Shown here: positions 1 through 64,000 of the stretch, one piece after another
Position numbering within the stretch: the stretch's first letter is position 1
Layout of the letters: every line of letters begins with the position of its first letter
Origin: an uncultured Cryomorphaceae bacterium
Lineage (GTDB): Bacteria > Bacteroidota > Bacteroidia > Flavobacteriales > Schleiferiaceae
Reading direction: 5' to 3'
NCBI GenBank assembly: GCA_937120475.1
Contig: CAKZJV010000007.1
Span: 946,068-1,010,067 of the forward strand
Length of the DNA: 64,000 nt
Notes under the pieces: model-generated
Databases searched by the model: none
The model's input: only the letters and a program-made list of their open reading frames with translations
Told to the model about the DNA's origin: nothing
Program-made: the position numbers and the translations under genes

Positions 1-8
1 ATACCTTA

Positions 9-803
9 ATGGAAGCAGAAAAAATAAACGTACCCACCATGGCTGAAATGATGTCGGCCGGCAAAAAACCGGACGTATTGTTTTGGGTGGGCTGTGCCGG
101 AAGCTTTGACGACAGAGCTAAAAAAATCACCAAGGCTTTTGTTAAAATCCTCAGTAAAGCGGGAATTGAATTTGCCGTACTGGGTGCTGAGGAAAGTTGC
201 ACCGGTGACCCCGCTAAAAGAGCCGGTAATGAGTTTGTATTTATGATGCAGGCCATGCAAAATATTCAGGTATTGAATGGTTACGAGGTTACGCGAATTG
301 TAACTACCTGCCCCCATTGTTTCAATACCCTCAAAAATGAATACCCTGAACTGGGTGGAAACTATGAGGTAATGCACCACACCAGCTTTATCAATAAGTT
401 GTTTAAAGAGGGGAAGCTAACTCTTGAAGGAGGTTCCTTTAAAGGGAAGCGCATTACTTTTCATGACCCTTGTTATTTAGGCCGTGGCAATGGCATTTAC
501 GAAGCTCCCCGTGAGCTTATCCGTAAACTGGATGCTGAACTGGTAGAGATGCGCAGATGTAAAAGCAACGGTCTTTGTTGTGGTGCCGGAGGGGCTCAAA
601 TGTTCAAGGAGCCCGAACCCGGAAACAAGGATATCAATATCGAACGCACGGAAGAAGCATTGGAAACCAAACCGGATGTAGTGGCTGCGGCCTGTCCGTT
701 TTGCAACACCATGATGACCGATGGCGTTAAGAACAGCGAACGCGAAGGTTCCCTTCCCGTTCTGGATTTAGCTGAGCTAATAGCAGAGGCCGGAGACCTC
801 TGA
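9..803 (+). CDS. (Fe-S)-binding protein with two CCG domains
   Basis: A 264-residue cytosolic protein of the heterodisulfide reductase HdrB / GlpC / LutA type. Two cysteine-rich CCG modules are visible: the first around Cys29, Cys64 and Cys101-x-x-Cys104, the second with HDPCYLGRGNG (Cys155), Cys184 and the CCGAGG pair (Cys190-191), then ACPFC (Cys229/232). In the family such modules bind [4Fe-4S] clusters and pass electrons between flavin dehydrogenases and carriers. In Bacteroidota a protein of this size usually follows a longer Fe-S/membrane partner, which would lie left of the window; that is inference. The ATG eight bases into the window gives the expected full length, so the gene looks complete. 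The exact electron donor and acceptor cannot be told from sequence. Confidence 0.85.
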   Translation: MEAEKINVPTMAEMMSAGKKPDVLFWVGCAGSFDDRAKKITKAFVKILSKAGIEFAVLGAEESCTGDPAKRAGNEFVFMMQAMQNIQVLNGYEVTRIVTTCPHCFNTLKNEYPELGGNYEVMHHTSFINKLFKEGKLTLEGGSFKGKRITFHDPCYLGRGNGIYEAPRELIRKLDAELVEMRRCKSNGLCCGAGGAQMFKEPEPGNKDINIERTEEALETKPDVVAAACPFCNTMMTDGVKNSEREGSLPVLDLAELIAEAGDL

Positions 804-824
804 GTATAATTGAAAATCATTAAA

Positions 825-1316
825 ATGTACGTTGAATTTGATGAAATGCCGGATTCCGCAAGGGTTTGGATATTTCAAAGTACCAATCACATTGAAGTTG
901 AACAACTGGAAATGGTAAGTGCCCGCCTGTTGGGCTTTTTAGAAGGCTGGCAGGCACACGGCCAAAGTCTTAAAGCCTCTTTCCAGGTATTTTACGAACG
1001 CTTTATTGTAGTGGCCCTGGATGAAAAAAGCTACCAGGCTACCGGTTGCAGTATTGATAAGCTCACCCATATCATACTTTCCATGGAGCGTGATTTTAAG
1101 CTCACCCTGCTGGACCGTATGCAAATTGCCTATCGGGATGAAGGTCTCATTCATACCATGCCTATGGCGGCTTTCCGCAGTGCTTTGGAAAATGATGAGT
1201 TGGACGCGGAAACCATCGTATTCAATAACCTGGTGGAAACCAAGCAAGAGTTAAAAGACAAGTGGGAGGTTCCGGTGAGAAATAGCTGGCACAAACAAAT
1301 GCTGCCCGTGGCCTGA
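825..1316 (+). CDS. Conserved Bacteroidota protein (often mislabelled ABC transporter ATPase)
   Basis: A 163-residue soluble protein starting MYVEFDEMPDSARVWIFQS. I recognise the family from Bacteroidota genomes, where it is commonly named 'ABC transporter ATPase', yet no Walker A, signature or Walker B motif is present, so that name is unsupported. A TTG at 810 is in frame, but the ATG at 825 with an AAAA leader gives the family-typical N-terminus and is preferred. It follows the CCG protein by 21 bases and is probably co-transcribed with it. Its stop codon abuts the stop of the convergent phosphatase gene with no spacer. Function unknown. Confidence 0.75.
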   Translation: MYVEFDEMPDSARVWIFQSTNHIEVEQLEMVSARLLGFLEGWQAHGQSLKASFQVFYERFIVVALDEKSYQATGCSIDKLTHIILSMERDFKLTLLDRMQIAYRDEGLIHTMPMAAFRSALENDELDAETIVFNNLVETKQELKDKWEVPVRNSWHKQMLPVA

Positions 1317-2111
1317 TCAATGCATATGAGCCTGTATTTCCGCTAAAAAAGGCTCAAAAATACTTTTGCTCCCTGCGGCTATTTCACGGCCGAAGAGGTA
1401 ATCATTGGTTCCTGAATAATCCGTAACCTCACCCCCGGCTTCTTTTACCAAAAGGGCTCCGGCCGCCACATCCCAGGGGCTGAGTCCGTATTCAAAAAAA
1501 GCATCGAAACGGCCACAAGCTACGTAAGCGAGGTCCGTAGCTGCCGAACCGAGCCTGCGCACTCCCCTGGTCTTCTCAAAAAAGGAAGAAAGCAGGTTTA
1601 AAAAGGACTGTTTACGGTCAAAATCGTAATACGGAAAACCCGTGGCCAGCAGGGTATTCTTCAATTCGTGGTTGCTGTTAACTTGTATGGCTTTGCCATT
1701 CAGAAAAGCGCCTCCGTTTTTCCAGGCCGTAAAGCATTCGTTCTGGCCAATTTCCCACACCATACCACATACCAGTTCCTTATCTTCCATTAACGCTACA
1801 CTAATCGCAAAAATGGGTATGCCGTGCAAAAAATTTGTGGTTCCGTCTAAAGGGTCAATAATCCAGTTAAAACGTTGCCCTCTTTGGGTTTCAGTACCCT
1901 CTTCCGCAATAAAACCAGCTTCCGGAACAAGCTCCTTTAAACCGGTCACCAACATTTCTTCAGCTGTTTTATCTACATAGCTTACCAGGCTATTGAAATC
2001 CTTGAGTTCTATGTCGCTCTTGCTTACCTGTTCGCGATGGTTACGGATAAAAAGACTAACCGGTTTGGTAATTTCTACCAATGCCTGGGTGAGCTGTTGA
2101 TAATTGGTCAA
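1317..2111 (-). CDS. Inositol monophosphatase family protein (SuhB-like)
   Basis: 264 residues, the normal length for magnesium-dependent inositol-1-phosphatase / SuhB enzymes. The metal-binding signature DPLDGTTNF sits at residues 86-94 (Asp86, Asp89), preceded by Glu70-Glu71 (AEEGT); the second signature with Asp214 (SPWDVAAGALLVKEAGG) is intact, so the enzyme should be active on a sugar- or inositol-phosphate, or on PAP. It is the last gene of a minus-strand operon: its ATG overlaps the stop of the 100-aa gene by four bases (ATGA), indicating translational coupling. Exact substrate is not determinable because SuhB, CysQ and true IMPase share these motifs. Confidence 0.9.
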   Translation of the reverse strand: MTNYQQLTQALVEITKPVSLFIRNHREQVSKSDIELKDFNSLVSYVDKTAEEMLVTGLKELVPEAGFIAEEGTETQRGQRFNWIIDPLDGTTNFLHGIPIFAISVALMEDKELVCGMVWEIGQNECFTAWKNGGAFLNGKAIQVNSNHELKNTLLATGFPYYDFDRKQSFLNLLSSFFEKTRGVRRLGSAATDLAYVACGRFDAFFEYGLSPWDVAAGALLVKEAGGEVTDYSGTNDYLFGREIAAGSKSIFEPFLAEIQAHMH

Positions 2112-2410
2112 GGTAATATGGTTTTTTCGATCACCTCCATACGGTGCAGTATCGTAATACTGTTACAACACTCTTCAACCCGCCTTATCAACTTTCTGAT
2201 TTTTTTTGGAGGGCTTTCCAACATCTCCTCGTGCTGTTTTTTGGTATTCCAACTTACGTACGAAACAAAGGATATTTTAGACTCCTTGTGCAATATAGCA
2301 TGGTCCAGGGCACCCTCTTCCTTAAGCGACTTTACCAGGTCGTTCCACAACCGGATAAACTCCCGCTCAAAGATTGGATTTACGCGATAAAGCCGTAAGG
2401 TTACAAACAT
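2108..2410 (-). CDS. 100-aa protein, possible ABM-like ferredoxin fold
   Basis: A small soluble protein of 100 residues between mtaB and the phosphatase. It begins MFVTLRLYRVNPIFEREFIR, immediately after the mtaB stop codon (no spacer), and its end overlaps the phosphatase start by four bases. The pattern of an N-terminal strand, a helix containing a Trp, a central strand (ISFVSYVSW) and a second helix resembles dimeric alpha-beta-barrel (antibiotic biosynthesis monooxygenase-like) proteins, but similarity is by pattern only. The strict coupling on both sides argues for a real gene. Function unknown. Confidence 0.7.
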   Translation of the reverse strand: MFVTLRLYRVNPIFEREFIRLWNDLVKSLKEEGALDHAILHKESKISFVSYVSWNTKKQHEEMLESPPKKIRKLIRRVEECCNSITILHRMEVIEKTILP

Positions 2411-3751
2411 TTACGCTAAAATGGGTTCTACTTCTACATTACGGAACAGCACCGTGCCATCCTCATCAATTTTGTCCAGTTGTATGGTTTGCCGGGTATT
2501 AATCAATTCTGGGTTCCAAAGGGTTTTTACCTTCACGTAATTTTCGGTAAATCCCGTCATGTAACCTCCCTTGAAATTTCCTTCCAGAAGGATATCCCTG
2601 GTTTTCCCGAGTTGCGACTCGTAAAACGCCCTGCGCTTTTTAGCCGACAGCACCCTCAACATTTTGCTTCGCTTTTTACGAATACCATAATCCACTTTAC
2701 CAGCCATTTCAATGGCCGGTGTATTGTCGCGTTCACTATAAGTGAAAACATGAAGGTAGCTTACTTCCAGCTTATTGATAAAGTCATACGACTCCATAAA
2801 GCGCTCTTCCGTTTCACCAGGAAAGCCGGTAATCACATCCACACCTATACAGCAGTGTGGTATGAGCTCTTTAATACGTTCAACACGCTCCTGGTAAAGC
2901 TCGCGCTGGTAACGCCTGCGCATCAAACCCAATATTTCATTGGAGCCCGATTGTAAAGGGATATGAAAATGGGGTACAAAACGTTTGGATTGAGCTACAA
3001 AGCGAATGATATCGTCTTTCAGAAGATTGGGTTCGATGGACGATATCCGGAAACGGTCTATTCCCTCTACTTCGTCCAGTGCCTCAACCAGCTCCAGGAA
3101 AGTGTGTTCGTGTTTTTTATTCCCGAACTCCCCTTTTCCGTAATCACCGATGTTCACACCGGTCAATACAATTTCCTTAGCCCCTTCCTGCACGATCTTA
3201 CGAGCGTTGGCAATAACATTATCCAAGCTATCGCTGCGTGAAATACCACGGGCCAACGGTATGGTGCAATAGGTACATTTGTAGTCACATCCGTCCTGAA
3301 CCTTCAGGAAAGCCCGGGTACGGTCGCCAATGGAGTAGGAACCTACGTAAAAATCGGCTTCATCGATTTCACAGGAATGAACCTCTCCCATATCCTTTTT
3401 AGTGAGATCATACAGGTAATCGGTAATTTTGAATTTTTCAGTAGCTCCCAATACCAGGTCCACCCCATCTATGGCCGCGATTTCATCCGGTTTTAGCTGC
3501 GCATAGCAACCTACAATTATAACAAAGGCTTCCGGGTTAGATTCCATCGCTTTTTTTACCCAACTTCTGCATTCTTTATCTGCATTATGGGTAACCGAGC
3601 AGGTGTTGATTACATAAACATCAGCCGCCTCTTCAAAGGTTACCTGGTCAAAACCTCCTTTCTCGAAATCCCTTGCTATAGTGGAGGTTTCTGAGAAGTT
3701 AAGCTTACAACCCAAGGTATGAAAGGCTACTTTTCTGCCGTTGTTTTGCAT
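2411..3751 (-). CDS. mtaB: tRNA (N6-threonylcarbamoyladenosine(37)-C2)-methylthiotransferase MtaB
   Basis: 446 residues; a radical-SAM methylthiotransferase that adds the 2-methylthio group to t6A37 in tRNAs reading ANN codons. N-terminal UPF0004 domain with cluster cysteines Cys15 (TLGCKLN), Cys51 and Cys82; radical-SAM CDYKCTYC motif at Cys155, Cys159, Cys162; a TRAM-like RNA-binding tail at about 385-445. N-terminal TLGCKLNFSET is characteristic of MtaB rather than MiaB or RimO (which have TxGCqmN/LGCxKN forms). First gene of an operon with the 100-aa protein and the phosphatase. A promoter-like element lies five bases upstream of the ATG, so the mRNA may be almost leaderless. Confidence 0.92.
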   Translation of the reverse strand: MQNNGRKVAFHTLGCKLNFSETSTIARDFEKGGFDQVTFEEAADVYVINTCSVTHNADKECRSWVKKAMESNPEAFVIIVGCYAQLKPDEIAAIDGVDLVLGATEKFKITDYLYDLTKKDMGEVHSCEIDEADFYVGSYSIGDRTRAFLKVQDGCDYKCTYCTIPLARGISRSDSLDNVIANARKIVQEGAKEIVLTGVNIGDYGKGEFGNKKHEHTFLELVEALDEVEGIDRFRISSIEPNLLKDDIIRFVAQSKRFVPHFHIPLQSGSNEILGLMRRRYQRELYQERVERIKELIPHCCIGVDVITGFPGETEERFMESYDFINKLEVSYLHVFTYSERDNTPAIEMAGKVDYGIRKKRSKMLRVLSAKKRRAFYESQLGKTRDILLEGNFKGGYMTGFTENYVKVKTLWNPELINTRQTIQLDKIDEDGTVLFRNVEVEPILA

Positions 3752-3755
3752 GTGG

Positions 3756-3786
3756 CAAAGGTAATTACCAGCAGATCAGGGAACAA
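3756..3786 (-). promoter_or_regulatory. Bacteroidota-type promoter for mtaB
   Basis: On the minus strand: TTG (3784-3786), 20-base spacer, TACCTTTG (3756-3763). This matches the -33 TTG / -7 TAnnTTTG consensus used by Bacteroidota primary sigma factor. Placement predicts a start very close to the ATG at 3751. Confidence 0.5.
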
Positions 3787-3849
3787 GTGTATTTATGGCC
3801 TCTTTGAATTTTTCTATAACTCAAGGTTATATGGAAGAGTGCTGAATTT

Positions 3850-5814
3850 TTACAGAATTTTTTTTCGAAAATAATTGATTATACCTCCTTCAAGAATCAC
3901 CTCTACCTGCCTTTTACTCAGCGAATGTTTTACCTCTAATTCCAGTGTTCCTTTTTCCCCGAATACCTCCGCCAAGATGGGTTTATTACCACTTAATCCG
4001 GCCTTCAGGTTTTTCAATTGTATAATATCCCCCTGCCGTATTTTTTCATAATCGGCTGCATCGGTAAATTCCAAGGGTACAATTCCGAAGTTGGCCAGGT
4101 TTTGCCAGGCGATACGGGCATAACTTTTAGCAATAACCGCCACCTGACCCAAATATTTAGGTGCCAGAGCGGCATGTTCCCGGCTGCTACCCTGGGCATA
4201 GTTATCAGCCGCTACTACCACATGACCCCCAAACTCTTCTTTGGCCGCCATGGCACGATCGTAAAACGTTTCATCGATTACGGTGTAACAGTACTTGCTG
4301 ATTTCGGGAAGGTTGCTACGGAACGGTAAAACCTCAGCTCCCGCTTTCAGTATCTCATCGGTGGAGATATTATCACCCATTTTAAGCAATACGGGAACCT
4401 TTGCTTCATCTTGCAATGGTTTTAATTCAGGCAAGGTTTTAATATTGGGGCCCTTCTGCAGTTCTATCTTTTGCCCGTCTTCGGGCGGTGCCAGTAACAT
4501 GTCGGTATGAATTATTTCGGTTTCCGGCTGTTCAAAACGCGGGTAAGTACGCTTCATTTTGGTACTCAGGTCACGGGGATCGGTAATTTTCCCACTCAGG
4601 GCCGAAGCCGCTGCTGTTTCGGGGCTGCATAGATAAACCTGGTCGTCCTTGGTTCCGGAACGGTCAGGAAAATTACGTGGCATGGTACGCAGGCTTATTT
4701 TTCCCGAGGCCGGGGCTTGCCCCATTCCTATGCACCCCATACAACCACTTTGGTGAAAACGGGCTCCGGCTGTAATTAACTTGGCAAAAGACTTCAAGGG
4801 AATAAGATTTTGAATAACCTGCCGTGAAGTAGGATTAATGTCCAGGGAAACTTCCGGGCTTACGGTCTGTCCATCTATTATTTCCCCTACTATCCAAAAA
4901 TCACGTAAACCGGGATTGGCGGATGAACCAATTACCGCCTGGCTGATGGGTTTACCGGCTACTTCTGAAACAGGCACCACGTTGCCAGGGCTGGTGGGCT
5001 TGGCGATCAATGGTACCAGGTCATCCAACACAATTTCATCGTACATATCATATTCACAACCTTCATCAGCCACCAATTCACGCCAGTCATCCTCCCGTTT
5101 TTGTGCCTTCAGAAACCTCCTGGTTTCCTCGTCCGAGGGAAAAACGGTGGTAGTAGCACCCAGTTCTGCGCCCATATTGGCGATTACGTGCCGGTCCATG
5201 GCACTCAGCTCCTGCAAACCTTCTCCGTAATACTCAATTACCTTTCCTACGCCTCCTTTTACATCGTGCCTGCGCAACATTTCCAGGATAATATCCTTGG
5301 CACTTACCCAATCGGGCAGTTTCCCGCTAAGTTTAACACCCATTACCTGCGGCATTTTCACATAGTAGGGTTGTCCGGCAATGGCGGCTGCAACATCCAA
5401 ACCACCGGTGCCAATAGCCAACATACCCAATGATCCTGCTGCACAGCTGTGGCTGTCAGAACCCACCAGGGTTTTTCCCGGTTTGCCAAATCGTTCCATG
5501 TGTACAGGGTGACTTACTCCGTTACCCGGACGGCTAAACCAAAGGCCAAAACGTTGCGCAGCCGATTGCAGGAAAATATGATCATCGGCATTTTTATAAT
5601 CGGTTTGTAAAAGATTATGGTCCACGTACTGAACGGCAACTTCCGTTTTAGCCTTATCCAGGCCCATTGCTTCCAGTTCCAACTGTACCAGGGTACCAGT
5701 AGCATCCTGCAACAGGGCCTGATCTATCCGGATGCCGATTTCAGTACCGGGTTTCATCTCACCTTCCAGCAAATGTTCCTGAACTAGTTTTTGGGTAACG
5801 TTAAGTGCACTCAT
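3850..5814 (-). CDS. Aconitate hydratase
   Basis: 654 residues; converts citrate to isocitrate in the TCA cycle through a [4Fe-4S] cluster. Visible: SDSHSCAAGSLG with the first cluster cysteine, SGCMGCIGMGQ with the other two, the mitochondrial-like PRNFPDRSGT segment, and the C-terminal swivel domain with GSSREHAALAP. The sequence fits the shorter aconitase branch (about 640-660 aa) found in Bacteroidota. The reading frame stays open to 6027, but the extra 71 residues have no family resemblance; the ATG at 5814 (MSALNVTQKLVQEHLLEG) matches the family start. Single-gene unit, no partner next to it. Whether it also takes 2-methylcitrate is unknown. Confidence 0.9.
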   Translation of the reverse strand: MSALNVTQKLVQEHLLEGEMKPGTEIGIRIDQALLQDATGTLVQLELEAMGLDKAKTEVAVQYVDHNLLQTDYKNADDHIFLQSAAQRFGLWFSRPGNGVSHPVHMERFGKPGKTLVGSDSHSCAAGSLGMLAIGTGGLDVAAAIAGQPYYVKMPQVMGVKLSGKLPDWVSAKDIILEMLRRHDVKGGVGKVIEYYGEGLQELSAMDRHVIANMGAELGATTTVFPSDEETRRFLKAQKREDDWRELVADEGCEYDMYDEIVLDDLVPLIAKPTSPGNVVPVSEVAGKPISQAVIGSSANPGLRDFWIVGEIIDGQTVSPEVSLDINPTSRQVIQNLIPLKSFAKLITAGARFHQSGCMGCIGMGQAPASGKISLRTMPRNFPDRSGTKDDQVYLCSPETAAASALSGKITDPRDLSTKMKRTYPRFEQPETEIIHTDMLLAPPEDGQKIELQKGPNIKTLPELKPLQDEAKVPVLLKMGDNISTDEILKAGAEVLPFRSNLPEISKYCYTVIDETFYDRAMAAKEEFGGHVVVAADNYAQGSSREHAALAPKYLGQVAVIAKSYARIAWQNLANFGIVPLEFTDAADYEKIRQGDIIQLKNLKAGLSGNKPILAEVFGEKGTLELEVKHSLSKRQVEVILEGGIINYFRKKIL

Positions 5815-6364
5815 AAAGGATAAATTAATTAAACTGCAGTCTTCCCTAAATTGACAGAAAAGCTTTGTTGATTGTTTAAACTGACTCGTTGTTATACAGA
5901 AAGATATGTCGAATTCTCTGGAAAGCTTATGGGCTTTTAAAAAAGCCTCGGCATTATAAACAGTTAAACTAAGGACAGCCACAAAAAACCGCTGATAGCG
6001 TGACAAAAGCGTGGACATCGTTTTCAACCTACTTTAAAACAAGAGGTTAGCATCACTCTCACTATGCTCCAAAGAAGCTAGGTTTACAAATTAAACCCAG
6101 GAAAATCCAACCAGTAGATGATGCTCCCATGTCCAACTAAAGTGTAACTAACGATCCAATACAAGCGGGGTGTTCCTAATGGTAATTCCAATCCCCACGT
6201 TAATTCCGTAGGTACTTCACCATTGGTTCCGCAGCCATGCACCTAAGCGAAAGCAAACGCCTGATTTAATAAGCTCGTGGTGCTTTTAAAACCGCTGTTT
6301 TTAAAAAAATGTAATTTTAGAGCATTGGGTAAAAAATAAAAGGGGAAAAATTTAGCAGGTTTAA
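5815..6364. other. 550-base gene-free stretch between aconitase and PAS kinase
   Basis: Divergent intergenic region. The part next to aconitase carries a six-base-pair hairpin (5932-5937 with 5942-5947, loop TAAA) lying in the putative aconitase leader; it might be a regulatory structure but is weak. The remainder has no tRNA, no repeat and no convincing small ORF. No strong -33/-7 pair was found for the kinase. Confidence 0.5.
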
Positions 6365-8185
6365 ATGGGTATATCAAAATATTATGGCTTTTGGGAGGCT
6401 ATTTTAAGAGACGGTGTTTGGTTTTTTGCCGGGCCGTTTTTTTCAACCCTGGGTCATAGTGTTAAGCCGGGTGAATATTTTCATGAGCTAAACCAGTTCC
6501 TCGCCCCCGACCATCACCGGGAGTTTATCGAATTCTTAGGTTCTTTTTCGCAAAAACCCAAAAATGCGGTACTGGAAAGTGAATGTTTTTGGCTTACCGC
6601 TAAAGGTGAGATGATACCCACTTATATTTCAGGCCAGGTTACTGAATGGCAGGGAAACCAAGCTTTACGGCTCAATTTCTACACTCGTGAGGCCACTGTT
6701 TGGAACGACCTTCCCGAACATGTACAACTGGCTCATGAGCAATTTCAAAATGCTTTTAAATATTCCGCTATCGGCCTGGCTTTGGTATCTCCAAAAGGCC
6801 AATGGTTGAGGGTAAATAAAAGGGTTTGCGAGATTGTGGGCTACTCAGAAGAGGAACTTCTGAAAATTACCTTTCAGGACATTACCCATCCCGATGATTT
6901 GAATATTGACCTGGATGGAGTTCATAAATTATTGACTGGTGAAATCGATTCTTACCAAATCGAGAAACGCTATATCAATAAGCAGGGCCAGGTTATATGG
7001 GTACTGCTCAGCGTTTCGCTGGTACGTGACCGAAGGAATGAACCCTTGCATTTCATCTCACAGATACAAGACATCAGTAAGCGAAAACGTTCTGAAATCG
7101 AACTCAAAGACCGGGATGCGCTTCTCTCCAAACTCTCACAACAGGTGCCGGGCAGTATATATCAGTATAAGTTGGAGGCCGATGGCTCCTCACGTTTCCC
7201 CTTTGCCAGTGAGGGTATTTGGGATGTGTACGAACTGTCTCCGCGTGATGTTGAAGAAGATGCCTCTGCGATGTTCAAGCGTTTTCACCCGGATGATTAT
7301 AGCGGAATCATAGCTTCCTTAAAGGAATCGGAAAAAAATTTAACACAATGGAATCATGACTACCGGGTAGTCCTGCCTAAAAAAGGCATTCGTTGGCTGA
7401 ACGGTTCGGCCCACCCTGAGCGTACGATTGACGGAGGCACTATGTGGCACGGCTACATCAACGATATTACCGATTATAAGGCTAAAGAAGGTGAACTTCG
7501 GCACAGCCTGGACATTATCAGCGAGCAAAACAAGCGACTGCTGAATTTTGCCCATATCGTTTCCCACAACCTCCGCTCCCACTCCGGTAATATTGAAATG
7601 ATATTGACCCTGCTGGACAACACCAAAGACCCGGACGAACGTGAAAACCTGGTGGGAAGCTTACACCAGATTTCAGGAAACCTCAGTGAAGCAATTGTCC
7701 ATCTCAACGAAGTGGTTTCTATACAAACTGAGATTAATCAACAAAGGGAAAAATTGAACCTGTATAACTATGTTGAGAAAACGCTGAATATTTTAGCCGG
7801 TGAAATTCAGTCCGTAAATGCGCAGGTTCAAAATAAGGTTTCTCCCAGGGCCCATATTCTTTATAACCCCGCCTATTTGGAGAGCGTGCTTTTGAACTTT
7901 GTTTCGAATGCTATTAAATACCGCCATCCGGAACGGACACCCGAAGTTACCATTGCCTATAATCCGGAAGAACAGCTGCTGACTATTGAGGATAATGGAT
8001 TGGGAATAGACCTTAAAAAGCACCAGGCTAAATTATTTGGTATGTATAAAACCTTCCATCGCAATAAAGATTCCCGGGGAATCGGTTTGTTTATCACCAA
8101 AAGCCAGGTGGAGAGTATGGGAGGCAAAATTGAAGTTCAAAGTGAAGTAAACCAGGGAACTTCTTTCCACATTACCTTAGGGTAA
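6365..8185 (+). CDS. Soluble PAS-domain sensor histidine kinase
   Basis: 606 residues without signal peptide or membrane segment, so probably a cytoplasmic sensor. Residues 1-115 form a divergent PAS-like region; a canonical PAS domain with PAC tail covers about 123-245 (FKYSAIGLALVSPKGQWLRV, ending FISQIQDISKRKRSE), a third PAS about 255-385. The dimerisation/phosphoacceptor helix is the SHNLRSH type with His401, followed by the HATPase: N-box NFVSNAIKY, G1 DNGLGID, G2 GIGLFITK. SHNLR kinases are common in Bacteroidota and often orphan. No response regulator is adjacent. Ligand and output are unknown. Confidence 0.88.
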   Translation: MGISKYYGFWEAILRDGVWFFAGPFFSTLGHSVKPGEYFHELNQFLAPDHHREFIEFLGSFSQKPKNAVLESECFWLTAKGEMIPTYISGQVTEWQGNQALRLNFYTREATVWNDLPEHVQLAHEQFQNAFKYSAIGLALVSPKGQWLRVNKRVCEIVGYSEEELLKITFQDITHPDDLNIDLDGVHKLLTGEIDSYQIEKRYINKQGQVIWVLLSVSLVRDRRNEPLHFISQIQDISKRKRSEIELKDRDALLSKLSQQVPGSIYQYKLEADGSSRFPFASEGIWDVYELSPRDVEEDASAMFKRFHPDDYSGIIASLKESEKNLTQWNHDYRVVLPKKGIRWLNGSAHPERTIDGGTMWHGYINDITDYKAKEGELRHSLDIISEQNKRLLNFAHIVSHNLRSHSGNIEMILTLLDNTKDPDERENLVGSLHQISGNLSEAIVHLNEVVSIQTEINQQREKLNLYNYVEKTLNILAGEIQSVNAQVQNKVSPRAHILYNPAYLESVLLNFVSNAIKYRHPERTPEVTIAYNPEEQLLTIEDNGLGIDLKKHQAKLFGMYKTFHRNKDSRGIGLFITKSQVESMGGKIEVQSEVNQGTSFHITLG

Positions 8186-8262
8186 AAACCCCCTTCAAAA
8201 TCTTTTTTCTCCAACCCTCGTATATCCCTCTCCTGTGCTTAGCTGCGTATCCAAGCCCTGAA

Positions 8263-8297
8263 TTTTTAGTGAAAGGCCCTTATTTTTTAGTGAAAGG
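8263..8297 (+). repeat. Direct repeat TTTTTAGTGAAAGG x2
   Basis: Two identical 14-base copies at 8263-8276 and 8284-8297, start-to-start distance 21 bases (two helical turns), in the 232-base gap between the PAS kinase and the epimerase. Could be a dimeric operator or a short duplication. A variant (TTTTTAGTGAAGG) occurs at about 15857. Confidence 0.5.
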
Positions 8298-8417
8298 AAT
8301 TTAGGCTGGTTAGCAAGCTGAGAATTCCAATTATCTTTATACAAACATTTTTTAATGTTATATTCTGATTATCAGTTTGTAAAATTATTCCTAAACTAAC
8401 AGTTAAATCTCGGCTCT

Positions 8418-9419
8418 ATGAAGAGAATTCTGGTATTGGGAGGCACCTCTTTCATTGGCCGGCACTTTACCCAGGCTTTATTAAGCTCTAGAGAGTATAG
8501 AATTACCCTCTTCAACCGGGGTCAAACCAATCCCGGACTTTTTACTGATGTCCATTATATTCAAGGAGACCGTTCCAAACCACAGGACCTGAAACAATTA
8601 TCCACCAAAAAATGGGATTACGTTGTAGATTTTTCCACTTATTTTCCGGAACAACTTAAGCTTACACTGGATAATATTCATATTCAAAATACCGGGCTTT
8701 ATATTTTTATTTCCACGTGTTCGGTATATCAGGCCGACTCACCCAACCTGATACTCCGCAATGAAGAGGCCGCCCTAAAATCAACCCAAAATGTGGATCT
8801 GCATAAGGATGTTACGGAAACCTACGGTGAACGAAAAGTAGCCTGTGAGCGGATTTTGAGAAAATCCGGTTTACCGGCCCTTATTTTCAGACCAGCCCTG
8901 GTTTATGGTTCCTATGATCCCACCGACCGGCTATATTACTGGTTGTATCACATAAAACAAGGTGGGCTTTTAATGATACCGGACCAGGGCCAGCGTTTTT
9001 TCTCAGTCACCTATGTGCATGACCTGGTTGCCACCTTAATGCATTCCCTCGAAAAAAAGCCGGGGCAAAACCTCTATAATGTGGTAAGTACGCCTATGCT
9101 GAACATCCGAAAGATCATTGATGCGGTTTCGCCCATATTGAACCGCCATTCTATGATACTTAATGCACCACCTGCCTTTTTACATATGGAAGGCGTAAAG
9201 CAGTGGACCGATATGCCTCTTTGGATTGATGGAGACCATTGCACCTTTAACGCCAACCGCTGGCAGCAGGATTTTAAAATTACACCTACCAACTTTGAAA
9301 AAGGCTTACTGGAAACCCTGGGTTATTATACCGAAATAGGATGGCCGGTACCAAAATCGGGAATGAGCCCCAAACGCAGGGAAAACTTACTCAATAAGCT
9401 TCGGCAAAGCATGCTTTAA
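8418..9419 (+). CDS. NAD-dependent epimerase/dehydratase (extended SDR)
   Basis: 333 residues. N-terminal Rossmann motif GGTSFIGRHF (residues 8-17), a GDR segment after strand 3, an STCSVY serine region and YGERKVACE, giving the YxxxK-like catalytic pair of the extended short-chain dehydrogenase/reductase superfamily. The GGTxFIG variant and overall layout resemble the CSP41/isoflavone-reductase-like branch of epimerases, whose substrates in bacteria are mostly unknown. Monocistronic; ends 25 bases before a shared hairpin terminator. Acts on a nucleotide sugar or other NAD(P)-linked substrate, not determinable here. Confidence 0.85.
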   Translation: MKRILVLGGTSFIGRHFTQALLSSREYRITLFNRGQTNPGLFTDVHYIQGDRSKPQDLKQLSTKKWDYVVDFSTYFPEQLKLTLDNIHIQNTGLYIFISTCSVYQADSPNLILRNEEAALKSTQNVDLHKDVTETYGERKVACERILRKSGLPALIFRPALVYGSYDPTDRLYYWLYHIKQGGLLMIPDQGQRFFSVTYVHDLVATLMHSLEKKPGQNLYNVVSTPMLNIRKIIDAVSPILNRHSMILNAPPAFLHMEGVKQWTDMPLWIDGDHCTFNANRWQQDFKITPTNFEKGLLETLGYYTEIGWPVPKSGMSPKRRENLLNKLRQSML

Positions 9420-9443
9420 CTTGTGTTGGACCTCATAAAAAAC

Positions 9444-9465
9444 AAAAGAGGCCGAAGCCCCTTTT
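9444..9465. terminator. Bidirectional hairpin terminator
   Basis: Stem 9444-9452 with 9457-9465 (one A/C mismatch), loop CGAA, flanked by A-rich on the left and T-rich on the right arms (AAAAG...CTTTT). Lies between convergent units: the epimerase ending at 9419 and the small ORF ending at 9493. Confidence 0.65.
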
Positions 9466-9492
9466 GCCTTAGTCAGTGTTATTGTAAAAAAT

Positions 9493-9594
9493 CTAGTCCT
9501 TGTTCTTGTGTGGGCGGTAATAGCACTTCACCAGGAATTCACCAATGGCTCCACCCGTCAAACCGCAAATTACTATGATCCAGAAATTGGTCAT
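9493..9594 (-). CDS. 33-aa glycine-rich hydrophobic peptide
   Basis: An ORF of 34 codons beginning MTNFWIIVICGLTGGAIGEF and ending in a basic tail (RPHKNKD). Its ATG lies two bases after the stop codon of the upstream lipoprotein gene, so translation by coupling is likely, and it is followed by a terminator hairpin. It has one short hydrophobic helix with a GxxGGxxG motif, similar in kind to the glycine-zipper end of the upstream protein. No family recognised; could be a small membrane partner. Supported by position and composition only. Confidence 0.45.
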   Translation of the reverse strand: MTNFWIIVICGLTGGAIGEFLVKCYYRPHKNKD

Positions 9595-9596
9595 TT

Positions 9597-10439
9597 TCAA
9601 GAGAACCATTTAGCAATTCTACCTACCAGGCCGGTAGAACCTACTACGGCACCAGCTACTACCGAACCTCCTACAACTCCCCAATGCACATCACCGGTAA
9701 CGGTATATTGAACAATTATGGTGCTCACTCCGCTTACCAATCCGCCAGCCACATCAGCTGCTGCCCATGCGGGTAGGGCAGCCGTTTTATAGCGATCGGC
9801 ACCGGGATGGTTTTTCCACCAATCGATGGACGAAACAGATATAGAGAGAATAACCGGTAATAAGCGACCGGTGGTGGATGATTGGGTATAACCCATCGCC
9901 TCCCAGTCTTTTACGGCATTATTGACGAAGTTTTCGAGCTGATCATTGGTGATATTCCCGTCCAGGTTACCCTGGATTTTTACCAGGAGATTTTTCAGGA
10001 CACCGTGTTCAAAAGCATCAATAAGCCCATAATTCAACAGGTCATCAATCTGTGAAGCCAGGCTTACACCTGCCGCATTTTGAACGAAAGCCTCCTGGTA
10101 AAGGTCAGGATAGAGAATCAGGTGGCGATAATCGAACAAAGCGGAGGAAAGATCAGCGCGCTCGCTTGTAGATAGTGCGGTTAAAGGCACATAGTTCTGT
10201 TGAAAGCGGTCGATATAATCGATCTTAGCCTGGGTAGCTTTAATGGCAGGATCTTCATTAAAGTTATTCAGAGCATTGGTCAGGAAATCATTGTGTAGAT
10301 CACCATAGTGCTGATAGCTCGAGAATACCAGTTTTTTGGTAGCATTGTTTTGGGTGGTGTCCTTTTCTTTATTACAGGCTACAAAGAATACAGCCAGGGA
10401 CAACATCAAACCAGTGATTTGGAGCAATTTTCGTTTCAT
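9597..10439 (-). CDS. Lipoprotein with C-terminal glycine-zipper segment
   Basis: 280 residues. Signal peptide MKRKLLQITGLMLSLAVFFVAC with a lipobox cysteine at residue 22, so probably anchored to the envelope. The middle is helical and acidic with no recognised domain. The last 60 residues are small and hydrophobic (repeated GG/AG/SG pairs such as VVGGSVVAGAVVGSTG), the type of glycine-zipper hairpin seen in membrane-inserting peptides and bacteriocin-like proteins. It is followed two bases later by a 33-aa glycine-rich peptide. Function unknown; a role in membrane insertion is inference only. Confidence 0.7.
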   Translation of the reverse strand: MKRKLLQITGLMLSLAVFFVACNKEKDTTQNNATKKLVFSSYQHYGDLHNDFLTNALNNFNEDPAIKATQAKIDYIDRFQQNYVPLTALSTSERADLSSALFDYRHLILYPDLYQEAFVQNAAGVSLASQIDDLLNYGLIDAFEHGVLKNLLVKIQGNLDGNITNDQLENFVNNAVKDWEAMGYTQSSTTGRLLPVILSISVSSIDWWKNHPGADRYKTAALPAWAAADVAGGLVSGVSTIIVQYTVTGDVHWGVVGGSVVAGAVVGSTGLVGRIAKWFS

Positions 10440-10872
10440 AACAAATGGATTTTTTAGATATACCTACTCTCTTTTTTAACGTGGATTTTTCGGTACATTC
10501 CCACTTTTACAACGGCTTTTTTGAAAGTGATACCGATTGTTTTACACTAACTAAAAAATCATCATTCATCTAATTATCAATTAGTTGAATGCTTAAAAAT
10601 TGAACAAAAACAAAGAACTTTTGAATAGAGTAGATCAAATATAGCTTGGAATTCAAAAAAATACAATACTTTTCCTTCACCCTAATGACCGGCCCGATTC
10701 ACCTTCATTTTCTGAAATACCAAAATGTATTGATTCTATGAATATTGATCAGGTGGGGTGCCGATATTTTTTTTTGAAATTTCTTGAAAAAAGTTCAAAA
10801 ATGGGTGTGGTAATTCCAAGGCGCCCGCGGGTGAAAGCACAATTTTCAGTAATTTCGGGCCAAGTTGCGATT
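10440..10872. other. 433-base AT-rich divergent intergenic region
   Basis: Between the lipoprotein (minus) and a secreted protein (plus). It holds one strong inverted repeat (separate entry). The frame of the plus-strand gene is open from 10738, but that upstream part encodes no signal or domain and I treat it as non-coding leader. No RNA gene seen. Confidence 0.5.
10563..10591. repeat. 29-base inverted repeat
   Basis: Arms 10563-10575 and 10579-10591 pair over 13 positions with one T/T mismatch and a three-base loop (CATTCA-CTAATT against AATTAG-TGAATG). It sits 124 bases upstream of the lipoprotein start and lacks a T-run, so an operator is more likely than a terminator. Confidence 0.5.
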
Positions 10873-11289
10873 ATGGGGAAAAGTAAAACCAGCCTGGTCC
10901 TTTATACATCTCTTCTATTCTTATCCAGCCTTTTTATGCTTAAGGCACAACATTCCTTTTGCGTAAATCACCCTAAGCACGGGCACTTTAAAGCCAATGT
11001 TTATTTTGAAGCAATGGACCTGGGAGAAATGGCGGCCATGGCCATGCTTAAAAAAGAGTTGCAACCCATTTGGAATGACTCCATACGTATTGTTCCCTAC
11101 CCGGTATATGGATGCGCTTGTAAGGCGGACTGCCGTGTACTGGAAGTACGCTCTGAAAAATGGGATTCCACGCCCGCTACTATCGACTCCATTTTGGCGG
11201 GTGCCCGGGAGGCCTTTGACAATCCGGGGCAATTCCTGAAAAGCTCATTGAGCAAAGCCGGAAAAATATTTGGCGACTGGTTGAAATAG
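10873..11289 (+). CDS. Small secreted cysteine-containing protein
   Basis: 138 residues from the ATG at 10873, chosen because it gives a clean signal peptide (MGKSKTSLVLYTSLLFLSSL, cleaved after LKAQ). The mature part contains CVNHPKHGHF and the cluster CACKADC (four cysteines in all), suggesting disulfides or metal binding in the periplasm, followed by an amphipathic helical tail. No family recognised. Stands alone, 92 bases before the DUF2911 gene. Confidence 0.6.
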   Translation: MGKSKTSLVLYTSLLFLSSLFMLKAQHSFCVNHPKHGHFKANVYFEAMDLGEMAAMAMLKKELQPIWNDSIRIVPYPVYGCACKADCRVLEVRSEKWDSTPATIDSILAGAREAFDNPGQFLKSSLSKAGKIFGDWLK

Positions 11290-11381
11290 GTCTGAAGTAA
11301 AGGCGAAGGCAAACCGGATTTGAAATATCCCGGTAGTACCTAAATTTCGCTAGCTTTGGTACCCTTTAAACCCGTTTTCCC

Positions 11382-11939
11382 ATGAAGAAGTTCCTTAAGT
11401 GGTTCCTTATTATCCTTGCATTCCTGGTTGTACTGGGCTACGCCTTTTCACGCTATATGCGTTACAGCACCAAGCAACACAGCCCTGAAATGGTGGTACA
11501 GTACGCTGAAAAAGAACTGGAGATTTCCGTTTTTTACAACAGGCCTTATAAAAAAGGCCGTGATATTTTCGGGGGGCTGGTACCCTATGGCGAAGTATGG
11601 CGAACCGGAGCCAATGAGGCCACAACTTTTACCACCAATAAAGACCTGCTCATCGGTGGTCAGAACCTTGCAGCGGGAACTTATACCCTCTGGACGATAC
11701 CGGAAAGAAATGAGTGGGAGGTTATTTTTAACAGCAAGGAGTATTCCTGGGGTATTGGAATGAAAGGAAAAGCCATGCGTGAACCGGAACACGATGCCCT
11801 GAACATTCGTGTAAAACCCAAGCAGTTAAACCGGGAAGTTGAACAATTTACCATCGTTTTTGAGGAAGGTAAGCCCATTGAAATGGACCTTCGCTGGGAT
11901 GACACGGAGGTGTCCGTGCCTATTATCCCTAAAGATTAA
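11382..11939 (+). CDS. DUF2911 domain-containing protein
   Basis: 185 residues with one N-terminal membrane anchor (FLKWFLIILAFLVVLGYAF). The rest is the Bacteroidota DUF2911 domain: GGLVPYGEVWRTGANEATTF, AGTYTLWTIPERNEWEVIFN and the C-terminal WDDTEVSVPI strand. Role unknown, probably periplasmic-facing. A -7-like TAGCTTTG lies at 11351-11358. Its stop codon overlaps by four bases the stop of the convergent membrane protein. Confidence 0.88.
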   Translation: MKKFLKWFLIILAFLVVLGYAFSRYMRYSTKQHSPEMVVQYAEKELEISVFYNRPYKKGRDIFGGLVPYGEVWRTGANEATTFTTNKDLLIGGQNLAAGTYTLWTIPERNEWEVIFNSKEYSWGIGMKGKAMREPEHDALNIRVKPKQLNREVEQFTIVFEEGKPIEMDLRWDDTEVSVPIIPKD

Positions 11940-12358
11940 TACATCCAACCGATAAGGTTGCCTGTAAACAAAATGGTGTAAACCAAGGCAAAGAATACAA
12001 ACAATGTATTCATAAAAATTTCTCCTACTTTGAAAAGGGGCTCTTTTGGTATTTCGTACATCGGGTAATACGCAAATTGAGTAATCAGTTTGCCTACCCA
12101 ATAGGCAGCTATTAAACCCGTTAGGGCTATTGCCAGACCGCTTCCGTTACTCAACTCTTCCGTAAAAATCAAAGCGATAAGACCAAAAGCAAAATTGAGA
12201 CCTTGTATGTAACGCCCATACGTTTTGGCAATTTCCTGATTCAGAGGTTTCAGTTTACCAATATCAGTGTACCAATCAAATACCCGGTGGCGTATGTAAG
12301 GATAAATAAGGGCCGTAAAGATTTGTCCAATGCCACCTATAATGATCAGGGTTTCCAT
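11936..12358 (-). CDS. Four-helix membrane protein, unknown
   Basis: 140 residues with about four membrane segments (near 1-22, 52-70, 76-95 and 113-137). No motif recognised. Lies downstream of gyrB on the same strand but separated by the gyrB terminator, so probably transcribed on its own. Tail-to-tail overlap with the DUF2911 gene. Confidence 0.65.
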   Translation of the reverse strand: METLIIIGGIGQIFTALIYPYIRHRVFDWYTDIGKLKPLNQEIAKTYGRYIQGLNFAFGLIALIFTEELSNGSGLAIALTGLIAAYWVGKLITQFAYYPMYEIPKEPLFKVGEIFMNTLFVFFALVYTILFTGNLIGWMY

Positions 12359-12452
12359 ACGCTTAATCTTTAATTTGTAATAAAGATACTACAGAGAAAG
12401 CCTTTGATCGCCTTTTCCCCGCTTAGATCATTTCTAAATAGAATAAAAAAAA

Positions 12453-12472
12453 CCCGGTATTTTCATACCGGG
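12453..12472 (-). terminator. Rho-independent terminator of gyrB
   Basis: Perfect 8-bp stem (12453-12460 with 12465-12472, CCCGGTAT/ATACCGGG), four-base loop, followed on the minus strand by a run of eight T (12445-12452). Lies 26 bases past the gyrB stop. Confidence 0.9.
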
Positions 12473-12497
12473 CTCGTATTTGAAGTATCAAACTAAT

Positions 12498-14500
<2,003 letters not shown>

Positions 14501-14700
14501 CACTACGGGAGGGCCAATAAATACGGGGGTTTTCCACAATTTGTTAACATTGGCATAATAAACCTGGCCCCAGGAAAATATCCGGGCCCAATATTCTTAC
14601 CTAAAGGCTATACCACCATACCTAAAAACAATAGATAAGTAAACTGCAGTGGGGGTTAAAACCTTACTTTCGAACATTGCGTTACTTTCAAAAAACTATT

Positions 14701-15804
14701 ATGTTAGGAATCCGCTTTTCAAAGTTTACCGGCCAGGGTAAAACCTTGTTTGAAAAGCTACTGGGTATTTTCAAGGAATTGCTCTTACATACCTCGGGTG
14801 ATGTAGATGAGGCTCTGGATTGGCTGCGCGAACTGGACGCAGAATACCAGATCACCAACAAGGATTATACCCTGGATGATTTTATAGAAGACCTTAAGAA
14901 AAAGGGATACCTGCGCGAGGAGATCGACTCCCCGGAAGGGGGTGGCCTGAGCATGACCGCTAAAACGGAACGCTCTATTCGCCAAACTGCCCTGGAGCAG
15001 ATTTTTGGCAAACTGCGGAAATCGGCCAGCGGTAATCACAACACCAAACTGAGTGGTCAGGGTGATGAACCTACGGCCGACACACGTCAGTATCATTTTG
15101 GGGATAGCCTGGACAGCATCGCCATGAACGAAAGCATACGTAATGCCTTTATTTCCCAGGGCATCGAGCAGTTTGGAATGACCGAGAATGACCTGGTGGT
15201 GAACGAAACGCATTTCAAGGCGCAAATGAGCACCGTGCTCATGATTGATATCAGTCACTCCATGATCCTTTACGGGGAAGACCGTATTACCCCGGCTAAA
15301 CGGGTGGCGCTGGCGCTGGCGGAATTGATCAAAACACGCTACCCAAAGGATTCGCTGGACATTATAGTGTTTGGGAACGATGCCTGGATGATTGAACTGG
15401 AGGAACTGCCTTATTTGAAGGTGGGACCTTACCACACCAATACAGTAGCGGGCCTGGAACTGGCGATGGATATTTTGCGCAAAAAGAAGAATGCCAATAA
15501 GCAGATATTTATGATAACGGATGGCAAGCCCAGTTGCCTGAAGGAACCAGATGGAACCTATTACAAAAACAGCCTGGGGCTGGATGATTACATCGTGAAT
15601 AAGTGTCTTAATAAAGCGGCTGCCTGCCGAAGGCTTCAAATTCCCATCACCACTTTTATGATTGCCCAGGACCCATACCTGCAAAAATTTGTACAGGACT
15701 TTACGCAAACCAATAAGGGAAAAGCCTTTTTTACGGGACTGAAGGGTTTGGGTGAGTTTATTTTTATGGATTATGAGAGTAACAGGAGAAGGAGGAGTAG
15801 GTAG
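14701..15804 (+). CDS. VWA domain protein, partner of AAA+ ATPase
   Basis: 367 residues from the ATG at 14701; a TTG at 14677 is in frame but adds no family-like sequence. The N-terminal half is helical (about 1-170); the von Willebrand A domain follows with a complete MIDAS DISHS (Asp183, Ser185, Ser187) and MITDGKPS. Proteins of this type pair with MoxR/magnesium-chelatase-like ATPases, as here (next gene, 235 bases on). Such pairs act as metal-insertase or remodelling chaperones; the client is unknown. Confidence 0.85.
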   Translation: MLGIRFSKFTGQGKTLFEKLLGIFKELLLHTSGDVDEALDWLRELDAEYQITNKDYTLDDFIEDLKKKGYLREEIDSPEGGGLSMTAKTERSIRQTALEQIFGKLRKSASGNHNTKLSGQGDEPTADTRQYHFGDSLDSIAMNESIRNAFISQGIEQFGMTENDLVVNETHFKAQMSTVLMIDISHSMILYGEDRITPAKRVALALAELIKTRYPKDSLDIIVFGNDAWMIELEELPYLKVGPYHTNTVAGLELAMDILRKKKNANKQIFMITDGKPSCLKEPDGTYYKNSLGLDDYIVNKCLNKAAACRRLQIPITTFMIAQDPYLQKFVQDFTQTNKGKAFFTGLKGLGEFIFMDYESNRRRRSR

Positions 15805-16039
15805 TTTGTTAGTTGGGAGTAGTTGGTTAAGAGTAGTTAGTTAAGGAGTTCTTAGTTTTTAGTGAAGGTATTTGGATATTCAGGGAATGAGACAAAATGT
15901 TTAGCACTGTGCTTTGCGGATATTACAACCTTAAACCTGCCAGCGGTAAACAAACATTGAACATTAAACCTTGAACTTACCTGTGGTAAGCAGGCTTTGA
16001 ACAGTAAACCCAGGAGTTAAAACTTTAAAAAGTATAGAG
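15805..16039. repeat. Spacer with tandem 14-mer and low-complexity repeats
   Basis: Between the VWA and ATPase genes. A tandem pair GAGTAGTTGGTTAA / GAGTAGTTAGTTAA occupies 15817-15844, followed by runs of TTGAAC/TTAAACC words and a small hairpin TTACC-TGT-GGTAA (15977-15989). Decayed repeat sequence; nothing coding. Confidence 0.6.
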
Positions 16040-17521
16040 TTGGATTACAAAAACATCAAAACATTAGGAGAGCTTAAGAAAAAAGGGTATCAACCCAAAA
16101 GCATTAAGGAAGAACTCCGTACGAACCTCATTCAATACCTGCGGGAAGGCAAAACCGTATTTGAAGGTATTCACGGCTTCGAGCATACCGTTATACCGGA
16201 TTTGGAAAGAGCTATCCTTTCCGGTCATAACATCAACTTTTTAGGACTGCGGGGACAGGCTAAAACCCGTATGGCGCGAATGATGGTTCAACTGCTGGAT
16301 GAATATATTCCCACTGTAGAAGGAAGTGAATTAAACGATGATCCTCTGCAACCCGTATCGCGCTTTGCCAAAAAACTGATTGAAGAAAAGGGGGATGGCA
16401 CTCCCTTGCGGTGGATTCACCGGGATGATCGTTATTTTGAAAAACTGGCGACCCCCGATGTTACCGTGGCCGACCTGATCGGGGATGTAGATCCCATTAA
16501 GGCCGCTAACCTGAAACTCAGCTTTGCTGATGAGCGGGTAATTCACTACGGGATGATACCCCGGGCTAACCGCAGCATATTTGTAATTAATGAATTGCCC
16601 GACCTTCAGGCGCGTATTCAGGTGGCCCTGTTCAACATATTACAGGAAGGCGATGTACAGATACGCGGCTTCAAGCTACGTTTGGATCTGGATATACAGT
16701 TTGTATTTACCGCTAATCCTGAAGACTATACCAACCGTGGATCTATAGTAACTCCTTTGAAAGATCGTATTGGTAGCCAAATACTTACGCACTACCCGGA
16801 AAGTATTGAAGTGGCCCGGAAGATTACCGCCCAGGAAGCACGGGTAAAACCCGAACAGGCGGGCCTGGTCCAGGTACCGGAGGTGGCCTATAACCTACTG
16901 GAGCAGATCGCTTTTGAGGCCCGGGATAATGAATATATCGATGCTAAAAGCGGGGTATCAGCCCGCCTCACCATCTCAGCCCTGGAAAACCTGGCCAGTA
17001 CCGCTGAACGCAGGGTACTGATTAATGGTGGTAAGAATACCCGGGTTCGCCTGAGCGATTTCATCGGGATAGTACCGGCCATTACCGGCAAGGTGGAATT
17101 GGTGTACGAAGGCGAACAGGAAGGGGCTGCGCTGGTAGCCGAACACCTCATCGGGAAAGCAGTAAAAAGCCTGTTGCCGGAATATATGCCCACACTGGAA
17201 GGCTTAAAGGCCAGCGATGAAAGCAGCCCCTACGCTGCCTTGATTAGCTGGTTCGGGCAGGGCGAGTCAGTAGATATATTGCTGGACTTTACCGAAAACG
17301 AATACGAGAACGCCCTGGATAGTATTAGCCCGCTAAAAAGACTGGTTCAAAAGCACCAGGATAAGCTCCCGGATTCGGAGCGCTATTTTGTAATGGAAAT
17401 GGTATTGTGGGGTTTAGCGGAACACGCTAAACTGAACAAGGAGAAACTGGTAAGCGGCTATAACTTTTCCGACCTGTTCAGTACCTACCTGCGCAGGGGC
17501 GACCTGGATTTAGAAGATTGA
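16040..17521 (+). CDS. MoxR/magnesium-chelatase-like AAA+ ATPase
   Basis: 493 residues starting at a TTG (MDYKNIKTLGELKKKGYQPK); no ATG is available upstream in frame. Walker A GLRGQAKTR (69-77), Walker B-like IFVINELPDL, sensor-1 FTANPEDYTNRG, then a C-terminal helical lid region. The degenerate but recognisable Walker A and NELPDL are typical of Bacteroidota 'magnesium chelatase' proteins that are not involved in chlorophyll. Works with the VWA protein upstream, in which the MIDAS metal site would bind client or regulate the ring. Its stop abuts the convergent LysM gene. Confidence 0.85.
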   Translation: MDYKNIKTLGELKKKGYQPKSIKEELRTNLIQYLREGKTVFEGIHGFEHTVIPDLERAILSGHNINFLGLRGQAKTRMARMMVQLLDEYIPTVEGSELNDDPLQPVSRFAKKLIEEKGDGTPLRWIHRDDRYFEKLATPDVTVADLIGDVDPIKAANLKLSFADERVIHYGMIPRANRSIFVINELPDLQARIQVALFNILQEGDVQIRGFKLRLDLDIQFVFTANPEDYTNRGSIVTPLKDRIGSQILTHYPESIEVARKITAQEARVKPEQAGLVQVPEVAYNLLEQIAFEARDNEYIDAKSGVSARLTISALENLASTAERRVLINGGKNTRVRLSDFIGIVPAITGKVELVYEGEQEGAALVAEHLIGKAVKSLLPEYMPTLEGLKASDESSPYAALISWFGQGESVDILLDFTENEYENALDSISPLKRLVQKHQDKLPDSERYFVMEMVLWGLAEHAKLNKEKLVSGYNFSDLFSTYLRRGDLDLED

Positions 17522-19618
17522 TTATAATTTGATCAGGCTCATATTGCGAATACCGGTAACGTACATGAACTCGTTGCGGTAACCACCGTCAGGGGTTTTG
17601 CGAATGCGGAAACCGGTGTTGGTGTAACTCTCCTGGTCCGTATCCAGGCTATACAGCATATACTTACCGGTTTTCCAAAGTTTATTTAAAAAGTACATTC
17701 CCACGTCATAACCCTGAAAAGCATATCGCATGGGTTCATTTTGATACCGCTCCCGGTATTTCCGGATAAATTTCACGGTTTCCGGATCGGTATAATCCAC
17801 AAAATACTCGTTGGGCATGGTAAGGTGCAGGTCGTTTAGATATTCCGGCTCCAAAGTAGTGATCTGGTTGAGCCTGGATGAACCTACTACGTAAATGGAG
17901 GTATCCCGCATTAAACGTAGCTTGCTTATAATATCACTGAGAAAAACCTTATCCTCGGTGGTAATCACAAATACATTGCGCTTATTCCCGGCCATTGATT
18001 CCCGCAAGGTGCTCCTGCTGATGCTACCTCCCTGCAACACCGCATTATCGATAAAATCATCTTTATCCCGTGCTTTCAGGCGCGCCTTGATCTGCTTTAC
18101 GGTTTCTATTTCATCGGCCTTGCCGGTATGGCTGAAAATGATGCGGGCATTGCTGAAATTACCATTGAGCATTTCGGCCATTTTAGCATCGCTTTCCAAA
18201 GCTCCGGGTATGCATTGCACAAGGTTGGGCCGGTTCTTTACTTCCACCGTTTTACTTAAGGGTGATATTACCGGCACCCGGTCTTTTTTAAGCTCGTCCG
18301 CCACGTATTCTACGTTGTCTTTAAACAGGGGCCCCACTATAAGATCAAAACCCGTTTTGCGGATTTCCGTTATTTTTTCCTTCAATAAGAAGGGACTGTT
18401 TTTGGTGTCAAAAACATTCAACGTAAGGTGCATACCCGCTTTGCTCAGCGAATCGGCCGCCATTAAAAAGCCATTGTAAAATTCCAGGGCCACTTTGGAG
18501 CGGCTATCCACTTCCGCATCGGGATCTATAGAATCAACGTCCATTACAAAAAAGGGAAGCATAAGCCCCACCAGGTAGTTCCGGGTAATATCAATGGACA
18601 GGGTATCTTCAATATCCACCACAATTTCCCGGGGTTTTTCGGTTTCGGGATTATTCAGGTTGTATTTGCGATCGCGTTGCGTTTCGGAAACATTCTCCTG
18701 ATAAGGTTCGGGCTCTTCTACCTTATTAAAAATGCGGTCGAGAAAGCTCGTTTCGGTTTGCTCCTCCTTGCGTGGAACAATAATATACTTTTCCAGCTCC
18801 AGGCCCCTGGCCAGCTCCGGGTTGAGCGCTATCAGCTCTTCGCGGGTTACATTGAACTTTTGTTTAAGGAAGAAAAAGGAATCCCCGGTCTTCACCTGGT
18901 ACAATAAATAGGCATCGGTGGTATCGCTTACACTCGGTTCAGATTGGTTTACAACCGGCTTCTCATCTTGCTCCAATCCATCTTTGGGACGTTCATTAGT
19001 AACTACCACCGCTCCACTATCTTTCCGGTTGAGGGGCAATTTCAAAACCTGCCCGATCTTCAAACCGTCTGACGCTTCCGGGTTCAGCAGGTACAAACTA
19101 TCCAGCGAAATATTGTATTCCTTACTTAATGAGTAAGCCGTTTCATCCTTTTCCACACGGTGGTAAGCGTAATTAGAATCTCGTTTTGCCGTTGGCTTTT
19201 CTGTTGCGCGAAGCGGTATCTTCAAGGTCATTCCCAACTTAAGCCCCTCCGCAAGTTCGGGGTTGGCTTGCTGCAGTTCTGCCTGTGACACACCATAGGT
19301 TCTCGCCAAAGAGTACAATGTCTCTCCGGCTTCCACTTTGTGATATACCCAACCCGGTTCTTGATCAGCCCGATTGGTATTAACGGCTTCGGACCGCTTT
19401 TTTGGAATCAATAAGGTGAGGCCTTCCTTTAACCCGCTTTTGATCTCGGGATTAAATTTTTCCAATTGCTCGATGGTAATATCGTACTGCCGAGAAATGC
19501 CGTATTTAGTTTCACCATTCTGTACTTCGTGAAAAATGTAGGCATCATCGTCCTGACCTGACATTGGCAAGGTCAGCAACAGCATCAATATTGCTAATAA
19601 TCTGGCTATTACTCCCAT
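17522..19618 (-). CDS. Four-LysM protein with periplasmic-binding-protein domain
   Basis: 698 residues. Signal peptide (to about residue 21, PMSGQ), then four LysM peptidoglycan-binding modules at roughly 27-74, 90-136, 150-196 and 236-283, each with a GETxYxIS / NPE...GL.xG..L.IP pattern (the fourth is the most divergent). From about 340 to the end is a type-1 periplasmic binding (Leu/Ile/Val receptor-like) fold: [36 protein letters not shown]. The combination suggests a cell-wall-tethered envelope protein, not a classical ABC transport receptor. Start overlaps the end of guaA by ten bases, a linkage common in Bacteroidota. Confidence 0.85.
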
Positions 19619-21138
19619 TCTATAGTTGCTGGTGGTTTAGAGCTGATATCGTAAACCACCCTGTTTACTCCTTTAACGCGGTTAATGATCTTATTGGACA
19701 CCTCGGCCAGAAATTCATAAGGCAGATGTACCCAATCGGCCGTCATGCCATCGGTACTTTCCACAGCTCGTAACGCAACCACGCTCTCATAAGTTCTTTC
19801 ATCACCCATTACCCCCACGGATTGTACGGGAAGCAACATGGCACCGGCCTGCCAAACCTGGTCATACAATTGGTGTTCTCTAAGGCCGGAGATGAATATA
19901 TCATCCACCTCTTGCAAGATGCGTACCTTTTCCCTGGTAATTTCTCCCATTATTCGAATAGCCAGTCCGGGCCCCGGAAAGGGATGACGCCCCAGCAGTT
20001 CGGCCGGAATTCCCAGCTCCTTCCCTACCCTGCGCACTTCATCCTTAAAAAGGGCGTTCATGGGTTCTACGATCTTCAACTTCATATAATCGGGCAGACC
20101 GCCTACGTTGTGATGCGATTTAATGGTGGCTGATGGTCCTTTTACACTTACCGATTCAATTACATCGGGATATATGGTGCCCTGCGCCAACCATTCCACC
20201 TCATCGAGTTGGGAAGCTTCATCGTCAAAAACCTCAATAAAAACACGGCCAATGGTTTTTCGCTTGATTTCAGGGTCTGAAATACCGTTCAGGGCATCCA
20301 AAAAGCGATCCGAAGAATCCACACCTTTAATATTCAGGCCCATCTCCTTATACTGGTCCAGCACCTGTTCGAACTCATTCTTGCGAAGCACCCCGTTATT
20401 CACGAAAATACAGTGCAAACGGTCACCAATGGCCTGTGACAACAATACCGCAGTAACCGTGGAGTCCACTCCTCCGGATAAGCCGAGTACTACATGGTCA
20501 TCCCCGAGTTTTTCCTTCATTTGTTTTACCGTGTCCTCCACAAAGGAAGCCGGTGTCCAATCCTGCGTACAACCACAAATACCTACCACAAAGTTTTTAA
20601 GAAGGGTAAGCCCGTCTTTACTGTGGTACACCTCCGGGTGAAACTGGATACCGTAAGTTTTCTCATTCTCAATATGGTAAGCCGCTACTTTCACATCACG
20701 GGTACTGGCTTCGATCCGGTATCCATTGGGCACTTCACGAATGGTATCACCGTGGCTCATCCATACCTGCGAACCCACGGTAATGCCCTTGAATAAGGCC
20801 GAAGTACCGTCAATATGCAACAAGTTAGCCCGGCCGTATTCCCGGGTTTGTGAGGCTTCCACCACACCTCCAAAGTGCTGGGCCAGGTATTGAGCACCAT
20901 AGCATACGCCCAGCAGTGGAAGCTTACCTTTAATGTTTTCCATGTTTAGCCGTGGCGCATTTTCATCTCTTACCGAAGAGGGGCTCCCGCTGATGATAAC
21001 GCCCTTAACGGCATCAGTAAGTTCAGGAATATTATTGTAGGGATGAATCTCACAATATACGTTCAACTCCCGCACGCGCCTCGCTATAAGTTGGGTGTAC
21101 TGCGATCCGCAGTCTATAATCAGGATCATTTCTTGCAT
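19609..21138 (-). CDS. guaA: GMP synthase (glutamine-hydrolysing)
   Basis: 509 residues; aminates XMP to GMP with glutamine and ATP. N-terminal class-I amidotransferase with catalytic Cys79 (GVCYGAQ), His167 and Glu169 (FHPEV); ATP-pyrophosphatase P-loop SGGVDS at 221-226; C-terminal dimerisation domain ending KPPATIEWE. Full length and all key residues present. A TAAATTTG -7-like element at 21143-21150 lies almost on the start codon, suggesting a near-leaderless mRNA. Followed by, and overlapping, the LysM gene. Confidence 0.96.
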
Positions 21139-21276
21139 CCGGCAAATTTAAAACCCTTTTCAATTTTGAGGCGGGCAATGTAAATAACTTCTAAAAACAT
21201 ATTTTGAGATTGATAATATCTATCTAATCTGAATTTTTCTACATTTGATCCCTCATTAACACATTAATTATCAACC

Positions 21277-22335
21277 ATGAAAGCACTAAGAGTTATTCTT
21301 ATCATCTTGCTGGTCATTTTTGGTGCGTACTGCATTTGGATGGCCACACTTCCTTCAACGTATAAAGTGGAGCGCTCAGCCGTTATTGATGCGCCACCTT
21401 CACAAGTGTACGCAGTAGTTAGCGACTTCAAAAGCTGGGGTGATTGGGATCCCTGGAACCGTAAGGATACGACCATCAAACACGAATTTGGTGATCATAC
21501 CCAAGGGGTTGGTGCCATGTATTCTTGGACCAGTGAAAACAGCGGTTCCGGTACACAGGAAATTGTAGCAGCCGAGGAAAACAAATCCATGGAAACCAAA
21601 CTGGTTTTTGAAGGTATGGGTGATTCCCAAACCCACTGGACTTTTGAAGAAGTTCCTGAAAATAAGACCAAAGTTACCTGGGATCTTACCGGTGAAGTGG
21701 GTTTCTTTAGCCGCTGGCAAACCGTTATGATGGATCAGTTTGTGGGCAAAGACTACGAAGACGGCTTGGATAATCTCAAGGAAAAAGTAGAGTCTATGCC
21801 CGCTCCTAAAAAGGATTACGAAGTGGTAATAACCGATGCTACTCCTATGGAGTATTATGCGGTTACTGACGATGTAAAGATCAGTGAAATGAATTCTGAC
21901 TTTTTCGCCACCCGTTATGCTGAGATTGGTACTTACCTGGGCGAAGATGCTCAAAATATGAATGGTGCACCCATGGCCTTTTACAATACCTGGGATGAAG
22001 AAGGTGACATGGCCAACGTTTCCGTTGCCCTGCCCGTTACATCTGCCAAACCCGGTAATGAGCGTATTGCCAAAGGAACCATTGCCGAAGGTAAAGTTTT
22101 GAAAGTGGTTTACTTAGGCCCTTACGAAGGTAGCGGTGAGGCCCACTATGCCATTGAGGAGTATATGCAGAATAATAACATGACTCTTACCGGCTCACCT
22201 TATGAGATATATGTTACCGATCCCGGAAACGAACCAGACCCCAACAAGTGGGTAACCGAAATTTACTACCCGGTAGCTTCTGCAGAAATGGAAGCTTCCT
22301 TAGGTGAAGGAAAAGGCCAGGAAGGAAACGGTTAA
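21277..22335 (+). CDS. SRPBCC polyketide-cyclase-like + GyrI-like ligand-binding protein
   Basis: 352 residues. One N-terminal transmembrane helix (LRVILIILLVIFGAYCIWMA), then a START/SRPBCC domain (about 30-175, VIDAPPSQVYAVVSDFKSWGDWDPW) and a GyrI-like small-molecule-binding domain (about 185-340, KVVYLGPYEGSGEAHYAIEEYM). Such fusions are membrane-anchored probable small-molecule binding proteins; ligand unknown. A TACATTTG -7 element lies at 21240-21247. Followed by a strong terminator. Confidence 0.85.
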   Translation: MKALRVILIILLVIFGAYCIWMATLPSTYKVERSAVIDAPPSQVYAVVSDFKSWGDWDPWNRKDTTIKHEFGDHTQGVGAMYSWTSENSGSGTQEIVAAEENKSMETKLVFEGMGDSQTHWTFEEVPENKTKVTWDLTGEVGFFSRWQTVMMDQFVGKDYEDGLDNLKEKVESMPAPKKDYEVVITDATPMEYYAVTDDVKISEMNSDFFATRYAEIGTYLGEDAQNMNGAPMAFYNTWDEEGDMANVSVALPVTSAKPGNERIAKGTIAEGKVLKVVYLGPYEGSGEAHYAIEEYMQNNNMTLTGSPYEIYVTDPGNEPDPNKWVTEIYYPVASAEMEASLGEGKGQEGNG

Positions 22336-22356
22336 TTCTTTTTTACTATACTTTTG

Positions 22357-22379
22357 AACCCCGGCCCCCAGCCGGGGTT
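22357..22379 (+). terminator. Rho-independent terminator
   Basis: Perfect 9-bp stem (22357-22365 with 22371-22379, AACCCCGGC/GCCGGGGTT), five-base loop, T-run through 22383. Ends transcription of the SRPBCC gene; because the TonB receptor begins 30 bases later, that gene needs its own signal or read-through. Confidence 0.92.
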
Positions 22380-22411
22380 TTTTGTTTGAATTTTCCAAAC
22401 TTAACATCGCT

Positions 22412-24784
22412 TTGAAAAAAATCTTCTCCCTCCTCTTGCTGAGCTCCTTTGTATTTTCTTTGAATGCTCAGAAGGGAACCATTGAAGGCCGGGTGTATGA
22501 CCAAATTAATAATGACCCGTTACCTTTCGCTAACGTAGTAATAGCCGGTACTACCAACGGTACCACCACCGACTCCGATGGTAACTACCGCCTGGAGGTG
22601 GAGCCCGGACTTTACAACGTGGAAGCCTCCTTTATTGGTTATAAAGCAAAAACCGAATACGAGGTGCAGGTTACCTTATCCAAGCCCCGTTACCTGGATT
22701 TCGCCCTGTCGGAAAATACCAAATCGCTGAACGAAGTAGAAGTTTCAGCTCAGCAACAGTTTAACCGGAAAGCGGAAAGCCCGGTATCGGTAAACACTTT
22801 GGGGATAAATGAGATACAGAGAAACCCCGGTGGCAACCAGGATATTTCCAAAGTGATACAGGCCCTGCCGGGGGTGGCTTCTACGCCCAATTTTCGCAAC
22901 GACATTATTATTCGCGGTGGGGCACCTAATGAAAATAAGTTTTTCCTGGACGGCATTGAAATACCGGCCATCAACCATTTTGCTACCCAGGGCAGTAGCG
23001 GTGGCCCGGTGGGCCTGATCAATGTCAATTTTATCCGTGAGGTGGACCTGTACACCAGTGCCTTCCCGGTAGAGAAAGCCCAGGCTTTAAGCTCGGTAAT
23101 GGACATACAGCTTAAAGACGGGCGTAAAGACCGTACGGGTGGAATTTTCCAGGTGGGTGCCTCGGAAGTGGGTTTAACGCTGGAAGGGCCATTAAGCGAA
23201 AAAACGACCTATATCGCTTCGGTGCGCAGGAGTTACCTGCAATTTCTCTTTTCTCTTTTGGAACTTTCTTTTTTACCCACCTACAATGATTTTCAGGCCA
23301 AAGTGAAATATAAAATAGATGACAAAAACCAAATAACCTTACTGGGATTGGGGGCTATTGACAACTTTAAGCTAAACCTGGATGCCAATGAAACGGAATT
23401 ACAGCAGTACCAGTTGCAACTGCTGCCGGTAAACGAGCAGTGGAATTATTCGGTAGGAGCCAAATACACCCGCTTTGGTGAGAAGTCATACACCAACTAC
23501 ATACTGAGCCGTTTCATGCTGAATAACACGGCCGAAAAATTTGTGGACAACAACCAGGATGCTTTGCAATTGCTGGATTATGCCTCCCAGGAAATTGAGA
23601 ATAAGCTGCGTATTGAACATTTTATTCGCGGTGAAGAATGGCGATGGACAGCCGGGCTTGGTTTTGAAGAGGCCAAATACAATACCCAAACACTGGACCG
23701 GAGGGTGCCGACCGGTTTCCCCGACCTTACCTACGACAGTGAACTGCGTTTGTATAAATACGCCTTTTTCGGGCAGGCCACGCGCAGTTTCTGGCAGGAA
23801 CGCCTGAGCCTCACCCTGGGTTTGCGGGCCGATGCCAATACCTTTAATAAACGCATGGCTAACCCACTCAACCAATTATCGCCCAAATTGGCTTTTTCCT
23901 ATAATATCAATTCCAACTGGAGCTGGAATAACAGCATAAGTATTTACAACCAACTCCCCCCCTACACCACTTTGGGTTTTCGCAATACGGCCGGTGATCT
24001 CATCAACGAAGATCTCAGTTACATCCGAAGTACACACTACGTTACCGGTATTACCCATTATTTACCGTTCAATGCCAAAGTAAGCCTGGAAGGCTTTTAT
24101 AAAGATTACGCCAACTACCCTTTCCTGGTGCGCGACTCAATAACCCTGGCCAATCTGGGCAGCGATTTTGGAGTAATTGGTATTGGTGAAGCTACCAGCA
24201 CCTCAGCCGGAAGGGCTTACGGACTGGAGCTATTGTACCAGCAAAAGTTGTACAAGGGTTGGTACGGAACGCTGGCCTATACCTGGGTGCGCAGTGAGTT
24301 TGAAGATAAAAACGGGGACCTGGTTCCCTCGGCCTGGGATAACGGGAACATCATTACCCTTACCATGGGCAAAAAGCTCAAAGGCAATTGGGAAATTGGA
24401 ATACAATACCAGTACCTGGGCGGTGCGCCCTACACTCCGCTGGACCTGCAAACCTCCAGCCTAGTTTCGGTGTATGACGTAAACCAGCAAGGCTTACTGG
24501 ATTATAACCGCCTCAATACCGAAAGGCTGGATGCCTTTAACCGCCTGAACCTGCGCATCGATAAAAAATGGTTTTTTGAAAAATGGAGCCTCGATGTCTA
24601 TCTCGATATCCAAAATGCTTTGGCGCAATCCGTAGAGGGTAACCCCTTTTTGGTATTGGACCGTGACGCTAACGGAGACCCGGTTACCTTTACCCGAAAC
24701 GGCCAGGAGTTTTATCGTACTAAAACCATTGAGAACGAAACAGGCACCCTCATTCCAAGTATCGGTTTGATTGTGGAGTTTTGA
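22412..24784 (+). CDS. TonB-dependent outer-membrane receptor
   Basis: 790 residues from the TTG at 22412, which gives a textbook signal peptide (MKKIFSLLLLSSFVFSLNAQ). The frame extends back to a TTG at 22382, but that lies in the terminator T-run. Domains: carboxypeptidase-regulatory-like beta-sandwich (about 22-105), plug (about 120-230, with DIIIRGGAPNENKFFLDGIEI), 22-strand barrel to the C-terminus ending GLIVEF. Imports an unknown ligand through the outer membrane using TonB energy. No SusD partner follows. The gene immediately precedes the cassette array. Confidence 0.92.
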   Translation: MKKIFSLLLLSSFVFSLNAQKGTIEGRVYDQINNDPLPFANVVIAGTTNGTTTDSDGNYRLEVEPGLYNVEASFIGYKAKTEYEVQVTLSKPRYLDFALSENTKSLNEVEVSAQQQFNRKAESPVSVNTLGINEIQRNPGGNQDISKVIQALPGVASTPNFRNDIIIRGGAPNENKFFLDGIEIPAINHFATQGSSGGPVGLINVNFIREVDLYTSAFPVEKAQALSSVMDIQLKDGRKDRTGGIFQVGASEVGLTLEGPLSEKTTYIASVRRSYLQFLFSLLELSFLPTYNDFQAKVKYKIDDKNQITLLGLGAIDNFKLNLDANETELQQYQLQLLPVNEQWNYSVGAKYTRFGEKSYTNYILSRFMLNNTAEKFVDNNQDALQLLDYASQEIENKLRIEHFIRGEEWRWTAGLGFEEAKYNTQTLDRRVPTGFPDLTYDSELRLYKYAFFGQATRSFWQERLSLTLGLRADANTFNKRMANPLNQLSPKLAFSYNINSNWSWNNSISIYNQLPPYTTLGFRNTAGDLINEDLSYIRSTHYVTGITHYLPFNAKVSLEGFYKDYANYPFLVRDSITLANLGSDFGVIGIGEATSTSAGRAYGLELLYQQKLYKGWYGTLAYTWVRSEFEDKNGDLVPSAWDNGNIITLTMGKKLKGNWEIGIQYQYLGGAPYTPLDLQTSSLVSVYDVNQQGLLDYNRLNTERLDAFNRLNLRIDKKWFFEKWSLDVYLDIQNALAQSVEGNPFLVLDRDANGDPVTFTRNGQEFYRTKTIENETGTLIPSIGLIVEF

Positions 24785-24808
24785 TAGTATTGGAAACTTT
24801 GGATTTCA

Positions 24809-24902
24809 GCATTCACTGCAGTGATTTGAAGAACAGCGACTTAACAGATGGGTCAATGTAAGAGTATGTAGTGCACTGCACTATATGCAATCGTTAGTTG
24901 CA
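24809..24902 (+). repeat. attC-like site 0 (left edge of array)
   Basis: Arms 24809-24823 and 24874-24888 are complementary at 12 of 15 positions; right end CTATATGCAATCGTTAG resembles the other sites' right ends. No clear left AAC box beside the arm. The left arm contains a perfect palindrome TCACTGCAGTGA (24813-24824), and the right arm another (24869-24883). Starts 25 bases past the TonB receptor stop. Confidence 0.5.
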
Positions 24903-24909
24903 AGTTAAA

Positions 24910-25278
24910 ATGACAATGAAAAGTAAATATCAGCCATGGAATGCCCCAGCTCAAACTTGGGACTACATCGAGAATCGATACATCGAAGATTGGAAGGGTG
25001 AACATGTTAGACTGCTCGAATTAGTTAGGCACATCAAGAACTCAAATCTTAAAGACAGACTTTTCGGATCAACATCCATGGACAAACTTGTAATTAGCAT
25101 TTATGACCCGATTGATTACAGGAAAGAAGCTCTGCACGTCACCTTTGATCTTCAGAATAGGAAATGGAATTTTAGATATATGGCGTTGCCATTTCAAGAA
25201 CCCGAATTTGCCAGAACCTACGATGAAAAGACGGGTATTGAAAAATTTGACAACTTCATCGCAATGATCAAATGGTAG
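24910..25278 (+). CDS. Cassette 1 hypothetical protein
   Basis: 122 residues from the ATG at 24910 (a second ATG two codons on at 24916 is equally possible; TTG at 24898 lies in the cassette-end sequence). Soluble, Trp/Tyr-rich alpha+beta protein (YQPWNAPAQTWDYIENRYI) with no recognised domain. The start is 17 bases from the cassette end, leaving no room for a promoter, as in several neighbours. Unknown function. Confidence 0.6.
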   Translation: MTMKSKYQPWNAPAQTWDYIENRYIEDWKGEHVRLLELVRHIKNSNLKDRLFGSTSMDKLVISIYDPIDYRKEALHVTFDLQNRKWNFRYMALPFQEPEFARTYDEKTGIEKFDNFIAMIKW

Positions 25279-25290
25279 AAAAGTAAAAAA

Positions 25291-25467
25291 GCCAACAGTT
25301 GACAATTCCTAAAGCTAACCTACCTAACGGTTTACCAGCCGAAGGCATGGTAGGTAAGTGTGGTCATTTCGCCTCCATTTGACACAGACGTGGTTGACGA
25401 TGACGATCTCCGTTCTTTAGGAATTTATGGAAAGCCCCACTAGCTTTGGCCAAACCATTAACGACAA
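25291..25467 (+). repeat. attC-like site 1
   Basis: Outer arms CTAAAGCTA (25309-25317) and TAGCTTTGG (25441-25449), right end GGCCAAACCATTAACGAC with ATT in place of GTT. Interior shares long stretches with site 3 (GTTGACGATGACGATCTC-type segment, TAGGAATTTATGGAAAGCC) but holds an extra 40-base hairpin with ACCTACC/GGTAGGT arms. Confidence 0.65.
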
Positions 25468-25483
25468 TTAAAAAAGAAAAAAG

Positions 25484-26277
25484 TTGAGTAAACAACCCGA
25501 TTGGTATCATTTTCAAGAAACGATTTGCAACCACTTCAATTCAATAGGTGCTAGGGCTCAAACTAACGTGACAGTTCAAGGCACGAGAACTTCACATGAC
25601 ATAGATATTTTCGTAAGAACCAAATTTCTTGGACAAGATATTACTTGGGTTGTTGAAGCAAAAAAGTGGAATCATAAAGTCAATAAGCTTCACGTTTTAG
25701 CACTACGTACAATAGTGACAGATATAGGAGCAGATAAGGGTTTCATAATTTCAGAAAAAGGATTTCAATCGGGTGCTGTTGAAGCAGCAAGTGATTCCAA
25801 CATATTATTGACGACTCTAAGCGACTTGAAAAATCAAACTAAGCACTACATCCAAGATGAAATTTTAAAGACTTATAATAAACGACTAATTCTATTGGAA
25901 AATCGGTATTGGTCACACTCCAAGAAAATAAGGCAGCAATATGGCCTAAGGGGGAAATCTGGGACTTCCCTGTAAATTTTTCCGGACACAACTTGCTACA
26001 AACAGCTCATTGGGCGATAAATTCAGCTGAGAAGAATGAATACCCGATTGATTTGGAAACATATATGATTGAAAAGCAAGGCGAGCTTACTGCTAACAAC
26101 TTTCAGGAATTAACGAATTGGCTAAATCTTAACTTAAATTACATGGACGAGAAAATTCTCACTGCTGAAATACAAATGATTTCAGATGGGAATTTTAATC
26201 CAGATTTATACCCCAGAGACGATAATGATTTACCCATAAACATGTTTACGCATTTCGAAAAGCCAAATGAAAAATAA
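25484..26277 (+). pseudogene. Mrr-like restriction endonuclease, frameshifted
   Basis: Two overlapping reading frames form one protein. The first (TTG 25484 to TAA 25975) carries a PD-(D/E)XK nuclease core: HDIDIFVR supplies the Asp and WVVEAKKW the ExK pair, followed by a GADKGFIISEKGFQSGA segment as in Mrr/restriction-endonuclease-like families. The second (25909-26277) continues without a start of its own (GEIWDFPVNFSGHNLLQTAH). Restoring one G in the G5 run at 25950-25954 joins them into about 264 residues reading QQYGLRGEIWDFPVNF. Loss of one base in the homopolymer is the simplest reading; sequencing error or -1 frameshifting remain possible. The final TAA (26275-26277) touches the cassette's 3' end box. 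Confidence 0.7.
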
Positions 26278-26411
26278 CAGCCGCTAACAAGGCATATAGC
26301 TAATGCCTGATCAAGTTGTATATTGAGGCTTAGAATTTAACTTAACCTAATCCAACGGCACGCAAAACGTTATTTAAACCGGCACTAGCCATATGCTTAC
26401 CGTTGTGCACA
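26278..26411 (+). repeat. attC-like site 2
   Basis: Left box AGCCGCTAAC (26279-26288), arms GGCATATAGCTAATGCC (26291-26307) and GGCACTAGCCATATGC (26381-26396), right end TTACCGTTGTGCAC with GTT at 26402. Same arm family as site 6. Confidence 0.75.
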
Positions 26412-26438
26412 ATTTGACCAAACCAAAATCTAGGACTA

Positions 26439-26921
26439 ATGAACTCGAAAACAACCCCTCTCTGGTTTCGACAAGTGACATATCAAAAGAAAAATCGAAT
26501 AATTACAAATGGACTAACAATTCCCTACTTAATCGGAAGCTATGAAGTTTGCGGTGAAAGACTCCCAGAAAACTCGATTGAGTTCTTAATGAAGGAAATA
26601 ACTGAAGCGGAACTTGACAAATGTGCAGTGATACAGAAATGTCCCCATATCCGACAATATGTCGTTGGAGTTGATGACCGACAATTTTGCGAAACCTACA
26701 TGAGAAAGGAAATTCTGTTCAAAAACGGTAAGGGACAAACCAGTTTAGTGGTAACGCAGAATGCTAAAGAATTGGGAAACGACCTCAATGGACTAATAAA
26801 CCAATTTGAAAATCTGTACAGACTTTTTACTTTACAATCTGAATTCTCGTGGAATAATGAAACCAGAGCTTGGGAAAACTTCGCTCAATCAGAAATCGAA
26901 TTAATTAAAAAAGGAAAGTAA
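26439..26921 (+). CDS. Cassette 3 hypothetical protein
   Basis: 160 residues from the ATG at 26439, 37 bases into the unit. Contains several cysteines (VCGERL, KCAVIQKCPH, QFCETYM) and a helical C-terminus (GLINQFENLYRLF). The cysteine spacing C-x7-8-C does not match a known zinc finger. No family recognised. It lies in the unit whose end boxes are the cleanest match (GTTGTGCACA against TGTGCACAAC). Confidence 0.6.
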   Translation: MNSKTTPLWFRQVTYQKKNRIITNGLTIPYLIGSYEVCGERLPENSIEFLMKEITEAELDKCAVIQKCPHIRQYVVGVDDRQFCETYMRKEILFKNGKGQTSLVVTQNAKELGNDLNGLINQFENLYRLFTLQSEFSWNNETRAWENFAQSEIELIKKGK

Positions 26922-26925
26922 AAAC

Positions 26926-27058
26926 TGTGCACAACAACACCTAAAGCTAATGCGGCCATTTGATCTTCGGCAGACACAGAAACGGTTGACGATGATGATC
27001 TCGGTCCTCTAGGAATTTACGGAAAGCCGCACTAGCTTTAGCCAAACCGTTGGCAGTA
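26926..27058 (+). repeat. attC-like site 3
   Basis: Left box TGTGCACAAC (26926-26935) is the exact reverse complement of the unit start at 26402-26411. Arms CTAAAGCTAATGCGGC (26941-26956) and GCCGCACTAGCTTTAG (27026-27041) pair at 15 of 16 positions (one A.C mismatch). Right end AGCCAAACCGTTGGCAGT with GTT at 27049. Confidence 0.85.
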
Positions 27059-27081
27059 ATTAAAATAAAAAGAAAATTAAT

Positions 27082-27948
27082 ATGAAGGTATTTTTAAGTT
27101 GGTCAGGAGAATTAAGTCATAAAATTGCTCTTGAATTAAGAGAATGGTTACCATATGTAATACAATCAATTGAACCTTACGTTTCATCTGAAGATATAGA
27201 CAAAGGAACTAGATGGAGTATAGATATTGCGAAAGAATTAGAAGATTCATCCTTTGGGATTCTTTGTGTAACTCCTCAAAATTTGAATGCTCCTTGGTTA
27301 AACTTTGAGGCTGGGGCACTTTCTAAAGCATTTGAAAATTCATTTGTATCACCATTCCTATTTGGTCTAAAACCATCTGATTTAAAGAAATCTCCACTTC
27401 TGCAGTTTCAACATACTTTATATGATAAGAAGGATTTCTTTAAGTTAATATGTTCTATTAATAATGCTTTAGGTGACCAAAAATTGAAAGAAGATAAATT
27501 AAAAGCAACTTTCGAAATTTGGTTTAATCAATTAAAAGAAAAACTTGATGCTTTGCTAGGTGAAGCTTCTAATGTTCAACCTGAATTAACAACAGAAAAA
27601 CACGAAGACGTAAATCAGGATATTCTTGAAGAGCTTTTAGAACTTTCTAGGTCTCAACAAAAGATGATTAGAAACCCAGAAGTATTACTACCACAAAAAT
27701 ACTTTAGAGAAATGTTTAACTCTGTAGGTTTTATTGATTCTAATCACAGGGTGTGGAGAGATTTAGAAATTTATTTTTCTAAACTTAATGACCAAGTCGA
27801 AAGACTTTCAGATGAAGAAATTACCCCAGAGCTTATAAAGGACATTCAGGAATATCAAAAGAGATTAGGGCAACCTATCAGATATATTTTACGCAGAGAC
27901 AGGAATAGACGAAGTCACCTTAGAGGTGGGAGTTTATGGAATGAATAA
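27082..27948 (+). CDS. TIR domain protein, probable antiphage NADase
   Basis: 288 residues. An N-terminal TIR domain (about 1-130) begins MKVFLSWSGELSHKIALELR and includes the region PWLNFEAGALSKA, where Glu76 aligns with the catalytic glutamate of bacterial TIR NADases. A charged helical linker (about 150-205) and a C-terminal helical domain ending in a basic tail (RRDRNRRSHLRGG) follow and are unlike Thoeris or CBASS effectors I know. TIR proteins commonly deplete NAD+ on phage infection; activation partner unknown. Very AT-rich (about 28% GC in a sampled 60-base line near 27121). Carried alone in cassette 4. Confidence 0.8.
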   Translation: MKVFLSWSGELSHKIALELREWLPYVIQSIEPYVSSEDIDKGTRWSIDIAKELEDSSFGILCVTPQNLNAPWLNFEAGALSKAFENSFVSPFLFGLKPSDLKKSPLLQFQHTLYDKKDFFKLICSINNALGDQKLKEDKLKATFEIWFNQLKEKLDALLGEASNVQPELTTEKHEDVNQDILEELLELSRSQQKMIRNPEVLLPQKYFREMFNSVGFIDSNHRVWRDLEIYFSKLNDQVERLSDEEITPELIKDIQEYQKRLGQPIRYILRRDRNRRSHLRGGSLWNE

Positions 27949-27955
27949 AGAAAAC

Positions 27956-28028
27956 TACTGCCAACAAAACCTATAAGCAATAGCACCCTCCGGGATGCTA
28001 CTGCTCATAGCCGAGACCGTTAGCTGCC
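27956..28028 (+). repeat. attC-like site 4
   Basis: Left box TACTGCCAAC (27956-27965) is the exact reverse complement of the unit start at 27049-27058. Arms CTATAAGCAATAGC (27971-27984) and GCTACTGCTCATAG (27997-28010) pair at 12 of 14. Right end CCGAGACCGTTAGCTGC, GTT at 28019. Nearly identical to site 7. Confidence 0.85.
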
Positions 28029-28036
28029 ATTTAAAA

Positions 28037-28489
28037 ATGACCAAGACAGACCAATCTCTTCGAAACATTACAATTGCGGCTATTAAGAGAAGTGCGCAAG
28101 AGAAGGAAAAATGGAGATTCACCAATTTCTATTCTGATTCCAAGAGTGCTACGATCCCCCAGCCCATAAGAGACAAATTAAAATTGGCTGAAAAGGAATT
28201 GCTTGTGGCTTCCTCAATTGCTTCTTTAACGGAATGGACGGTTGTCACCACCAGGAGAATACTCGGTAATGCTGGAGGAATCTTACAGGAGCTCGAATTG
28301 AAAGAGGTCGATAGTTTTCACTGGGGTGAATTTAAGGACAAGGAAAATCAAACGACTAAAATTAGGTTGACCTCTTACAACTCTGAGGATTTTTACTTTG
28401 ACATTGAAACGAGGGAGGGATCAATCGTAATGATTTACGCTATTCGTACTTTGATAAATTTGAATGAAAGAAATAAAAACGGCAGCTAA
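28037..28489 (+). CDS. Cassette 5 hypothetical protein
   Basis: 150 residues from the ATG at 28037, 18 bases into the unit; the frame is open back to 27995 but that part is attC sequence. Mixed alpha/beta, with GNAGGILQELELKEVDSFHW and a terminal FYFDIETREGSIVMIYAIRTL resembling a PH-like barrel in pattern only. No family recognised. Its stop codon (28487-28489) lies inside the left box of attC site 5, so the recombination site supplies the end of the gene. Confidence 0.6.
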   Translation: MTKTDQSLRNITIAAIKRSAQEKEKWRFTNFYSDSKSATIPQPIRDKLKLAEKELLVASSIASLTEWTVVTTRRILGNAGGILQELELKEVDSFHWGEFKDKENQTTKIRLTSYNSEDFYFDIETREGSIVMIYAIRTLINLNERNKNGS

Positions 28490-28597
28490 CAAAGTGTAAA
28501 CTCAATTTGGCCCGGGCCTTTCGTTTGGTTTCGGGGGAAAATTCCTCAACTTGATTACGGTTGGCCAAACTGCGTTTACACAGGCCGTTGTGGTGCA
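28481..28597 (+). repeat. attC-like site 5
   Basis: Left box GGCAGCTAAC (28481-28490) is the exact reverse complement of the unit start at 28019-28028. Outer arms GTGTAAAC (28494-28501) and GTTTACAC (28574-28581), inner arms TTTGGCC (28506-28512) and GGCCAAA (28563-28569), both perfect. Right end CAGGCCGTTGTGGTGC with GTT at 28587. Arm sequence differs from the other sites. Confidence 0.85.
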
Positions 28598-28603
28598 TTT
28601 AAA

Positions 28604-28933
28604 ATGGAAATGAACTTTAAAGACAATATCCTAGGAATTGACGGCAAAGACTTCGAATTGGATTTTCCGATTAGAACGGCTAAAAGAATCAATGATTTAG
28701 TAGTTGTCATATTTGATCACTCAGATAAAGTTCCTAGATATAGTCAACATCAAAACTGCAGAGCATTTGATTTAAATGGTAATCACATTTGGACTGCAGA
28801 ACATCCAACAAATGGAAATGCTGACTATTATATTGACTTCATGGAGAAAAACAAGCTTTGGAACTTTGCCTGTTTCATCTGTGAAATAGATTTCAGGAAC
28901 GGAAAATTAGTTGATGCTCTATTCACAAAATGA
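28604..28933 (+). CDS. Cassette 6 hypothetical protein
   Basis: 109 residues from the ATG at 28604 (a second ATG two codons on). Beta-rich soluble protein (GIDGKDFELDFPIRTAKRIND, LVVVIFDHS, NGNHIWTAEHPT). Looks like a small cytoplasmic protein of the immunity-protein size class, but I recognise no family. Start lies 17 bases into the unit behind an A-rich leader. Confidence 0.55.
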   Translation: MEMNFKDNILGIDGKDFELDFPIRTAKRINDLVVVIFDHSDKVPRYSQHQNCRAFDLNGNHIWTAEHPTNGNADYYIDFMEKNKLWNFACFICEIDFRNGKLVDALFTK

Positions 28934-28946
28934 AAAAATAATAAAC

Positions 28947-29048
28947 GCACAACAACAACGCATATAGCTTATGGCGGGTGAACTGCTGCCAGCGAGCCTG
29001 CCTGCCGGCAGGCAGGCGCCACAAGCCATATGTAAACCGTTGGACACT
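28947..29048 (+). repeat. attC-like site 6 with internal 22-bp palindrome
   Basis: Left box GCACAACAAC (28947-28956) matches the unit start (28587-28596) at 9 of 10. Arms GCATATAGCTTATGGCG (28960-28976) and CGCCACAAGCCATATG (29017-29032). Interior holds a perfect 22-base palindrome (28996-29017) built on GCCTGCC/GGCAGGC, a motif I recognise as widespread in Bacteroidota intergenic DNA. Right end TAAACCGTTGGACAC, GTT at 29039. Confidence 0.8.
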
Positions 29049-29054
29049 ATTAAA

Positions 29055-30449
29055 ATGAGACAGATATCGAATATTAGCATTGGATTGCTTTTATTGATTT
29101 TAGCATCCAGCTGTGAAAACGCTGTAACTAAAGTTTCGCAAGTTGCAGACGAACCCAGACTTTCCGGGGTCATAGATGATTACCTGAACGCATGGGAAGT
29201 GAATGGTAAGTTTAATGGAAGCGTATTGATTGCGAAGGGAGATTCCATACTTTATAACAAATCCTTCGGTTTTGCAAACCGAGAGTTAAACGTTGCCAGT
29301 TCTGAATCTACCAAATACCTCATAGGTTCGATAACCAAGCCATTCACCGCTTATGGTATTTTACTCCTTGAACACCAAGGTAAGCTTTCACTTAATGATA
29401 AGTTGGCGAAGTTTCTACCGGAATTCCCTAATGCTGAGCAAATTTCCATCAAACAGCTATTAACTCATAGGTCCGGAATAACCGATTACCATCAATTTAA
29501 AGGTTGGGAAGAAAACGCCAAGCTGAGTCCTTCGCCTCAATCAACACTATCTACGCTCCTGCCAAGACCTTCTATTTTTGAACCTGGCGAACGATTTAGC
29601 TACACCAATAGTGGATACATTATTCTTGGACTGATCATCGAACAGGTTAGCGGACTTTCATATAGTCAATTCATTCAATCAGCTATTGCAGAACCCCTTG
29701 GATTAAGCAACACGGGCGTGGCTTCCAACATCAATATGATTGAAAACCTGGCTAGCGGATATCGAACAACTCCCCGAGAAACGATCAAACCGGCATATAT
29801 CAACTATAATCAGCCTTACGCTTCAGGAAATATGTATTCTACTCCCTCCGATTTATGGAAGTTTACTCAGGCAGTAGTTCACAGCACATTACTTTCCCCT
29901 GAAAAAACAACTGAAATCTTTAACATTGAAAAATACTACGGCTACGGATGGGGAATTCGTGATTTTAACGGGATCAAGGCCTATGGCCATTATGGAGCAA
30001 TGAACGGATTTGTTGGTGCAATAACCTATATTCCTGATGGAAAATTCTTCATCTGCTTTCTCACAAATGATGATAACACTCCAGAATATTCTATAACAGA
30101 AGATCTAGTTAAGATAATTGACGGAAAAGATGTTGCGCTGCCCAAAAAGACTGTGCTCATAGAGCTTACTGAAAACATGAAATCTAAAGTTACCGGAGAT
30201 TATCTCGTCAAGAAAGGAGATACTCTGAGTGTATTTGAGTTGGACAACAAATTATATATGCAGGAAACGGGACAAATCAAACATGAACTTTTCCCGATTG
30301 ACTCCCTGGAGTTTGAATTGACTTTATTCGAATTCAAAGTAGTTTTTTCTGAACCAATAAATACGTATTCAGACACTTTGAAATTTGTTGGAAAAAGTAA
30401 TTTAAGAGCTAAAAGAATAACAGTGCCCAACAAAACCTATAAGCAATAG
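29055..30449 (+). CDS. Serine hydrolase, beta-lactamase/DD-peptidase fold lipoprotein
   Basis: 464 residues from the ATG at 29055; the frame is open upstream to 28971 but that is attC sequence. Lipoprotein signal with lipobox cysteine 20 (LILASSCEN). Class-C beta-lactamase-related (Pfam PF00144) catalytic motifs intact: S92-I-T-K95, Y183-T-N185 and H312-Y-G314. Such proteins are mostly DD-peptidases or esterases; beta-lactam resistance cannot be inferred. A C-terminal beta domain (about 375-455) follows. The last codons (VPNKTYKQ) are read from attC site 7, whose left arm provides the TAG stop. Confidence 0.87.
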   Translation: MRQISNISIGLLLLILASSCENAVTKVSQVADEPRLSGVIDDYLNAWEVNGKFNGSVLIAKGDSILYNKSFGFANRELNVASSESTKYLIGSITKPFTAYGILLLEHQGKLSLNDKLAKFLPEFPNAEQISIKQLLTHRSGITDYHQFKGWEENAKLSPSPQSTLSTLLPRPSIFEPGERFSYTNSGYIILGLIIEQVSGLSYSQFIQSAIAEPLGLSNTGVASNINMIENLASGYRTTPRETIKPAYINYNQPYASGNMYSTPSDLWKFTQAVVHSTLLSPEKTTEIFNIEKYYGYGWGIRDFNGIKAYGHYGAMNGFVGAITYIPDGKFFICFLTNDDNTPEYSITEDLVKIIDGKDVALPKKTVLIELTENMKSKVTGDYLVKKGDTLSVFELDNKLYMQETGQIKHELFPIDSLEFELTLFEFKVVFSEPINTYSDTLKFVGKSNLRAKRITVPNKTYKQ

Positions 30450-30493
30450 CGCCCTGCGGGAAGCTACTGCTCATAGCCAAACCGTTGTAACCT
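30422..30493 (+). repeat. attC-like site 7
   Basis: Left box AGTGCCCAAC (30422-30431) matches the unit start (29039-29048) at 9 of 10. Arms CTATAAGCAATAGC (30437-30450) and GCTACTGCTCATAG (30463-30476), same as site 4. Right end AGCCAAACCGTTGTAACC, GTT at 30484. Confidence 0.85.
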
Positions 30494-30520
30494 ATTTACA
30501 AATGAAATTCTTAAGAGATA

Positions 30521-31714
30521 ATGATAAGACGTTTTTATGTTATCTGGCTGGTTTTCATTGCTATAAGCATTAACAGCTTATACGCGCAGGAGCAATTGAC
30601 TACCAAAAAATTATTGGAATATTCCTATCGATTCACCATTAACGATGCTAATGTGTTTTCCGATAGTACTCAGGTACTATGGAAAAACCTTATCGCAAAA
30701 AGTAGGGTCGTTGGTATAGCTGAGAAGCATCACTCCATACAACTCAGCAAGTTTACTGCTTCACTATTGTCTGTTTTGAATGAGATTGACTTCAACGTTT
30801 TTGCACTTGAGTTAGGTCCTAATTCAGCTGAAATTCTGAATGAATTGGCTTCTGATTCAATTCAACTCAGCCAATCCATACAAAACTTAAATAGGAAATA
30901 CGGAGCAAAATCAGCGTTGAAGACACCTTTGGTTTTCGTGAATAGAAAAAGCGATATCTATTTTGTGGACAAGGCTCAGAATTTAGGATTTGAATTTTGG
31001 GGGCTCGACCAGGAATATGTATATTCTTATGAAATGCTTCTTGATAGACTTAATTCAATTACCGATGAAAATTCTGACCAAGAGCTCTTCAAGCAAGCCA
31101 AAGAGGTAATCCATAAAAACATCTTTAAAGCCAAAGTAAACAGAGAACCTGTTTATTGTTGGTACCAGTCAAATGAAATCTTAACTGCCTACTTGAATAG
31201 TGTAAATAAGAATTCAAGAGTTCAAAAAATAGTAGATGATATTCGAATCAGTTGGGACATCTATTGCAAAGAAGCTTCAGGTAAGTATGCCAGCCAACAG
31301 CGAGCGGACTATATGAAATCAAATTTTGACCGGTACCTTAAGAAAGGTAAAGGCCAAAAAATATTAATAAAAATGGGGAATACCCATCTAACCCATGATG
31401 TATCTCCTTTTCACGTTAACGACCTGGGAAAGCATATTACTGAAAAAGCTGCAGCCGAAGGTTGGCAGTATTTGAATATTCGTTTTTTTAACCCCTATCT
31501 AAACGGAAAATATCAGGGTCATAAATCTTCGCTGGAGATGTTGAAATCAATAGGTCTTAAAGATCAGTGGACAGTAGTTGATCTGCGTCCTATTCGAACA
31601 CTCATTATTAATGATGAGCTCAATACCAGTGATCCTTACCTGTATGAAATAATGAATTATGACCTGCTCCTACTCGCGCCTGAAGACAAATACGATAATA
31701 AGAATAACTACTGA
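30521..31714 (+). CDS. Erythromycin esterase / ChaN-like secreted protein
   Basis: 397 residues. Signal peptide (MIRRFYVIWLVFIAISINSL, cleaved near YAQ). The pattern VVGIAEKHHSIQLSKFTASL (Glu68, His70/71) followed by FNVFALELGPNSAEI (Glu97) and the late GNTHLTHDVSP resembles the erythromycin esterase (EreA) / ChaN / TIKI superfamily, where Glu and His residues form the hydrolytic site. Export signal argues against a cytoplasmic macrolide esterase. Substrate unknown. First gene of cassette 8. Confidence 0.6.
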   Translation: MIRRFYVIWLVFIAISINSLYAQEQLTTKKLLEYSYRFTINDANVFSDSTQVLWKNLIAKSRVVGIAEKHHSIQLSKFTASLLSVLNEIDFNVFALELGPNSAEILNELASDSIQLSQSIQNLNRKYGAKSALKTPLVFVNRKSDIYFVDKAQNLGFEFWGLDQEYVYSYEMLLDRLNSITDENSDQELFKQAKEVIHKNIFKAKVNREPVYCWYQSNEILTAYLNSVNKNSRVQKIVDDIRISWDIYCKEASGKYASQQRADYMKSNFDRYLKKGKGQKILIKMGNTHLTHDVSPFHVNDLGKHITEKAAAEGWQYLNIRFFNPYLNGKYQGHKSSLEMLKSIGLKDQWTVVDLRPIRTLIINDELNTSDPYLYEIMNYDLLLLAPEDKYDNKNNY

Positions 31715-31742
31715 TTGCGGTAACCGTCAAAATGTGCTGCGC

Positions 31743-32111
31743 ATGAGATTGTCAACATTGAAAAAGTCCTATTTAATCCCTTTCTTTTCTCTGTTTATTA
31801 TTGCTTGCGGCAATTCTTCAAAAATAAAAGAAGTACTCCCATATGAAGACTACAGGTTCACAACTGAATCGGCCGCTAAGGGTATTGAGATTGCCAAAAT
31901 GCTAGGAGCAGGCAAGCGTGTTTCTGACCAGGATTGGGAAAATCTATTCAACTCTAAAGGCTATAAAAGCTATTTCATATATTCCAATTCACAAGCCCAA
32001 AAAGCCCTCATTAAGAATGCCTTGGAAACCGTTTTTATGCCAAACAAGCAGGATGAACTTGACAATCTGTTTAGGATGCCGGTAGTAATGAACGAGAATT
32101 TTCTCAACTGA
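31743..32111 (+). CDS. Lipoprotein, probably C-terminally truncated
   Basis: 122 residues from the ATG at 31743 (the frame extends upstream over the previous gene's end). Lipoprotein signal MRLSTLKKSYLIPFFSLFII with lipobox Cys (IIACGN). The mature part (KGIEIAKMLGAGKRVSDQDWENLFNS ... FMPNKQDELDNL) reads like the first segment of a longer Bacteroidota lipoprotein (DUF5700-type peptidases begin in this way) and stops abruptly at VVMNENFLN. It sits 28 bases after the esterase-like gene with no attC between, and the unit's end boxes do not match, so two cassettes may have fused by deletion. Confidence 0.5.
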   Translation: MRLSTLKKSYLIPFFSLFIIACGNSSKIKEVLPYEDYRFTTESAAKGIEIAKMLGAGKRVSDQDWENLFNSKGYKSYFIYSNSQAQKALIKNALETVFMPNKQDELDNLFRMPVVMNENFLN

Positions 32112-32132
32112 ATTTATTGACTATATAGAAAA

Positions 32133-32193
32133 CATAGAGTAACAGCAATAACCATATCTATAATACTGCGCATAGCCAAACAGTTAGACTCAA
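32133..32193 (+). repeat. attC-like site 8, left arm deleted
   Basis: Right half TACTGCGCATAGCCAAACAG then GTTAGACTC (GTT at 32183) follows sites 4 and 7 closely. The left half keeps AGCAATA but lacks about ten bases (the ACCTATA part). Left box ATAGAGTAAC (32134-32143) does not complement the unit start at 30484. Confidence 0.6.
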
Positions 32194-32207
32194 TTAAAAG
32201 CAGTTAA

Positions 32208-33032
32208 ATGAAATATTTAACAATTCTAACCATCCTAATTTTGTTAGGATGCAGTTGTAGAAACACTCCTGGAAAGATATACCAGTATGAGCTTAATAAT
32301 AACTATGAATTCAATGGAGATGAATTGAAGATTAATTTAAGCAATACTTTGCGGTGTCCAATAAGAATATGGGTTCAATCAAAAGATGACCAAATAAAGG
32401 GACACTTCAATGAATTTAATCCAATCACTCTTGGACCACTTAAAGACACACTGATTAGGGTGAGTATCAAAGATGTGAAGGTTAAGGAAGTACATTTTGC
32501 ATCTAGATTAGGTGATATTCACGAAATAGTAAATGAAAGAAAAGTGGATTTACCATTCCAAAAAAATAAAAGGTATTCATTAATTCAGGGCAATAACTCT
32601 TCACCAACCCATAATTCCGATTGGTCTCGATATGCCTTTGATTTTGGGTTGGCGATAGGTGACACAATATGTGCTGCGACTCCGGGTTTTGTAGTTGGTG
32701 TTGTTGAAGATTACAAGTTTGGAGGACGTCATGAAAAATGGCGAAATTTTGCAAATTTCATCACCATATATAATCCTGAAACTGCACTATTCACGCAATA
32801 TGTTCATCTTGATTATAAGGGCAGTTTGGTAGAACTGGGAGATAGTGTTTGGGCGGGTCAAAACATAGGAATAGTAGGTATGACGGGATATACAACCATA
32901 GAACACCTACATTTTAATTGTCTTAAACCCATCCATTCCCAAGACGGACTTATTTCATTTCGAATAGATAGTATTGGAAACTACAAAGTTTCAGAATTAA
33001 AAAGGAATCAAATAATAGAAAATAAAAACTGA
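32208..33032 (+). CDS. M23 family metallopeptidase lipoprotein
   Basis: 274 residues. Lipoprotein signal MKYLTILTILILLGCSC (Cys15 or Cys17). The C-terminal half is a lysostaphin/M23 (LytM) domain: zinc ligands His135 (PTHNSDW) and Asp145 (YAFDFG), then H200 and H233-L-H235, all present, so an active peptidoglycan endopeptidase is likely. The N-terminal half is a beta domain of unknown role. Single gene of cassette 9; its TGA lies in the left box of site 9. Confidence 0.85.
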   Translation: MKYLTILTILILLGCSCRNTPGKIYQYELNNNYEFNGDELKINLSNTLRCPIRIWVQSKDDQIKGHFNEFNPITLGPLKDTLIRVSIKDVKVKEVHFASRLGDIHEIVNERKVDLPFQKNKRYSLIQGNNSSPTHNSDWSRYAFDFGLAIGDTICAATPGFVVGVVEDYKFGGRHEKWRNFANFITIYNPETALFTQYVHLDYKGSLVELGDSVWAGQNIGIVGMTGYTTIEHLHFNCLKPIHSQDGLISFRIDSIGNYKVSELKRNQIIENKN

Positions 33033-33086
33033 GTTTCCCTCCCTAAGCGCAGTGTCTCACTACGCTTCAGTATCATGATTGATAAA
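33029..33086 (+). repeat. attC-like site 9, degenerate
   Basis: Left box TGAGTTTCCC (33030-33039) keeps 7 of 10 positions complementary to the unit start at 32183-32192. Hairpin arms 33045-33054 and 33058-33067 pair with one C/A mismatch. Right end ATTGAT with ATT for GTT at 33078. Confidence 0.5.
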
Positions 33087-33379
33087 GCTAGGCTACAACT
33101 AGTTGAATCTTATTAAGCTGTGCAACCCGTTATATTTGTAAAAGGAGGCCCTTCCATGCTCTCATATCAGTTTTACCTTTGAAACGCAAAAATATAGGGT
33201 CGTAGCTGAACCCTGCGACTAGTTAAGAGCAAACTACCGAACTTCGAAAGAAATTCAAAGAAATGGGGTTCACTATAAATGACGAAACAAAATGGACCTG
33301 GAAGTAAAAGAAGGACTAAGTTCAACGGCCACCGGAAGCTATAACCATTGAACATGTAAACCGATCCAAATCATACCAA
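33087..33379. other. Gene-free stretch with a coding remnant
   Basis: Right flank of the cassette array. A plus-strand open run between two stops at 33227-33307 encodes a protein-like tail (EQTTELRKKFKEMGFTINDE then TKWTWK and stop), probably the C-terminus of a lost gene. An ACCCGTTATATTTG stretch near 33126 and ATAACCATTGAAC near 33343 look like decayed cassette right ends. No intact gene. Confidence 0.4.
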
Positions 33380-33934
33380 ATGAACAAAGTTTTTATAGCA
33401 ACCAGCCTGGATGGATATATAGCGGACCAAAAAGGAGAAATTGACTGGTTACACGCAATACCCAACCCTGAAAATGATGACATGGGTTACCACGAGTTTA
33501 TTTCAACGGTGGATGCGTTGGTGATGGGACGCACAACATTTGAAACCGTACTGGGATTTGATATCGATTGGCCTTATAAGATCCCGGTCTTTGTGCTTAG
33601 TCGAACGTTAAATACGGTTCCTGAAGACCTTACAGGCAAAGTGAAACTGATTAAAGGATCACCTCCTGAGATTTTGAAATCTATCCGTGATAAAGGATTC
33701 CAAAACCTATACATTGATGGAGGAACCACCATTCAGGGTTTTTTAAAAGAAGACCTGATCGACCAAATCATCATTACAACCATTCCGGTTCTGCTGGGTG
33801 GTGGTAGTCCTCTATTTGGAGCCCTTGACCAGCATCTACACTTCGAACACGTACGTTCAACCTGCTACTTAAACTGTATTGTCCAAAATGAATACCGGAG
33901 AAAAAGCCACAAGACGGACGCGGGCTATGAATGA
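33380..33934 (+). CDS. Dihydrofolate reductase family protein (RibD C-terminal fold)
   Basis: 184 residues. Starts MNKVFIATSLDGYIADQKGE, with MGRTTFETVL and YIDGGTTIQGFL, the hallmark blocks of the YyaP/YwjB-type DHFR-RibD-C family (NADPH-binding). These are short, often horizontally spread reductases whose substrate is unknown; they are not the housekeeping FolA. GC is closer to the core genome than the cassette genes. Stands alone to the right of the array. Confidence 0.85.
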   Translation: MNKVFIATSLDGYIADQKGEIDWLHAIPNPENDDMGYHEFISTVDALVMGRTTFETVLGFDIDWPYKIPVFVLSRTLNTVPEDLTGKVKLIKGSPPEILKSIRDKGFQNLYIDGGTTIQGFLKEDLIDQIIITTIPVLLGGGSPLFGALDQHLHFEHVRSTCYLNCIVQNEYRRKSHKTDAGYE

Positions 33935-34188
33935 GCAGACCTTCATCGGTTGCCAAGCTTTCCAGGGAACCCGACTTTCCTTCGTAAGTTCAAACTTTAA
34001 ATTGAGTGGTCATTTGTGGATAGAAAGGTTATTATTTTTTGGCCTTCAGTCTCCATAGCCAGTCGCTACCAGCCGTGGTGTCCGCTACTGTTCCTGGGAA
34101 CTAATGAGACCATAAAAACTCTTCACAAACAAACTTATTAAGTATCAGACATAGCGTAAGATACCATGGAAAACTTAACCGTTCAGTA

Positions 34189-34788
34189 ATGATTATAAAA
34201 TATCTGGTTTTAACATGCCTGGTCATTTCAGTGATCCTAATCGGAATAGCTACCCTGATTTACCCGGGCGGCTCATTGTATGACAAAAATTCGATGGGCT
34301 TTGATTGGTCGGAAAATTTTTTTAGCAATTTGTTTGAGCTAAAAGCAATAAATGGTTCAGTAAACACGTCCAGGGTTTGGGCACTCATCGGAATAGCATT
34401 CCACTCGCTCGGTTACGGAATCTTTTTTATCAATATATCCAAAAAGATTGCCACCAGGCACGCTGCCACTATTTTAAAACTCATAGGCGTTGTTAACCTT
34501 GGTTGTACCTTCCTAATTGCAACCCCCTTGCACGATATAATGGTAACCCTGTCCAGTACTTTATTCTTGATCGGTTTATTTTATATTACTGTATTTATCC
34601 TCAAGACAAAGCTTCAGGTGCTCAAACTCGCCTGTATTATTTGTTTATTGATTTTTTACTACACCTTATTCTTATATGGCTCTGGCCATTGGGAGTTATT
34701 GGCCATTATGCAAAAGGTATCTTTCATCTGTTCAATGCTATTAATTTTAGGATTAGAGTATTTTACCAAACCGGCAGACTTTAAATAA
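34189..34788 (+). CDS. DUF998-like six-helix membrane protein
   Basis: 199 residues with about six membrane segments (near 5-25, 62-82, 92-112, 118-138, 142-162, 168-190). The layout (YPGGSLYDKNSMGFDWSENF in the first loop, later FITVF-like helices) resembles DUF998 proteins. ATG at 34189 directly follows AACCGTTCAGTA, which may be another decayed cassette right end. Function unknown. Confidence 0.6.
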   Translation: MIIKYLVLTCLVISVILIGIATLIYPGGSLYDKNSMGFDWSENFFSNLFELKAINGSVNTSRVWALIGIAFHSLGYGIFFINISKKIATRHAATILKLIGVVNLGCTFLIATPLHDIMVTLSSTLFLIGLFYITVFILKTKLQVLKLACIICLLIFYYTLFLYGSGHWELLAIMQKVSFICSMLLILGLEYFTKPADFK

Positions 34789-34970
34789 ATTGAACCGGGC
34801 CGTCCAAAAATGTAGGCAATGTATCGCTAAAACCGGGTGTGTGCTCCTGGCAAACTTTCGGGTGACTTCATATGCCGAACCTTAGTTCTACCAGAAAAAG
34901 AAAAATCATGTAGCGAACTAAATGTTATTATTCGCGTAGTATAGGCAGTTTTTTAGTTCAAACCATCCAA

Positions 34971-35588
34971 ATGAAAAAATACCTCTTAAGCATTTCAGCC
35001 GTAATTTGCCTGATTACAGGTAATTATGCAATAGCACAAGAAAACAATGATGCCAAAACATTATTTGGTGAAGGAGCATCCATCCGTACGGAAAACTTAG
35101 GCTTTTTCATTGCCCCGGCTTACGGAATAACCTCAATGGATGGAAGTTTCGCTTCTTTGTTTAATCTGCGAGGCGGTTTAAGTATAGAGGATAAAATTGC
35201 CTTTGGCGGCTATTTTAGTACATCTCTCAATGAAATAAACCCTGAAAGTGAAACCGTGCAGGGAATTTATATGGATTACTGGACCGTGGGCGGATTTACC
35301 GAATATACCTTGTTTTCAAAAAAAGTAGTTCACTTAAGCTTTCCGTTGTACATCGGATATGGTGAGGTACAGATGGACAACGAAACTGGAGACTCAGGAT
35401 TAGGTGAAGCCAATTTTTTCCAAATTGAACCTTCCGCACTATTGGAGGTCAACCTGCACCGATATGTCCGGTTCAACCTGGGTGCTGGGTATCGATTAGT
35501 AGGAGCAATGGAGTACCGAAACTTTAATCAATCCGATCTTTCAGGCCCAACGGGCTGTTTAGGATTGAAGTTTGGGCTGTTTAAATAG
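34971..35588 (+). CDS. Outer-membrane beta-barrel protein
   Basis: 205 residues. Signal peptide cleaved near AIAQ. The rest is alternating aromatic/polar strands with glycine turns (GFFIAPAYGI, VRFNLGAGYRLVG) ending in GLKFGLFK, the terminal-Phe-like hydrophobic strand of small outer-membrane barrels. Family of eight-stranded porin-like proteins in Bacteroidota; role unknown. Confidence 0.75.
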   Translation: MKKYLLSISAVICLITGNYAIAQENNDAKTLFGEGASIRTENLGFFIAPAYGITSMDGSFASLFNLRGGLSIEDKIAFGGYFSTSLNEINPESETVQGIYMDYWTVGGFTEYTLFSKKVVHLSFPLYIGYGEVQMDNETGDSGLGEANFFQIEPSALLEVNLHRYVRFNLGAGYRLVGAMEYRNFNQSDLSGPTGCLGLKFGLFK

Positions 35589-35872
35589 AACCATGCGGCA
35601 GGAAAATTAAATCCCGCTCGCTGATAAGCCGTTACCGAAAGCCATGCGCAAGCCACTGCATAAAACCTGAAAACGGACAGACCTTTTCCATCCAGTATCT
35701 TCGTTAGTACAGTATTTTCATTTGCTTTCTTAAAGTTGCTGAGCAGGCCGTTTATGAATAAAAAAACACCATGGCACGCCACACTGTATTTGCCCGGGCT
35801 TCATTACCTTTAATCGGAGTAATCTGTTGGGTATTTTCCAACCTTCCAGATAGTCTAAATCACAAATGCGCT

Positions 35873-36802
35873 ATGAAGCTTTCGAAACTCTTTTTCCTCA
35901 CCTTGCTGTCAGGAACCCTTTTACTCTCCTGCTCCAAGGACGAGGAGAACCCTACCGCAAACCCCATGTTGAACATTACCTTCATTATGGATGCCGATGC
36001 GGCCCGCCTGAACAACCTGGGTGAACCCGTTGCCGTTGCTTCAGGCAATGCGGCTCAAAGCCCGGATTTTGAGATACTGGGTTTACATTTTGTGGGGCTG
36101 TACCCGGATAAGTTTACATCCTACGAAAACGGGGTAACCGTATTTTCATCACCCACCACCACAGCCGGAGGTATAGCTGCCATTGATTTTGAGAAAGAAT
36201 TAATGCTAACCGAAACCGATAATAAGCTAAGCGTTCCCTTAAGCAGTGTAGCGGCCGGTAGTTACGAGTATTTCAGGAGTTCCATCGGTTTTCAGAAATA
36301 TAGCGTTGTGTACAACTTAAGCGGGGCATCTTCCACCTTGGCCAACTGGCCCAGCGGCCTCAGCGATGATATAGACATTGATGGTACGGTAGCCTCCTTT
36401 TTAGGGTACAATACTTATATAGAAGATTATACCATCGTTAAACAAACGGTAAGTGTAAAGGCCAATAAAATACAAGGCTATTTTGGACTGGAATCCAACG
36501 GAACCATTGCCGGGCAGGAGTTTAATGAACTCACCGAAGGCAACGCACCTCAAACCACCGTTCCCAACCCGATAGATGATACCTCTCCCGTACCGCCCGG
36601 TAGTTGTGTAGTTACCGGAAAATTCCCGGTAGCATTGGTAATTCCCGAAAACCCTACCCGTGACATTAATATCCAGGTGGTAATATCCATTAACCAAAGT
36701 TTTGAGTGGCAGGACGGTAACGGCAACAATAAATACGAACCCCTATTGGGTGAACAGGTAGTGGATATGGGAACGAGGGGTGTTTTTCCTGAGGTGCTAT
36801 AG
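35873..36802 (+). CDS. Secreted lipoprotein, unknown
   Basis: 309 residues from the ATG at 35873, preferred over 35771 because it gives a lipoprotein signal MKLSKLFFLTLLSGTLLLSC with Cys20. Mature part starts SKDEENPTANP and is beta-rich, with no enzyme motif visible; the conserved-looking LGLHFVGLYPDKFTSYENG and GYFGLESNG segments suggest a folded domain. No family recognised with confidence. Confidence 0.7.
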   Translation: MKLSKLFFLTLLSGTLLLSCSKDEENPTANPMLNITFIMDADAARLNNLGEPVAVASGNAAQSPDFEILGLHFVGLYPDKFTSYENGVTVFSSPTTTAGGIAAIDFEKELMLTETDNKLSVPLSSVAAGSYEYFRSSIGFQKYSVVYNLSGASSTLANWPSGLSDDIDIDGTVASFLGYNTYIEDYTIVKQTVSVKANKIQGYFGLESNGTIAGQEFNELTEGNAPQTTVPNPIDDTSPVPPGSCVVTGKFPVALVIPENPTRDINIQVVISINQSFEWQDGNGNNKYEPLLGEQVVDMGTRGVFPEVL

Positions 36803-36986
36803 GTATGTAATAGTCGCTTAGATTTTGTGTTTTTATTAAAAGCTCATAACCTGAGTGAAGCGTCACCTGCCCTGCTCCAATATGTATAGCGAAGAGCCCC
36901 AAAACCGGGAGCCTTAATTACATTTAACCAATGAATTTTCATAAAACCCCTCTAAGTTTACTATTCCGTTATATCCTGATAAATAC

Positions 36987-37511
36987 ATGAAAAATTTTGA
37001 AGAAAGGTTAAAAAGAGGCCATCCTAACTCATTGGGAAATACAGTTGAAATTGTGGAAGAGGTATTGGCGGATAGCGAACTGTTTGACGAACTTTTCAAA
37101 TGCTACTTCAACACTGACGAAGTTGTTCGTCTTCGTACTTCCAACGCAATGAAGCGGATCGCTAAAGAGCAAAAAAGTATTCTAATACCCTACATAAACC
37201 GGTTTTTGACGGACATCGCCCCCATTGACCAGGCCTCAGCTCAATGGACCTTATCACAACTGTTTGGAATACTGGAAAAGGACATGAACAAAAAACAAAC
37301 GGAACAGGCTAAAACGATTATGAAAAATAACCTGGCCAACCATAGTGATTGGATTGTGCTGAACCAAACTATGAGTACGCTTACCCGATGGTCTAAAAAG
37401 GACCCGGAATTGAAACATTGGTTAAAACCTCATTTAGAGAGATTGACCGGAGATAACCGAAAATCCGTTGCGAACCGCGCCCAAAAAATGATCAATCAAT
37501 TGGAAAAATGA
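36987..37511 (+). CDS. HEAT-repeat-like protein
   Basis: 174 residues, all helical, with repeated VVRLRTSNAMKRIA / AQWTLSQLFGIL / DWIVLNQTMSTLTRW units that read as about four HEAT-type helix pairs. Cytoplasmic. Probably a protein-binding scaffold; partner unknown. Its stop overlaps the ATG of the broken lipoprotein gene that follows (ATGA), so the two were once coupled. Confidence 0.7.
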   Translation: MKNFEERLKRGHPNSLGNTVEIVEEVLADSELFDELFKCYFNTDEVVRLRTSNAMKRIAKEQKSILIPYINRFLTDIAPIDQASAQWTLSQLFGILEKDMNKKQTEQAKTIMKNNLANHSDWIVLNQTMSTLTRWSKKDPELKHWLKPHLERLTGDNRKSVANRAQKMINQLEK

Positions 37512-37641
37512 AAAAGAGATACGTGTTCTTTTCATTTTGTTGGGAACCGCCTGTGCCGTTAATCAACCCAATGCCGGTTTCTCTGCAGAAGAGCAATGCC
37601 GAAATTCAGCAGACTACATAAGTGATAGGGATTTGATGTAG
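37508..37641 (+). pseudogene. Broken lipoprotein gene
   Basis: Starts ATG at 37508, overlapping the HEAT gene stop. Frame 1 reads MKKRYVFF; continuing one base back gives FILLGTACAVNQPNAGFSAE..., a lipoprotein signal with lipobox GTAC, ending at TAG 37639. Adding one T to the T4 run at 37529-37532 restores a 44-codon frame. Still short, so probably also truncated at the 3' side. Confidence 0.45.
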
Positions 37642-37849
37642 TGATTGGCTTCGGTATTCATTCTTTATACCTCTTTCTAAACATGCTACCCCTTACATCA
37701 TACACAGAATAAATTGCTATGCTCAACTATTCACAAATCTTCCTCTCTTCTAATCAACCACTTTCAAAAATAGAAAAACCTGATTCCCTCATTTACTCCC
37801 TTTGGAGGCTGCCAATAATTCCTGACTTTTGTTAGGTAAACCAGCCGGG
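37642..37849. other. Non-coding DNA before kinase
   Basis: Together with the broken lipoprotein gene this makes 338 bases without an intact gene. Immediately upstream of the kinase: TTTG at 37801-37804, a 19-base spacer and GACTTTTG at 37824-37831, one base from the Bacteroidota promoter consensus. Confidence 0.45.
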
Positions 37850-39262
37850 ATGAAAAAAGTTACCCCTCAGCAACTCCAGCGCGATTTCGAACCCATTGCC
37901 CATGTTCCGGAGGAGCAACTGCAATATCTTATCGATCACAGCGAGCAATTTACCCTGGAGGAAGATGAATTCCTTTTCCGCAAGGACGAGGCAGCCGACC
38001 GCATGAACCTTATTTTATCCGGGAGACTGCGTATATATACTTTGCAGAAAAATCAAAGCCGTGAAATTGCCTTGCTTGAAAAGGGTGATATTACCGGCCT
38101 GCTCCCCTATTCCCGTTTAAAAACATCTTCAGGCTATGGGCAGGCTTTGGAAAAATGTGAACTGCTCTCCCTGCATCGCAAGGACCTTCCCGAACTCATT
38201 CGTGAAAACTATGAGCTAACCGAGGCACTGGTGCATTTTATGAGTTCAAGAATACGTGAGTTCACCACTTACCAGTTGCAAAATGAAAAAATGATGGCCC
38301 TGGGTAAACTTTCGGCCGGACTGGCGCATGAGCTCAACAACCCCGCCTCGGCTATTGTAAGGAGCAGCAAAGAACTGAAAAGCCATTTAGGACACCTCCC
38401 CAAAAACTTCAAAAAAGTAATATCCATCAAAATGACGGCCGACCAGGTGGATGCGGTAAACGATATGCTTACCGAGCGCCTTGCAGCCAACACTCCGGAA
38501 AAAAAGCTGAGCCTGATGCAACGTCAAAACCTGGAAGACGACCTGGCGGATTGCCTAGAAGAAAAGGGGGTGGACAACCCTTACGAAGTAGCGGAAAACC
38601 TGGTGGACTTTAACTTTCAATGTGCCGATATTGATGCGATTTACAATTATACTTCAGCCGACCATTTTGCCCCGGTAATGAAGTGGGTGAACGACAATCT
38701 TACCACCGAAAGGATGGTGCGCGAAATCGAAGATGCCTCTTCGAGGATCGCCAGTTTGGTGAGTAGCGTAAAAAACTTCACCCACATGGACCGTACACCG
38801 GATAAAATGAAAGCCGACATCCATGAAGGCATTGAAAATACTCTGGTGATGCTCAACCACAAATTAAAGAAGGGTAATGTTAAGGTAGAGCGTAAATTTC
38901 AGGAAGACCTGCCCAAAGCCCCAGTATTGGTAAGTGAGCTCAACCAGGTATGGACCAACCTGATCGATAATGCCATTGACGCAATGGACGGCCGGGAAGA
39001 TGCCGTATTGACCCTTGAAACACAACAAGACCGTGATTTTATCAAGGTGATGATCCGCGACAACGGAACCGGTATTCCCGATGATATGAAAAACCAGATA
39101 TTCGATCCCTTTTTCACCACCAAGGAAATAGGAAAGGGGACCGGGCTGGGGCTGGAAGTGGTGAAAAATATTATAAACAAGCATAATGGCACCATAAAAG
39201 TAGAATCACAACCCGGGCAAACCCAGTTTGAGGTATGCCTGCCCTTGGAAACCAGTGTTTAA
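37850..39262 (+). CDS. Histidine kinase with N-terminal CRP-like cNMP-binding fold
   Basis: 470 residues from the ATG at 37850. A cyclic-nucleotide-binding-type beta-barrel covers about 15-130 (FLFRKDEAADRMNLILSGRL); the FGExAL-R-AA phosphate-binding cassette is absent (GLLPYSRLKTSSG instead), so it may not bind cAMP. Phosphoacceptor His160 in LAHELNNPASA, then a helical insert and the HATPase (N-box NLIDNAIDAM, DNGTGIP, TGLGLEVVKN). No membrane segment. Five bases upstream of the REC-reductase gene, its obvious partner. Confidence 0.9.
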   Translation: MKKVTPQQLQRDFEPIAHVPEEQLQYLIDHSEQFTLEEDEFLFRKDEAADRMNLILSGRLRIYTLQKNQSREIALLEKGDITGLLPYSRLKTSSGYGQALEKCELLSLHRKDLPELIRENYELTEALVHFMSSRIREFTTYQLQNEKMMALGKLSAGLAHELNNPASAIVRSSKELKSHLGHLPKNFKKVISIKMTADQVDAVNDMLTERLAANTPEKKLSLMQRQNLEDDLADCLEEKGVDNPYEVAENLVDFNFQCADIDAIYNYTSADHFAPVMKWVNDNLTTERMVREIEDASSRIASLVSSVKNFTHMDRTPDKMKADIHEGIENTLVMLNHKLKKGNVKVERKFQEDLPKAPVLVSELNQVWTNLIDNAIDAMDGREDAVLTLETQQDRDFIKVMIRDNGTGIPDDMKNQIFDPFFTTKEIGKGTGLGLEVVKNIINKHNGTIKVESQPGQTQFEVCLPLETSV

Positions 39263-39267
39263 AACTC

Positions 39268-40923
39268 ATGAAAAAACCAATCATTTTAGCGGTAGATGAC
39301 GACCAGCAGGTGATAAGGGCCGTAAGCCGTGACCTGCGTAAGCAATACCGCGATGCCTACCGCATCATCGCCACTGATTCCGCCAAAGAAGCGCTGGAAA
39401 GCCTACAGGAAATGAAAAACCAGGGACAGGAAGTAGCCCTTTTTGTTTCGGACCAGCGTATGCCTGAAATGCTGGGCGTGGAATTCCTGGAAAAAGCCAA
39501 AAAGCTGTTTCCCCGCGCCAAAAGAGTTTTATTAACCGCCTACTCCGATACCGATGCCGCCATACAGGCTATTAATGAAGTGCAATTGGATTATTACCTG
39601 ATGAAGCCCTGGGACCCTCCCGAGGAAAAAATGTATCCCGTACTGGATGATCTCCTGGACGAATGGCAGGCGGAGTACATCCCTGATTTTAAAGGCATAA
39701 GACTAATCGGTTACCAGTTTTCACCTAAAAGTCATAAGGTAAAGGATTTTTTGGCCGGCAACCTTTTTCCCTATCGTTGGTACGATATAGAAACCTCGGA
39801 GGAGGCCAAAGAATTAATGGAAAGCAATGGATTGGATGCCAAGGATCTGCCAATAATCTTTTTTGAAGATGGTTCCTATATTCAAAACCCGGAAATTCCG
39901 GCCGTAGCTTCGAAGTTGGGCCTAAATCCTAAAGCTTCCGCTGAAATGTACGATGTAATTATCATTGGGGCCGGCCCTGCGGGACTGGCTGCGGCTGTTT
40001 ATGGTTCCAGTGAAGGCTTAAAAACCTTATTGGTAGAGAGGCGTGCCCCGGGTGGGCAGGCCGGTACCTCATCACGCATTGAAAATTACCTCGGTTTTCC
40101 GAAGGGCCTCAGTGGTTCTGACCTGGCCCGCAGAGCCCTGAGCCAGGCCACCCGTTTGGGAGCGGAAGTATTGACCCCCAGTGAAGTACGGGAAATTAAG
40201 TTCAAAGATCAGTACAAAATTATCGTGTTAACGGACGGTTCGGAGCTAATGGCCAAAAGTCTGGTACTCACTACCGGTGTAGATTATCGTAAGCTGGATA
40301 AAGCTGGTATTGAAAACTTTACCGGTGCCGGTATTTATTACGGGGCGGCTACCACCGAAGCCAATGCCTGCAAAAATGAAGACGTATATGTGGTAGGCGG
40401 GGGTAACTCGGCCGGGCAAGCCGCTATGTACCTCTCGCAATTTGCACGTAGGGTTTTTATCATTATCCGCAGGGAAAACCTGGTGAGTTCCATGTCCACT
40501 TACCTTATTGACCAGATCAATAATACCGATAATATTGAAGTGTTGCCGTGTACCGAGGTCATCGAGGCCCACGGTTCCAATCGTTTGGAACACTTAACCC
40601 TGAAAAGCGAGGAGGAAACACGTAAGGTTGGGGCGGCTGCTCTGTTTATTTTCATCGGTGCGCGGCCTTATACCGATTGGATGAACAATACTTTTTTGCA
40701 AGATGATAAGGGTTTTTTACTCACCGGCCGTGACCTGGCTATTCAAAAAGATTTTAAAAAGAACTGGAAGCTAAAGCGGGAACCCTTTCTGCTGGAAACC
40801 AGTACCCCGGGCATCTTTGCAGCTGGTGATGTACGTTCGGGAGCAATGAACCGCGTAGCTTCAGCCGTAGGCGAAGGGGCTATGAGTATTAGCCTGGTTC
40901 ACAAATACCTTGAAGAAGTTTAA
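39268..40923 (+). CDS. Response regulator fused to thioredoxin-reductase-like flavoenzyme
   Basis: 551 residues from the ATG at 39268. Receiver domain 1-125 with acidic pocket D10-D12, phosphoacceptor Asp62 (SDQRMP), Thr90 and Lys113: complete. Residues about 141-225 look like a glutaredoxin fold whose CxxC is replaced by SPKS (FSPKSHKVKDFL). From 228 a TrxB-type FAD/NAD(P) enzyme: GAGPAG (234-239), GGQAGTSSRIENYLGFP, NADPH motif VVGGGNSAGQAA, and FAAGDVRSG. The redox CxxC of thioredoxin reductase is missing (GIYYGAATTEANACK), so it is not a classical disulfide reductase. Named 'fused response regulator/thioredoxin-disulfide reductase' in databases; real substrate unknown. Confidence 0.9.
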   Translation: MKKPIILAVDDDQQVIRAVSRDLRKQYRDAYRIIATDSAKEALESLQEMKNQGQEVALFVSDQRMPEMLGVEFLEKAKKLFPRAKRVLLTAYSDTDAAIQAINEVQLDYYLMKPWDPPEEKMYPVLDDLLDEWQAEYIPDFKGIRLIGYQFSPKSHKVKDFLAGNLFPYRWYDIETSEEAKELMESNGLDAKDLPIIFFEDGSYIQNPEIPAVASKLGLNPKASAEMYDVIIIGAGPAGLAAAVYGSSEGLKTLLVERRAPGGQAGTSSRIENYLGFPKGLSGSDLARRALSQATRLGAEVLTPSEVREIKFKDQYKIIVLTDGSELMAKSLVLTTGVDYRKLDKAGIENFTGAGIYYGAATTEANACKNEDVYVVGGGNSAGQAAMYLSQFARRVFIIIRRENLVSSMSTYLIDQINNTDNIEVLPCTEVIEAHGSNRLEHLTLKSEEETRKVGAAALFIFIGARPYTDWMNNTFLQDDKGFLLTGRDLAIQKDFKKNWKLKREPFLLETSTPGIFAAGDVRSGAMNRVASAVGEGAMSISLVHKYLEEV

Positions 40924-40958
40924 CTTAGCTCAACCGGGATATAAGACAAGCTTAAAGC

Positions 40959-41891
40959 ATGATTATTTACAAAAGCAACAAAAACTGGTGGGGCGACATC
41001 AGTCATTTATACCGTAGCTGGACCATGACCAGGGTGGTACGTGCCGTGCTGCTTATCGGGTTGTACACCACCGCTCTCTGCGTATTACAGATCCACTTTC
41101 TTGAAGATACCATTGAGATGAACCTGGGACCACAGGTATTCAGCCTGCTGGGGGTGGTGCTCAGTATTTTGTTGGTTTTCCGTACCAATACCGCTTATGA
41201 CCGCTGGTGGGAAGGCCGCAAACAATGGGGAGCCCTGGTGAACCATTGTCGTAACCTGGCCATAACGGCTGCAGCTACTTTTCCGGCCGATTATAAAAAG
41301 GAGAAACACCAGATGGCCGTTTACATTTCCAACTTTTGCATTGCCCTTAAGGAGCACTTAAGGGAAGGCACCCGGCTGGATGAGCTTATTTCAGTAAGTG
41401 AAGAGGACATGGCGGTGTACAAAACCAAAGCACACGTTCCCAATCACATTTCCCTGCAAATTCATTATATGGTAGAGCGTTTTCACCGCGAAAGAATCAT
41501 TACCCCGGAAGACCACCGGAACTTTAAGCCCCAATTACAGGCTCTATTGGATATTTTGGGAGCCTGCGAGCGGATCAAAAAGACACCTATCCCCTTTTCC
41601 TACAATGTTTATTTGAAAATATTTATCACGGCCTACGGACTTTTACTGCCATTGGCTATGATCCCGCAATTTGACTATTACGCTATTCCCATTGTGATGT
41701 TTGTATTTTTTGCCTTTATAGGTGTAGAGTTGATGGCCGGAGAAATTGAAGATCCCTTTGGATTGGATTGCAATGACCTGCCCACCGGGGACATAGCCCA
41801 TAACATTAAAAACAATGTTTTTGAAATATTGGACGAACGTTCGGGCCTGGAACATAAGGTAGAGCGTGAGGAATATGCGAAGGTTTTCTAA
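40959..41891 (+). CDS. Bestrophin family channel-like membrane protein
   Basis: 310 residues. Carries the diagnostic block LVFRTNTAYDRWWEGRKQWG after the first two membrane segments, and FGLDCNDLPTGDIAHNI near the end (bestrophin/UPF0187). Bacterial members form pentameric ion channels (KpBest conducts sodium). Thirty-five bases after the REC-reductase gene, same strand, probably the third gene of that operon, which may link ion flux to the two-component pair. Confidence 0.9.
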   Translation: MIIYKSNKNWWGDISHLYRSWTMTRVVRAVLLIGLYTTALCVLQIHFLEDTIEMNLGPQVFSLLGVVLSILLVFRTNTAYDRWWEGRKQWGALVNHCRNLAITAAATFPADYKKEKHQMAVYISNFCIALKEHLREGTRLDELISVSEEDMAVYKTKAHVPNHISLQIHYMVERFHRERIITPEDHRNFKPQLQALLDILGACERIKKTPIPFSYNVYLKIFITAYGLLLPLAMIPQFDYYAIPIVMFVFFAFIGVELMAGEIEDPFGLDCNDLPTGDIAHNIKNNVFEILDERSGLEHKVEREEYAKVF

Positions 41892-41983
41892 AATCAGGTC
41901 AAAAAATTTGGAAAGGCTTTAGCTCTAAAAACATTGTTCATGCGCTACGAGTTAAACCAATCCAGGATTCATAAAATCGAAAC

Positions 41984-43132
41984 GTGACACTACACGACAG
42001 ATTTCATACCGTACGCAACCACACCGAAAAATTAATGCAGCCCCTCAGTGTCGAGGATCACTTGGCTCAGCCCATAGTGGATGTTAGTCCCCCAAAGTGG
42101 CACCTCGGGCATACCACCTGGTTTTTTGAAACTTTCATCCTGAAAAAATACCACCAGGGCTACCAGGAATTCGACCCTACTTTCAACTTTCTTTTTAACT
42201 CTTATTACGAAACGGTGGGTAAGCGATTGTTGCGCGACCAGAGAGGCAACATGACCCGTCCGCCCCTGGAAAAGGTGTATCAATACCGGGCTTATGTTAA
42301 CCAACAAATGGATGTTTACCTGGCCGGTACACCCCAGACAGAAGCCCTGGAATTATTGGAATTGGGCTTGAACCACGAGCAACAGCACCAGGAACTTTTC
42401 CTTACCGACTTTAAATATATATTAGGTGTACAGGCCTTTCATCCGGTTTACAATAAAAGCTTCCGTGAAAGTACCATCGAAGATTGGGAACAGGAATGGG
42501 TGGTGGTACCCGAGGGGCGTTACGATATTGGTTTTGAGGGCCAAGGCTTTAGTTTTGATAATGAAGGGTCCCGGCACCAGGTTTTTCTCCCGGCTTTTGA
42601 GATTAGCAACAAGTTGGTAACCAATGGTGAGTACCTGGAGTTTATGCAAGACGGAGCTTACCAAAATTTTGAATACTGGCACTCCGAAGGTTGGGCCTGG
42701 GTGCAGGAACATAATGTTAATAGCCCCCTGTACTGGGAACAACAGGAAGACGGCTGGAAACGCTTTAGTCTGGCAGGCTTGGAGGCGATAAATCCCGATG
42801 AGCCTCTGGCGCATATTTCCTATTATGAAGCTTATGCCTTTGCCGAGTGGAAGGGGCTTCGCCTGCCTACTGAACAAGAGTGGGAAGCCGCCAGCAATAA
42901 GTTCAATTGGGGGCAGCGTTGGGAATGGACCAACTCGGCCTACCTGGCTTATCCGGGCTTTAATAAGGCCGAGGGTGCCGTTGGCGAATACAATGGTAAA
43001 TTTATGGTCAGCCAAATGGTACTTCGCGGTGCTTCAATAGCTACTCCCGAAGGACATAGCCGCAATACCTACCGCAACTTTTTTCACCCGCAACTGCGCT
43101 GGCAATTTACCGGCCTGCGCTTGGCGAGGTAA
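41984..43132 (+). CDS. egtB: Ergothioneine biosynthesis protein EgtB
   Basis: 382 residues from a GTG at 41984. DinB-like N-terminal domain with iron ligands His40/His43 (KWHLGHTTW) and His131/His135 (NHEQQHQE), then a formylglycine-generating-enzyme-type C-terminal domain (about 165-380, WEWTNSAYLAYPGF, RNTYRNFFHP). Catalyses O2-dependent C-S bond formation between trimethylhistidine (hercynine) and a thiol donor. With egtD ten bases downstream; no egtC homologue follows, so the sulfur donor (cysteine or gamma-glutamylcysteine) is uncertain. Confidence 0.92.
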   Translation: MTLHDRFHTVRNHTEKLMQPLSVEDHLAQPIVDVSPPKWHLGHTTWFFETFILKKYHQGYQEFDPTFNFLFNSYYETVGKRLLRDQRGNMTRPPLEKVYQYRAYVNQQMDVYLAGTPQTEALELLELGLNHEQQHQELFLTDFKYILGVQAFHPVYNKSFRESTIEDWEQEWVVVPEGRYDIGFEGQGFSFDNEGSRHQVFLPAFEISNKLVTNGEYLEFMQDGAYQNFEYWHSEGWAWVQEHNVNSPLYWEQQEDGWKRFSLAGLEAINPDEPLAHISYYEAYAFAEWKGLRLPTEQEWEAASNKFNWGQRWEWTNSAYLAYPGFNKAEGAVGEYNGKFMVSQMVLRGASIATPEGHSRNTYRNFFHPQLRWQFTGLRLAR

Positions 43133-43142
43133 AACCATACTC

Positions 43143-44108
43143 ATGAAAACTACTACCGAAAACACCTTTAAAGCTCAATTTGCCCGGGATGTGGATCTCG
43201 GTCTGAGTTCGGAACCCAAATTTTTACCCTCCCGCTATTTTTACGATGCTAAAGGAGATAAGCTTTTCCAGCAGATTATGCGAATGCCGGAATACTACCT
43301 TACGGATTGTGAGTACGAGATTTTTGACCGCCAGAAGGCCGATATCCTCCGAGCCATTTACAACGGTCAAAAGTTTAACCTGGTGGAATTAGGAGCTGGT
43401 GACGGTTATAAAACCAAGCTTTTGCTTGATCACTTTCTGCAAAATGAAGTCGATTTTGAATACGTTCCGGTTGACATATCCAAGGATGTATTGCAAGAGT
43501 TAAAAGGCAGTTTACAAAAACAGTTCCCAGCCCTTAAAGTCAGCCCTTTAAATTATGAATACTTTGAAGCGTTGGAGCGGCTCAACGATTTGGACAAAGC
43601 GCCCAAGGTAATCTTGTTTTTAGGCAGTAACATCGGGAACTTTACGCCTGAAAGGGCCCGTACTTTTTTCGATAAGCTCAATACAACCATACAAAAGGGC
43701 GACTTGTTATTATGCGGAATCGATCTTAAAAAAGATCCGCGCACCATACTGGCAGCGTACAACGATCCTACCGGAATTACTAAAGCCTTTAACCTGAATC
43801 TTTTAACCCGTATTAACCGGGAATTAGGAGGTAATTTTAAAGTGGAAAACTTTAACCATTACCCTACTTACGACCCTTTTAGCGGGGAAGCTCGCAGTTA
43901 TGTAATGAGCACCGTAGATCAGGAGGTGTATATCGAAGCTTTGGATAAATCCTTCCGCTTTACCCACTCGGAACCCATTCATACCGAAATTTCACGCAAG
44001 TACAGCCTGGCCGAAATTGAAAAACTGGCGCAAAACTCCGGTTTTGAATGGCTCCACCACTTTACGGATAGCAAAGGCTATTTTGTGGATACCCTCTGGA
44101 AAAAGTAG
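43143..44108 (+). CDS. egtD: L-histidine N-alpha-methyltransferase EgtD
   Basis: 321 residues, standard length. SAM-binding motif VELGAGDGYKT, conserved FLGSNIGNF and the YNDPTGIT region of EgtD. It trimethylates histidine to hercynine, the substrate of EgtB encoded immediately upstream. The pair forms a minimal ergothioneine operon next to the redox-signalling genes. Confidence 0.93.
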   Translation: MKTTTENTFKAQFARDVDLGLSSEPKFLPSRYFYDAKGDKLFQQIMRMPEYYLTDCEYEIFDRQKADILRAIYNGQKFNLVELGAGDGYKTKLLLDHFLQNEVDFEYVPVDISKDVLQELKGSLQKQFPALKVSPLNYEYFEALERLNDLDKAPKVILFLGSNIGNFTPERARTFFDKLNTTIQKGDLLLCGIDLKKDPRTILAAYNDPTGITKAFNLNLLTRINRELGGNFKVENFNHYPTYDPFSGEARSYVMSTVDQEVYIEALDKSFRFTHSEPIHTEISRKYSLAEIEKLAQNSGFEWLHHFTDSKGYFVDTLWKK

Positions 44109-44163
44109 GATTGCGGCCAGAATGCTAAATTGCAGTGCTGCTTAGCATAATCGTGATCGCTAC

Positions 44164-44946
44164 ATGACGGAAAAACCATTGATCTATTTCATGCACATCC
44201 CTAAAACCGCGGGGATGACCATGCAAACGCTGGCACGCAGGCATTACAAAAAGCCGGGCGAGCTGGAATTGATCTACACCCAACAAGCCAACCTCGATGG
44301 TTTTGACGACCGTCAGGAACTGGAAATGGTAATGGGCCATTTTCGCTTCGGATACCACCGCTTCAGCTCAAGGGAGCCGCGTTATTTTGCTTTTTTGCGT
44401 GAACCGATAAGCCACGTAATATCCCATTACCAGTACACTTTTGACCGTCCTGAAAAATTTGAGTTTTTACCAGATGTAAATAACCTTTTGGAGTTTGCAC
44501 GCTGCCCCTACGGCTACAACCTGCAAACACGGTTTATATCCGGTATCGAAAATATAGAGGGGCGCGAAAAAGAAGTACTGCAAAAAGCCAAGGAAAACCT
44601 GCTTCGCCATGTAGAGGTACTGGGTTTAACGGAACGTTTTGACGAATCACTATTGATGATGCGCCAACCCCTCAACTGGAACTTGGTGTATTATCAAAAA
44701 CGCAATGAAGGTAAAGCGCGTAAAAAATTCAAACCCAGTGAGGCCGAGTTGGACGAGCTCCGGTCTATTATACGCTATGATATAGAACTTTACGAATTTG
44801 GAAAGCAGTTATTTGAAAACCAAGTTGATAAGCACCCCGCATTAAAAGAAAAGGTACGGCAATTCCAAACGGTCAATTATTGGTTTTGGAAGCTGAACCC
44901 CACCTACACGCGTCTTAAGGTCGCTTTGGGCCTGGCGAAGAGCTAA
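44164..44946 (+). CDS. Sulfotransferase family 2 protein
   Basis: 260 residues. Begins with the 5'-PSB loop MHIPKTAGMTMQTL and continues with FAFLREPISHVISHY (3'-PB loop), as in carbohydrate/heparan-type sulfotransferases that use PAPS. Substrate unknown. It overlaps the convergent symporter by 32 bases tail to tail. Possible end of the egtBD operon (55-base gap). Confidence 0.85.
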   Translation: MTEKPLIYFMHIPKTAGMTMQTLARRHYKKPGELELIYTQQANLDGFDDRQELEMVMGHFRFGYHRFSSREPRYFAFLREPISHVISHYQYTFDRPEKFEFLPDVNNLLEFARCPYGYNLQTRFISGIENIEGREKEVLQKAKENLLRHVEVLGLTERFDESLLMMRQPLNWNLVYYQKRNEGKARKKFKPSEAELDELRSIIRYDIELYEFGKQLFENQVDKHPALKEKVRQFQTVNYWFWKLNPTYTRLKVALGLAKS

Positions 44947-46639
44947 AAGCCTGGAAGAGCGAAGCCAGTATCACTACCAGTGCGCAGCCAATCACATTGT
45001 ACCAAAGGTATTCAACTTCAAAACGCATAAAGAAAGGTATCTCATATTCACGCCCAAAGTGGATGGCCAACACGGCCAATTCCGCCAGTATAGCACTCCA
45101 GAATACAGCTGAAGCCTTAATCCACTTTATGAAAAAAGCCACCAGGAAAATCCCTAAAATCGTTCCGTAAAAGAGAGACCCCAAAAGATTCACCATTTCA
45201 ATGAGATTGTCAAAAAGCTGGGCCGCCAGGGCAAAGCCTATCGCCAATGCTCCCCATAAAACGGTCAGCAGCCGCGACATCCATACCTGTTGTTTTTCAG
45301 AAGCATCCCTCTTGAAAAGCCTGCGGTAAAAATCTACCGAGGTAGTAGTGGCCAAAGCATTCAACTCACCGGATGTGCTGGACATGGCCGCTGAAAAAAT
45401 AAGTGCAATAATCAATCCTACCACCCCTATGGGAAGGTAATTCATAACGAAGGTGAGAAACACGTAATTGGTATCCTTAATTTTAAAATCCGGGTCAGCC
45501 TTCAGGAGTAGTTCCTTCATATCCTGGCGGATTTCACCATCCTGCTGCCAGCTTTCCCTAAAACGTTCCCGGGCTGCTTCCAGGTTTTCACCGCTACGCA
45601 TAGCTGTGGTATAATCGGCACGGGTGCCCTGTAGCTCCAGGTAATTGGCATCATACCGTTGCTGTATCTGGTCTCTTTCCGCGGTATAGGAAGTCTCTTC
45701 TAAACCTTCAAGCGCAGTTTCATTGAAGAATACCGGTGGTTTTACATACAGGTAAAACACAAATACCAAAACCCCGGTAAACAGTATGAACAACTGCATG
45801 GGTATTTTCAATACGGCATTGAACATCAATCCCAGGCGGCTCTCCTTAATGTTTCGTCCGGTTAAATACCGCTGCACCTGGCTCTGGTCGGTACCAAAAT
45901 AACTAAGGGCCAGGAACAGGCCACCGGTAAGGCCGGACCATACCGTGTAACGTTCATTCAGATCCCAATTAAAATCCAGTATTTCTAACCGCCCCACGGA
46001 ACCGGCCAGGTTCATCGCCTCATTAAAAGAGGTAAAATCACCGATTTTGACGCCTAAAATCACAAAGGCCAGTACCATACCCAGCAGTATGATGGCCATT
46101 TGCCATTTTTGGGTGAGGCTTACCGCTTTGGAACCACCACTTACCGTGTAAATAATCACCAATAGCCCCACAAAAAGGTTGGTGAAATTCAGATCCCAAC
46201 CCAATAGACTGGATAATATAATGGCCGGAGCGTAAATCGTAAGGCCAGCTGCCAAACCGCGCTGTACCAGGAAAAGGAAAGCGGCCAATAGCCTTGTTTT
46301 CAGGTCAAACCTGCTCTCCAGGTATTCGTAGGCCGTATAAACCTTTAAGCGGTAATAAATGGGAATAATAAAGGCCGAGATAATAATGAGGGCCAGCGGT
46401 AGGCCAAAGTAAAACTGCACAAAGCGCAAGCCCTTTTCATAACCTAAACCGGGAGCACTTAAAAAAGTGATAGCGCTGGCCTGTGTTGCCATAACGGAGA
46501 GTCCGATGGTGAACCAGTTCATTTGGTTGCCTCCCCTTAAATAGTCGTTGGCGGTATTGGACTGTCGGGTACGCCATGTGCCATAGCCCACCACGGCAAA
46601 CAACGTCCCGAAAAGTACTATCCAGTCAACCGTACTCAT
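44915..46639 (-). CDS. Sodium:solute symporter (SSS family)
   Basis: 574 residues with about 13-14 membrane segments; DYLRGGNQMNWFTIG, SAITFLSAPGLGYEKG, VGLIIALIFSAAMSSTSGELNA carry the SSS signature. A long hydrophilic insert of about 90 residues (roughly 290-390, rich in Glu/Arg) is unusual. Its ATG overlaps the stop of the 37-aa peptide (ATGA), third gene of an operon with the PIG-L deacetylase. Substrate unknown; a sugar or deacetylation product is plausible from context. Confidence 0.9.
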   Translation of the reverse strand: MSTVDWIVLFGTLFAVVGYGTWRTRQSNTANDYLRGGNQMNWFTIGLSVMATQASAITFLSAPGLGYEKGLRFVQFYFGLPLALIIISAFIIPIYYRLKVYTAYEYLESRFDLKTRLLAAFLFLVQRGLAAGLTIYAPAIILSSLLGWDLNFTNLFVGLLVIIYTVSGGSKAVSLTQKWQMAIILLGMVLAFVILGVKIGDFTSFNEAMNLAGSVGRLEILDFNWDLNERYTVWSGLTGGLFLALSYFGTDQSQVQRYLTGRNIKESRLGLMFNAVLKIPMQLFILFTGVLVFVFYLYVKPPVFFNETALEGLEETSYTAERDQIQQRYDANYLELQGTRADYTTAMRSGENLEAARERFRESWQQDGEIRQDMKELLLKADPDFKIKDTNYVFLTFVMNYLPIGVVGLIIALIFSAAMSSTSGELNALATTTSVDFYRRLFKRDASEKQQVWMSRLLTVLWGALAIGFALAAQLFDNLIEMVNLLGSLFYGTILGIFLVAFFIKWIKASAVFWSAILAELAVLAIHFGREYEIPFFMRFEVEYLWYNVIGCALVVILASLFQAFSSSPGPKRP

Positions 46640-46749
46640 AGGCTATAGTACTGGCTTATGAAATAATAGACTACCAGTTGCAACAGTAGAAATAAAAGTA
46701 CTGCTGCGTAAAGCTGTTTCCAGCTTTTAAAAAATTTAGGGTTGCTCAT
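46636..46749 (-). CDS. 37-aa single-helix membrane peptide
   Basis: 38 codons: MSNPKFFKSWKQLYAAVLLF then a hydrophobic stretch LLLQLVVYYF and a short tail (ISQYYSL). Start overlaps the deacetylase end by 14 bases; stop TGA (46636-46638) overlaps the symporter ATG. This perfect coupling on both sides and the basic-then-hydrophobic composition make it a credible gene: a small accessory subunit of the SSS transporter, by analogy with DUF4212-type small subunits, though far shorter. Confidence 0.65.
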   Translation of the reverse strand: MSNPKFFKSWKQLYAAVLLFLLLQLVVYYFISQYYSL

Positions 46750-49216
46750 TGTAGGCCGGATTTCGGTAGCTCAGTAAGTTGGCCATCAGGCGATATGCAC
46801 CTTCTACTCCTGCAGGTAATTCCCTGAAAAATGAAATACCCGTGTACATAAAGGTTCCTTTGCCATAATGACCGATCAGGAGGCCTCCGTTACGACTGGG
46901 CTCACCCTCATCATGCCAGCCCAAAGGAGTTACAAAATTTTCATCCCAGCTACCAGCAAAGTATAAACCTCTTTCCTGTACCCATCCATCAAAATCCTCC
47001 TTGGTCAATAGATTGGGCTTATTCAATACGGCATGCTCGGGCAATAAAAACTCCACTTCAGCATCCTCTTCGGTTACCCTTTCACGGCTGATTTCGAAGG
47101 GATAGGGGCCAATATCGCTTGAAAGCAAATCGCGGGAACTGGTATTGTACTGAACCATGTAATTACCCCCGTTTTTAACGTAGTCCATTAATACAGGTTT
47201 TACGTTGGGCAACCAATCTTCCGTATTGTAAGCCCTTATACCGCTAACAATAGCCCGGTAATTACTTAGGTCGCGGGTGGTGAGTAACTCCTCGTTTAAA
47301 ATATGTACCTCGTAGCCCATCCGCGTAATGGCCTCAGCCACATTATCACCTGCACCGGGAATATAACCGATAAGCTCTCCTCTTTTCTTAAGCTGCAACT
47401 TGATCAGGTCTATTTGCAGCGGGTTAAAAACGCTTTGCTTTACAATGTGGTTGTAATCCAGCTCCGCCAAACTATACACCACCTCCGATTGATTGTAGGT
47501 GAAATTGAGCGAAGTACTGGCCGATTGTTCACCCGGGGTGATTTCCACTTCGTAAATTTGGCTTTTTCCCTTTTTTCCGCCAGGAAGTGTGATCAAAGAA
47601 GGTTCTACCTGCCAACCCTCGGCCGAAATAGATAGTTTACCACCCTCATCGGTAAAGTGCCTTACGTTCAGTTTAATTTTTTGTGGTTTATTTTTAAAAA
47701 AGATGAGATTATCCTGCGCAATAGAAGCGGTAACGGGTGGCACCACTACCACAGGACGAATAATTTCACCCTCCACCCGGTTGGAAAATTTGTAGCGTAC
47801 CGGAATCTCCATATCCAGGGTTTCTTCACCAATACCCAGCTCCACCTTAACGCTGATGACCGGGTCATTTTCCGGCTTACCGATCAATTCCAGGTCTTGT
47901 ACCTGGTACAGGTTCTCAAAATCATGTAGTAGCCAGTAAGGTTGGGAAATACCGGCCGTTACCGTAGAGTTGATCCTGGCAGATGTGGCCTGGTTTAACA
48001 CGAGGGTGTCATTGAGCTTTACCGCCTCACGCCCCCATTGAATATGGTTTAGGGTGACCGGAACCTTCAACGGATTTCGCTGCAAAGCCTCTACCGTGAG
48101 CTCCAGCTTTTCGCCCTGCGTTACAAACTCACGATCACTAAGAGCCTCCAGGTGTAAGCCCAAAGCCATGAGGATGATTTGCTCTACCTGCTCCTTAAAA
48201 TATTTACGCTTGTCCGAATCGTTTATAGCAGCAGCCGCATTTCGCAGCTCCAAAAGTGCGGGTACCGATTTCTGAGGGGCCATTACGTCAAAATTGTTGA
48301 CGATCTTTTGCAGTATCTTATCCCCTTTTTCAAAACCAAAGCGTGCCCATTGGGTAGAAATATTATCGAAAAGCCCTGATTGTGCCTGTTCACCGGCCAG
48401 GTACATCAAGTATTCCATTTGATTGCCCCGTGCCACGGAAACTCCGAAACCCTGGCTCTTATGCTGGGTACGGCTAAGCGAGGCCAGTTCATTATAGGAA
48501 GTACCTTGAAGGGTATTATACCCTCCTACCTCAACTTTCACATAACGATCATCCGCTTCGGCCAGGCTATCCAGTTTAGGGTTCCACCACGTACTGGCGT
48601 TCCAGTAAATACGCTTAGGTTGCCAGGTATTTACGTACTCCAATTGTTCAGGAAAGGCCTCTTTATCACCCGCCAGGTCAAAAGCCTCTATACCCAACAT
48701 GGCCGAAGCGGTATGATGCCCGTGCCCTCCCCTTGAATCCGGTGGAAAGCGGGTAATGATTACGTCCGGGCGGAACTTGCGAATGACCATCACCACATCG
48801 GCCAGAACGGCCTGCCGGTCCCATTTTTCGAGGGTTTCATCAGCCGTTTTCGAATAACCGAAGTCCACCGCGCGTGAAAAGAACTGTTCGCCCCCGTCAA
48901 TACGCCTGGCGTGCAGCAGTTCCTGGGTGCGGAGCACTCCCAAAGCTGGTCCCAGTTCTTTTCCGATCAGGTTTTGTCCGCCATCGCCCCGGGTAAGGGA
49001 GAGGTAAGCCGTGCGTGCTCCATAGCCATTAACCAGCCAGGAGATCATACGGGTGTTTTCATCGTCAGGATGAGCTGCCAGGTATAATACTGAAGTACTG
49101 TTTTGAAGTTTCTTCAACTCGTGTAATACAGCCGATGAACTCATGGGCATTTCCTGCCCGATACCCTTAAAAACAAAGAGAGAGAAAAGAAAGAAGTAGA
49201 TGTTTCTTGATCGCAT
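46736..49216 (-). CDS. Secreted PIG-L (LmbE) family deacetylase
   Basis: 826 residues from the ATG at 49216, which gives a signal peptide (MRSRNIYFFLFSLFVFKGIG). N-terminal zinc deacetylase AHPDDE (His49, Asp51, Asp52) and a later GHGHHTAS zinc-ligand block; the C-terminal 500 residues are beta-sandwich domains plus a GATase-like segment near 640-720 (GYIPGAGDNVAEAI). PIG-L enzymes remove N-acetyl from sugars. -7 element TATTTTTG (minus strand, 49241-49248). First gene of a three-gene operon. Confidence 0.85.
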   Translation of the reverse strand: MRSRNIYFFLFSLFVFKGIGQEMPMSSSAVLHELKKLQNSTSVLYLAAHPDDENTRMISWLVNGYGARTAYLSLTRGDGGQNLIGKELGPALGVLRTQELLHARRIDGGEQFFSRAVDFGYSKTADETLEKWDRQAVLADVVMVIRKFRPDVIITRFPPDSRGGHGHHTASAMLGIEAFDLAGDKEAFPEQLEYVNTWQPKRIYWNASTWWNPKLDSLAEADDRYVKVEVGGYNTLQGTSYNELASLSRTQHKSQGFGVSVARGNQMEYLMYLAGEQAQSGLFDNISTQWARFGFEKGDKILQKIVNNFDVMAPQKSVPALLELRNAAAAINDSDKRKYFKEQVEQIILMALGLHLEALSDREFVTQGEKLELTVEALQRNPLKVPVTLNHIQWGREAVKLNDTLVLNQATSARINSTVTAGISQPYWLLHDFENLYQVQDLELIGKPENDPVISVKVELGIGEETLDMEIPVRYKFSNRVEGEIIRPVVVVPPVTASIAQDNLIFFKNKPQKIKLNVRHFTDEGGKLSISAEGWQVEPSLITLPGGKKGKSQIYEVEITPGEQSASTSLNFTYNQSEVVYSLAELDYNHIVKQSVFNPLQIDLIKLQLKKRGELIGYIPGAGDNVAEAITRMGYEVHILNEELLTTRDLSNYRAIVSGIRAYNTEDWLPNVKPVLMDYVKNGGNYMVQYNTSSRDLLSSDIGPYPFEISRERVTEEDAEVEFLLPEHAVLNKPNLLTKEDFDGWVQERGLYFAGSWDENFVTPLGWHDEGEPSRNGGLLIGHYGKGTFMYTGISFFRELPAGVEGAYRLMANLLSYRNPAYNEQP

Positions 49217-49386
49217 TCCGCAATGTAAATTTTGGTTGTTCAAAAATAGAAATCCCTTTAAGCTTTATGACTCTAACACCGCCTAAAACCGGCAATGATC
49301 AATACAGTCTATGAAAGAATTGTTATAAGAGCCTTAAACTTCGTTAAATAGATGTTAAATTTATGGCCCTCTAATAACAAGATTTA

Positions 49387-52300
49387 ATGAAAAAGCTGCT
49401 ACTGATTGGTTTTACCCTGACCATAACCGGGGTGTTGTTTGCCCAGCAAAGTCAGGATAAAACCTATCCTGTGCTATTAACCAACCAAACCCTGCAATAC
49501 AGTTTTAACGAAAACGCTCCCCAAAAACTAGGAGTACGTCCTGCCGAGGTGGTAAACGGTTATGTTTACCGCATTGTACAACTCAAAGGTATTCAGATAG
49601 GGCCTAATGAAATGGGGTTTACCGCTTTGGAATATCTTCCTAAATATGCGGCTATTGCCCGGATTCCGGTTACTTCTTATGAAAGTGTTCAAAATCAGTT
49701 ACACGCCAGGGGTGGTTGGATGAGCCGTTTGGAGCCTTCCATGAAACTCTCCCGCCAACTGTTTCAAAATAATATTCCTGAATGGGCCTGGATTGACCAG
49801 GATCATTTTAAAGCCTGGGTACGCTACTACCCCGGTTTAGATCACCAGGGTGTTCGTGAAGGACTCCGCGAAAATGGGTTTCCGATATTGGAAGAAAAGC
49901 CAGATGCGGATCTTTTTTCCATCATTCTGCACAAAGACCTTATTGATGTAGTATCAAGCCTTCCCTACCTGATGCACGTTCAGGAAATGGAAGATCCCGG
50001 TAAACCGGAAAATTATACTGCACGTACCAATCACCGGGTAAACACTTTACAATCCCTGTATCCCGGAGCACCGGCCTATGATGGTACCGGGGTAACCGTG
50101 GGCATTGGTGATGATGGTGTTATCGGGCCTCATATTGATTACGAAGGTCGCTTAACGCAAAATGCTTCTTCTTCTACAGGTGATCATGGTGACCACGTAG
50201 CCGGAACAGTTTTCGGAGCGGGTAACCTTGACCCTAAGGGAGCGGGTATGGCTCCCGGGGCAGATGTATATTACCAGAGTTATCCCGATAACCTGTCCGA
50301 TGCCGATATCAATTATAACAGTGGTGTACGAATCACCAACAGTTCCTACTCTAACGGGTGTAATGCGGGCTATACCAATTTTACCCGTCAAATGGACCAG
50401 GACCTACAGGATAACCCTACCCTGATTCACGTTTTTTCGGCCGGTAATAATGGTACCAGCAACTGTAACTACGGTGCCGGTGCCGGATGGGGAAATGTAA
50501 CCGGTGGACATAAAATTGCCAAAAACGTAATAGCAACGGCCAACCTTACCCATCTGGATGTATTGGCCAATTCCAGCAGTAGAGGACCCGCCAGTGACGG
50601 AAGGGTAAAACCCGATGTAGCCGCTGTGGGGGTAAGTGTTTTTAGCACTACCAACCCCAATGCCTACACCCTGAAAACGGGAACTTCCATGGCCTCACCC
50701 GGGGTGGCTGGTGTTATGGCAGTACTGTACCAGGCTTACCGCGATAAAAACTCCGGTGCCGACCCACAGTCCGGCTTATTAAAAGGTATTCTCATGAATA
50801 CAGCCGATGATATTGGGAATGCCGGTCCTGACTTCCGCTACGGTTACGGCCGTATAAATGCCCGCAGGGCTTATGAGGTTATTGAAGGCGGTAACCATAT
50901 TACCGATAACCTTACCTCAGGGAGTACCAAAAACTTTCAGTTAACGGTACCTGCCAATACTTCCGAGGCCAGAATTATGTTGTACTGGCCCGATGTACCG
51001 GGTTCTACCATTGCTTCCAGGGCTTTGGTGAATGACCTTGATCTTACCGTAACCTACGGTGGAAATACTATACGGCCCTGGGTTCTGGATCCCACTCCAA
51101 ACGCCAATGCATTGAATTCACTGGCCGTAAGAGCCCGTGATTCGCTCAACAACATGGAGCAGGTCACCATCAATAATCCTTCAGGTACTCTAAGTGTGAA
51201 TATTTCGGGCTTCAATATTCCCAGTGGCCCACAGGAGTTTTACATTATTTATGAATTTGTACCGGACGAAGTTATTTTAACCTATCCCATCGGTGGGGAA
51301 GGTCTTGTGCCTGGTGAAACCGAATACATCCGTTGGGATGCACCGGCCGGTAACTCCAATTTTTCCCTTGAATACAGCACTGATGCAGGACTCACCTGGC
51401 AATTCATGGCCAACGTGCTAAGCACTCGCAGATACCATACCTGGACCGTTCCAAACGTTACAGATGGTGATTATAAAGTTCGCGTAGGGCGGGGCGGTCA
51501 ATTCTCAGTATCACCCGGCACATTTAACGTTATAGGGGTACCCTCTAATCTTAATGTAGCGCGCTCCTGCCCTGATTCCTTACTTCTGACCTGGAATTCC
51601 GTAACCAATGCGAATGGATATGTGATCTACAAGCTCGGTAATAAGTATATGGATTCCATTGGCACCACCACCAATAATTTCTTCAATGTAAATATCAATA
51701 ACCCATTAAAGGAGGATTGGTATAGTGTGGCGGCCATTGCGCCCAGTGGTACGGCCGGTCGAAGGGCCATAGCTATAAATAAGCCCAGCGGTATATTCAA
51801 CTGTGCTTTGGCTAACGATCTTCAGCTTACCCAATTAATATCACCGGCTTCGGATGCCATACCCGATTGTTTCAATTATAACAATGTACCTGTTACCGTG
51901 CGCCTGTTTAACAATGGGTCCAACGATTTAACCAACTTCCCGGTGAGCTACAGCTTTAATAATGGCCCGGTAATTACCGCTACGGTTACGGATACACTTC
52001 TGGCGGGTCAATCCCTGGATTTCACTTTTATCGGATCATCGGTAAGCCTAAACCCGGGCGTCAATTACAACATTACGGTATACAGTGGCTTTTCACTGGA
52101 TGATAACCGGTACAATGACACTATAGTAAACAACTTACAAACCTACAGCAGTTCCTTGGCCAGTTTTCCGCTGGCACAGGATTTTGAGAATTTCAACAAC
52201 TGTTCTACCAACAATAATTGCGGCCAAACTGTGTGTAACCTCCGGGACGGTTGGTTTAACCCTACCAACGGTGTAACTGATGATATCGACTGGCGCACCA

Positions 52301-54273
52301 ATAGTGGGCCTACTCCTTCTAACTTTACGGGACCCAGCGTAGATCATAAACCCGGTTCCGGCAATGGAAAGTACCTTTACCTGGAAGCCTCCAACGGCTG
52401 TGATTCGAGTGAGGCCTGGCTCATGTCACCTTGTATCGATTTGAGCAGTGCCGTTTCACCAACCATGGATTTTTGGTATCACATGTACGGTAACGATATG
52501 GGTACTCTCCGCATCGATATTTTTAACGGTGAAAGATGGGATTACGATGTAATACCGAAAATATCCGGTAATAAGGGTACCAGTTGGATTAAGCAAAGGG
52601 TAAATCTTTTACCCTACGCGGGCGATACTATTGTGATCCGTTTCCGTGGTAAAACAGGTGATGACTACCAGTCTGATATCAGTATTGACGACATCAACAT
52701 ATTTGAGAATACGCAGTCTCCCGCTGCGGCTTTTGACCAGGATAACAACCAAACCTGTATTGACGGGGTGGTTAACTTCACCGACCTTTCCACCAACTCC
52801 CCTACTTCCTGGCAATGGGATATTCAGCCGAATACCTTTTCTTTTGTAAACGGTACCAATGCTACAGCACAGGATATTTCGGTTCAATTCCACAACGTGG
52901 GTACCTACCAGGTATCGCTTACGGCTATTAATGGTTTCGGAAACGACAGTGTTCTAAAGGTTAATGCGGTTGTTGTTGATCCTGGTAAAGCACCACCCAT
53001 CTTTGAGGACTTTGAAATTGCTGTATTCCCTCCGCTGGAGTGGCAACTGGACAACCCGGATGGTTTTATAAGCTGGAAGTCGTCTAATGTAACCGGCTCC
53101 AATGGCTCCACTTCCAAAGTGGCCCTTTTCGATAATTTCAGCGGGGCCAACCTGGGTGAAAACGATGGATTGGTGAGTTTCAATATAGACCTGCGAAATA
53201 TTTCCAACCCGATCTTGTTTTTTGATGTGGCGCATGGCCCCAAACCCGGTAAGGAAGATTCGTTGATCATTGACATTAGTGATAATTGCGGTTTTGAATA
53301 TCAGCTTTCTGCTTACCAAAAATCCAGTAGCCAATTGCAAACCGCTACACCTACTACTTCGTTGTTTGTACCGGCTTCGGCAGCAGACTGGAGGCGTGAC
53401 ACCCTTGATCTTTCTCCTTACATAGGGTCCAACGTTACCATTCGTTTCCGTAATTATTCCGATGCTGGAAATGCTATTTACCTGGATAATATCCAACTGG
53501 TTTCATCCAGCGTACAGGCTCCGGTTTCCAACTTCAGCATTTCGGATACCCTCGCCTGTATCAATTCTCCGGTAGTGTTTACGGATTTAAGCAGCGGAGG
53601 TACGGCTACCTCATATACCTGGAATTTTGGACCGAATGCTATCCCCAATTCAGCCGGTACAGCTGGTCCACATAATGTTCAGTTTATCCGTACCGGTATG
53701 CAAACCGTTACCCTAACGGTGTCCAACGGGGGTGGTTTTAGTCAGAAAACGATAATGGTGGATGTAAAACAAAAGCCCGTAAGTCTTTTCAATTTTACCA
53801 ACACCAATCCCCTTACCGTGCAGTTTACCGATATCAGCCTGTATGGCCCTACCGAATGGCTATGGGTTTTTGGTGATGGTGACAGTTCAACGCTTCAAAA
53901 TCCACTGCATACCTATGATACGGCTGGTACCTATACCGTTTATCAAAAGGTTTCCAACCGTTGTGGGTTTACGGAGCGTACCGTAACCCTGGTACTGCTC
54001 AGTAACGATGAAGCCAGTGAGTTGTACGCTATTAACCTTTACCCGAATCCCAACAATGGCAGGTTCAACCTGAGTGTGGATAATCTGGCGGGGCAAAGCG
54101 TCCGTGTGGAGGTTCTGGATCTTAGCGGTAAGATAATACGTAGTTTGGAAGAAGAAATACCAGGAGGATCAGGCACCCTTGAATTTGATTTGAGCCATGC
54201 CTCCCCCGGAATTTATATGGTAAGGCTAACTACCGAAGAAGCTACCCATACCCTGCGCACCATTAAGCGATAG
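49387..54273 (+). CDS. T9SS-secreted subtilisin-like serine protease, multidomain
   Basis: 1628 residues. Signal peptide (MKKLLLIGFTLTITGVLFAQ). Prodomain-like region to about 220; S8 peptidase with triad Asp242, His267 (GDHGDHVAGT) and Ser434 (TGTSMASPGVAG). Then a C-terminal P-domain-like jelly roll, a fibronectin-III-like segment (about 720-800), two MAM-like modules (near 920-1120 and 1210-1380; SPCIDLSSAVSPTMDFWYHM), three PKD-type domains (SWQWDI, YTWNFG, EWLWVFGDGDSSTLQNPLHT), and a type A T9SS sorting tail (YPNPNNGRFNLSVDN). Exported and surface-attached through the type IX system. Followed by a terminator. Confidence 0.93.
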   Translation: MKKLLLIGFTLTITGVLFAQQSQDKTYPVLLTNQTLQYSFNENAPQKLGVRPAEVVNGYVYRIVQLKGIQIGPNEMGFTALEYLPKYAAIARIPVTSYESVQNQLHARGGWMSRLEPSMKLSRQLFQNNIPEWAWIDQDHFKAWVRYYPGLDHQGVREGLRENGFPILEEKPDADLFSIILHKDLIDVVSSLPYLMHVQEMEDPGKPENYTARTNHRVNTLQSLYPGAPAYDGTGVTVGIGDDGVIGPHIDYEGRLTQNASSSTGDHGDHVAGTVFGAGNLDPKGAGMAPGADVYYQSYPDNLSDADINYNSGVRITNSSYSNGCNAGYTNFTRQMDQDLQDNPTLIHVFSAGNNGTSNCNYGAGAGWGNVTGGHKIAKNVIATANLTHLDVLANSSSRGPASDGRVKPDVAAVGVSVFSTTNPNAYTLKTGTSMASPGVAGVMAVLYQAYRDKNSGADPQSGLLKGILMNTADDIGNAGPDFRYGYGRINARRAYEVIEGGNHITDNLTSGSTKNFQLTVPANTSEARIMLYWPDVPGSTIASRALVNDLDLTVTYGGNTIRPWVLDPTPNANALNSLAVRARDSLNNMEQVTINNPSGTLSVNISGFNIPSGPQEFYIIYEFVPDEVILTYPIGGEGLVPGETEYIRWDAPAGNSNFSLEYSTDAGLTWQFMANVLSTRRYHTWTVPNVTDGDYKVRVGRGGQFSVSPGTFNVIGVPSNLNVARSCPDSLLLTWNSVTNANGYVIYKLGNKYMDSIGTTTNNFFNVNINNPLKEDWYSVAAIAPSGTAGRRAIAINKPSGIFNCALANDLQLTQLISPASDAIPDCFNYNNVPVTVRLFNNGSNDLTNFPVSYSFNNGPVITATVTDTLLAGQSLDFTFIGSSVSLNPGVNYNITVYSGFSLDDNRYNDTIVNNLQTYSSSLASFPLAQDFENFNNCSTNNNCGQTVCNLRDGWFNPTNGVTDDIDWRTNSGPTPSNFTGPSVDHKPGSGNGKYLYLEASNGCDSSEAWLMSPCIDLSSAVSPTMDFWYHMYGNDMGTLRIDIFNGERWDYDVIPKISGNKGTSWIKQRVNLLPYAGDTIVIRFRGKTGDDYQSDISIDDINIFENTQSPAAAFDQDNNQTCIDGVVNFTDLSTNSPTSWQWDIQPNTFSFVNGTNATAQDISVQFHNVGTYQVSLTAINGFGNDSVLKVNAVVVDPGKAPPIFEDFEIAVFPPLEWQLDNPDGFISWKSSNVTGSNGSTSKVALFDNFSGANLGENDGLVSFNIDLRNISNPILFFDVAHGPKPGKEDSLIIDISDNCGFEYQLSAYQKSSSQLQTATPTTSLFVPASAADWRRDTLDLSPYIGSNVTIRFRNYSDAGNAIYLDNIQLVSSSVQAPVSNFSISDTLACINSPVVFTDLSSGGTATSYTWNFGPNAIPNSAGTAGPHNVQFIRTGMQTVTLTVSNGGGFSQKTIMVDVKQKPVSLFNFTNTNPLTVQFTDISLYGPTEWLWVFGDGDSSTLQNPLHTYDTAGTYTVYQKVSNRCGFTERTVTLVLLSNDEASELYAINLYPNPNNGRFNLSVDNLAGQSVRVEVLDLSGKIIRSLEEEIPGGSGTLEFDLSHASPGIYMVRLTTEEATHTLRTIKR

Positions 54274-54294
54274 GTTCTTTTTAAGATTGGCATA

Positions 54295-55755
54295 TTAACC
54301 CCCGCTGGCTACCATCGGGGGTTTTTCTTTTTTAGCCAGTAACAGCAAACCGGTAAAGGTCAACAGTCCGTTAACAATAAGCAGTTCGAAGCCAAACTTG
54401 TAGTTAAACCAGGCCTCTGAATTATCCTTGATTACATAACAGATAACCGGAGCAATAACCGCCACCAACGGAACCCACTTGTCCTTAACGCCTAATTTGG
54501 AAAATAAGCCAAAAGCGTAGAGACCCAGTAAGGGACCATAGGTATAACCGGCCGCAACAAAAAGTTCTTTGATCACACTTTCATCCACCGTGTACTTAAA
54601 GAGTAAAATCACCAGTAACAGAACAATGGAAAAAGCAATATGTACTTGCTTCCGCACTTGTTTACCATGCTCCTGGCTCATTTTCTTAATGTTCAAAAAG
54701 TCAACACAAAAGGAGGTGGTAAGGGCGGTGAGAGCCGAATCGGCACTGCTGTAAGCTGCCGCTATTAAGCCAATAATGAAAAATATGGCCACACCCAGGC
54801 CAAGGTCACCACCCAGCGCCACGGCCGGGTAAAGACGGTCGTTAACCTCATTGATGCCCTGCATATCTGCATAATCATATAACAAAACCCCCAGGCTCAG
54901 GAAAAACAGGTTTACCACCACCAGGGTTATACTGAGCCAGAACATATTTTTTTGGGCGTCTTTCAAAGAGCGGCAACTCAGGTTTTTTTGCATCATATCC
55001 TGATCCAAACCGGTCATAACAATAGTTATAAAAGCCCCGGATAAAAACTGGGTCCAGAAGAAGTTGGGAGTTCCCCACCCGTCCCAAAAAAACATCTGCG
55101 ATTTGTTGGAATTGGCGATGTAGGAAATTAAATCCTGATCAGGGAGCAATTTATCCTTGATCAGCCAAACCGTGAGGAAGACCGCGATTAACATAAAAGC
55201 CGTTTGCAGGGTGTCCGTCCATATAATGGTTTTAATACCCGAGCGAAAAGTGTAAATCCATATCAGTAAAATGGTGATCATGACCGTTACCCAAAAGGGT
55301 ACCCCAAATTCATCGAATACCGCATATTGCAATACAATGGCTACCAGGTACAGGCGAAAGGAGGCACCGATGATCCTGGACAGTAAAAAGAAAAAAGCCC
55401 CGGTTTTATAGGAGTAAAAACCGAAACGTTGATCGAGGTACGTATAAATAGAAGTCAGTTCGAGGCGGTAATACAGCGGTAATAAAACCTTAATAATTAC
55501 CATATAGCCCAAAACGTAGCCCAGCACCACCTGCATATAGCCAAAACCACTATCGGCCACCCAGCCCGGCACCGATATAAAAGTAACCCCGCTGAGGGAG
55601 GCCCCTACCATACCGAAGGCCACTATATACCAGGGGCTTTGCCGGTTACCCAGAAAAAAGGCATCGTTATCGTCCTTACGCCCGGTGAGGTAGGAAACCC
55701 CTATAAGCAGCAAAAAATACAGGCCAACGATTGTAAGTATAAGGGTGGCATCCAT
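54295..55755 (-). CDS. Sodium:solute symporter (SSS family), second copy
   Basis: 486 residues with about 13 membrane segments; DAFFLGNRQSPWYIVAFGMVG and SLSGVTFISVPGWVADSGFG match the SSS fold, as do SSADSALTALTTSF (the TM8-9 sodium-site region). It lacks the long insert of the other symporter in this window. Monocistronic, convergent with the subtilase and divergent from recR. Substrate unknown. Confidence 0.9.
   Translation of the reverse strand: MDATLILTIVGLYFLLLIGVSYLTGRKDDNDAFFLGNRQSPWYIVAFGMVGASLSGVTFISVPGWVADSGFGYMQVVLGYVLGYMVIIKVLLPLYYRLELTSIYTYLDQRFGFYSYKTGAFFFLLSRIIGASFRLYLVAIVLQYAVFDEFGVPFWVTVMITILLIWIYTFRSGIKTIIWTDTLQTAFMLIAVFLTVWLIKDKLLPDQDLISYIANSNKSQMFFWDGWGTPNFFWTQFLSGAFITIVMTGLDQDMMQKNLSCRSLKDAQKNMFWLSITLVVVNLFFLSLGVLLYDYADMQGINEVNDRLYPAVALGGDLGLGVAIFFIIGLIAAAYSSADSALTALTTSFCVDFLNIKKMSQEHGKQVRKQVHIAFSIVLLLVILLFKYTVDESVIKELFVAAGYTYGPLLGLYAFGLFSKLGVKDKWVPLVAVIAPVICYVIKDNSEAWFNYKFGFELLIVNGLLTFTGLLLLAKKEKPPMVASGG
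54297..54323 (+). terminator. Terminator inside the convergent gene's end
   Basis: Eight-bp stem (54297-54304 with 54316-54323, AACCCCCG/CGGGGGTT), 11-base loop, then T-rich sequence. Terminates the subtilase mRNA and lies within the last codons of the symporter on the other strand. Confidence 0.8.
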
Positions 55756-55782
55756 AGCTCATTTTTTAGCAAAAGAAAATAA

Positions 55783-55811
55783 TTTGTCTTCAAAATGAGT
55801 CTCTATCTTTG
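55783..55811 (+). promoter_or_regulatory. Promoter of recR
   Basis: TTTG (55783-55786), 17-base spacer, TATCTTTG (55804-55811): a full match to the Bacteroidota TTTG/TAnnTTTG promoter. Predicted start is only a few bases before the ATG at 55820. Confidence 0.65.
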
Positions 55812-55819
55812 AACTTCTT

Positions 55820-56443
55820 ATGAATTACTCTTCCAAATACCTTGAAAAAGCGGTTGAAGAAATAGGCCAGTTACCGGGTATCGGGCGAAAAACGGCACTT
55901 CGCCTGGCTCTATTCCTTTTGCGCCAGGAACCGGAAAGGGTGAATGGCCTGTCCAAAGCCTTAACCGACCTTAAAGAAAAGGTGATTTACTGCCGGTCCT
56001 GCGGTAACCTCTCGGACCGGGAGTTATGTGAGATTTGTGCCAACCCCTCCCGCGACCATTCGCTGGTTTGTGTAGTGGAAGATATCCGTGACGTAATGGC
56101 CATTGAAAATACCGGTCAATTCAAGGGTATCTATCACGTTTTAGGCGGAGTAATAAGCCCTATGGAGGGTATAGGCCCCTCCGACCTCAACATAACTGGT
56201 TTGCTGGAAAAGGCGGCTAAAGGAGAGCTTTCAGAAATAATCTTTGCTATGGGCTCCACGATGGAGGGTGAAACCACTACTTTTTACCTCTACAAAAAGT
56301 TAATGGATCAAAACCTCACGCTTTCAGCCATTGCAAGAGGTATTGCCGTGGGCGATCAATTGGAATATGCTGATGAAATTACCCTGGCCCGCAGTATTAC
56401 CAACCGCGTACCTTATGAATCGTCACTACGCCAAAACAGTTGA
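55820..56443 (+). CDS. recR: Recombination mediator protein RecR
   Basis: 207 residues. Helix-hairpin-helix [15 protein letters not shown], zinc finger with Cys58, Cys61, Cys70 and Cys73, Toprim [15 protein letters not shown] and C-terminal Walker-B-like tail. With RecO (and RecF) it loads RecA at gapped DNA. Complete. Followed after 44 bases by the glycosyltransferase gene, possibly co-transcribed. Confidence 0.95.
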
Positions 56444-56487
56444 TGCCGTACTTTAGGTGCGAAATCCTACTTTAGCCCGCGGGAGTA

Positions 56488-58458
56488 ATGAAGCTGTCAG
56501 TAATCATAGTCAACTACAACGTAAAGTACTTTTTAGAGCAGTGCCTTAGTTCGGTATTTCAGGCTTTAAAAGGTATTGAAAGTGAAGTTTTTGTAGTGGA
56601 TAATGATTCCGTGGACGGTAGTGTGGAAATGGTCCGGGAAAAATTTCCTCTGGTAAAAGTAATCGCCAACCGGGAAAACGTAGGTTTCTCCAAAGCCAAT
56701 AACCAGGCTATTCGCAAAGCTGGCGGTGAGTACATCCTGCTGCTTAATCCCGACACCGTGGTGGAAGAGCAAACTTTTACCAAATCCATCGCCTTCATGG
56801 ATCAACGTCCGGAGGCCGGAGCCCTGGGAGTTAAAATGATGGACGGTAAAGGTAACTACCTGCCCGAGTCCAAACGTGGACTGCCCTCGCCATGGGTGGC
56901 TTTTTACAAGATATTCGGGCTCACTTCGCTTTTTCCTAAGTCCAAACGTTTTGCCCGTTACTACCTGGGGCATCTCGATAAAGAAACCAACCAGGAAGTA
57001 GAGGTTTTGGCGGGAGCTTATATGTTTATGCGTAAGGAGGCCCTGGAAAAGGCAGGATTACTGGACGAAACCTTTTTCATGTATGGTGAGGACATCGACC
57101 TTTCCTACCGCATTGTAAAAGCGGGGTTTAAAAATTATTACCTGGCCGAAACCAGCATCATTCACTATAAAGGCGAAAGCACCAAAAAGGGCAGCCTCAA
57201 TTATGTGTATGTTTTTTACAAGGCCATGATCATTTTTGCGGAAAAACACTTCAACAGCAATTACGCCCGTTTTTTCCGTTTCTTCATTTTGCTGGCTATT
57301 TATTTGCGGGCCGGCATGGCTCTTTTCAAAAGGGCCTTAACCGCTTTGGCCTTACCGCTTATGGATGCCGCCATACTCATCAGCGGGCTTTTTTACATTA
57401 AGGAGTACTGGGAAAACAACCATCGTTTTGTAGTAGGCGGTGAATACTCTTTAGAACTTATCAGAATTGCTTTCCCCCTCTATGCCCTGGGTTGGATAGT
57501 GGGTATTTACCTCAATGGTGGTTATGAAAGGCCTACACGCATAGTGCAGTTGCTACGCGGTATATTCTTTGGTTCCATTGCCTTGATTGTAGGTTATAGC
57601 CTGGTAAGTGAAGAATATCGTTTTTCAAGGGCCATCCTCCTTTTAGGTGGTGTTTGGGCCGCTTTATCCATACCTTTTTCGCGATTGCTCCTGCAAAAAA
57701 TAACGGGCTTACGCCTGCTAAGCACCAGCAGCAAAGACAAGAGACTAATCATAGTAGGCCAACCCGATGAAGCCGAACGGGTTGAAAAAATGGTGGAACA
57801 AGCACATACCGTAGTGTCTTACGCGGCCTTTGTAAATCCACCGGGCAGCTCCGTAGTTTCCGGCAAATACACCGGAAGCTTCGATCAATTGAGCGAAATT
57901 GTTCGTGTATTTGAAATTGATGAGGTTATTTTTTGTGCACGTGACCTGAGCGGAAACGACATTTTTCGCAAAATGACGGAGCTAAACCCTACCGGAGTAG
58001 AAATAAAAATTGCACCCATCGAAAGCCAGTTTGTGATTGGCAGTAATTCCATAGATACCCAGGGCTCCTGGTACACCGTACAGTTCAATGATATTTCCCG
58101 GCCCGCTAATAAAAGAGCCAAACGCCTGCTGGACATAGGCAGTAGCCTGTTGCTACTGCTGGCTGCACCCTTAATATTCTGGTGGATGAGAAACCCGGGA
58201 CATTATTTTAAGAATGTATGCACCACGCTGATTGGCCGTACTACCTGGTTAGCTTATGACCCTTCTGTTTCTACCGAGCATTTGCCAAAGCTCAAGCCCA
58301 GTATTTTGAAAACCACCGAAATGATGCGCTCTACCAAAGTGGACCCCCGAGCCTGTAATCATATCAATCAATTGTACGCCAAGGATTATTCAGTTTGGTA
58401 CGACCTGAACTTTATGTTGTCGCACTTCAGAAAATTAGGACAGCCATGGGAAAGTTAA
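56488..58458 (+). CDS. Family 2 glycosyltransferase fused to shortened sugar-transferase-like tail
   Basis: 656 residues. N-terminal GT-A glycosyltransferase (about 1-245): VIIVNYNVKYFLEQCLSSV, VDNDSVDGS, DxD-like LNPDTVVEE, and MYGEDIDLSYR. Then several membrane helices and a Rossmann-like segment (LIIVGQPDEAERVEKM), finally KRLLDIGSSLLLLLAAPLI with LPKLKPSILK and YAKDYSVWYDLNFM: landmarks at the start and end of the bacterial sugar-transferase (WcaJ/PglC-type) domain, while most of the catalytic middle is missing. Likely membrane-bound polysaccharide assembly protein; the tail may be inactive. Confidence 0.82.
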   Translation: MKLSVIIVNYNVKYFLEQCLSSVFQALKGIESEVFVVDNDSVDGSVEMVREKFPLVKVIANRENVGFSKANNQAIRKAGGEYILLLNPDTVVEEQTFTKSIAFMDQRPEAGALGVKMMDGKGNYLPESKRGLPSPWVAFYKIFGLTSLFPKSKRFARYYLGHLDKETNQEVEVLAGAYMFMRKEALEKAGLLDETFFMYGEDIDLSYRIVKAGFKNYYLAETSIIHYKGESTKKGSLNYVYVFYKAMIIFAEKHFNSNYARFFRFFILLAIYLRAGMALFKRALTALALPLMDAAILISGLFYIKEYWENNHRFVVGGEYSLELIRIAFPLYALGWIVGIYLNGGYERPTRIVQLLRGIFFGSIALIVGYSLVSEEYRFSRAILLLGGVWAALSIPFSRLLLQKITGLRLLSTSSKDKRLIIVGQPDEAERVEKMVEQAHTVVSYAAFVNPPGSSVVSGKYTGSFDQLSEIVRVFEIDEVIFCARDLSGNDIFRKMTELNPTGVEIKIAPIESQFVIGSNSIDTQGSWYTVQFNDISRPANKRAKRLLDIGSSLLLLLAAPLIFWWMRNPGHYFKNVCTTLIGRTTWLAYDPSVSTEHLPKLKPSILKTTEMMRSTKVDPRACNHINQLYAKDYSVWYDLNFMLSHFRKLGQPWES

Positions 58459-59399
58459 AAGACTGGCTGGAAGAATACCGCCTCACCTATTATTTATACA
58501 ACCGACTTCATTCAGCCCAACTCCATAAAAACAAACTGGCCTTTAAAAAGTACGGGCTCCGTAAAAACCCCTACAGCTCCTTATCGTATATCGACCTGAA
58601 AGACTTGCCGGGTGAAAAGCCCTGGTTGGACCGGCAAAGTTTACGAGAAATTGCCCCGGATAATAAACGATTTCAGGAGCTGCCTGAAAACATCCAACGG
58701 TCCATTATTAATTGGTCGGAAGATGGTTTTGCCATTATCCCCTCCCTTTTTAATGAGCAGAAGGTTGAAACCATCAACTCCGAAATAACGGACTTGCTGC
58801 GGAAGGGAACGGTAAAGTGGCAATACAACAACCGTAAAGCGATGTTTGCTTACCGCCATTCTGCTGAAATACGGAAGATTCTGGACAAAGCCGTGTTGAA
58901 ACAAACCCTTGAGTTTTTATTAGGAAAACCAGTGGATCTCTTTTCAAGCATTAACTTTTACCAGGGCAGCGAGCAATTACCGCATTCGGACAGCATCCAC
59001 ATGAGTACTCACCCTGAGGGTTACCTTATTGCCATTTGGATTGCCCTGGAAGACATCACCGAAGGTTCGGGCCCACTTACTTATTACCCCGGCTCTCACC
59101 GCTGGCCGTATATACACTCGGAAGATATCAATGCCAGTGGTACCGCTTTAAAGATGGATCCGGCTCCTTACGATAAATACGAATCAAGGATAACTTCAAT
59201 TTTGAAGGAAAAACAGCCTGTTGCCAAAACCTTTTTGCCTGAAAAAGGCGATGTGCTCATTTGGCACGCCAATCTTTTACATGGAGGAAGCCCGGTCACC
59301 CAGCCTCAAAGTAGCCGTAAAAGTATGGTGCTCCACTATTATGCCCGGGATGTTATTTGTTATCACGAAATCAGCCAGCGCCCCACCTTATGGCCGTAA
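58446..59399 (+). CDS. Phytanoyl-CoA dioxygenase (PhyH) family protein
   Basis: 317 residues from the ATG at 58446, which overlaps the glycosyltransferase end by 13 bases (an upstream GTG at 58395 is less likely). Fe(II)/2-oxoglutarate oxygenase core with H180-S-D182 (LPHSDSIHM) and distal His279 (WHANLLHGGSPV). Acts on an unknown substrate; linkage with a glycosyltransferase suggests a lipid or saccharide modification. Complete facial triad, so probably active. Confidence 0.85.
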   Translation: MGKLKDWLEEYRLTYYLYNRLHSAQLHKNKLAFKKYGLRKNPYSSLSYIDLKDLPGEKPWLDRQSLREIAPDNKRFQELPENIQRSIINWSEDGFAIIPSLFNEQKVETINSEITDLLRKGTVKWQYNNRKAMFAYRHSAEIRKILDKAVLKQTLEFLLGKPVDLFSSINFYQGSEQLPHSDSIHMSTHPEGYLIAIWIALEDITEGSGPLTYYPGSHRWPYIHSEDINASGTALKMDPAPYDKYESRITSILKEKQPVAKTFLPEKGDVLIWHANLLHGGSPVTQPQSSRKSMVLHYYARDVICYHEISQRPTLWP

Positions 59400-59486
59400 G
59401 TAGGGCTTACTGAACAATTAGTAGGCTTTAATTTTTACCTTTGCAATCCTTTTAGAGCGTTTAAAAACAATCTACAACTAACGTAA

Positions 59487-60845
59487 ATGGCACAAGTAGA
59501 ACTCATTATGCCCAAGATGGGCGAAAGTGTGGCTGAAGCCACCATCATCAAATGGCTGAAAGATGAGGGAGATACCGTAGAACTGGAGGAGTCGGTTCTT
59601 GAAATTGCCACCGATAAGGTGGACAGTGAGGTACCTTCTCCTTCTGAAGGGATACTGAAGAAAAAGCTCTTCAACGAAGATGATGTGGTTAAAGTAGGTG
59701 AGGCAATTGCCATTATTGAAACCGGTGGAGGTGATTCACCCGATTCAGGGTCATCCAAGGCCGAATTGAATGGTTCGGAAAATAGTAGCAAAAAACAGGA
59801 GGAAAAAAGTCCGGCCGTAGCGGAAGCGCAAAAAATGGTAACGGCTGCTGCCGAAACCACCGGTGATATTTCCCGCAGTTCCAACGGCCGTTTTTACTCA
59901 CCCCTGGTTCGCAATATTGCCGAAAAGGAAAATATCTCTCAGCAGGAGTTGGATAATATAGAAGGTTCCGGAGCGGAAGGCCGTGTAACCAAAAAGGATA
60001 TATTGTCGTACCTCGACAATCGTGGAGAAGCTGCTCCGGTGGCAGCTCCAAAAGATTCGCAAGAATCCAAACCCTCACCTGCCCCAACTAAGGCTCCCGC
60101 AGCCAGCCCGCAGCCAGCCCCGGTATCGGTAAACCAGGGTGATGAGATTATTGAAATGGACCGTATGCGCAAGAAAATTGCGGAACATATGGTTATGTCC
60201 AAACATACTTCGCCCCACGTAACCTCCTTTGTAGAGGCGGATGTAACGAATCTTGTAAACTGGCGGAATAAGGTTAAAAATGAGTTCCAGAAACGCGAAG
60301 GTGAAAAAATCACCTTTACACCCCTGTTTATGGAAGCGGTGATCAAGGCCATCAAAGATTTCCCGATGGTAAACGTTTCGGTGGACGGCACCAATATCAT
60401 TAAGCGTAAAAATATCAATATCGGTATGGCGGCTGCACTACCCAGTGGCAACCTTATTGTACCGGTTATTCATAATGCCGACCAGTTGAACCTGGTAGGG
60501 TTAACCAAAAGGGTTAATGACCTGGCCGCCCGGGCTCGTAATAACAAGCTTCAACCGGACGAAATACAAGGGGGTACCTATACGCTTACCAACGTAGGTA
60601 CTTTTGGAAATGTGATGGGTACACCTATCATCAACCAACCTCAGGTGGCTATTCTGGCTACGGGTTCGATCAATAAAAAACCTGCGGTAATTGAAACTCC
60701 CGAAGGTGATTTTATCGGCATCCGACACAAGATGTTCCTTTCCCATTCCTACGACCACCGGGTGGTGGACGGGGCCCTGGGCGGACAATTTGTGCGCAGG
60801 GTTGCGGATTACCTTGAAAGTTTTGATACTAACCGCGATTGGTAA
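59487..60845 (+). CDS. 2-oxo acid dehydrogenase E2 (dihydrolipoamide acyltransferase)
   Basis: 452 residues. Lipoyl domain with Lys44 (EIATDKVDSEV), a Ser/Glu/Pro linker, peripheral-subunit-binding domain (about 131-178, YSPLVRNIAEKENI), Ala/Pro linker and catalytic domain with His424 and Asp428 (DHRVVDG). Binding domain and linker suit a branched-chain or 2-oxoglutarate-type complex; the lipoyl motif TDKVDSE is common in Bacteroidota E2 of the branched-chain type. E1 and E3 are not adjacent. A -7 element TACCTTTG lies at 59436-59443. Confidence 0.9.
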   Translation: MAQVELIMPKMGESVAEATIIKWLKDEGDTVELEESVLEIATDKVDSEVPSPSEGILKKKLFNEDDVVKVGEAIAIIETGGGDSPDSGSSKAELNGSENSSKKQEEKSPAVAEAQKMVTAAAETTGDISRSSNGRFYSPLVRNIAEKENISQQELDNIEGSGAEGRVTKKDILSYLDNRGEAAPVAAPKDSQESKPSPAPTKAPAASPQPAPVSVNQGDEIIEMDRMRKKIAEHMVMSKHTSPHVTSFVEADVTNLVNWRNKVKNEFQKREGEKITFTPLFMEAVIKAIKDFPMVNVSVDGTNIIKRKNINIGMAAALPSGNLIVPVIHNADQLNLVGLTKRVNDLAARARNNKLQPDEIQGGTYTLTNVGTFGNVMGTPIINQPQVAILATGSINKKPAVIETPEGDFIGIRHKMFLSHSYDHRVVDGALGGQFVRRVADYLESFDTNRDW

Positions 60846-60864
60846 AAGCTAGCCTTTTTAATTT

Positions 60865-61632
60865 ATGGAACTGAACCTGAAAAAACCATTGTGCTTCTTC
60901 GATATTGAATCGACCGGGGTTAACGTGGTGAAAGATCGCATTGTGGAAATTTCCATCTTAAAAATTTTCCCCAATGGTAACCGCGAAAGCCGTACCTGGC
61001 TGGTGAATCCCGGTATTCCTATTCCTCCGGAAGTAGTGGCTATTCATGGCATATCCGATGAAAAAGTGGCCCAGGAGCCTACCTTTAAAGAGCTGGCCCA
61101 CCGCATACACGATATGATTAAGGATGCCGATCTGGCTGGCTACAATTCCAATAAGTTTGATATTCCCATGCTGGCCGAGGAGTTTTTGCGTGCCGAGGTG
61201 GATTTTGATTTTAGCAAAAAGAAATCGGTGGATGTGCAGAATATTTTTCACAAGAAAGAACAACGCACTCTTTCAGCGGCTTATCGCTTTTATTGTGATA
61301 AAAACCTGGAGGATGCCCACTCTGCCGAAGCGGATACTTTAGCCACCTACGAGATATTGAAGTCGCAGTTGGATCGGTATTCCGATCTGGAAAATAATGT
61401 GGACTTTCTGGCCCAGTTCAGCAATCGTTTCCGGGCAGCTGACTTTGCAGGCTTCATTATTCTTAACGAAGAGGACGTGGAGTGCTTTAGCTTTGGGAAA
61501 TATAAAAACCAGGCCGTAGAAGAAGTATTGGATAAAGACCCCGGTTACTACGGTTGGATACAAAACGCTGACTTCCCACTTTACACCAAAAAGGTACTTA
61601 CCGCCATAAAACTCCGAAAACTACAGGCTTGA
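60865..61632 (+). CDS. 3'-5' exonuclease, DnaQ-like (DEDDh)
   Basis: 255 residues. Exo I FFDIESTGVNVVKDRIVEIS, Exo II AGYNSNKFDIPML, Exo III AHSAEADTLATYEI give the DEDDh set (Asp, Glu, Asp, His, Asp). The extra C-terminal 80 residues (EEDVECFSFGKYKNQAVEEV) are typical of the Bacteroidota exonuclease that stands apart from PolIII epsilon. Proofreading or repair role. Sits between E2 and the FAH gene, overlapping the latter by four bases. Confidence 0.88.
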   Translation: MELNLKKPLCFFDIESTGVNVVKDRIVEISILKIFPNGNRESRTWLVNPGIPIPPEVVAIHGISDEKVAQEPTFKELAHRIHDMIKDADLAGYNSNKFDIPMLAEEFLRAEVDFDFSKKKSVDVQNIFHKKEQRTLSAAYRFYCDKNLEDAHSAEADTLATYEILKSQLDRYSDLENNVDFLAQFSNRFRAADFAGFIILNEEDVECFSFGKYKNQAVEEVLDKDPGYYGWIQNADFPLYTKKVLTAIKLRKLQA

Positions 61633-62240
61633 AAATAATTTGCGTTGGCAGAAATTACGTAGCCCATGCGGAAGAGCTGAAAAACCTGGTTCCTACGGAA
61701 CCGGTGTTATTCATGAAACCTGAAACGGCTTTGGTTCCCAAACGCAACCCTTTTTTCATTCCGGATTTTTCCGATGACGTACATTATGAAGCCGAACTGG
61801 TAGTTCGCATTAACCGGATTGGTAAAAACATACAAGAGAAATTCGCCCATAAGTATTATGATGCGGTTACGGTTGGGCTGGATTTCACGGCCCGCGACCT
61901 GCAACATAAACTCAAAGAAAAGGGACTGCCCTGGGAAAGAGCCAAAGCCTTCGATGGCTCGGCTGCCCTGGGACGATGGATAAAGTTCGATCAATTGGAA
62001 AATGCCGAAAATCCCGTATTCCACCTTTTATTGAACGGAAACAAGGTGCAGGAAGGCCGGCCCGAACAAATGATTTTTAGCATAAACCAACTTATAGCTT
62101 ATATTTCCCAATATTTTACTTTGAAAATAGGAGATGTCATTTTCACCGGTACTCCCGCAGGAGTGGGGCGCGTTCAGAAAAATGATAATCTCCGTTTGTT
62201 TTTGGAAGATCAGGAAGTACTTTACTTAAACGTAAAATAA
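61629..62240 (+). CDS. Fumarylacetoacetate hydrolase family protein
   Basis: 203 residues starting at a TTG whose last bases overlap the exonuclease stop (TTGA), indicating coupling. Metal-binding glutamates in HYEAELVV, then GLDFTARDLQ and FTGTPAGVG, the conserved FAH/HpcE core; like human FAHD1 this compact form is often an oxaloacetate or acylpyruvate hydrolase. Substrate unassigned. Confidence 0.88.
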   Translation: MKIICVGRNYVAHAEELKNLVPTEPVLFMKPETALVPKRNPFFIPDFSDDVHYEAELVVRINRIGKNIQEKFAHKYYDAVTVGLDFTARDLQHKLKEKGLPWERAKAFDGSAALGRWIKFDQLENAENPVFHLLLNGNKVQEGRPEQMIFSINQLIAYISQYFTLKIGDVIFTGTPAGVGRVQKNDNLRLFLEDQEVLYLNVK

Positions 62241-62347
62241 CATTGAGTCGCATTGGATAATTGATCCTATGCTTTATTCAATGGACTTCCTATATTTGTT
62301 GATAACGTGAATAATTGTCTAAAATTTAACGTCACATAAACATACTT

Positions 62348-64000
62348 ATGAGGAAGTTATTACTGCTCACTGCTTTTTTAAGTTTTTCAATATTTACCAA
62401 TGCCCAGATCAACACCGCTCTTTTTGAGGATTTCGAGGCTCCTTCGTTAGAAGATAAGGTAGATAGTACCTACTCGGTACAATTGAATAACATGACCGTT
62501 TCCAACAACTGGCCGTTTTCGATTTCTCAGCAGGTATCCACCAGCGGAACCAACTGCTACAAAGCCCAGGGAAAGGATGGAAACAGTTCTTTCTTTCGTA
62601 CCATTAGTTTCAGCACCATTGGTAACCGATATACTAAACTCACCTTCAACCACATTGCTAAGGTTTCCAACCTGAACCAGTGTCGCCTTGATTACTCTGT
62701 TGATGGTGGGCAAAGCTGGTCACCGGTTCCTGCATCCGCCTATAACGGTCCCAGTGTAGCCTTTCAAGTCACCGGTTATTTTAATGAGAGTTCCTATTTT
62801 ACCCTGGGTGACCCCTGGTTTAATGGAGTTTACACCGGTGCTAATTCCATTCCCAATAACAGCTGGTGGAGAAATGAGGTTTTTGACCTCAGCGACTTGG
62901 TGTATGACGTGCCCAACAATACCGGCTATGCTAATGTGATGGTCCGTTTTGAAATGCGGGTTACACAAAGTACACCTAATAATATACTTCCTGCCGGTTG
63001 GTTTATCGATGATATTGAAATTACCCAGGCCAGTTGTGAGCTGGTTCCTCCTTCTTTGGATTTCAGCTTTATTCCAAACCCATGTTACCCTCCTAAACCC
63101 GAAGGCGGTATCCCACAACGTTTGGGAGATAAATACCCGGTAGCCGTTGAAGCTACCGATGCATCTGGTATTAGCAGCGTAGAAGTATTTTACCGCAAAA
63201 CCCAACCACCCGGTCAGCCTTTCACCTCTATAACTCTGGGGCCTGCCGGATCGGCTAACCGCTATCGTGATACGATTTATAATGTTTTTGTAGGAGATAC
63301 CATAGAATATTATTTTGAGGTTGCGGATGGCTCCTGCCCTAATATTTCCATCGCTCCATCGGTAGGAGACTATTGTAAGTTTTGGCCTGAACCCTCACTA
63401 CCCCCAAAGTGTGGTATGCCTAACTGTAACCAGTTCCCTGAGGTTATCTCCAGTTTCCCCTGGACCGAAGACTTTGAATCGTCCCGTTGGATAGCCGGAA
63501 ACGGAGGTGCTTCCACCACCGGAGGTGCGCACCGGGGAGTATTCCCGGTTTTTCCAATCGGAGCCTGGACGGTTACCCCCTCCACGGCATCAGCTAATGA
63601 TAATCGCTTTGCATGGTGCATAAACAGTGGGGCTACCTCCACCGCTGCCACCGGGCCTTTGAGTAATCATACCACCGGTGGAACCAAGTACGTGTACGTG
63701 GAGTCCAGCTTAGGTACACCGGTAGCCGGTGCACAGTTTATTACCCCGTGTATAGACCTTACCGAAGAAACCCGCTGTTTGGGTTTTGAGTTCTGGTATC
63801 ACATGTTCGGTTCCGATGTAGATTTGCTTCGTATAGACATTGATACAGGGAGTTCCGGCCCGGCTTACTGGGTTAATTATGCCCAATTACAAGGACAAAA
63901 GCAAAGCCTGGGTACCGATCCCTGGAAAAGATTTCTTTTCTCCCTGGAGCCCTTCAACGGTCAGTACATACGCATCCGCTTCTTCGCTGTAAAGCGTAAT
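62348..64000 (+). CDS. Large secreted protein with MAM-like module, 3' end outside window
   Basis: Open from the ATG at 62348 to the window end (551 codons, no stop). Signal peptide MRKLLLLTAFLSFSIFTNAQ. Beta-rich domains with DYSVDGGQSWSPVP, a WFIDDIEIT strand, and near the end a MAM-like module (TPCIDLTEETRCLGFEFWYH) that shares the PCIDL...FWYHM block with the subtilase at 49.4 kb. The same organism's large secreted proteins of this kind end in a T9SS tail, so one is expected beyond 64000. Function: adhesion or polymer binding (inference). -7 element TATATTTG at 62291-62298. Confidence 0.85.
   Translation, partial: MRKLLLLTAFLSFSIFTNAQINTALFEDFEAPSLEDKVDSTYSVQLNNMTVSNNWPFSISQQVSTSGTNCYKAQGKDGNSSFFRTISFSTIGNRYTKLTFNHIAKVSNLNQCRLDYSVDGGQSWSPVPASAYNGPSVAFQVTGYFNESSYFTLGDPWFNGVYTGANSIPNNSWWRNEVFDLSDLVYDVPNNTGYANVMVRFEMRVTQSTPNNILPAGWFIDDIEITQASCELVPPSLDFSFIPNPCYPPKPEGGIPQRLGDKYPVAVEATDASGISSVEVFYRKTQPPGQPFTSITLGPAGSANRYRDTIYNVFVGDTIEYYFEVADGSCPNISIAPSVGDYCKFWPEPSLPPKCGMPNCNQFPEVISSFPWTEDFESSRWIAGNGGASTTGGAHRGVFPVFPIGAWTVTPSTASANDNRFAWCINSGATSTAATGPLSNHTTGGTKYVYVESSLGTPVAGAQFITPCIDLTEETRCLGFEFWYHMFGSDVDLLRIDIDTGSSGPAYWVNYAQLQGQKQSLGTDPWKRFLFSLEPFNGQYIRIRFFAVKRN

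Follow-up and report, generated by a model that had tools for sequence, protein, structure and literature searches.

A thioredoxin reductase-like flavoenzyme lacking its redox CxxC as the putative output of a two-component pair in a Schleiferiaceae bacterium

What might a two-component pair control when its response regulator is fused to an enzyme that scores as a thioredoxin reductase, yet is unable to carry out that reaction by the established route? The question is raised by a run of genes in a 64,000-nucleotide stretch of DNA from an uncultured Cryomorphaceae bacterium (the whole stretch is referred to as the window):

37850..39262, + strand: histidine kinase (PF00027 CRP-like cNMP_binding, HisKA, HATPase_c)
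39268..40923, + strand: response regulator-flavoenzyme fusion (PF00072 1.6e-15, PF07992 1.1e-33)
40959..41891, + strand: bestrophin, bacterial/fungal type, probable ion channel (PF25539 5.5e-73)
41984..43132, + strand: EgtB, ergothioneine biosynthesis (TIGR03440 525.5 bits, cut-off 360)
43143..44108, + strand: EgtD, histidine N-alpha-methyltransferase of ergothioneine synthesis (TIGR03438 310.9 bits, cut-off 290.9; PF10017 1.4e-105)

The kinase, the fusion and the bestrophin form a single run, which EgtB and EgtD, both above their NCBIfam equivalog cut-offs, continue downstream on the same strand. The first three genes and their coordinates (37850-41891) agree with a preliminary description of this DNA, which ended the run at 41891 and missed EgtB and EgtD. 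The bestrophin passes the Pfam Bestrophin_2 gathering score (246.4 bits, cut-off 27) and has a homologue in the PDB (6iv3, E 2.6e-30). The fusion most likely starts at ATG 39268 and not at 39235, because most aligned homologues begin there; residue numbers below run from the ORF start at 39235. The kinase ORF is open from TTG 37829, with ATG 37850 the likelier start. Neither the promoter scan (11 predicted, shuffle mean 10.6, no excess) nor the terminator scan (16 predicted, shuffle mean 11.3, sd 4.0, slight excess) was used further, and an inverted-repeat search returned nothing noteworthy.

The kinase matches PF00027 (6.8e-13) and HATPase_c (6.1e-25), while its HisKA match (2.4e-4, 21.5 bits) is under the cut-off of 26.9. 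The HisKA histidine is H167 within LAHELNNP (numbering from TTG 37829), and H167, N377 and the glycine-box positions are conserved in at least 90% of 107 kinase homologues selected by score and length. Inspection by eye gave no sign of a membrane segment. The CRP-like domain of the window's kinase lacks the Glu and Arg of the phosphate-binding cassette of cAMP-binding CRP domains, and in the kinases a G.LP[FY]SR motif is found in its place, with G90 and P93 kept in at least 90% of the 107. Besides the window, where the kinase is adjacent to its response regulator, 121/137 full-length comparison loci have a CRP-like kinase within 4 kb of the enzyme (124/141 before removal of the duplicates L047/L111, L052/L118, L062/L129 and L063/L135). 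The five sets of loci used for neighbourhoods overlap slightly because these four loci occur twice.

The fusion protein comprises a receiver (approximately residues 15-140), a glutaredoxin-like domain (approximately 150-235, with SPKSH) and a thioredoxin reductase (TrxR)-like FAD/NAD(P)H enzyme (237-562, with YYGAATTE). Conservation was assessed in 125 distinct members, drawn from 129 family proteins of loci L038-L180 plus the window. The receiver scores 57.6 bits against a cut-off of 30.2 for PF00072, and D22, D23, D73, T101 and K124 are all present. Asp occupies the D73 column in all 121 members that have it; at position 124, 119 members carry Lys and two carry Arg. In the glutaredoxin-like domain, SPKS is found at 163-166, and across the family SPxSH stands in place of the glutaredoxin CPxC (S163 in 117/125, S166 in 113/125), so that neither CxxC nor CxxS is present in the window's protein. 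Homology to glutaredoxin-type domains is nevertheless supported by alignment of a 113-sequence profile of the domain with a profile of 11 glutaredoxin domains, 10 of which carry CxxC (hhalign probability 99.7, E 1e-26).

The TrxR-like enzyme has likewise lost its redox motif. AATT (371-374) in the window's enzyme aligns with CAIC of the TrxB encoded elsewhere in the same genome, and YYGA..TE occupies the place of the reductase CxxC across the family (Y369 125/125, Y368 124/125, E375 123/125). The preliminary description had proposed a survey of homologues for both CxxC motifs, and held that close homologues with an intact CxxC and independent gene neighbourhoods would speak against it; the outcome favours it, with the reductase CxxC in 0/125 members and the kinase linked to the enzyme in 121/137 loci, as given above. 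Six loci dropped from the 125 by ORF picking were checked by pattern in six-frame translation, which found YYGA in five (L169 is unmatched by the pattern) and CxxC in none. The Rossmann motifs for FAD and NAD(P)H are kept, with G245, G247, G274, G388 and D532 each in 125/125, and an insert of about 19 residues relative to TrxB carries conserved W511 (123/125) and R515 (125/125). Since CxxC is lost throughout while cofactor motifs are kept and new positions are fixed, this is a conserved enzyme and not a wreck. The earlier account of an intact receiver, a glutaredoxin-like domain with a changed CxxC, a TrxB-type enzyme without its redox CxxC and a CRP-like sensor without the cAMP cassette holds in each part. 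Its term "cysteine-less" is correct for both CxxC motifs but too strong overall, as another cysteine, C379, is kept in 94/125 members and one-cysteine chemistry is possible.

The HRRxxxR motif, associated with the NADPH 2'-phosphate, is mostly lost: its first position is Ile or Val in 122/125, R412 is kept in 124/125, the next Arg is found in only 33/125, and Arg is not among the six commonest residues at position 417. The window's enzyme does not carry the motif, although this test is soft because the CxxC-bearing TrxB of the same genome deviates too (VRKDHFK).

To place the CxxC-less enzymes, 80 of 169 aligned rows were used for a tree: the remote rows, the window, its own TrxB and 30 random members of the main family. 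The CxxC-less enzymes form a single clade with full support (100/100), with 62 rows on one side of the branch. On the other side are 11 actinobacterial glutaredoxin-TrxR proteins, with the reductase CxxC in 11/11 fetched; 12 such places were recognised, and the partial G439 was left out. By sequence, the enzymes without CxxC thus group together and share a new, conserved motif at the active site, and the loss of CxxC is a trait of the family and not local decay. A functionless, degenerate thioredoxin reductase would account for the loss of both CxxC motifs, but is highly improbable: the replacement motif is fixed and the cofactor motifs are intact in the 125 members, and relatives occur in records labelled Bacteroidota, cyanobacteria, Chloroflexi, Acidobacteria, Rubrobacteraceae, Meiothermus and Caballeronia. 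Because of this conservation, and since the genome encodes its own TrxB with CAIC elsewhere, we reject the reading as a normal thioredoxin reductase in decay. In a separate branch, a CRP-like domain is fused straight onto the CxxC-less enzyme (PF00027 in 5/5 scanned of 8 rows), which would place the same kind of control within one protein.

By homology, the best-scoring assignment of the enzyme is thioredoxin reductase, with a score for the TIGR01292 equivalog (229.5 bits) below its cut-off of 343.45. In the PDB the best match is TrxB (157.2 bits), while chains labelled FNR reach at most 59.4 bits. The structure model fits flavin-reducing TrxR 5mh4 (Z 32.3, rmsd 2.0, 32% identity) better than flavin-oxidising TrxR 5mjk (Z 28.3, rmsd 7.7); the FR conformation of the model could be a preference of AlphaFold. 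The fold search is silent on the receiver and glutaredoxin-like part because its rows spanned residues 235-562. An FNR-like reductase of the TrxR type, passing electrons to ferredoxin, flavodoxin or another redox protein, has a precedent in CxxC-less enzymes of the TrxR fold that do so (PMC8564101). It is unlikely here, as the best alignment to a PDB chain has the protein stop where TrxR stops, with no added FNR C-terminal tail seen there, and no recurrent neighbour cluster was recognised as ferredoxin or flavodoxin (by eye, and some by Pfam).

A coupling to ion flux had been suggested from the adjacent bestrophin. A bestrophin is found within 4 kb in 7/9 other enzyme-bearing genomes of the window's family, but in 2/45 loci of Bacteroidota and near-groups, 0/40 of the phylum sample, 0/35 of other phyla and 0/12 of actinobacteria. 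On these counts, bestrophin as a general partner is rejected.

EgtB/EgtD lie within 4 kb in 8/9 other enzyme loci of the window's family, and Egt genes occur near the enzyme with a different gene order in L060, L101, L102, L120 and, on the opposite strand, L107. EgtD is found in 36/41 genomes with the full-length enzyme versus 56/255 without (Fisher p 4e-16, kinship ignored). Within the window's family the figures are 10/10 with the enzyme versus 17/78 without. Weak EgtD matches (6/98 genomes; 7/34 in a second set) were left out before the Fisher tests. In the window's family many enzyme-less genomes are small, and 56 of the 88 genomes reach 90% completeness with contamination no higher than 5%, which also lowers the baseline. 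Aerobic lifestyle is unlikely to be the whole explanation of the co-occurrence because COX1 is nearly universal, being above cut-off in 283/296 sampled genomes (kinship again ignored). These linkages would fit an enzyme that recycles the oxidised form of ergothioneine or of a related thiol, with the serine-bearing glutaredoxin-like domain as docking site, although we regard this as improbable: in the phylum sample, five of the 41 genomes with the enzyme lack EgtD, Egt genes are within 4 kb in 0/12 actinobacterial and 0/35 other-phyla loci, and cysteine-free disulfide reduction has no clear chemistry. An NAD(P)H oxidase, whose peroxide production or oxygen removal would serve as a signal or stress response, is similarly improbable. 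A flavin released from its disulfide can react with oxygen, and the sampled phylum is almost all oxidase-bearing by the COX1 count, but a source of peroxide would be odd beside thiol-antioxidant genes.

Outside the window's family, the gene more often found with the enzyme, apart from the kinase, encodes a UBP zinc finger, in some cases as a fusion with a Kef/RosB-type antiporter (L073, L076). The zinc finger is within 6 kb of the enzyme at 22/31 above-cut-off places in 296 genomes; 15 of these 22 linkages, and most antiporter linkages, come from one Balneola-like family. It occurs without the enzyme in three genomes, and apart from it in six. Among phylum-sample loci, the genes within 4 kb include the antiporter (20/40), the zinc finger (19/40), a DsbA-like protein (11/40), an esterase (11/40; a weak match to the MhqD model, 22.1 bits, cut-off 325) and a dioxygenase-like protein (1/40; under the cut-off of every model). 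The window's own genome has no match to the UBP zinc finger, and its only match to the antiporter is distant (E 9.1e-13, 29% identity). The FAD/NAD(P)H unit might be regulatory and not catalytic, sensing redox or NAD(P)H state and, once phosphorylated, binding and gating a neighbouring ion transporter or the zinc finger. The linkage of antiporter, zinc finger or bestrophin is recurrent and nearly always on the same strand, the zinc finger-antiporter fusions point the same way, and the binding of KefF to KefC, with zinc at the interface, is a precedent (PMC10224563). This is unlikely, as many loci have no nearby ion-transport gene (no antiporter, and also no bestrophin, within 4 kb in 12 actinobacterial and 35 other-phyla loci), and the fixed positions of the replaced motif and insert (W511, R515) would fit a substrate pocket too. 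Rather unlikely, in turn, is that ion balance is the direct output, with the phosphorylated flavoenzyme as a redox-reading subunit that opens the channel or antiporter while starting electrophile reduction, without a transcription step. The zinc-finger and antiporter links offer a route by which redox state could act on ion flux, one that can be put to the test.

The anatomy of the kinase/enzyme pair, as read from the sequence, is firm; the substrate and phospho-control are what we infer. No DNA-binding domain was found in the response regulator by domain search, and because of this, the intact receiver, the intact Rossmann motifs and the family-wide loss of CxxC, a phosphorylation-controlled non-thiol flavoenzyme would be the natural reading. 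The proposal that the pair controls an enzyme instead of DNA binding is retained to that extent, its phosphorylation step as a prediction. Its lost sulfur-based sites and the run with ion channel and ergothioneine genes make the enzyme more probably one for redox defence, able to be switched, than a thioredoxin reductase. More specifically, and tentatively (probability about 0.4), the output would be the activity of an NAD(P)H flavin reductase switched by phosphorylation, with quinones or other electrophiles as its most likely substrates, and it would act together with thiol synthesis and ion flux instead of through transcription. A small ligand would engage the CRP-like domain, and the kinase would phosphorylate D73 and so switch the enzyme, perhaps through a shift of the glutaredoxin-like linker across the flavin or the NAD(P)H domain. 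Electrons would pass from NAD(P)H to FAD and directly to a small acceptor able to reach the flavin with no need of cysteines. A quinone or some other electrophile is the most likely acceptor, the quinone being suggested purely by analogy of neighbourhood. Ergothioneine synthesis by the next-door genes would supply scavenging alongside, and the bestrophin here, or the Kef/RosB-type antiporter and UBP zinc finger elsewhere, would shift ion balance rapidly, as in KefF-KefC. This would make a conserved gene pair of several bacterial phyla in which a metabolic flavoenzyme is under apparent phosphorelay control.

A search of PMC, with subscription journals outside its scope, found no paper on the mechanism of the CxxC-less enzyme family, on the fused response regulator, on a link of the UBP-type zinc finger to antiporter and thioredoxin reductase, or on ergothioneine with bestrophin. 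The enzyme resembles low-Mr thioredoxin reductase (TrxB) in fold and in its FAD and NAD(P)H Rossmann motifs, but differs in the missing CxxC, the mostly lost HRRxxxR, the insert, and the added receiver and glutaredoxin-like domains. AhpF also has a thioredoxin-fold part ahead of a TrxR-type enzyme. It retains CxxC in both parts, whereas the window's protein has lost both and has one glutaredoxin-like domain plus a receiver at its N-terminus. KefF, a small FMN protein, has a different fold and lacks a receiver; the window's enzyme has the Pyr_redox_2/TrxR fold and not an FMN flavodoxin-like one, and the likeness is therefore analogy and not kinship. That likeness lies in a soluble flavin oxidoreductase gene beside a CPA2 ion transporter, in electrophile defence and in zinc: KefF is a flavin quinone reductase needed for full activation of KefC, and zinc is coordinated at the KefC-KefF interface (PMC10224563). 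Like the ferredoxin/flavodoxin reductases FNR2, Bdr and IruO, which reduce other partners (PMC8564101), the window's enzyme has a TrxR fold lacking CxxC, but its sequence is nearer TrxB and no FNR C-terminal extension is seen in the sequence alignment. The architecture of receiver plus thioredoxin reductase is itself not new, as response regulators with the same two named domains have been published as a "Mycobacterium-like combination" (PMC5847659); the passages of that paper on these regulators do not take up the missing CxxC, the glutaredoxin-like domain, the partnership with a CRP-like kinase or the neighbourhood, and these distinguish the description given here.

The enzyme gene lies in a run of five genes on the forward strand, with gaps of 5, 35, 92 and 10 bases in order, and a sulfotransferase-like gene follows:

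37850-39262, +, histidine kinase
39268-40923, +, receiver-glutaredoxin-like-flavoenzyme fusion (the enzyme)
40959-41891, +, bestrophin
41984-43132, +, EgtB
43143-44108, +, EgtD
44164-44946, after EgtD, sulfotransferase-like gene (PF06990, 28 bits, cut-off 27)

Strand, spacing and conserved order together suggest a single transcript for all five genes. The preliminary description had the first three genes right, but ended before the Egt pair with which the run continues. A homologue of the sulfotransferase-like gene is seen in only one (L092) of nine other loci from the window's own family.

The CAIC of the separate TrxB of the window's genome aligns with AATT in the window enzyme. The reductase CxxC is absent from all 125 distinct family members, window included, and the old site carries a fixed motif: Y368 (124/125), Y369 (125/125), G370 (123/125) and E375 (123/125), numbered from the ORF start at 39235. 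In the glutaredoxin-like domain serines stand for both cysteines (S163 in 117 and S166 in 113 of the 125), followed by H167 (117). Six more loci outside the 125, lost in ORF picking, were checked by six-frame translation; CxxC was found in none, and YYGA in five, L169 being unmatched by the pattern. Judged from these alignments, the absence of the cysteines from the window enzyme is real. The family is not strictly cysteine-less, as C379 is retained in 94/125 members; in the structure model a helix starts near the former CxxC place, and this residue is at its end. The FAD and Rossmann glycines are retained across the family. Little is left of the NADPH phosphate motif, so that NADH may be usable as well as NADPH; the genome's own TrxB, too, has a weak motif at this place.

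In the AlphaFold model of the enzyme (mean pLDDT 87.6, pTM 0.74) confidence is low for residues 1-11 and 280-290, and the second of these segments covers the invariant IENYLGFP stretch. The reductase part of the model fits flavin-reducing thioredoxin reductase (TrxR) (5mh4; Z 32.3, rmsd 2.0) better than the flavin-oxidising form (5mjk; Z 28.3, rmsd 7.7). A preference for the flavin-reducing state would suit an enzyme that lacks a CxxC to be carried to the flavin, but a single model is insufficient evidence for this.

In a maximum-likelihood tree of 80 rows, rooted at the midpoint, the CxxC-less enzymes are one group (62 rows, support 100/100, stem length 1.04), CxxC-bearing glutaredoxin-TrxR fusions a second (100/99) and TrxB a third (100/96). 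As the CxxC-less enzymes form one group, both CxxC motifs were most likely lost once, with the direction of change inferred from the midpoint root. Glutaredoxin-TrxR fusions without a receiver (L236-L246) are a separate group, carrying the reductase CxxC in 11/11 fetched and the glutaredoxin CxxC in 10/11, with CPDS there in L245. About 19 residues of the window family, W511 and R515 among them, are missing from these fusions; the glutaredoxin-like domains of the two groups are joined by profile comparison (probability 99.7, E 1e-26). Matches, in several builds and with ordinary TrxB included, occur in 71 of 246 sampled genomes of the phylum of L143 (record labelled Rubrobacteraceae); this sample is the source of the L236-L246 fusions.

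The input domain varies among the CxxC-less enzymes. Most rows have a receiver, whereas a branch of 8 rows (100/98) has a CRP-like domain fused in cis, with PF00027 in all five scanned (L081, L186, L188, L234 and L235), and L078-L080 have no input domain. Support is uneven inside the large remainder of the group (base 94/44). The N-terminus of L230-L233 is receiver-like or unassigned, and the phospho-acceptor region looks degenerate.

A CRP-like kinase is found within 4 kb of the enzyme in 38/40 loci of the phylum sample, 9/9 of the window's family, 41/45 of the genome_contigs set (Bacteroidota and near groups), 24/35 of other phyla and 12/12 actinobacterial loci. Four loci were counted twice across these five sets; with duplicates removed the total is 121/137, several of the misses lying on short contigs. 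The phospho-His and ATP-binding boxes are retained in 107 kinases picked by score and length, and their CRP-like pocket has a G.LP[FY]SR motif in the place of the Glu and Arg that cAMP-binding proteins carry in the cAMP cassette. That the same kind of CRP-like input comes by way of a kinase in one branch, and is fused straight onto the enzyme in another, speaks for control of the enzyme as the probable purpose. In L218, L219 and L220 a single enzyme gene is followed by two or three CRP-like kinase genes in tandem, which gives the impression of one output fed by several signals. The window's genome also has another receiver (L003, G000:C7:68080-68412; 43% identity to that of the enzyme), which might share the kinase or compete for it.

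Besides the kinase, the commonest neighbour is a UBP zinc finger. Among 296 phylum genomes the zinc finger scores above its family cut-off at 31 places, and at 22 of these a gene for a CxxC-less enzyme lies no more than 6 kb away; the enzyme is present in 27/30 zinc-finger genomes and in 45/296 overall. Fifteen of the 22 linkages come from one family, f24, and are therefore not independent. This family is Balneola-like, the contig of its locus L047 being that of L111, labelled Balneola. Zinc fingers also adjoin the enzyme in Dyadobacter, Chitinophaga, Mucilaginibacter, Adhaeribacter, Fulvivirga, Aquimarina and Pelagihabitans loci, and are nearby in 3/35 other-phyla and 3/12 actinobacterial loci. 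Against the link, however, stand three genomes with the zinc finger but without the enzyme, and six places elsewhere in enzyme-bearing genomes.

A Kef/RosB-type antiporter, nearest to YbaL and KefC in NCBIfam but far below their cut-offs, is within 4 kb in 20/40 phylum-sample and 1/45 genome_contigs loci, and in none of the 35 other-phyla or 12 actinobacterial loci. In two loci the antiporter beside the CxxC-less enzyme (L073:3953-5980 and L076:7644-9677) itself has a C-terminal UBP zinc finger. DsbA-like and esterase genes are each within 4 kb in 11/40 phylum-sample loci; a dioxygenase-like gene lies further out in 11/46 clustered loci, and within 4 kb in 1/40 only. The esterase of the antiporter clusters matches MhqD weakly (L038 copy). 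VOC dioxygenase-like genes occur near the esterase gene in two such clusters (L041:12223-13188 and L040:11562-12491), and the two gene types may point to quinone breakdown.

Bestrophin is within 4 kb of the enzyme in 7/9 loci of the window's family and in two loci from other lineages, L103 and L109 (2/45), and in none of the 40 phylum-sample, 35 other-phyla and 12 actinobacterial loci. One of the seven (L093, genome G316) has a bestrophin fragment about 3 kb off at a contig end; a second fragment near EgtD on a different contig of this genome suggests that the run was split by assembly. EgtB and EgtD are within 4 kb in 8/9 family loci, and in other gene orders in L060, L101, L102, L120 and, on the opposite strand, L107. 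EgtD is present in 36/41 genomes with the full-length enzyme versus 56/255 without (p 4e-16), and in the window's family in 10/10 versus 17/78 (p 2e-6), both tests ignoring phylogeny and completeness. The absence of Egt genes within 4 kb in all 12 actinobacterial and 35 other-phyla loci counts against a general link.

Domain content, motif replacement, the single clade and gene linkage are the firm, sequence-derived part of the mechanism; the preferred reading of what they do is tentative (probability 0.4). Phosphotransfer from the kinase would switch the activity of an NAD(P)H flavin reductase, which would reduce small electrophiles, quinones first, and would act jointly with thiol synthesis and ion flux, KefF-KefC being the working analogy. 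Among the open-access papers searched, nothing was found that deals with the loss of CxxC, the pairing with the kinase, the zinc-finger/antiporter link or the Egt-bestrophin run. The receiver plus thioredoxin reductase architecture has already been named in print (excerpt of PMC5847659), and TrxR-fold enzymes that lack CxxC and reduce other partners are established (excerpt of PMC8564101). A comparable set of genes, with osmC, dsbA, trx, ahpD, oye, kefF and kefC among others, makes a pseudomonad resistant to allicin, although inserting into kefF changed nothing visible there (excerpt of PMC7119367). KefF itself is described as a quinone reductase needed for full activation of KefC, with zinc coordinated at the interface (excerpt of PMC10224563).
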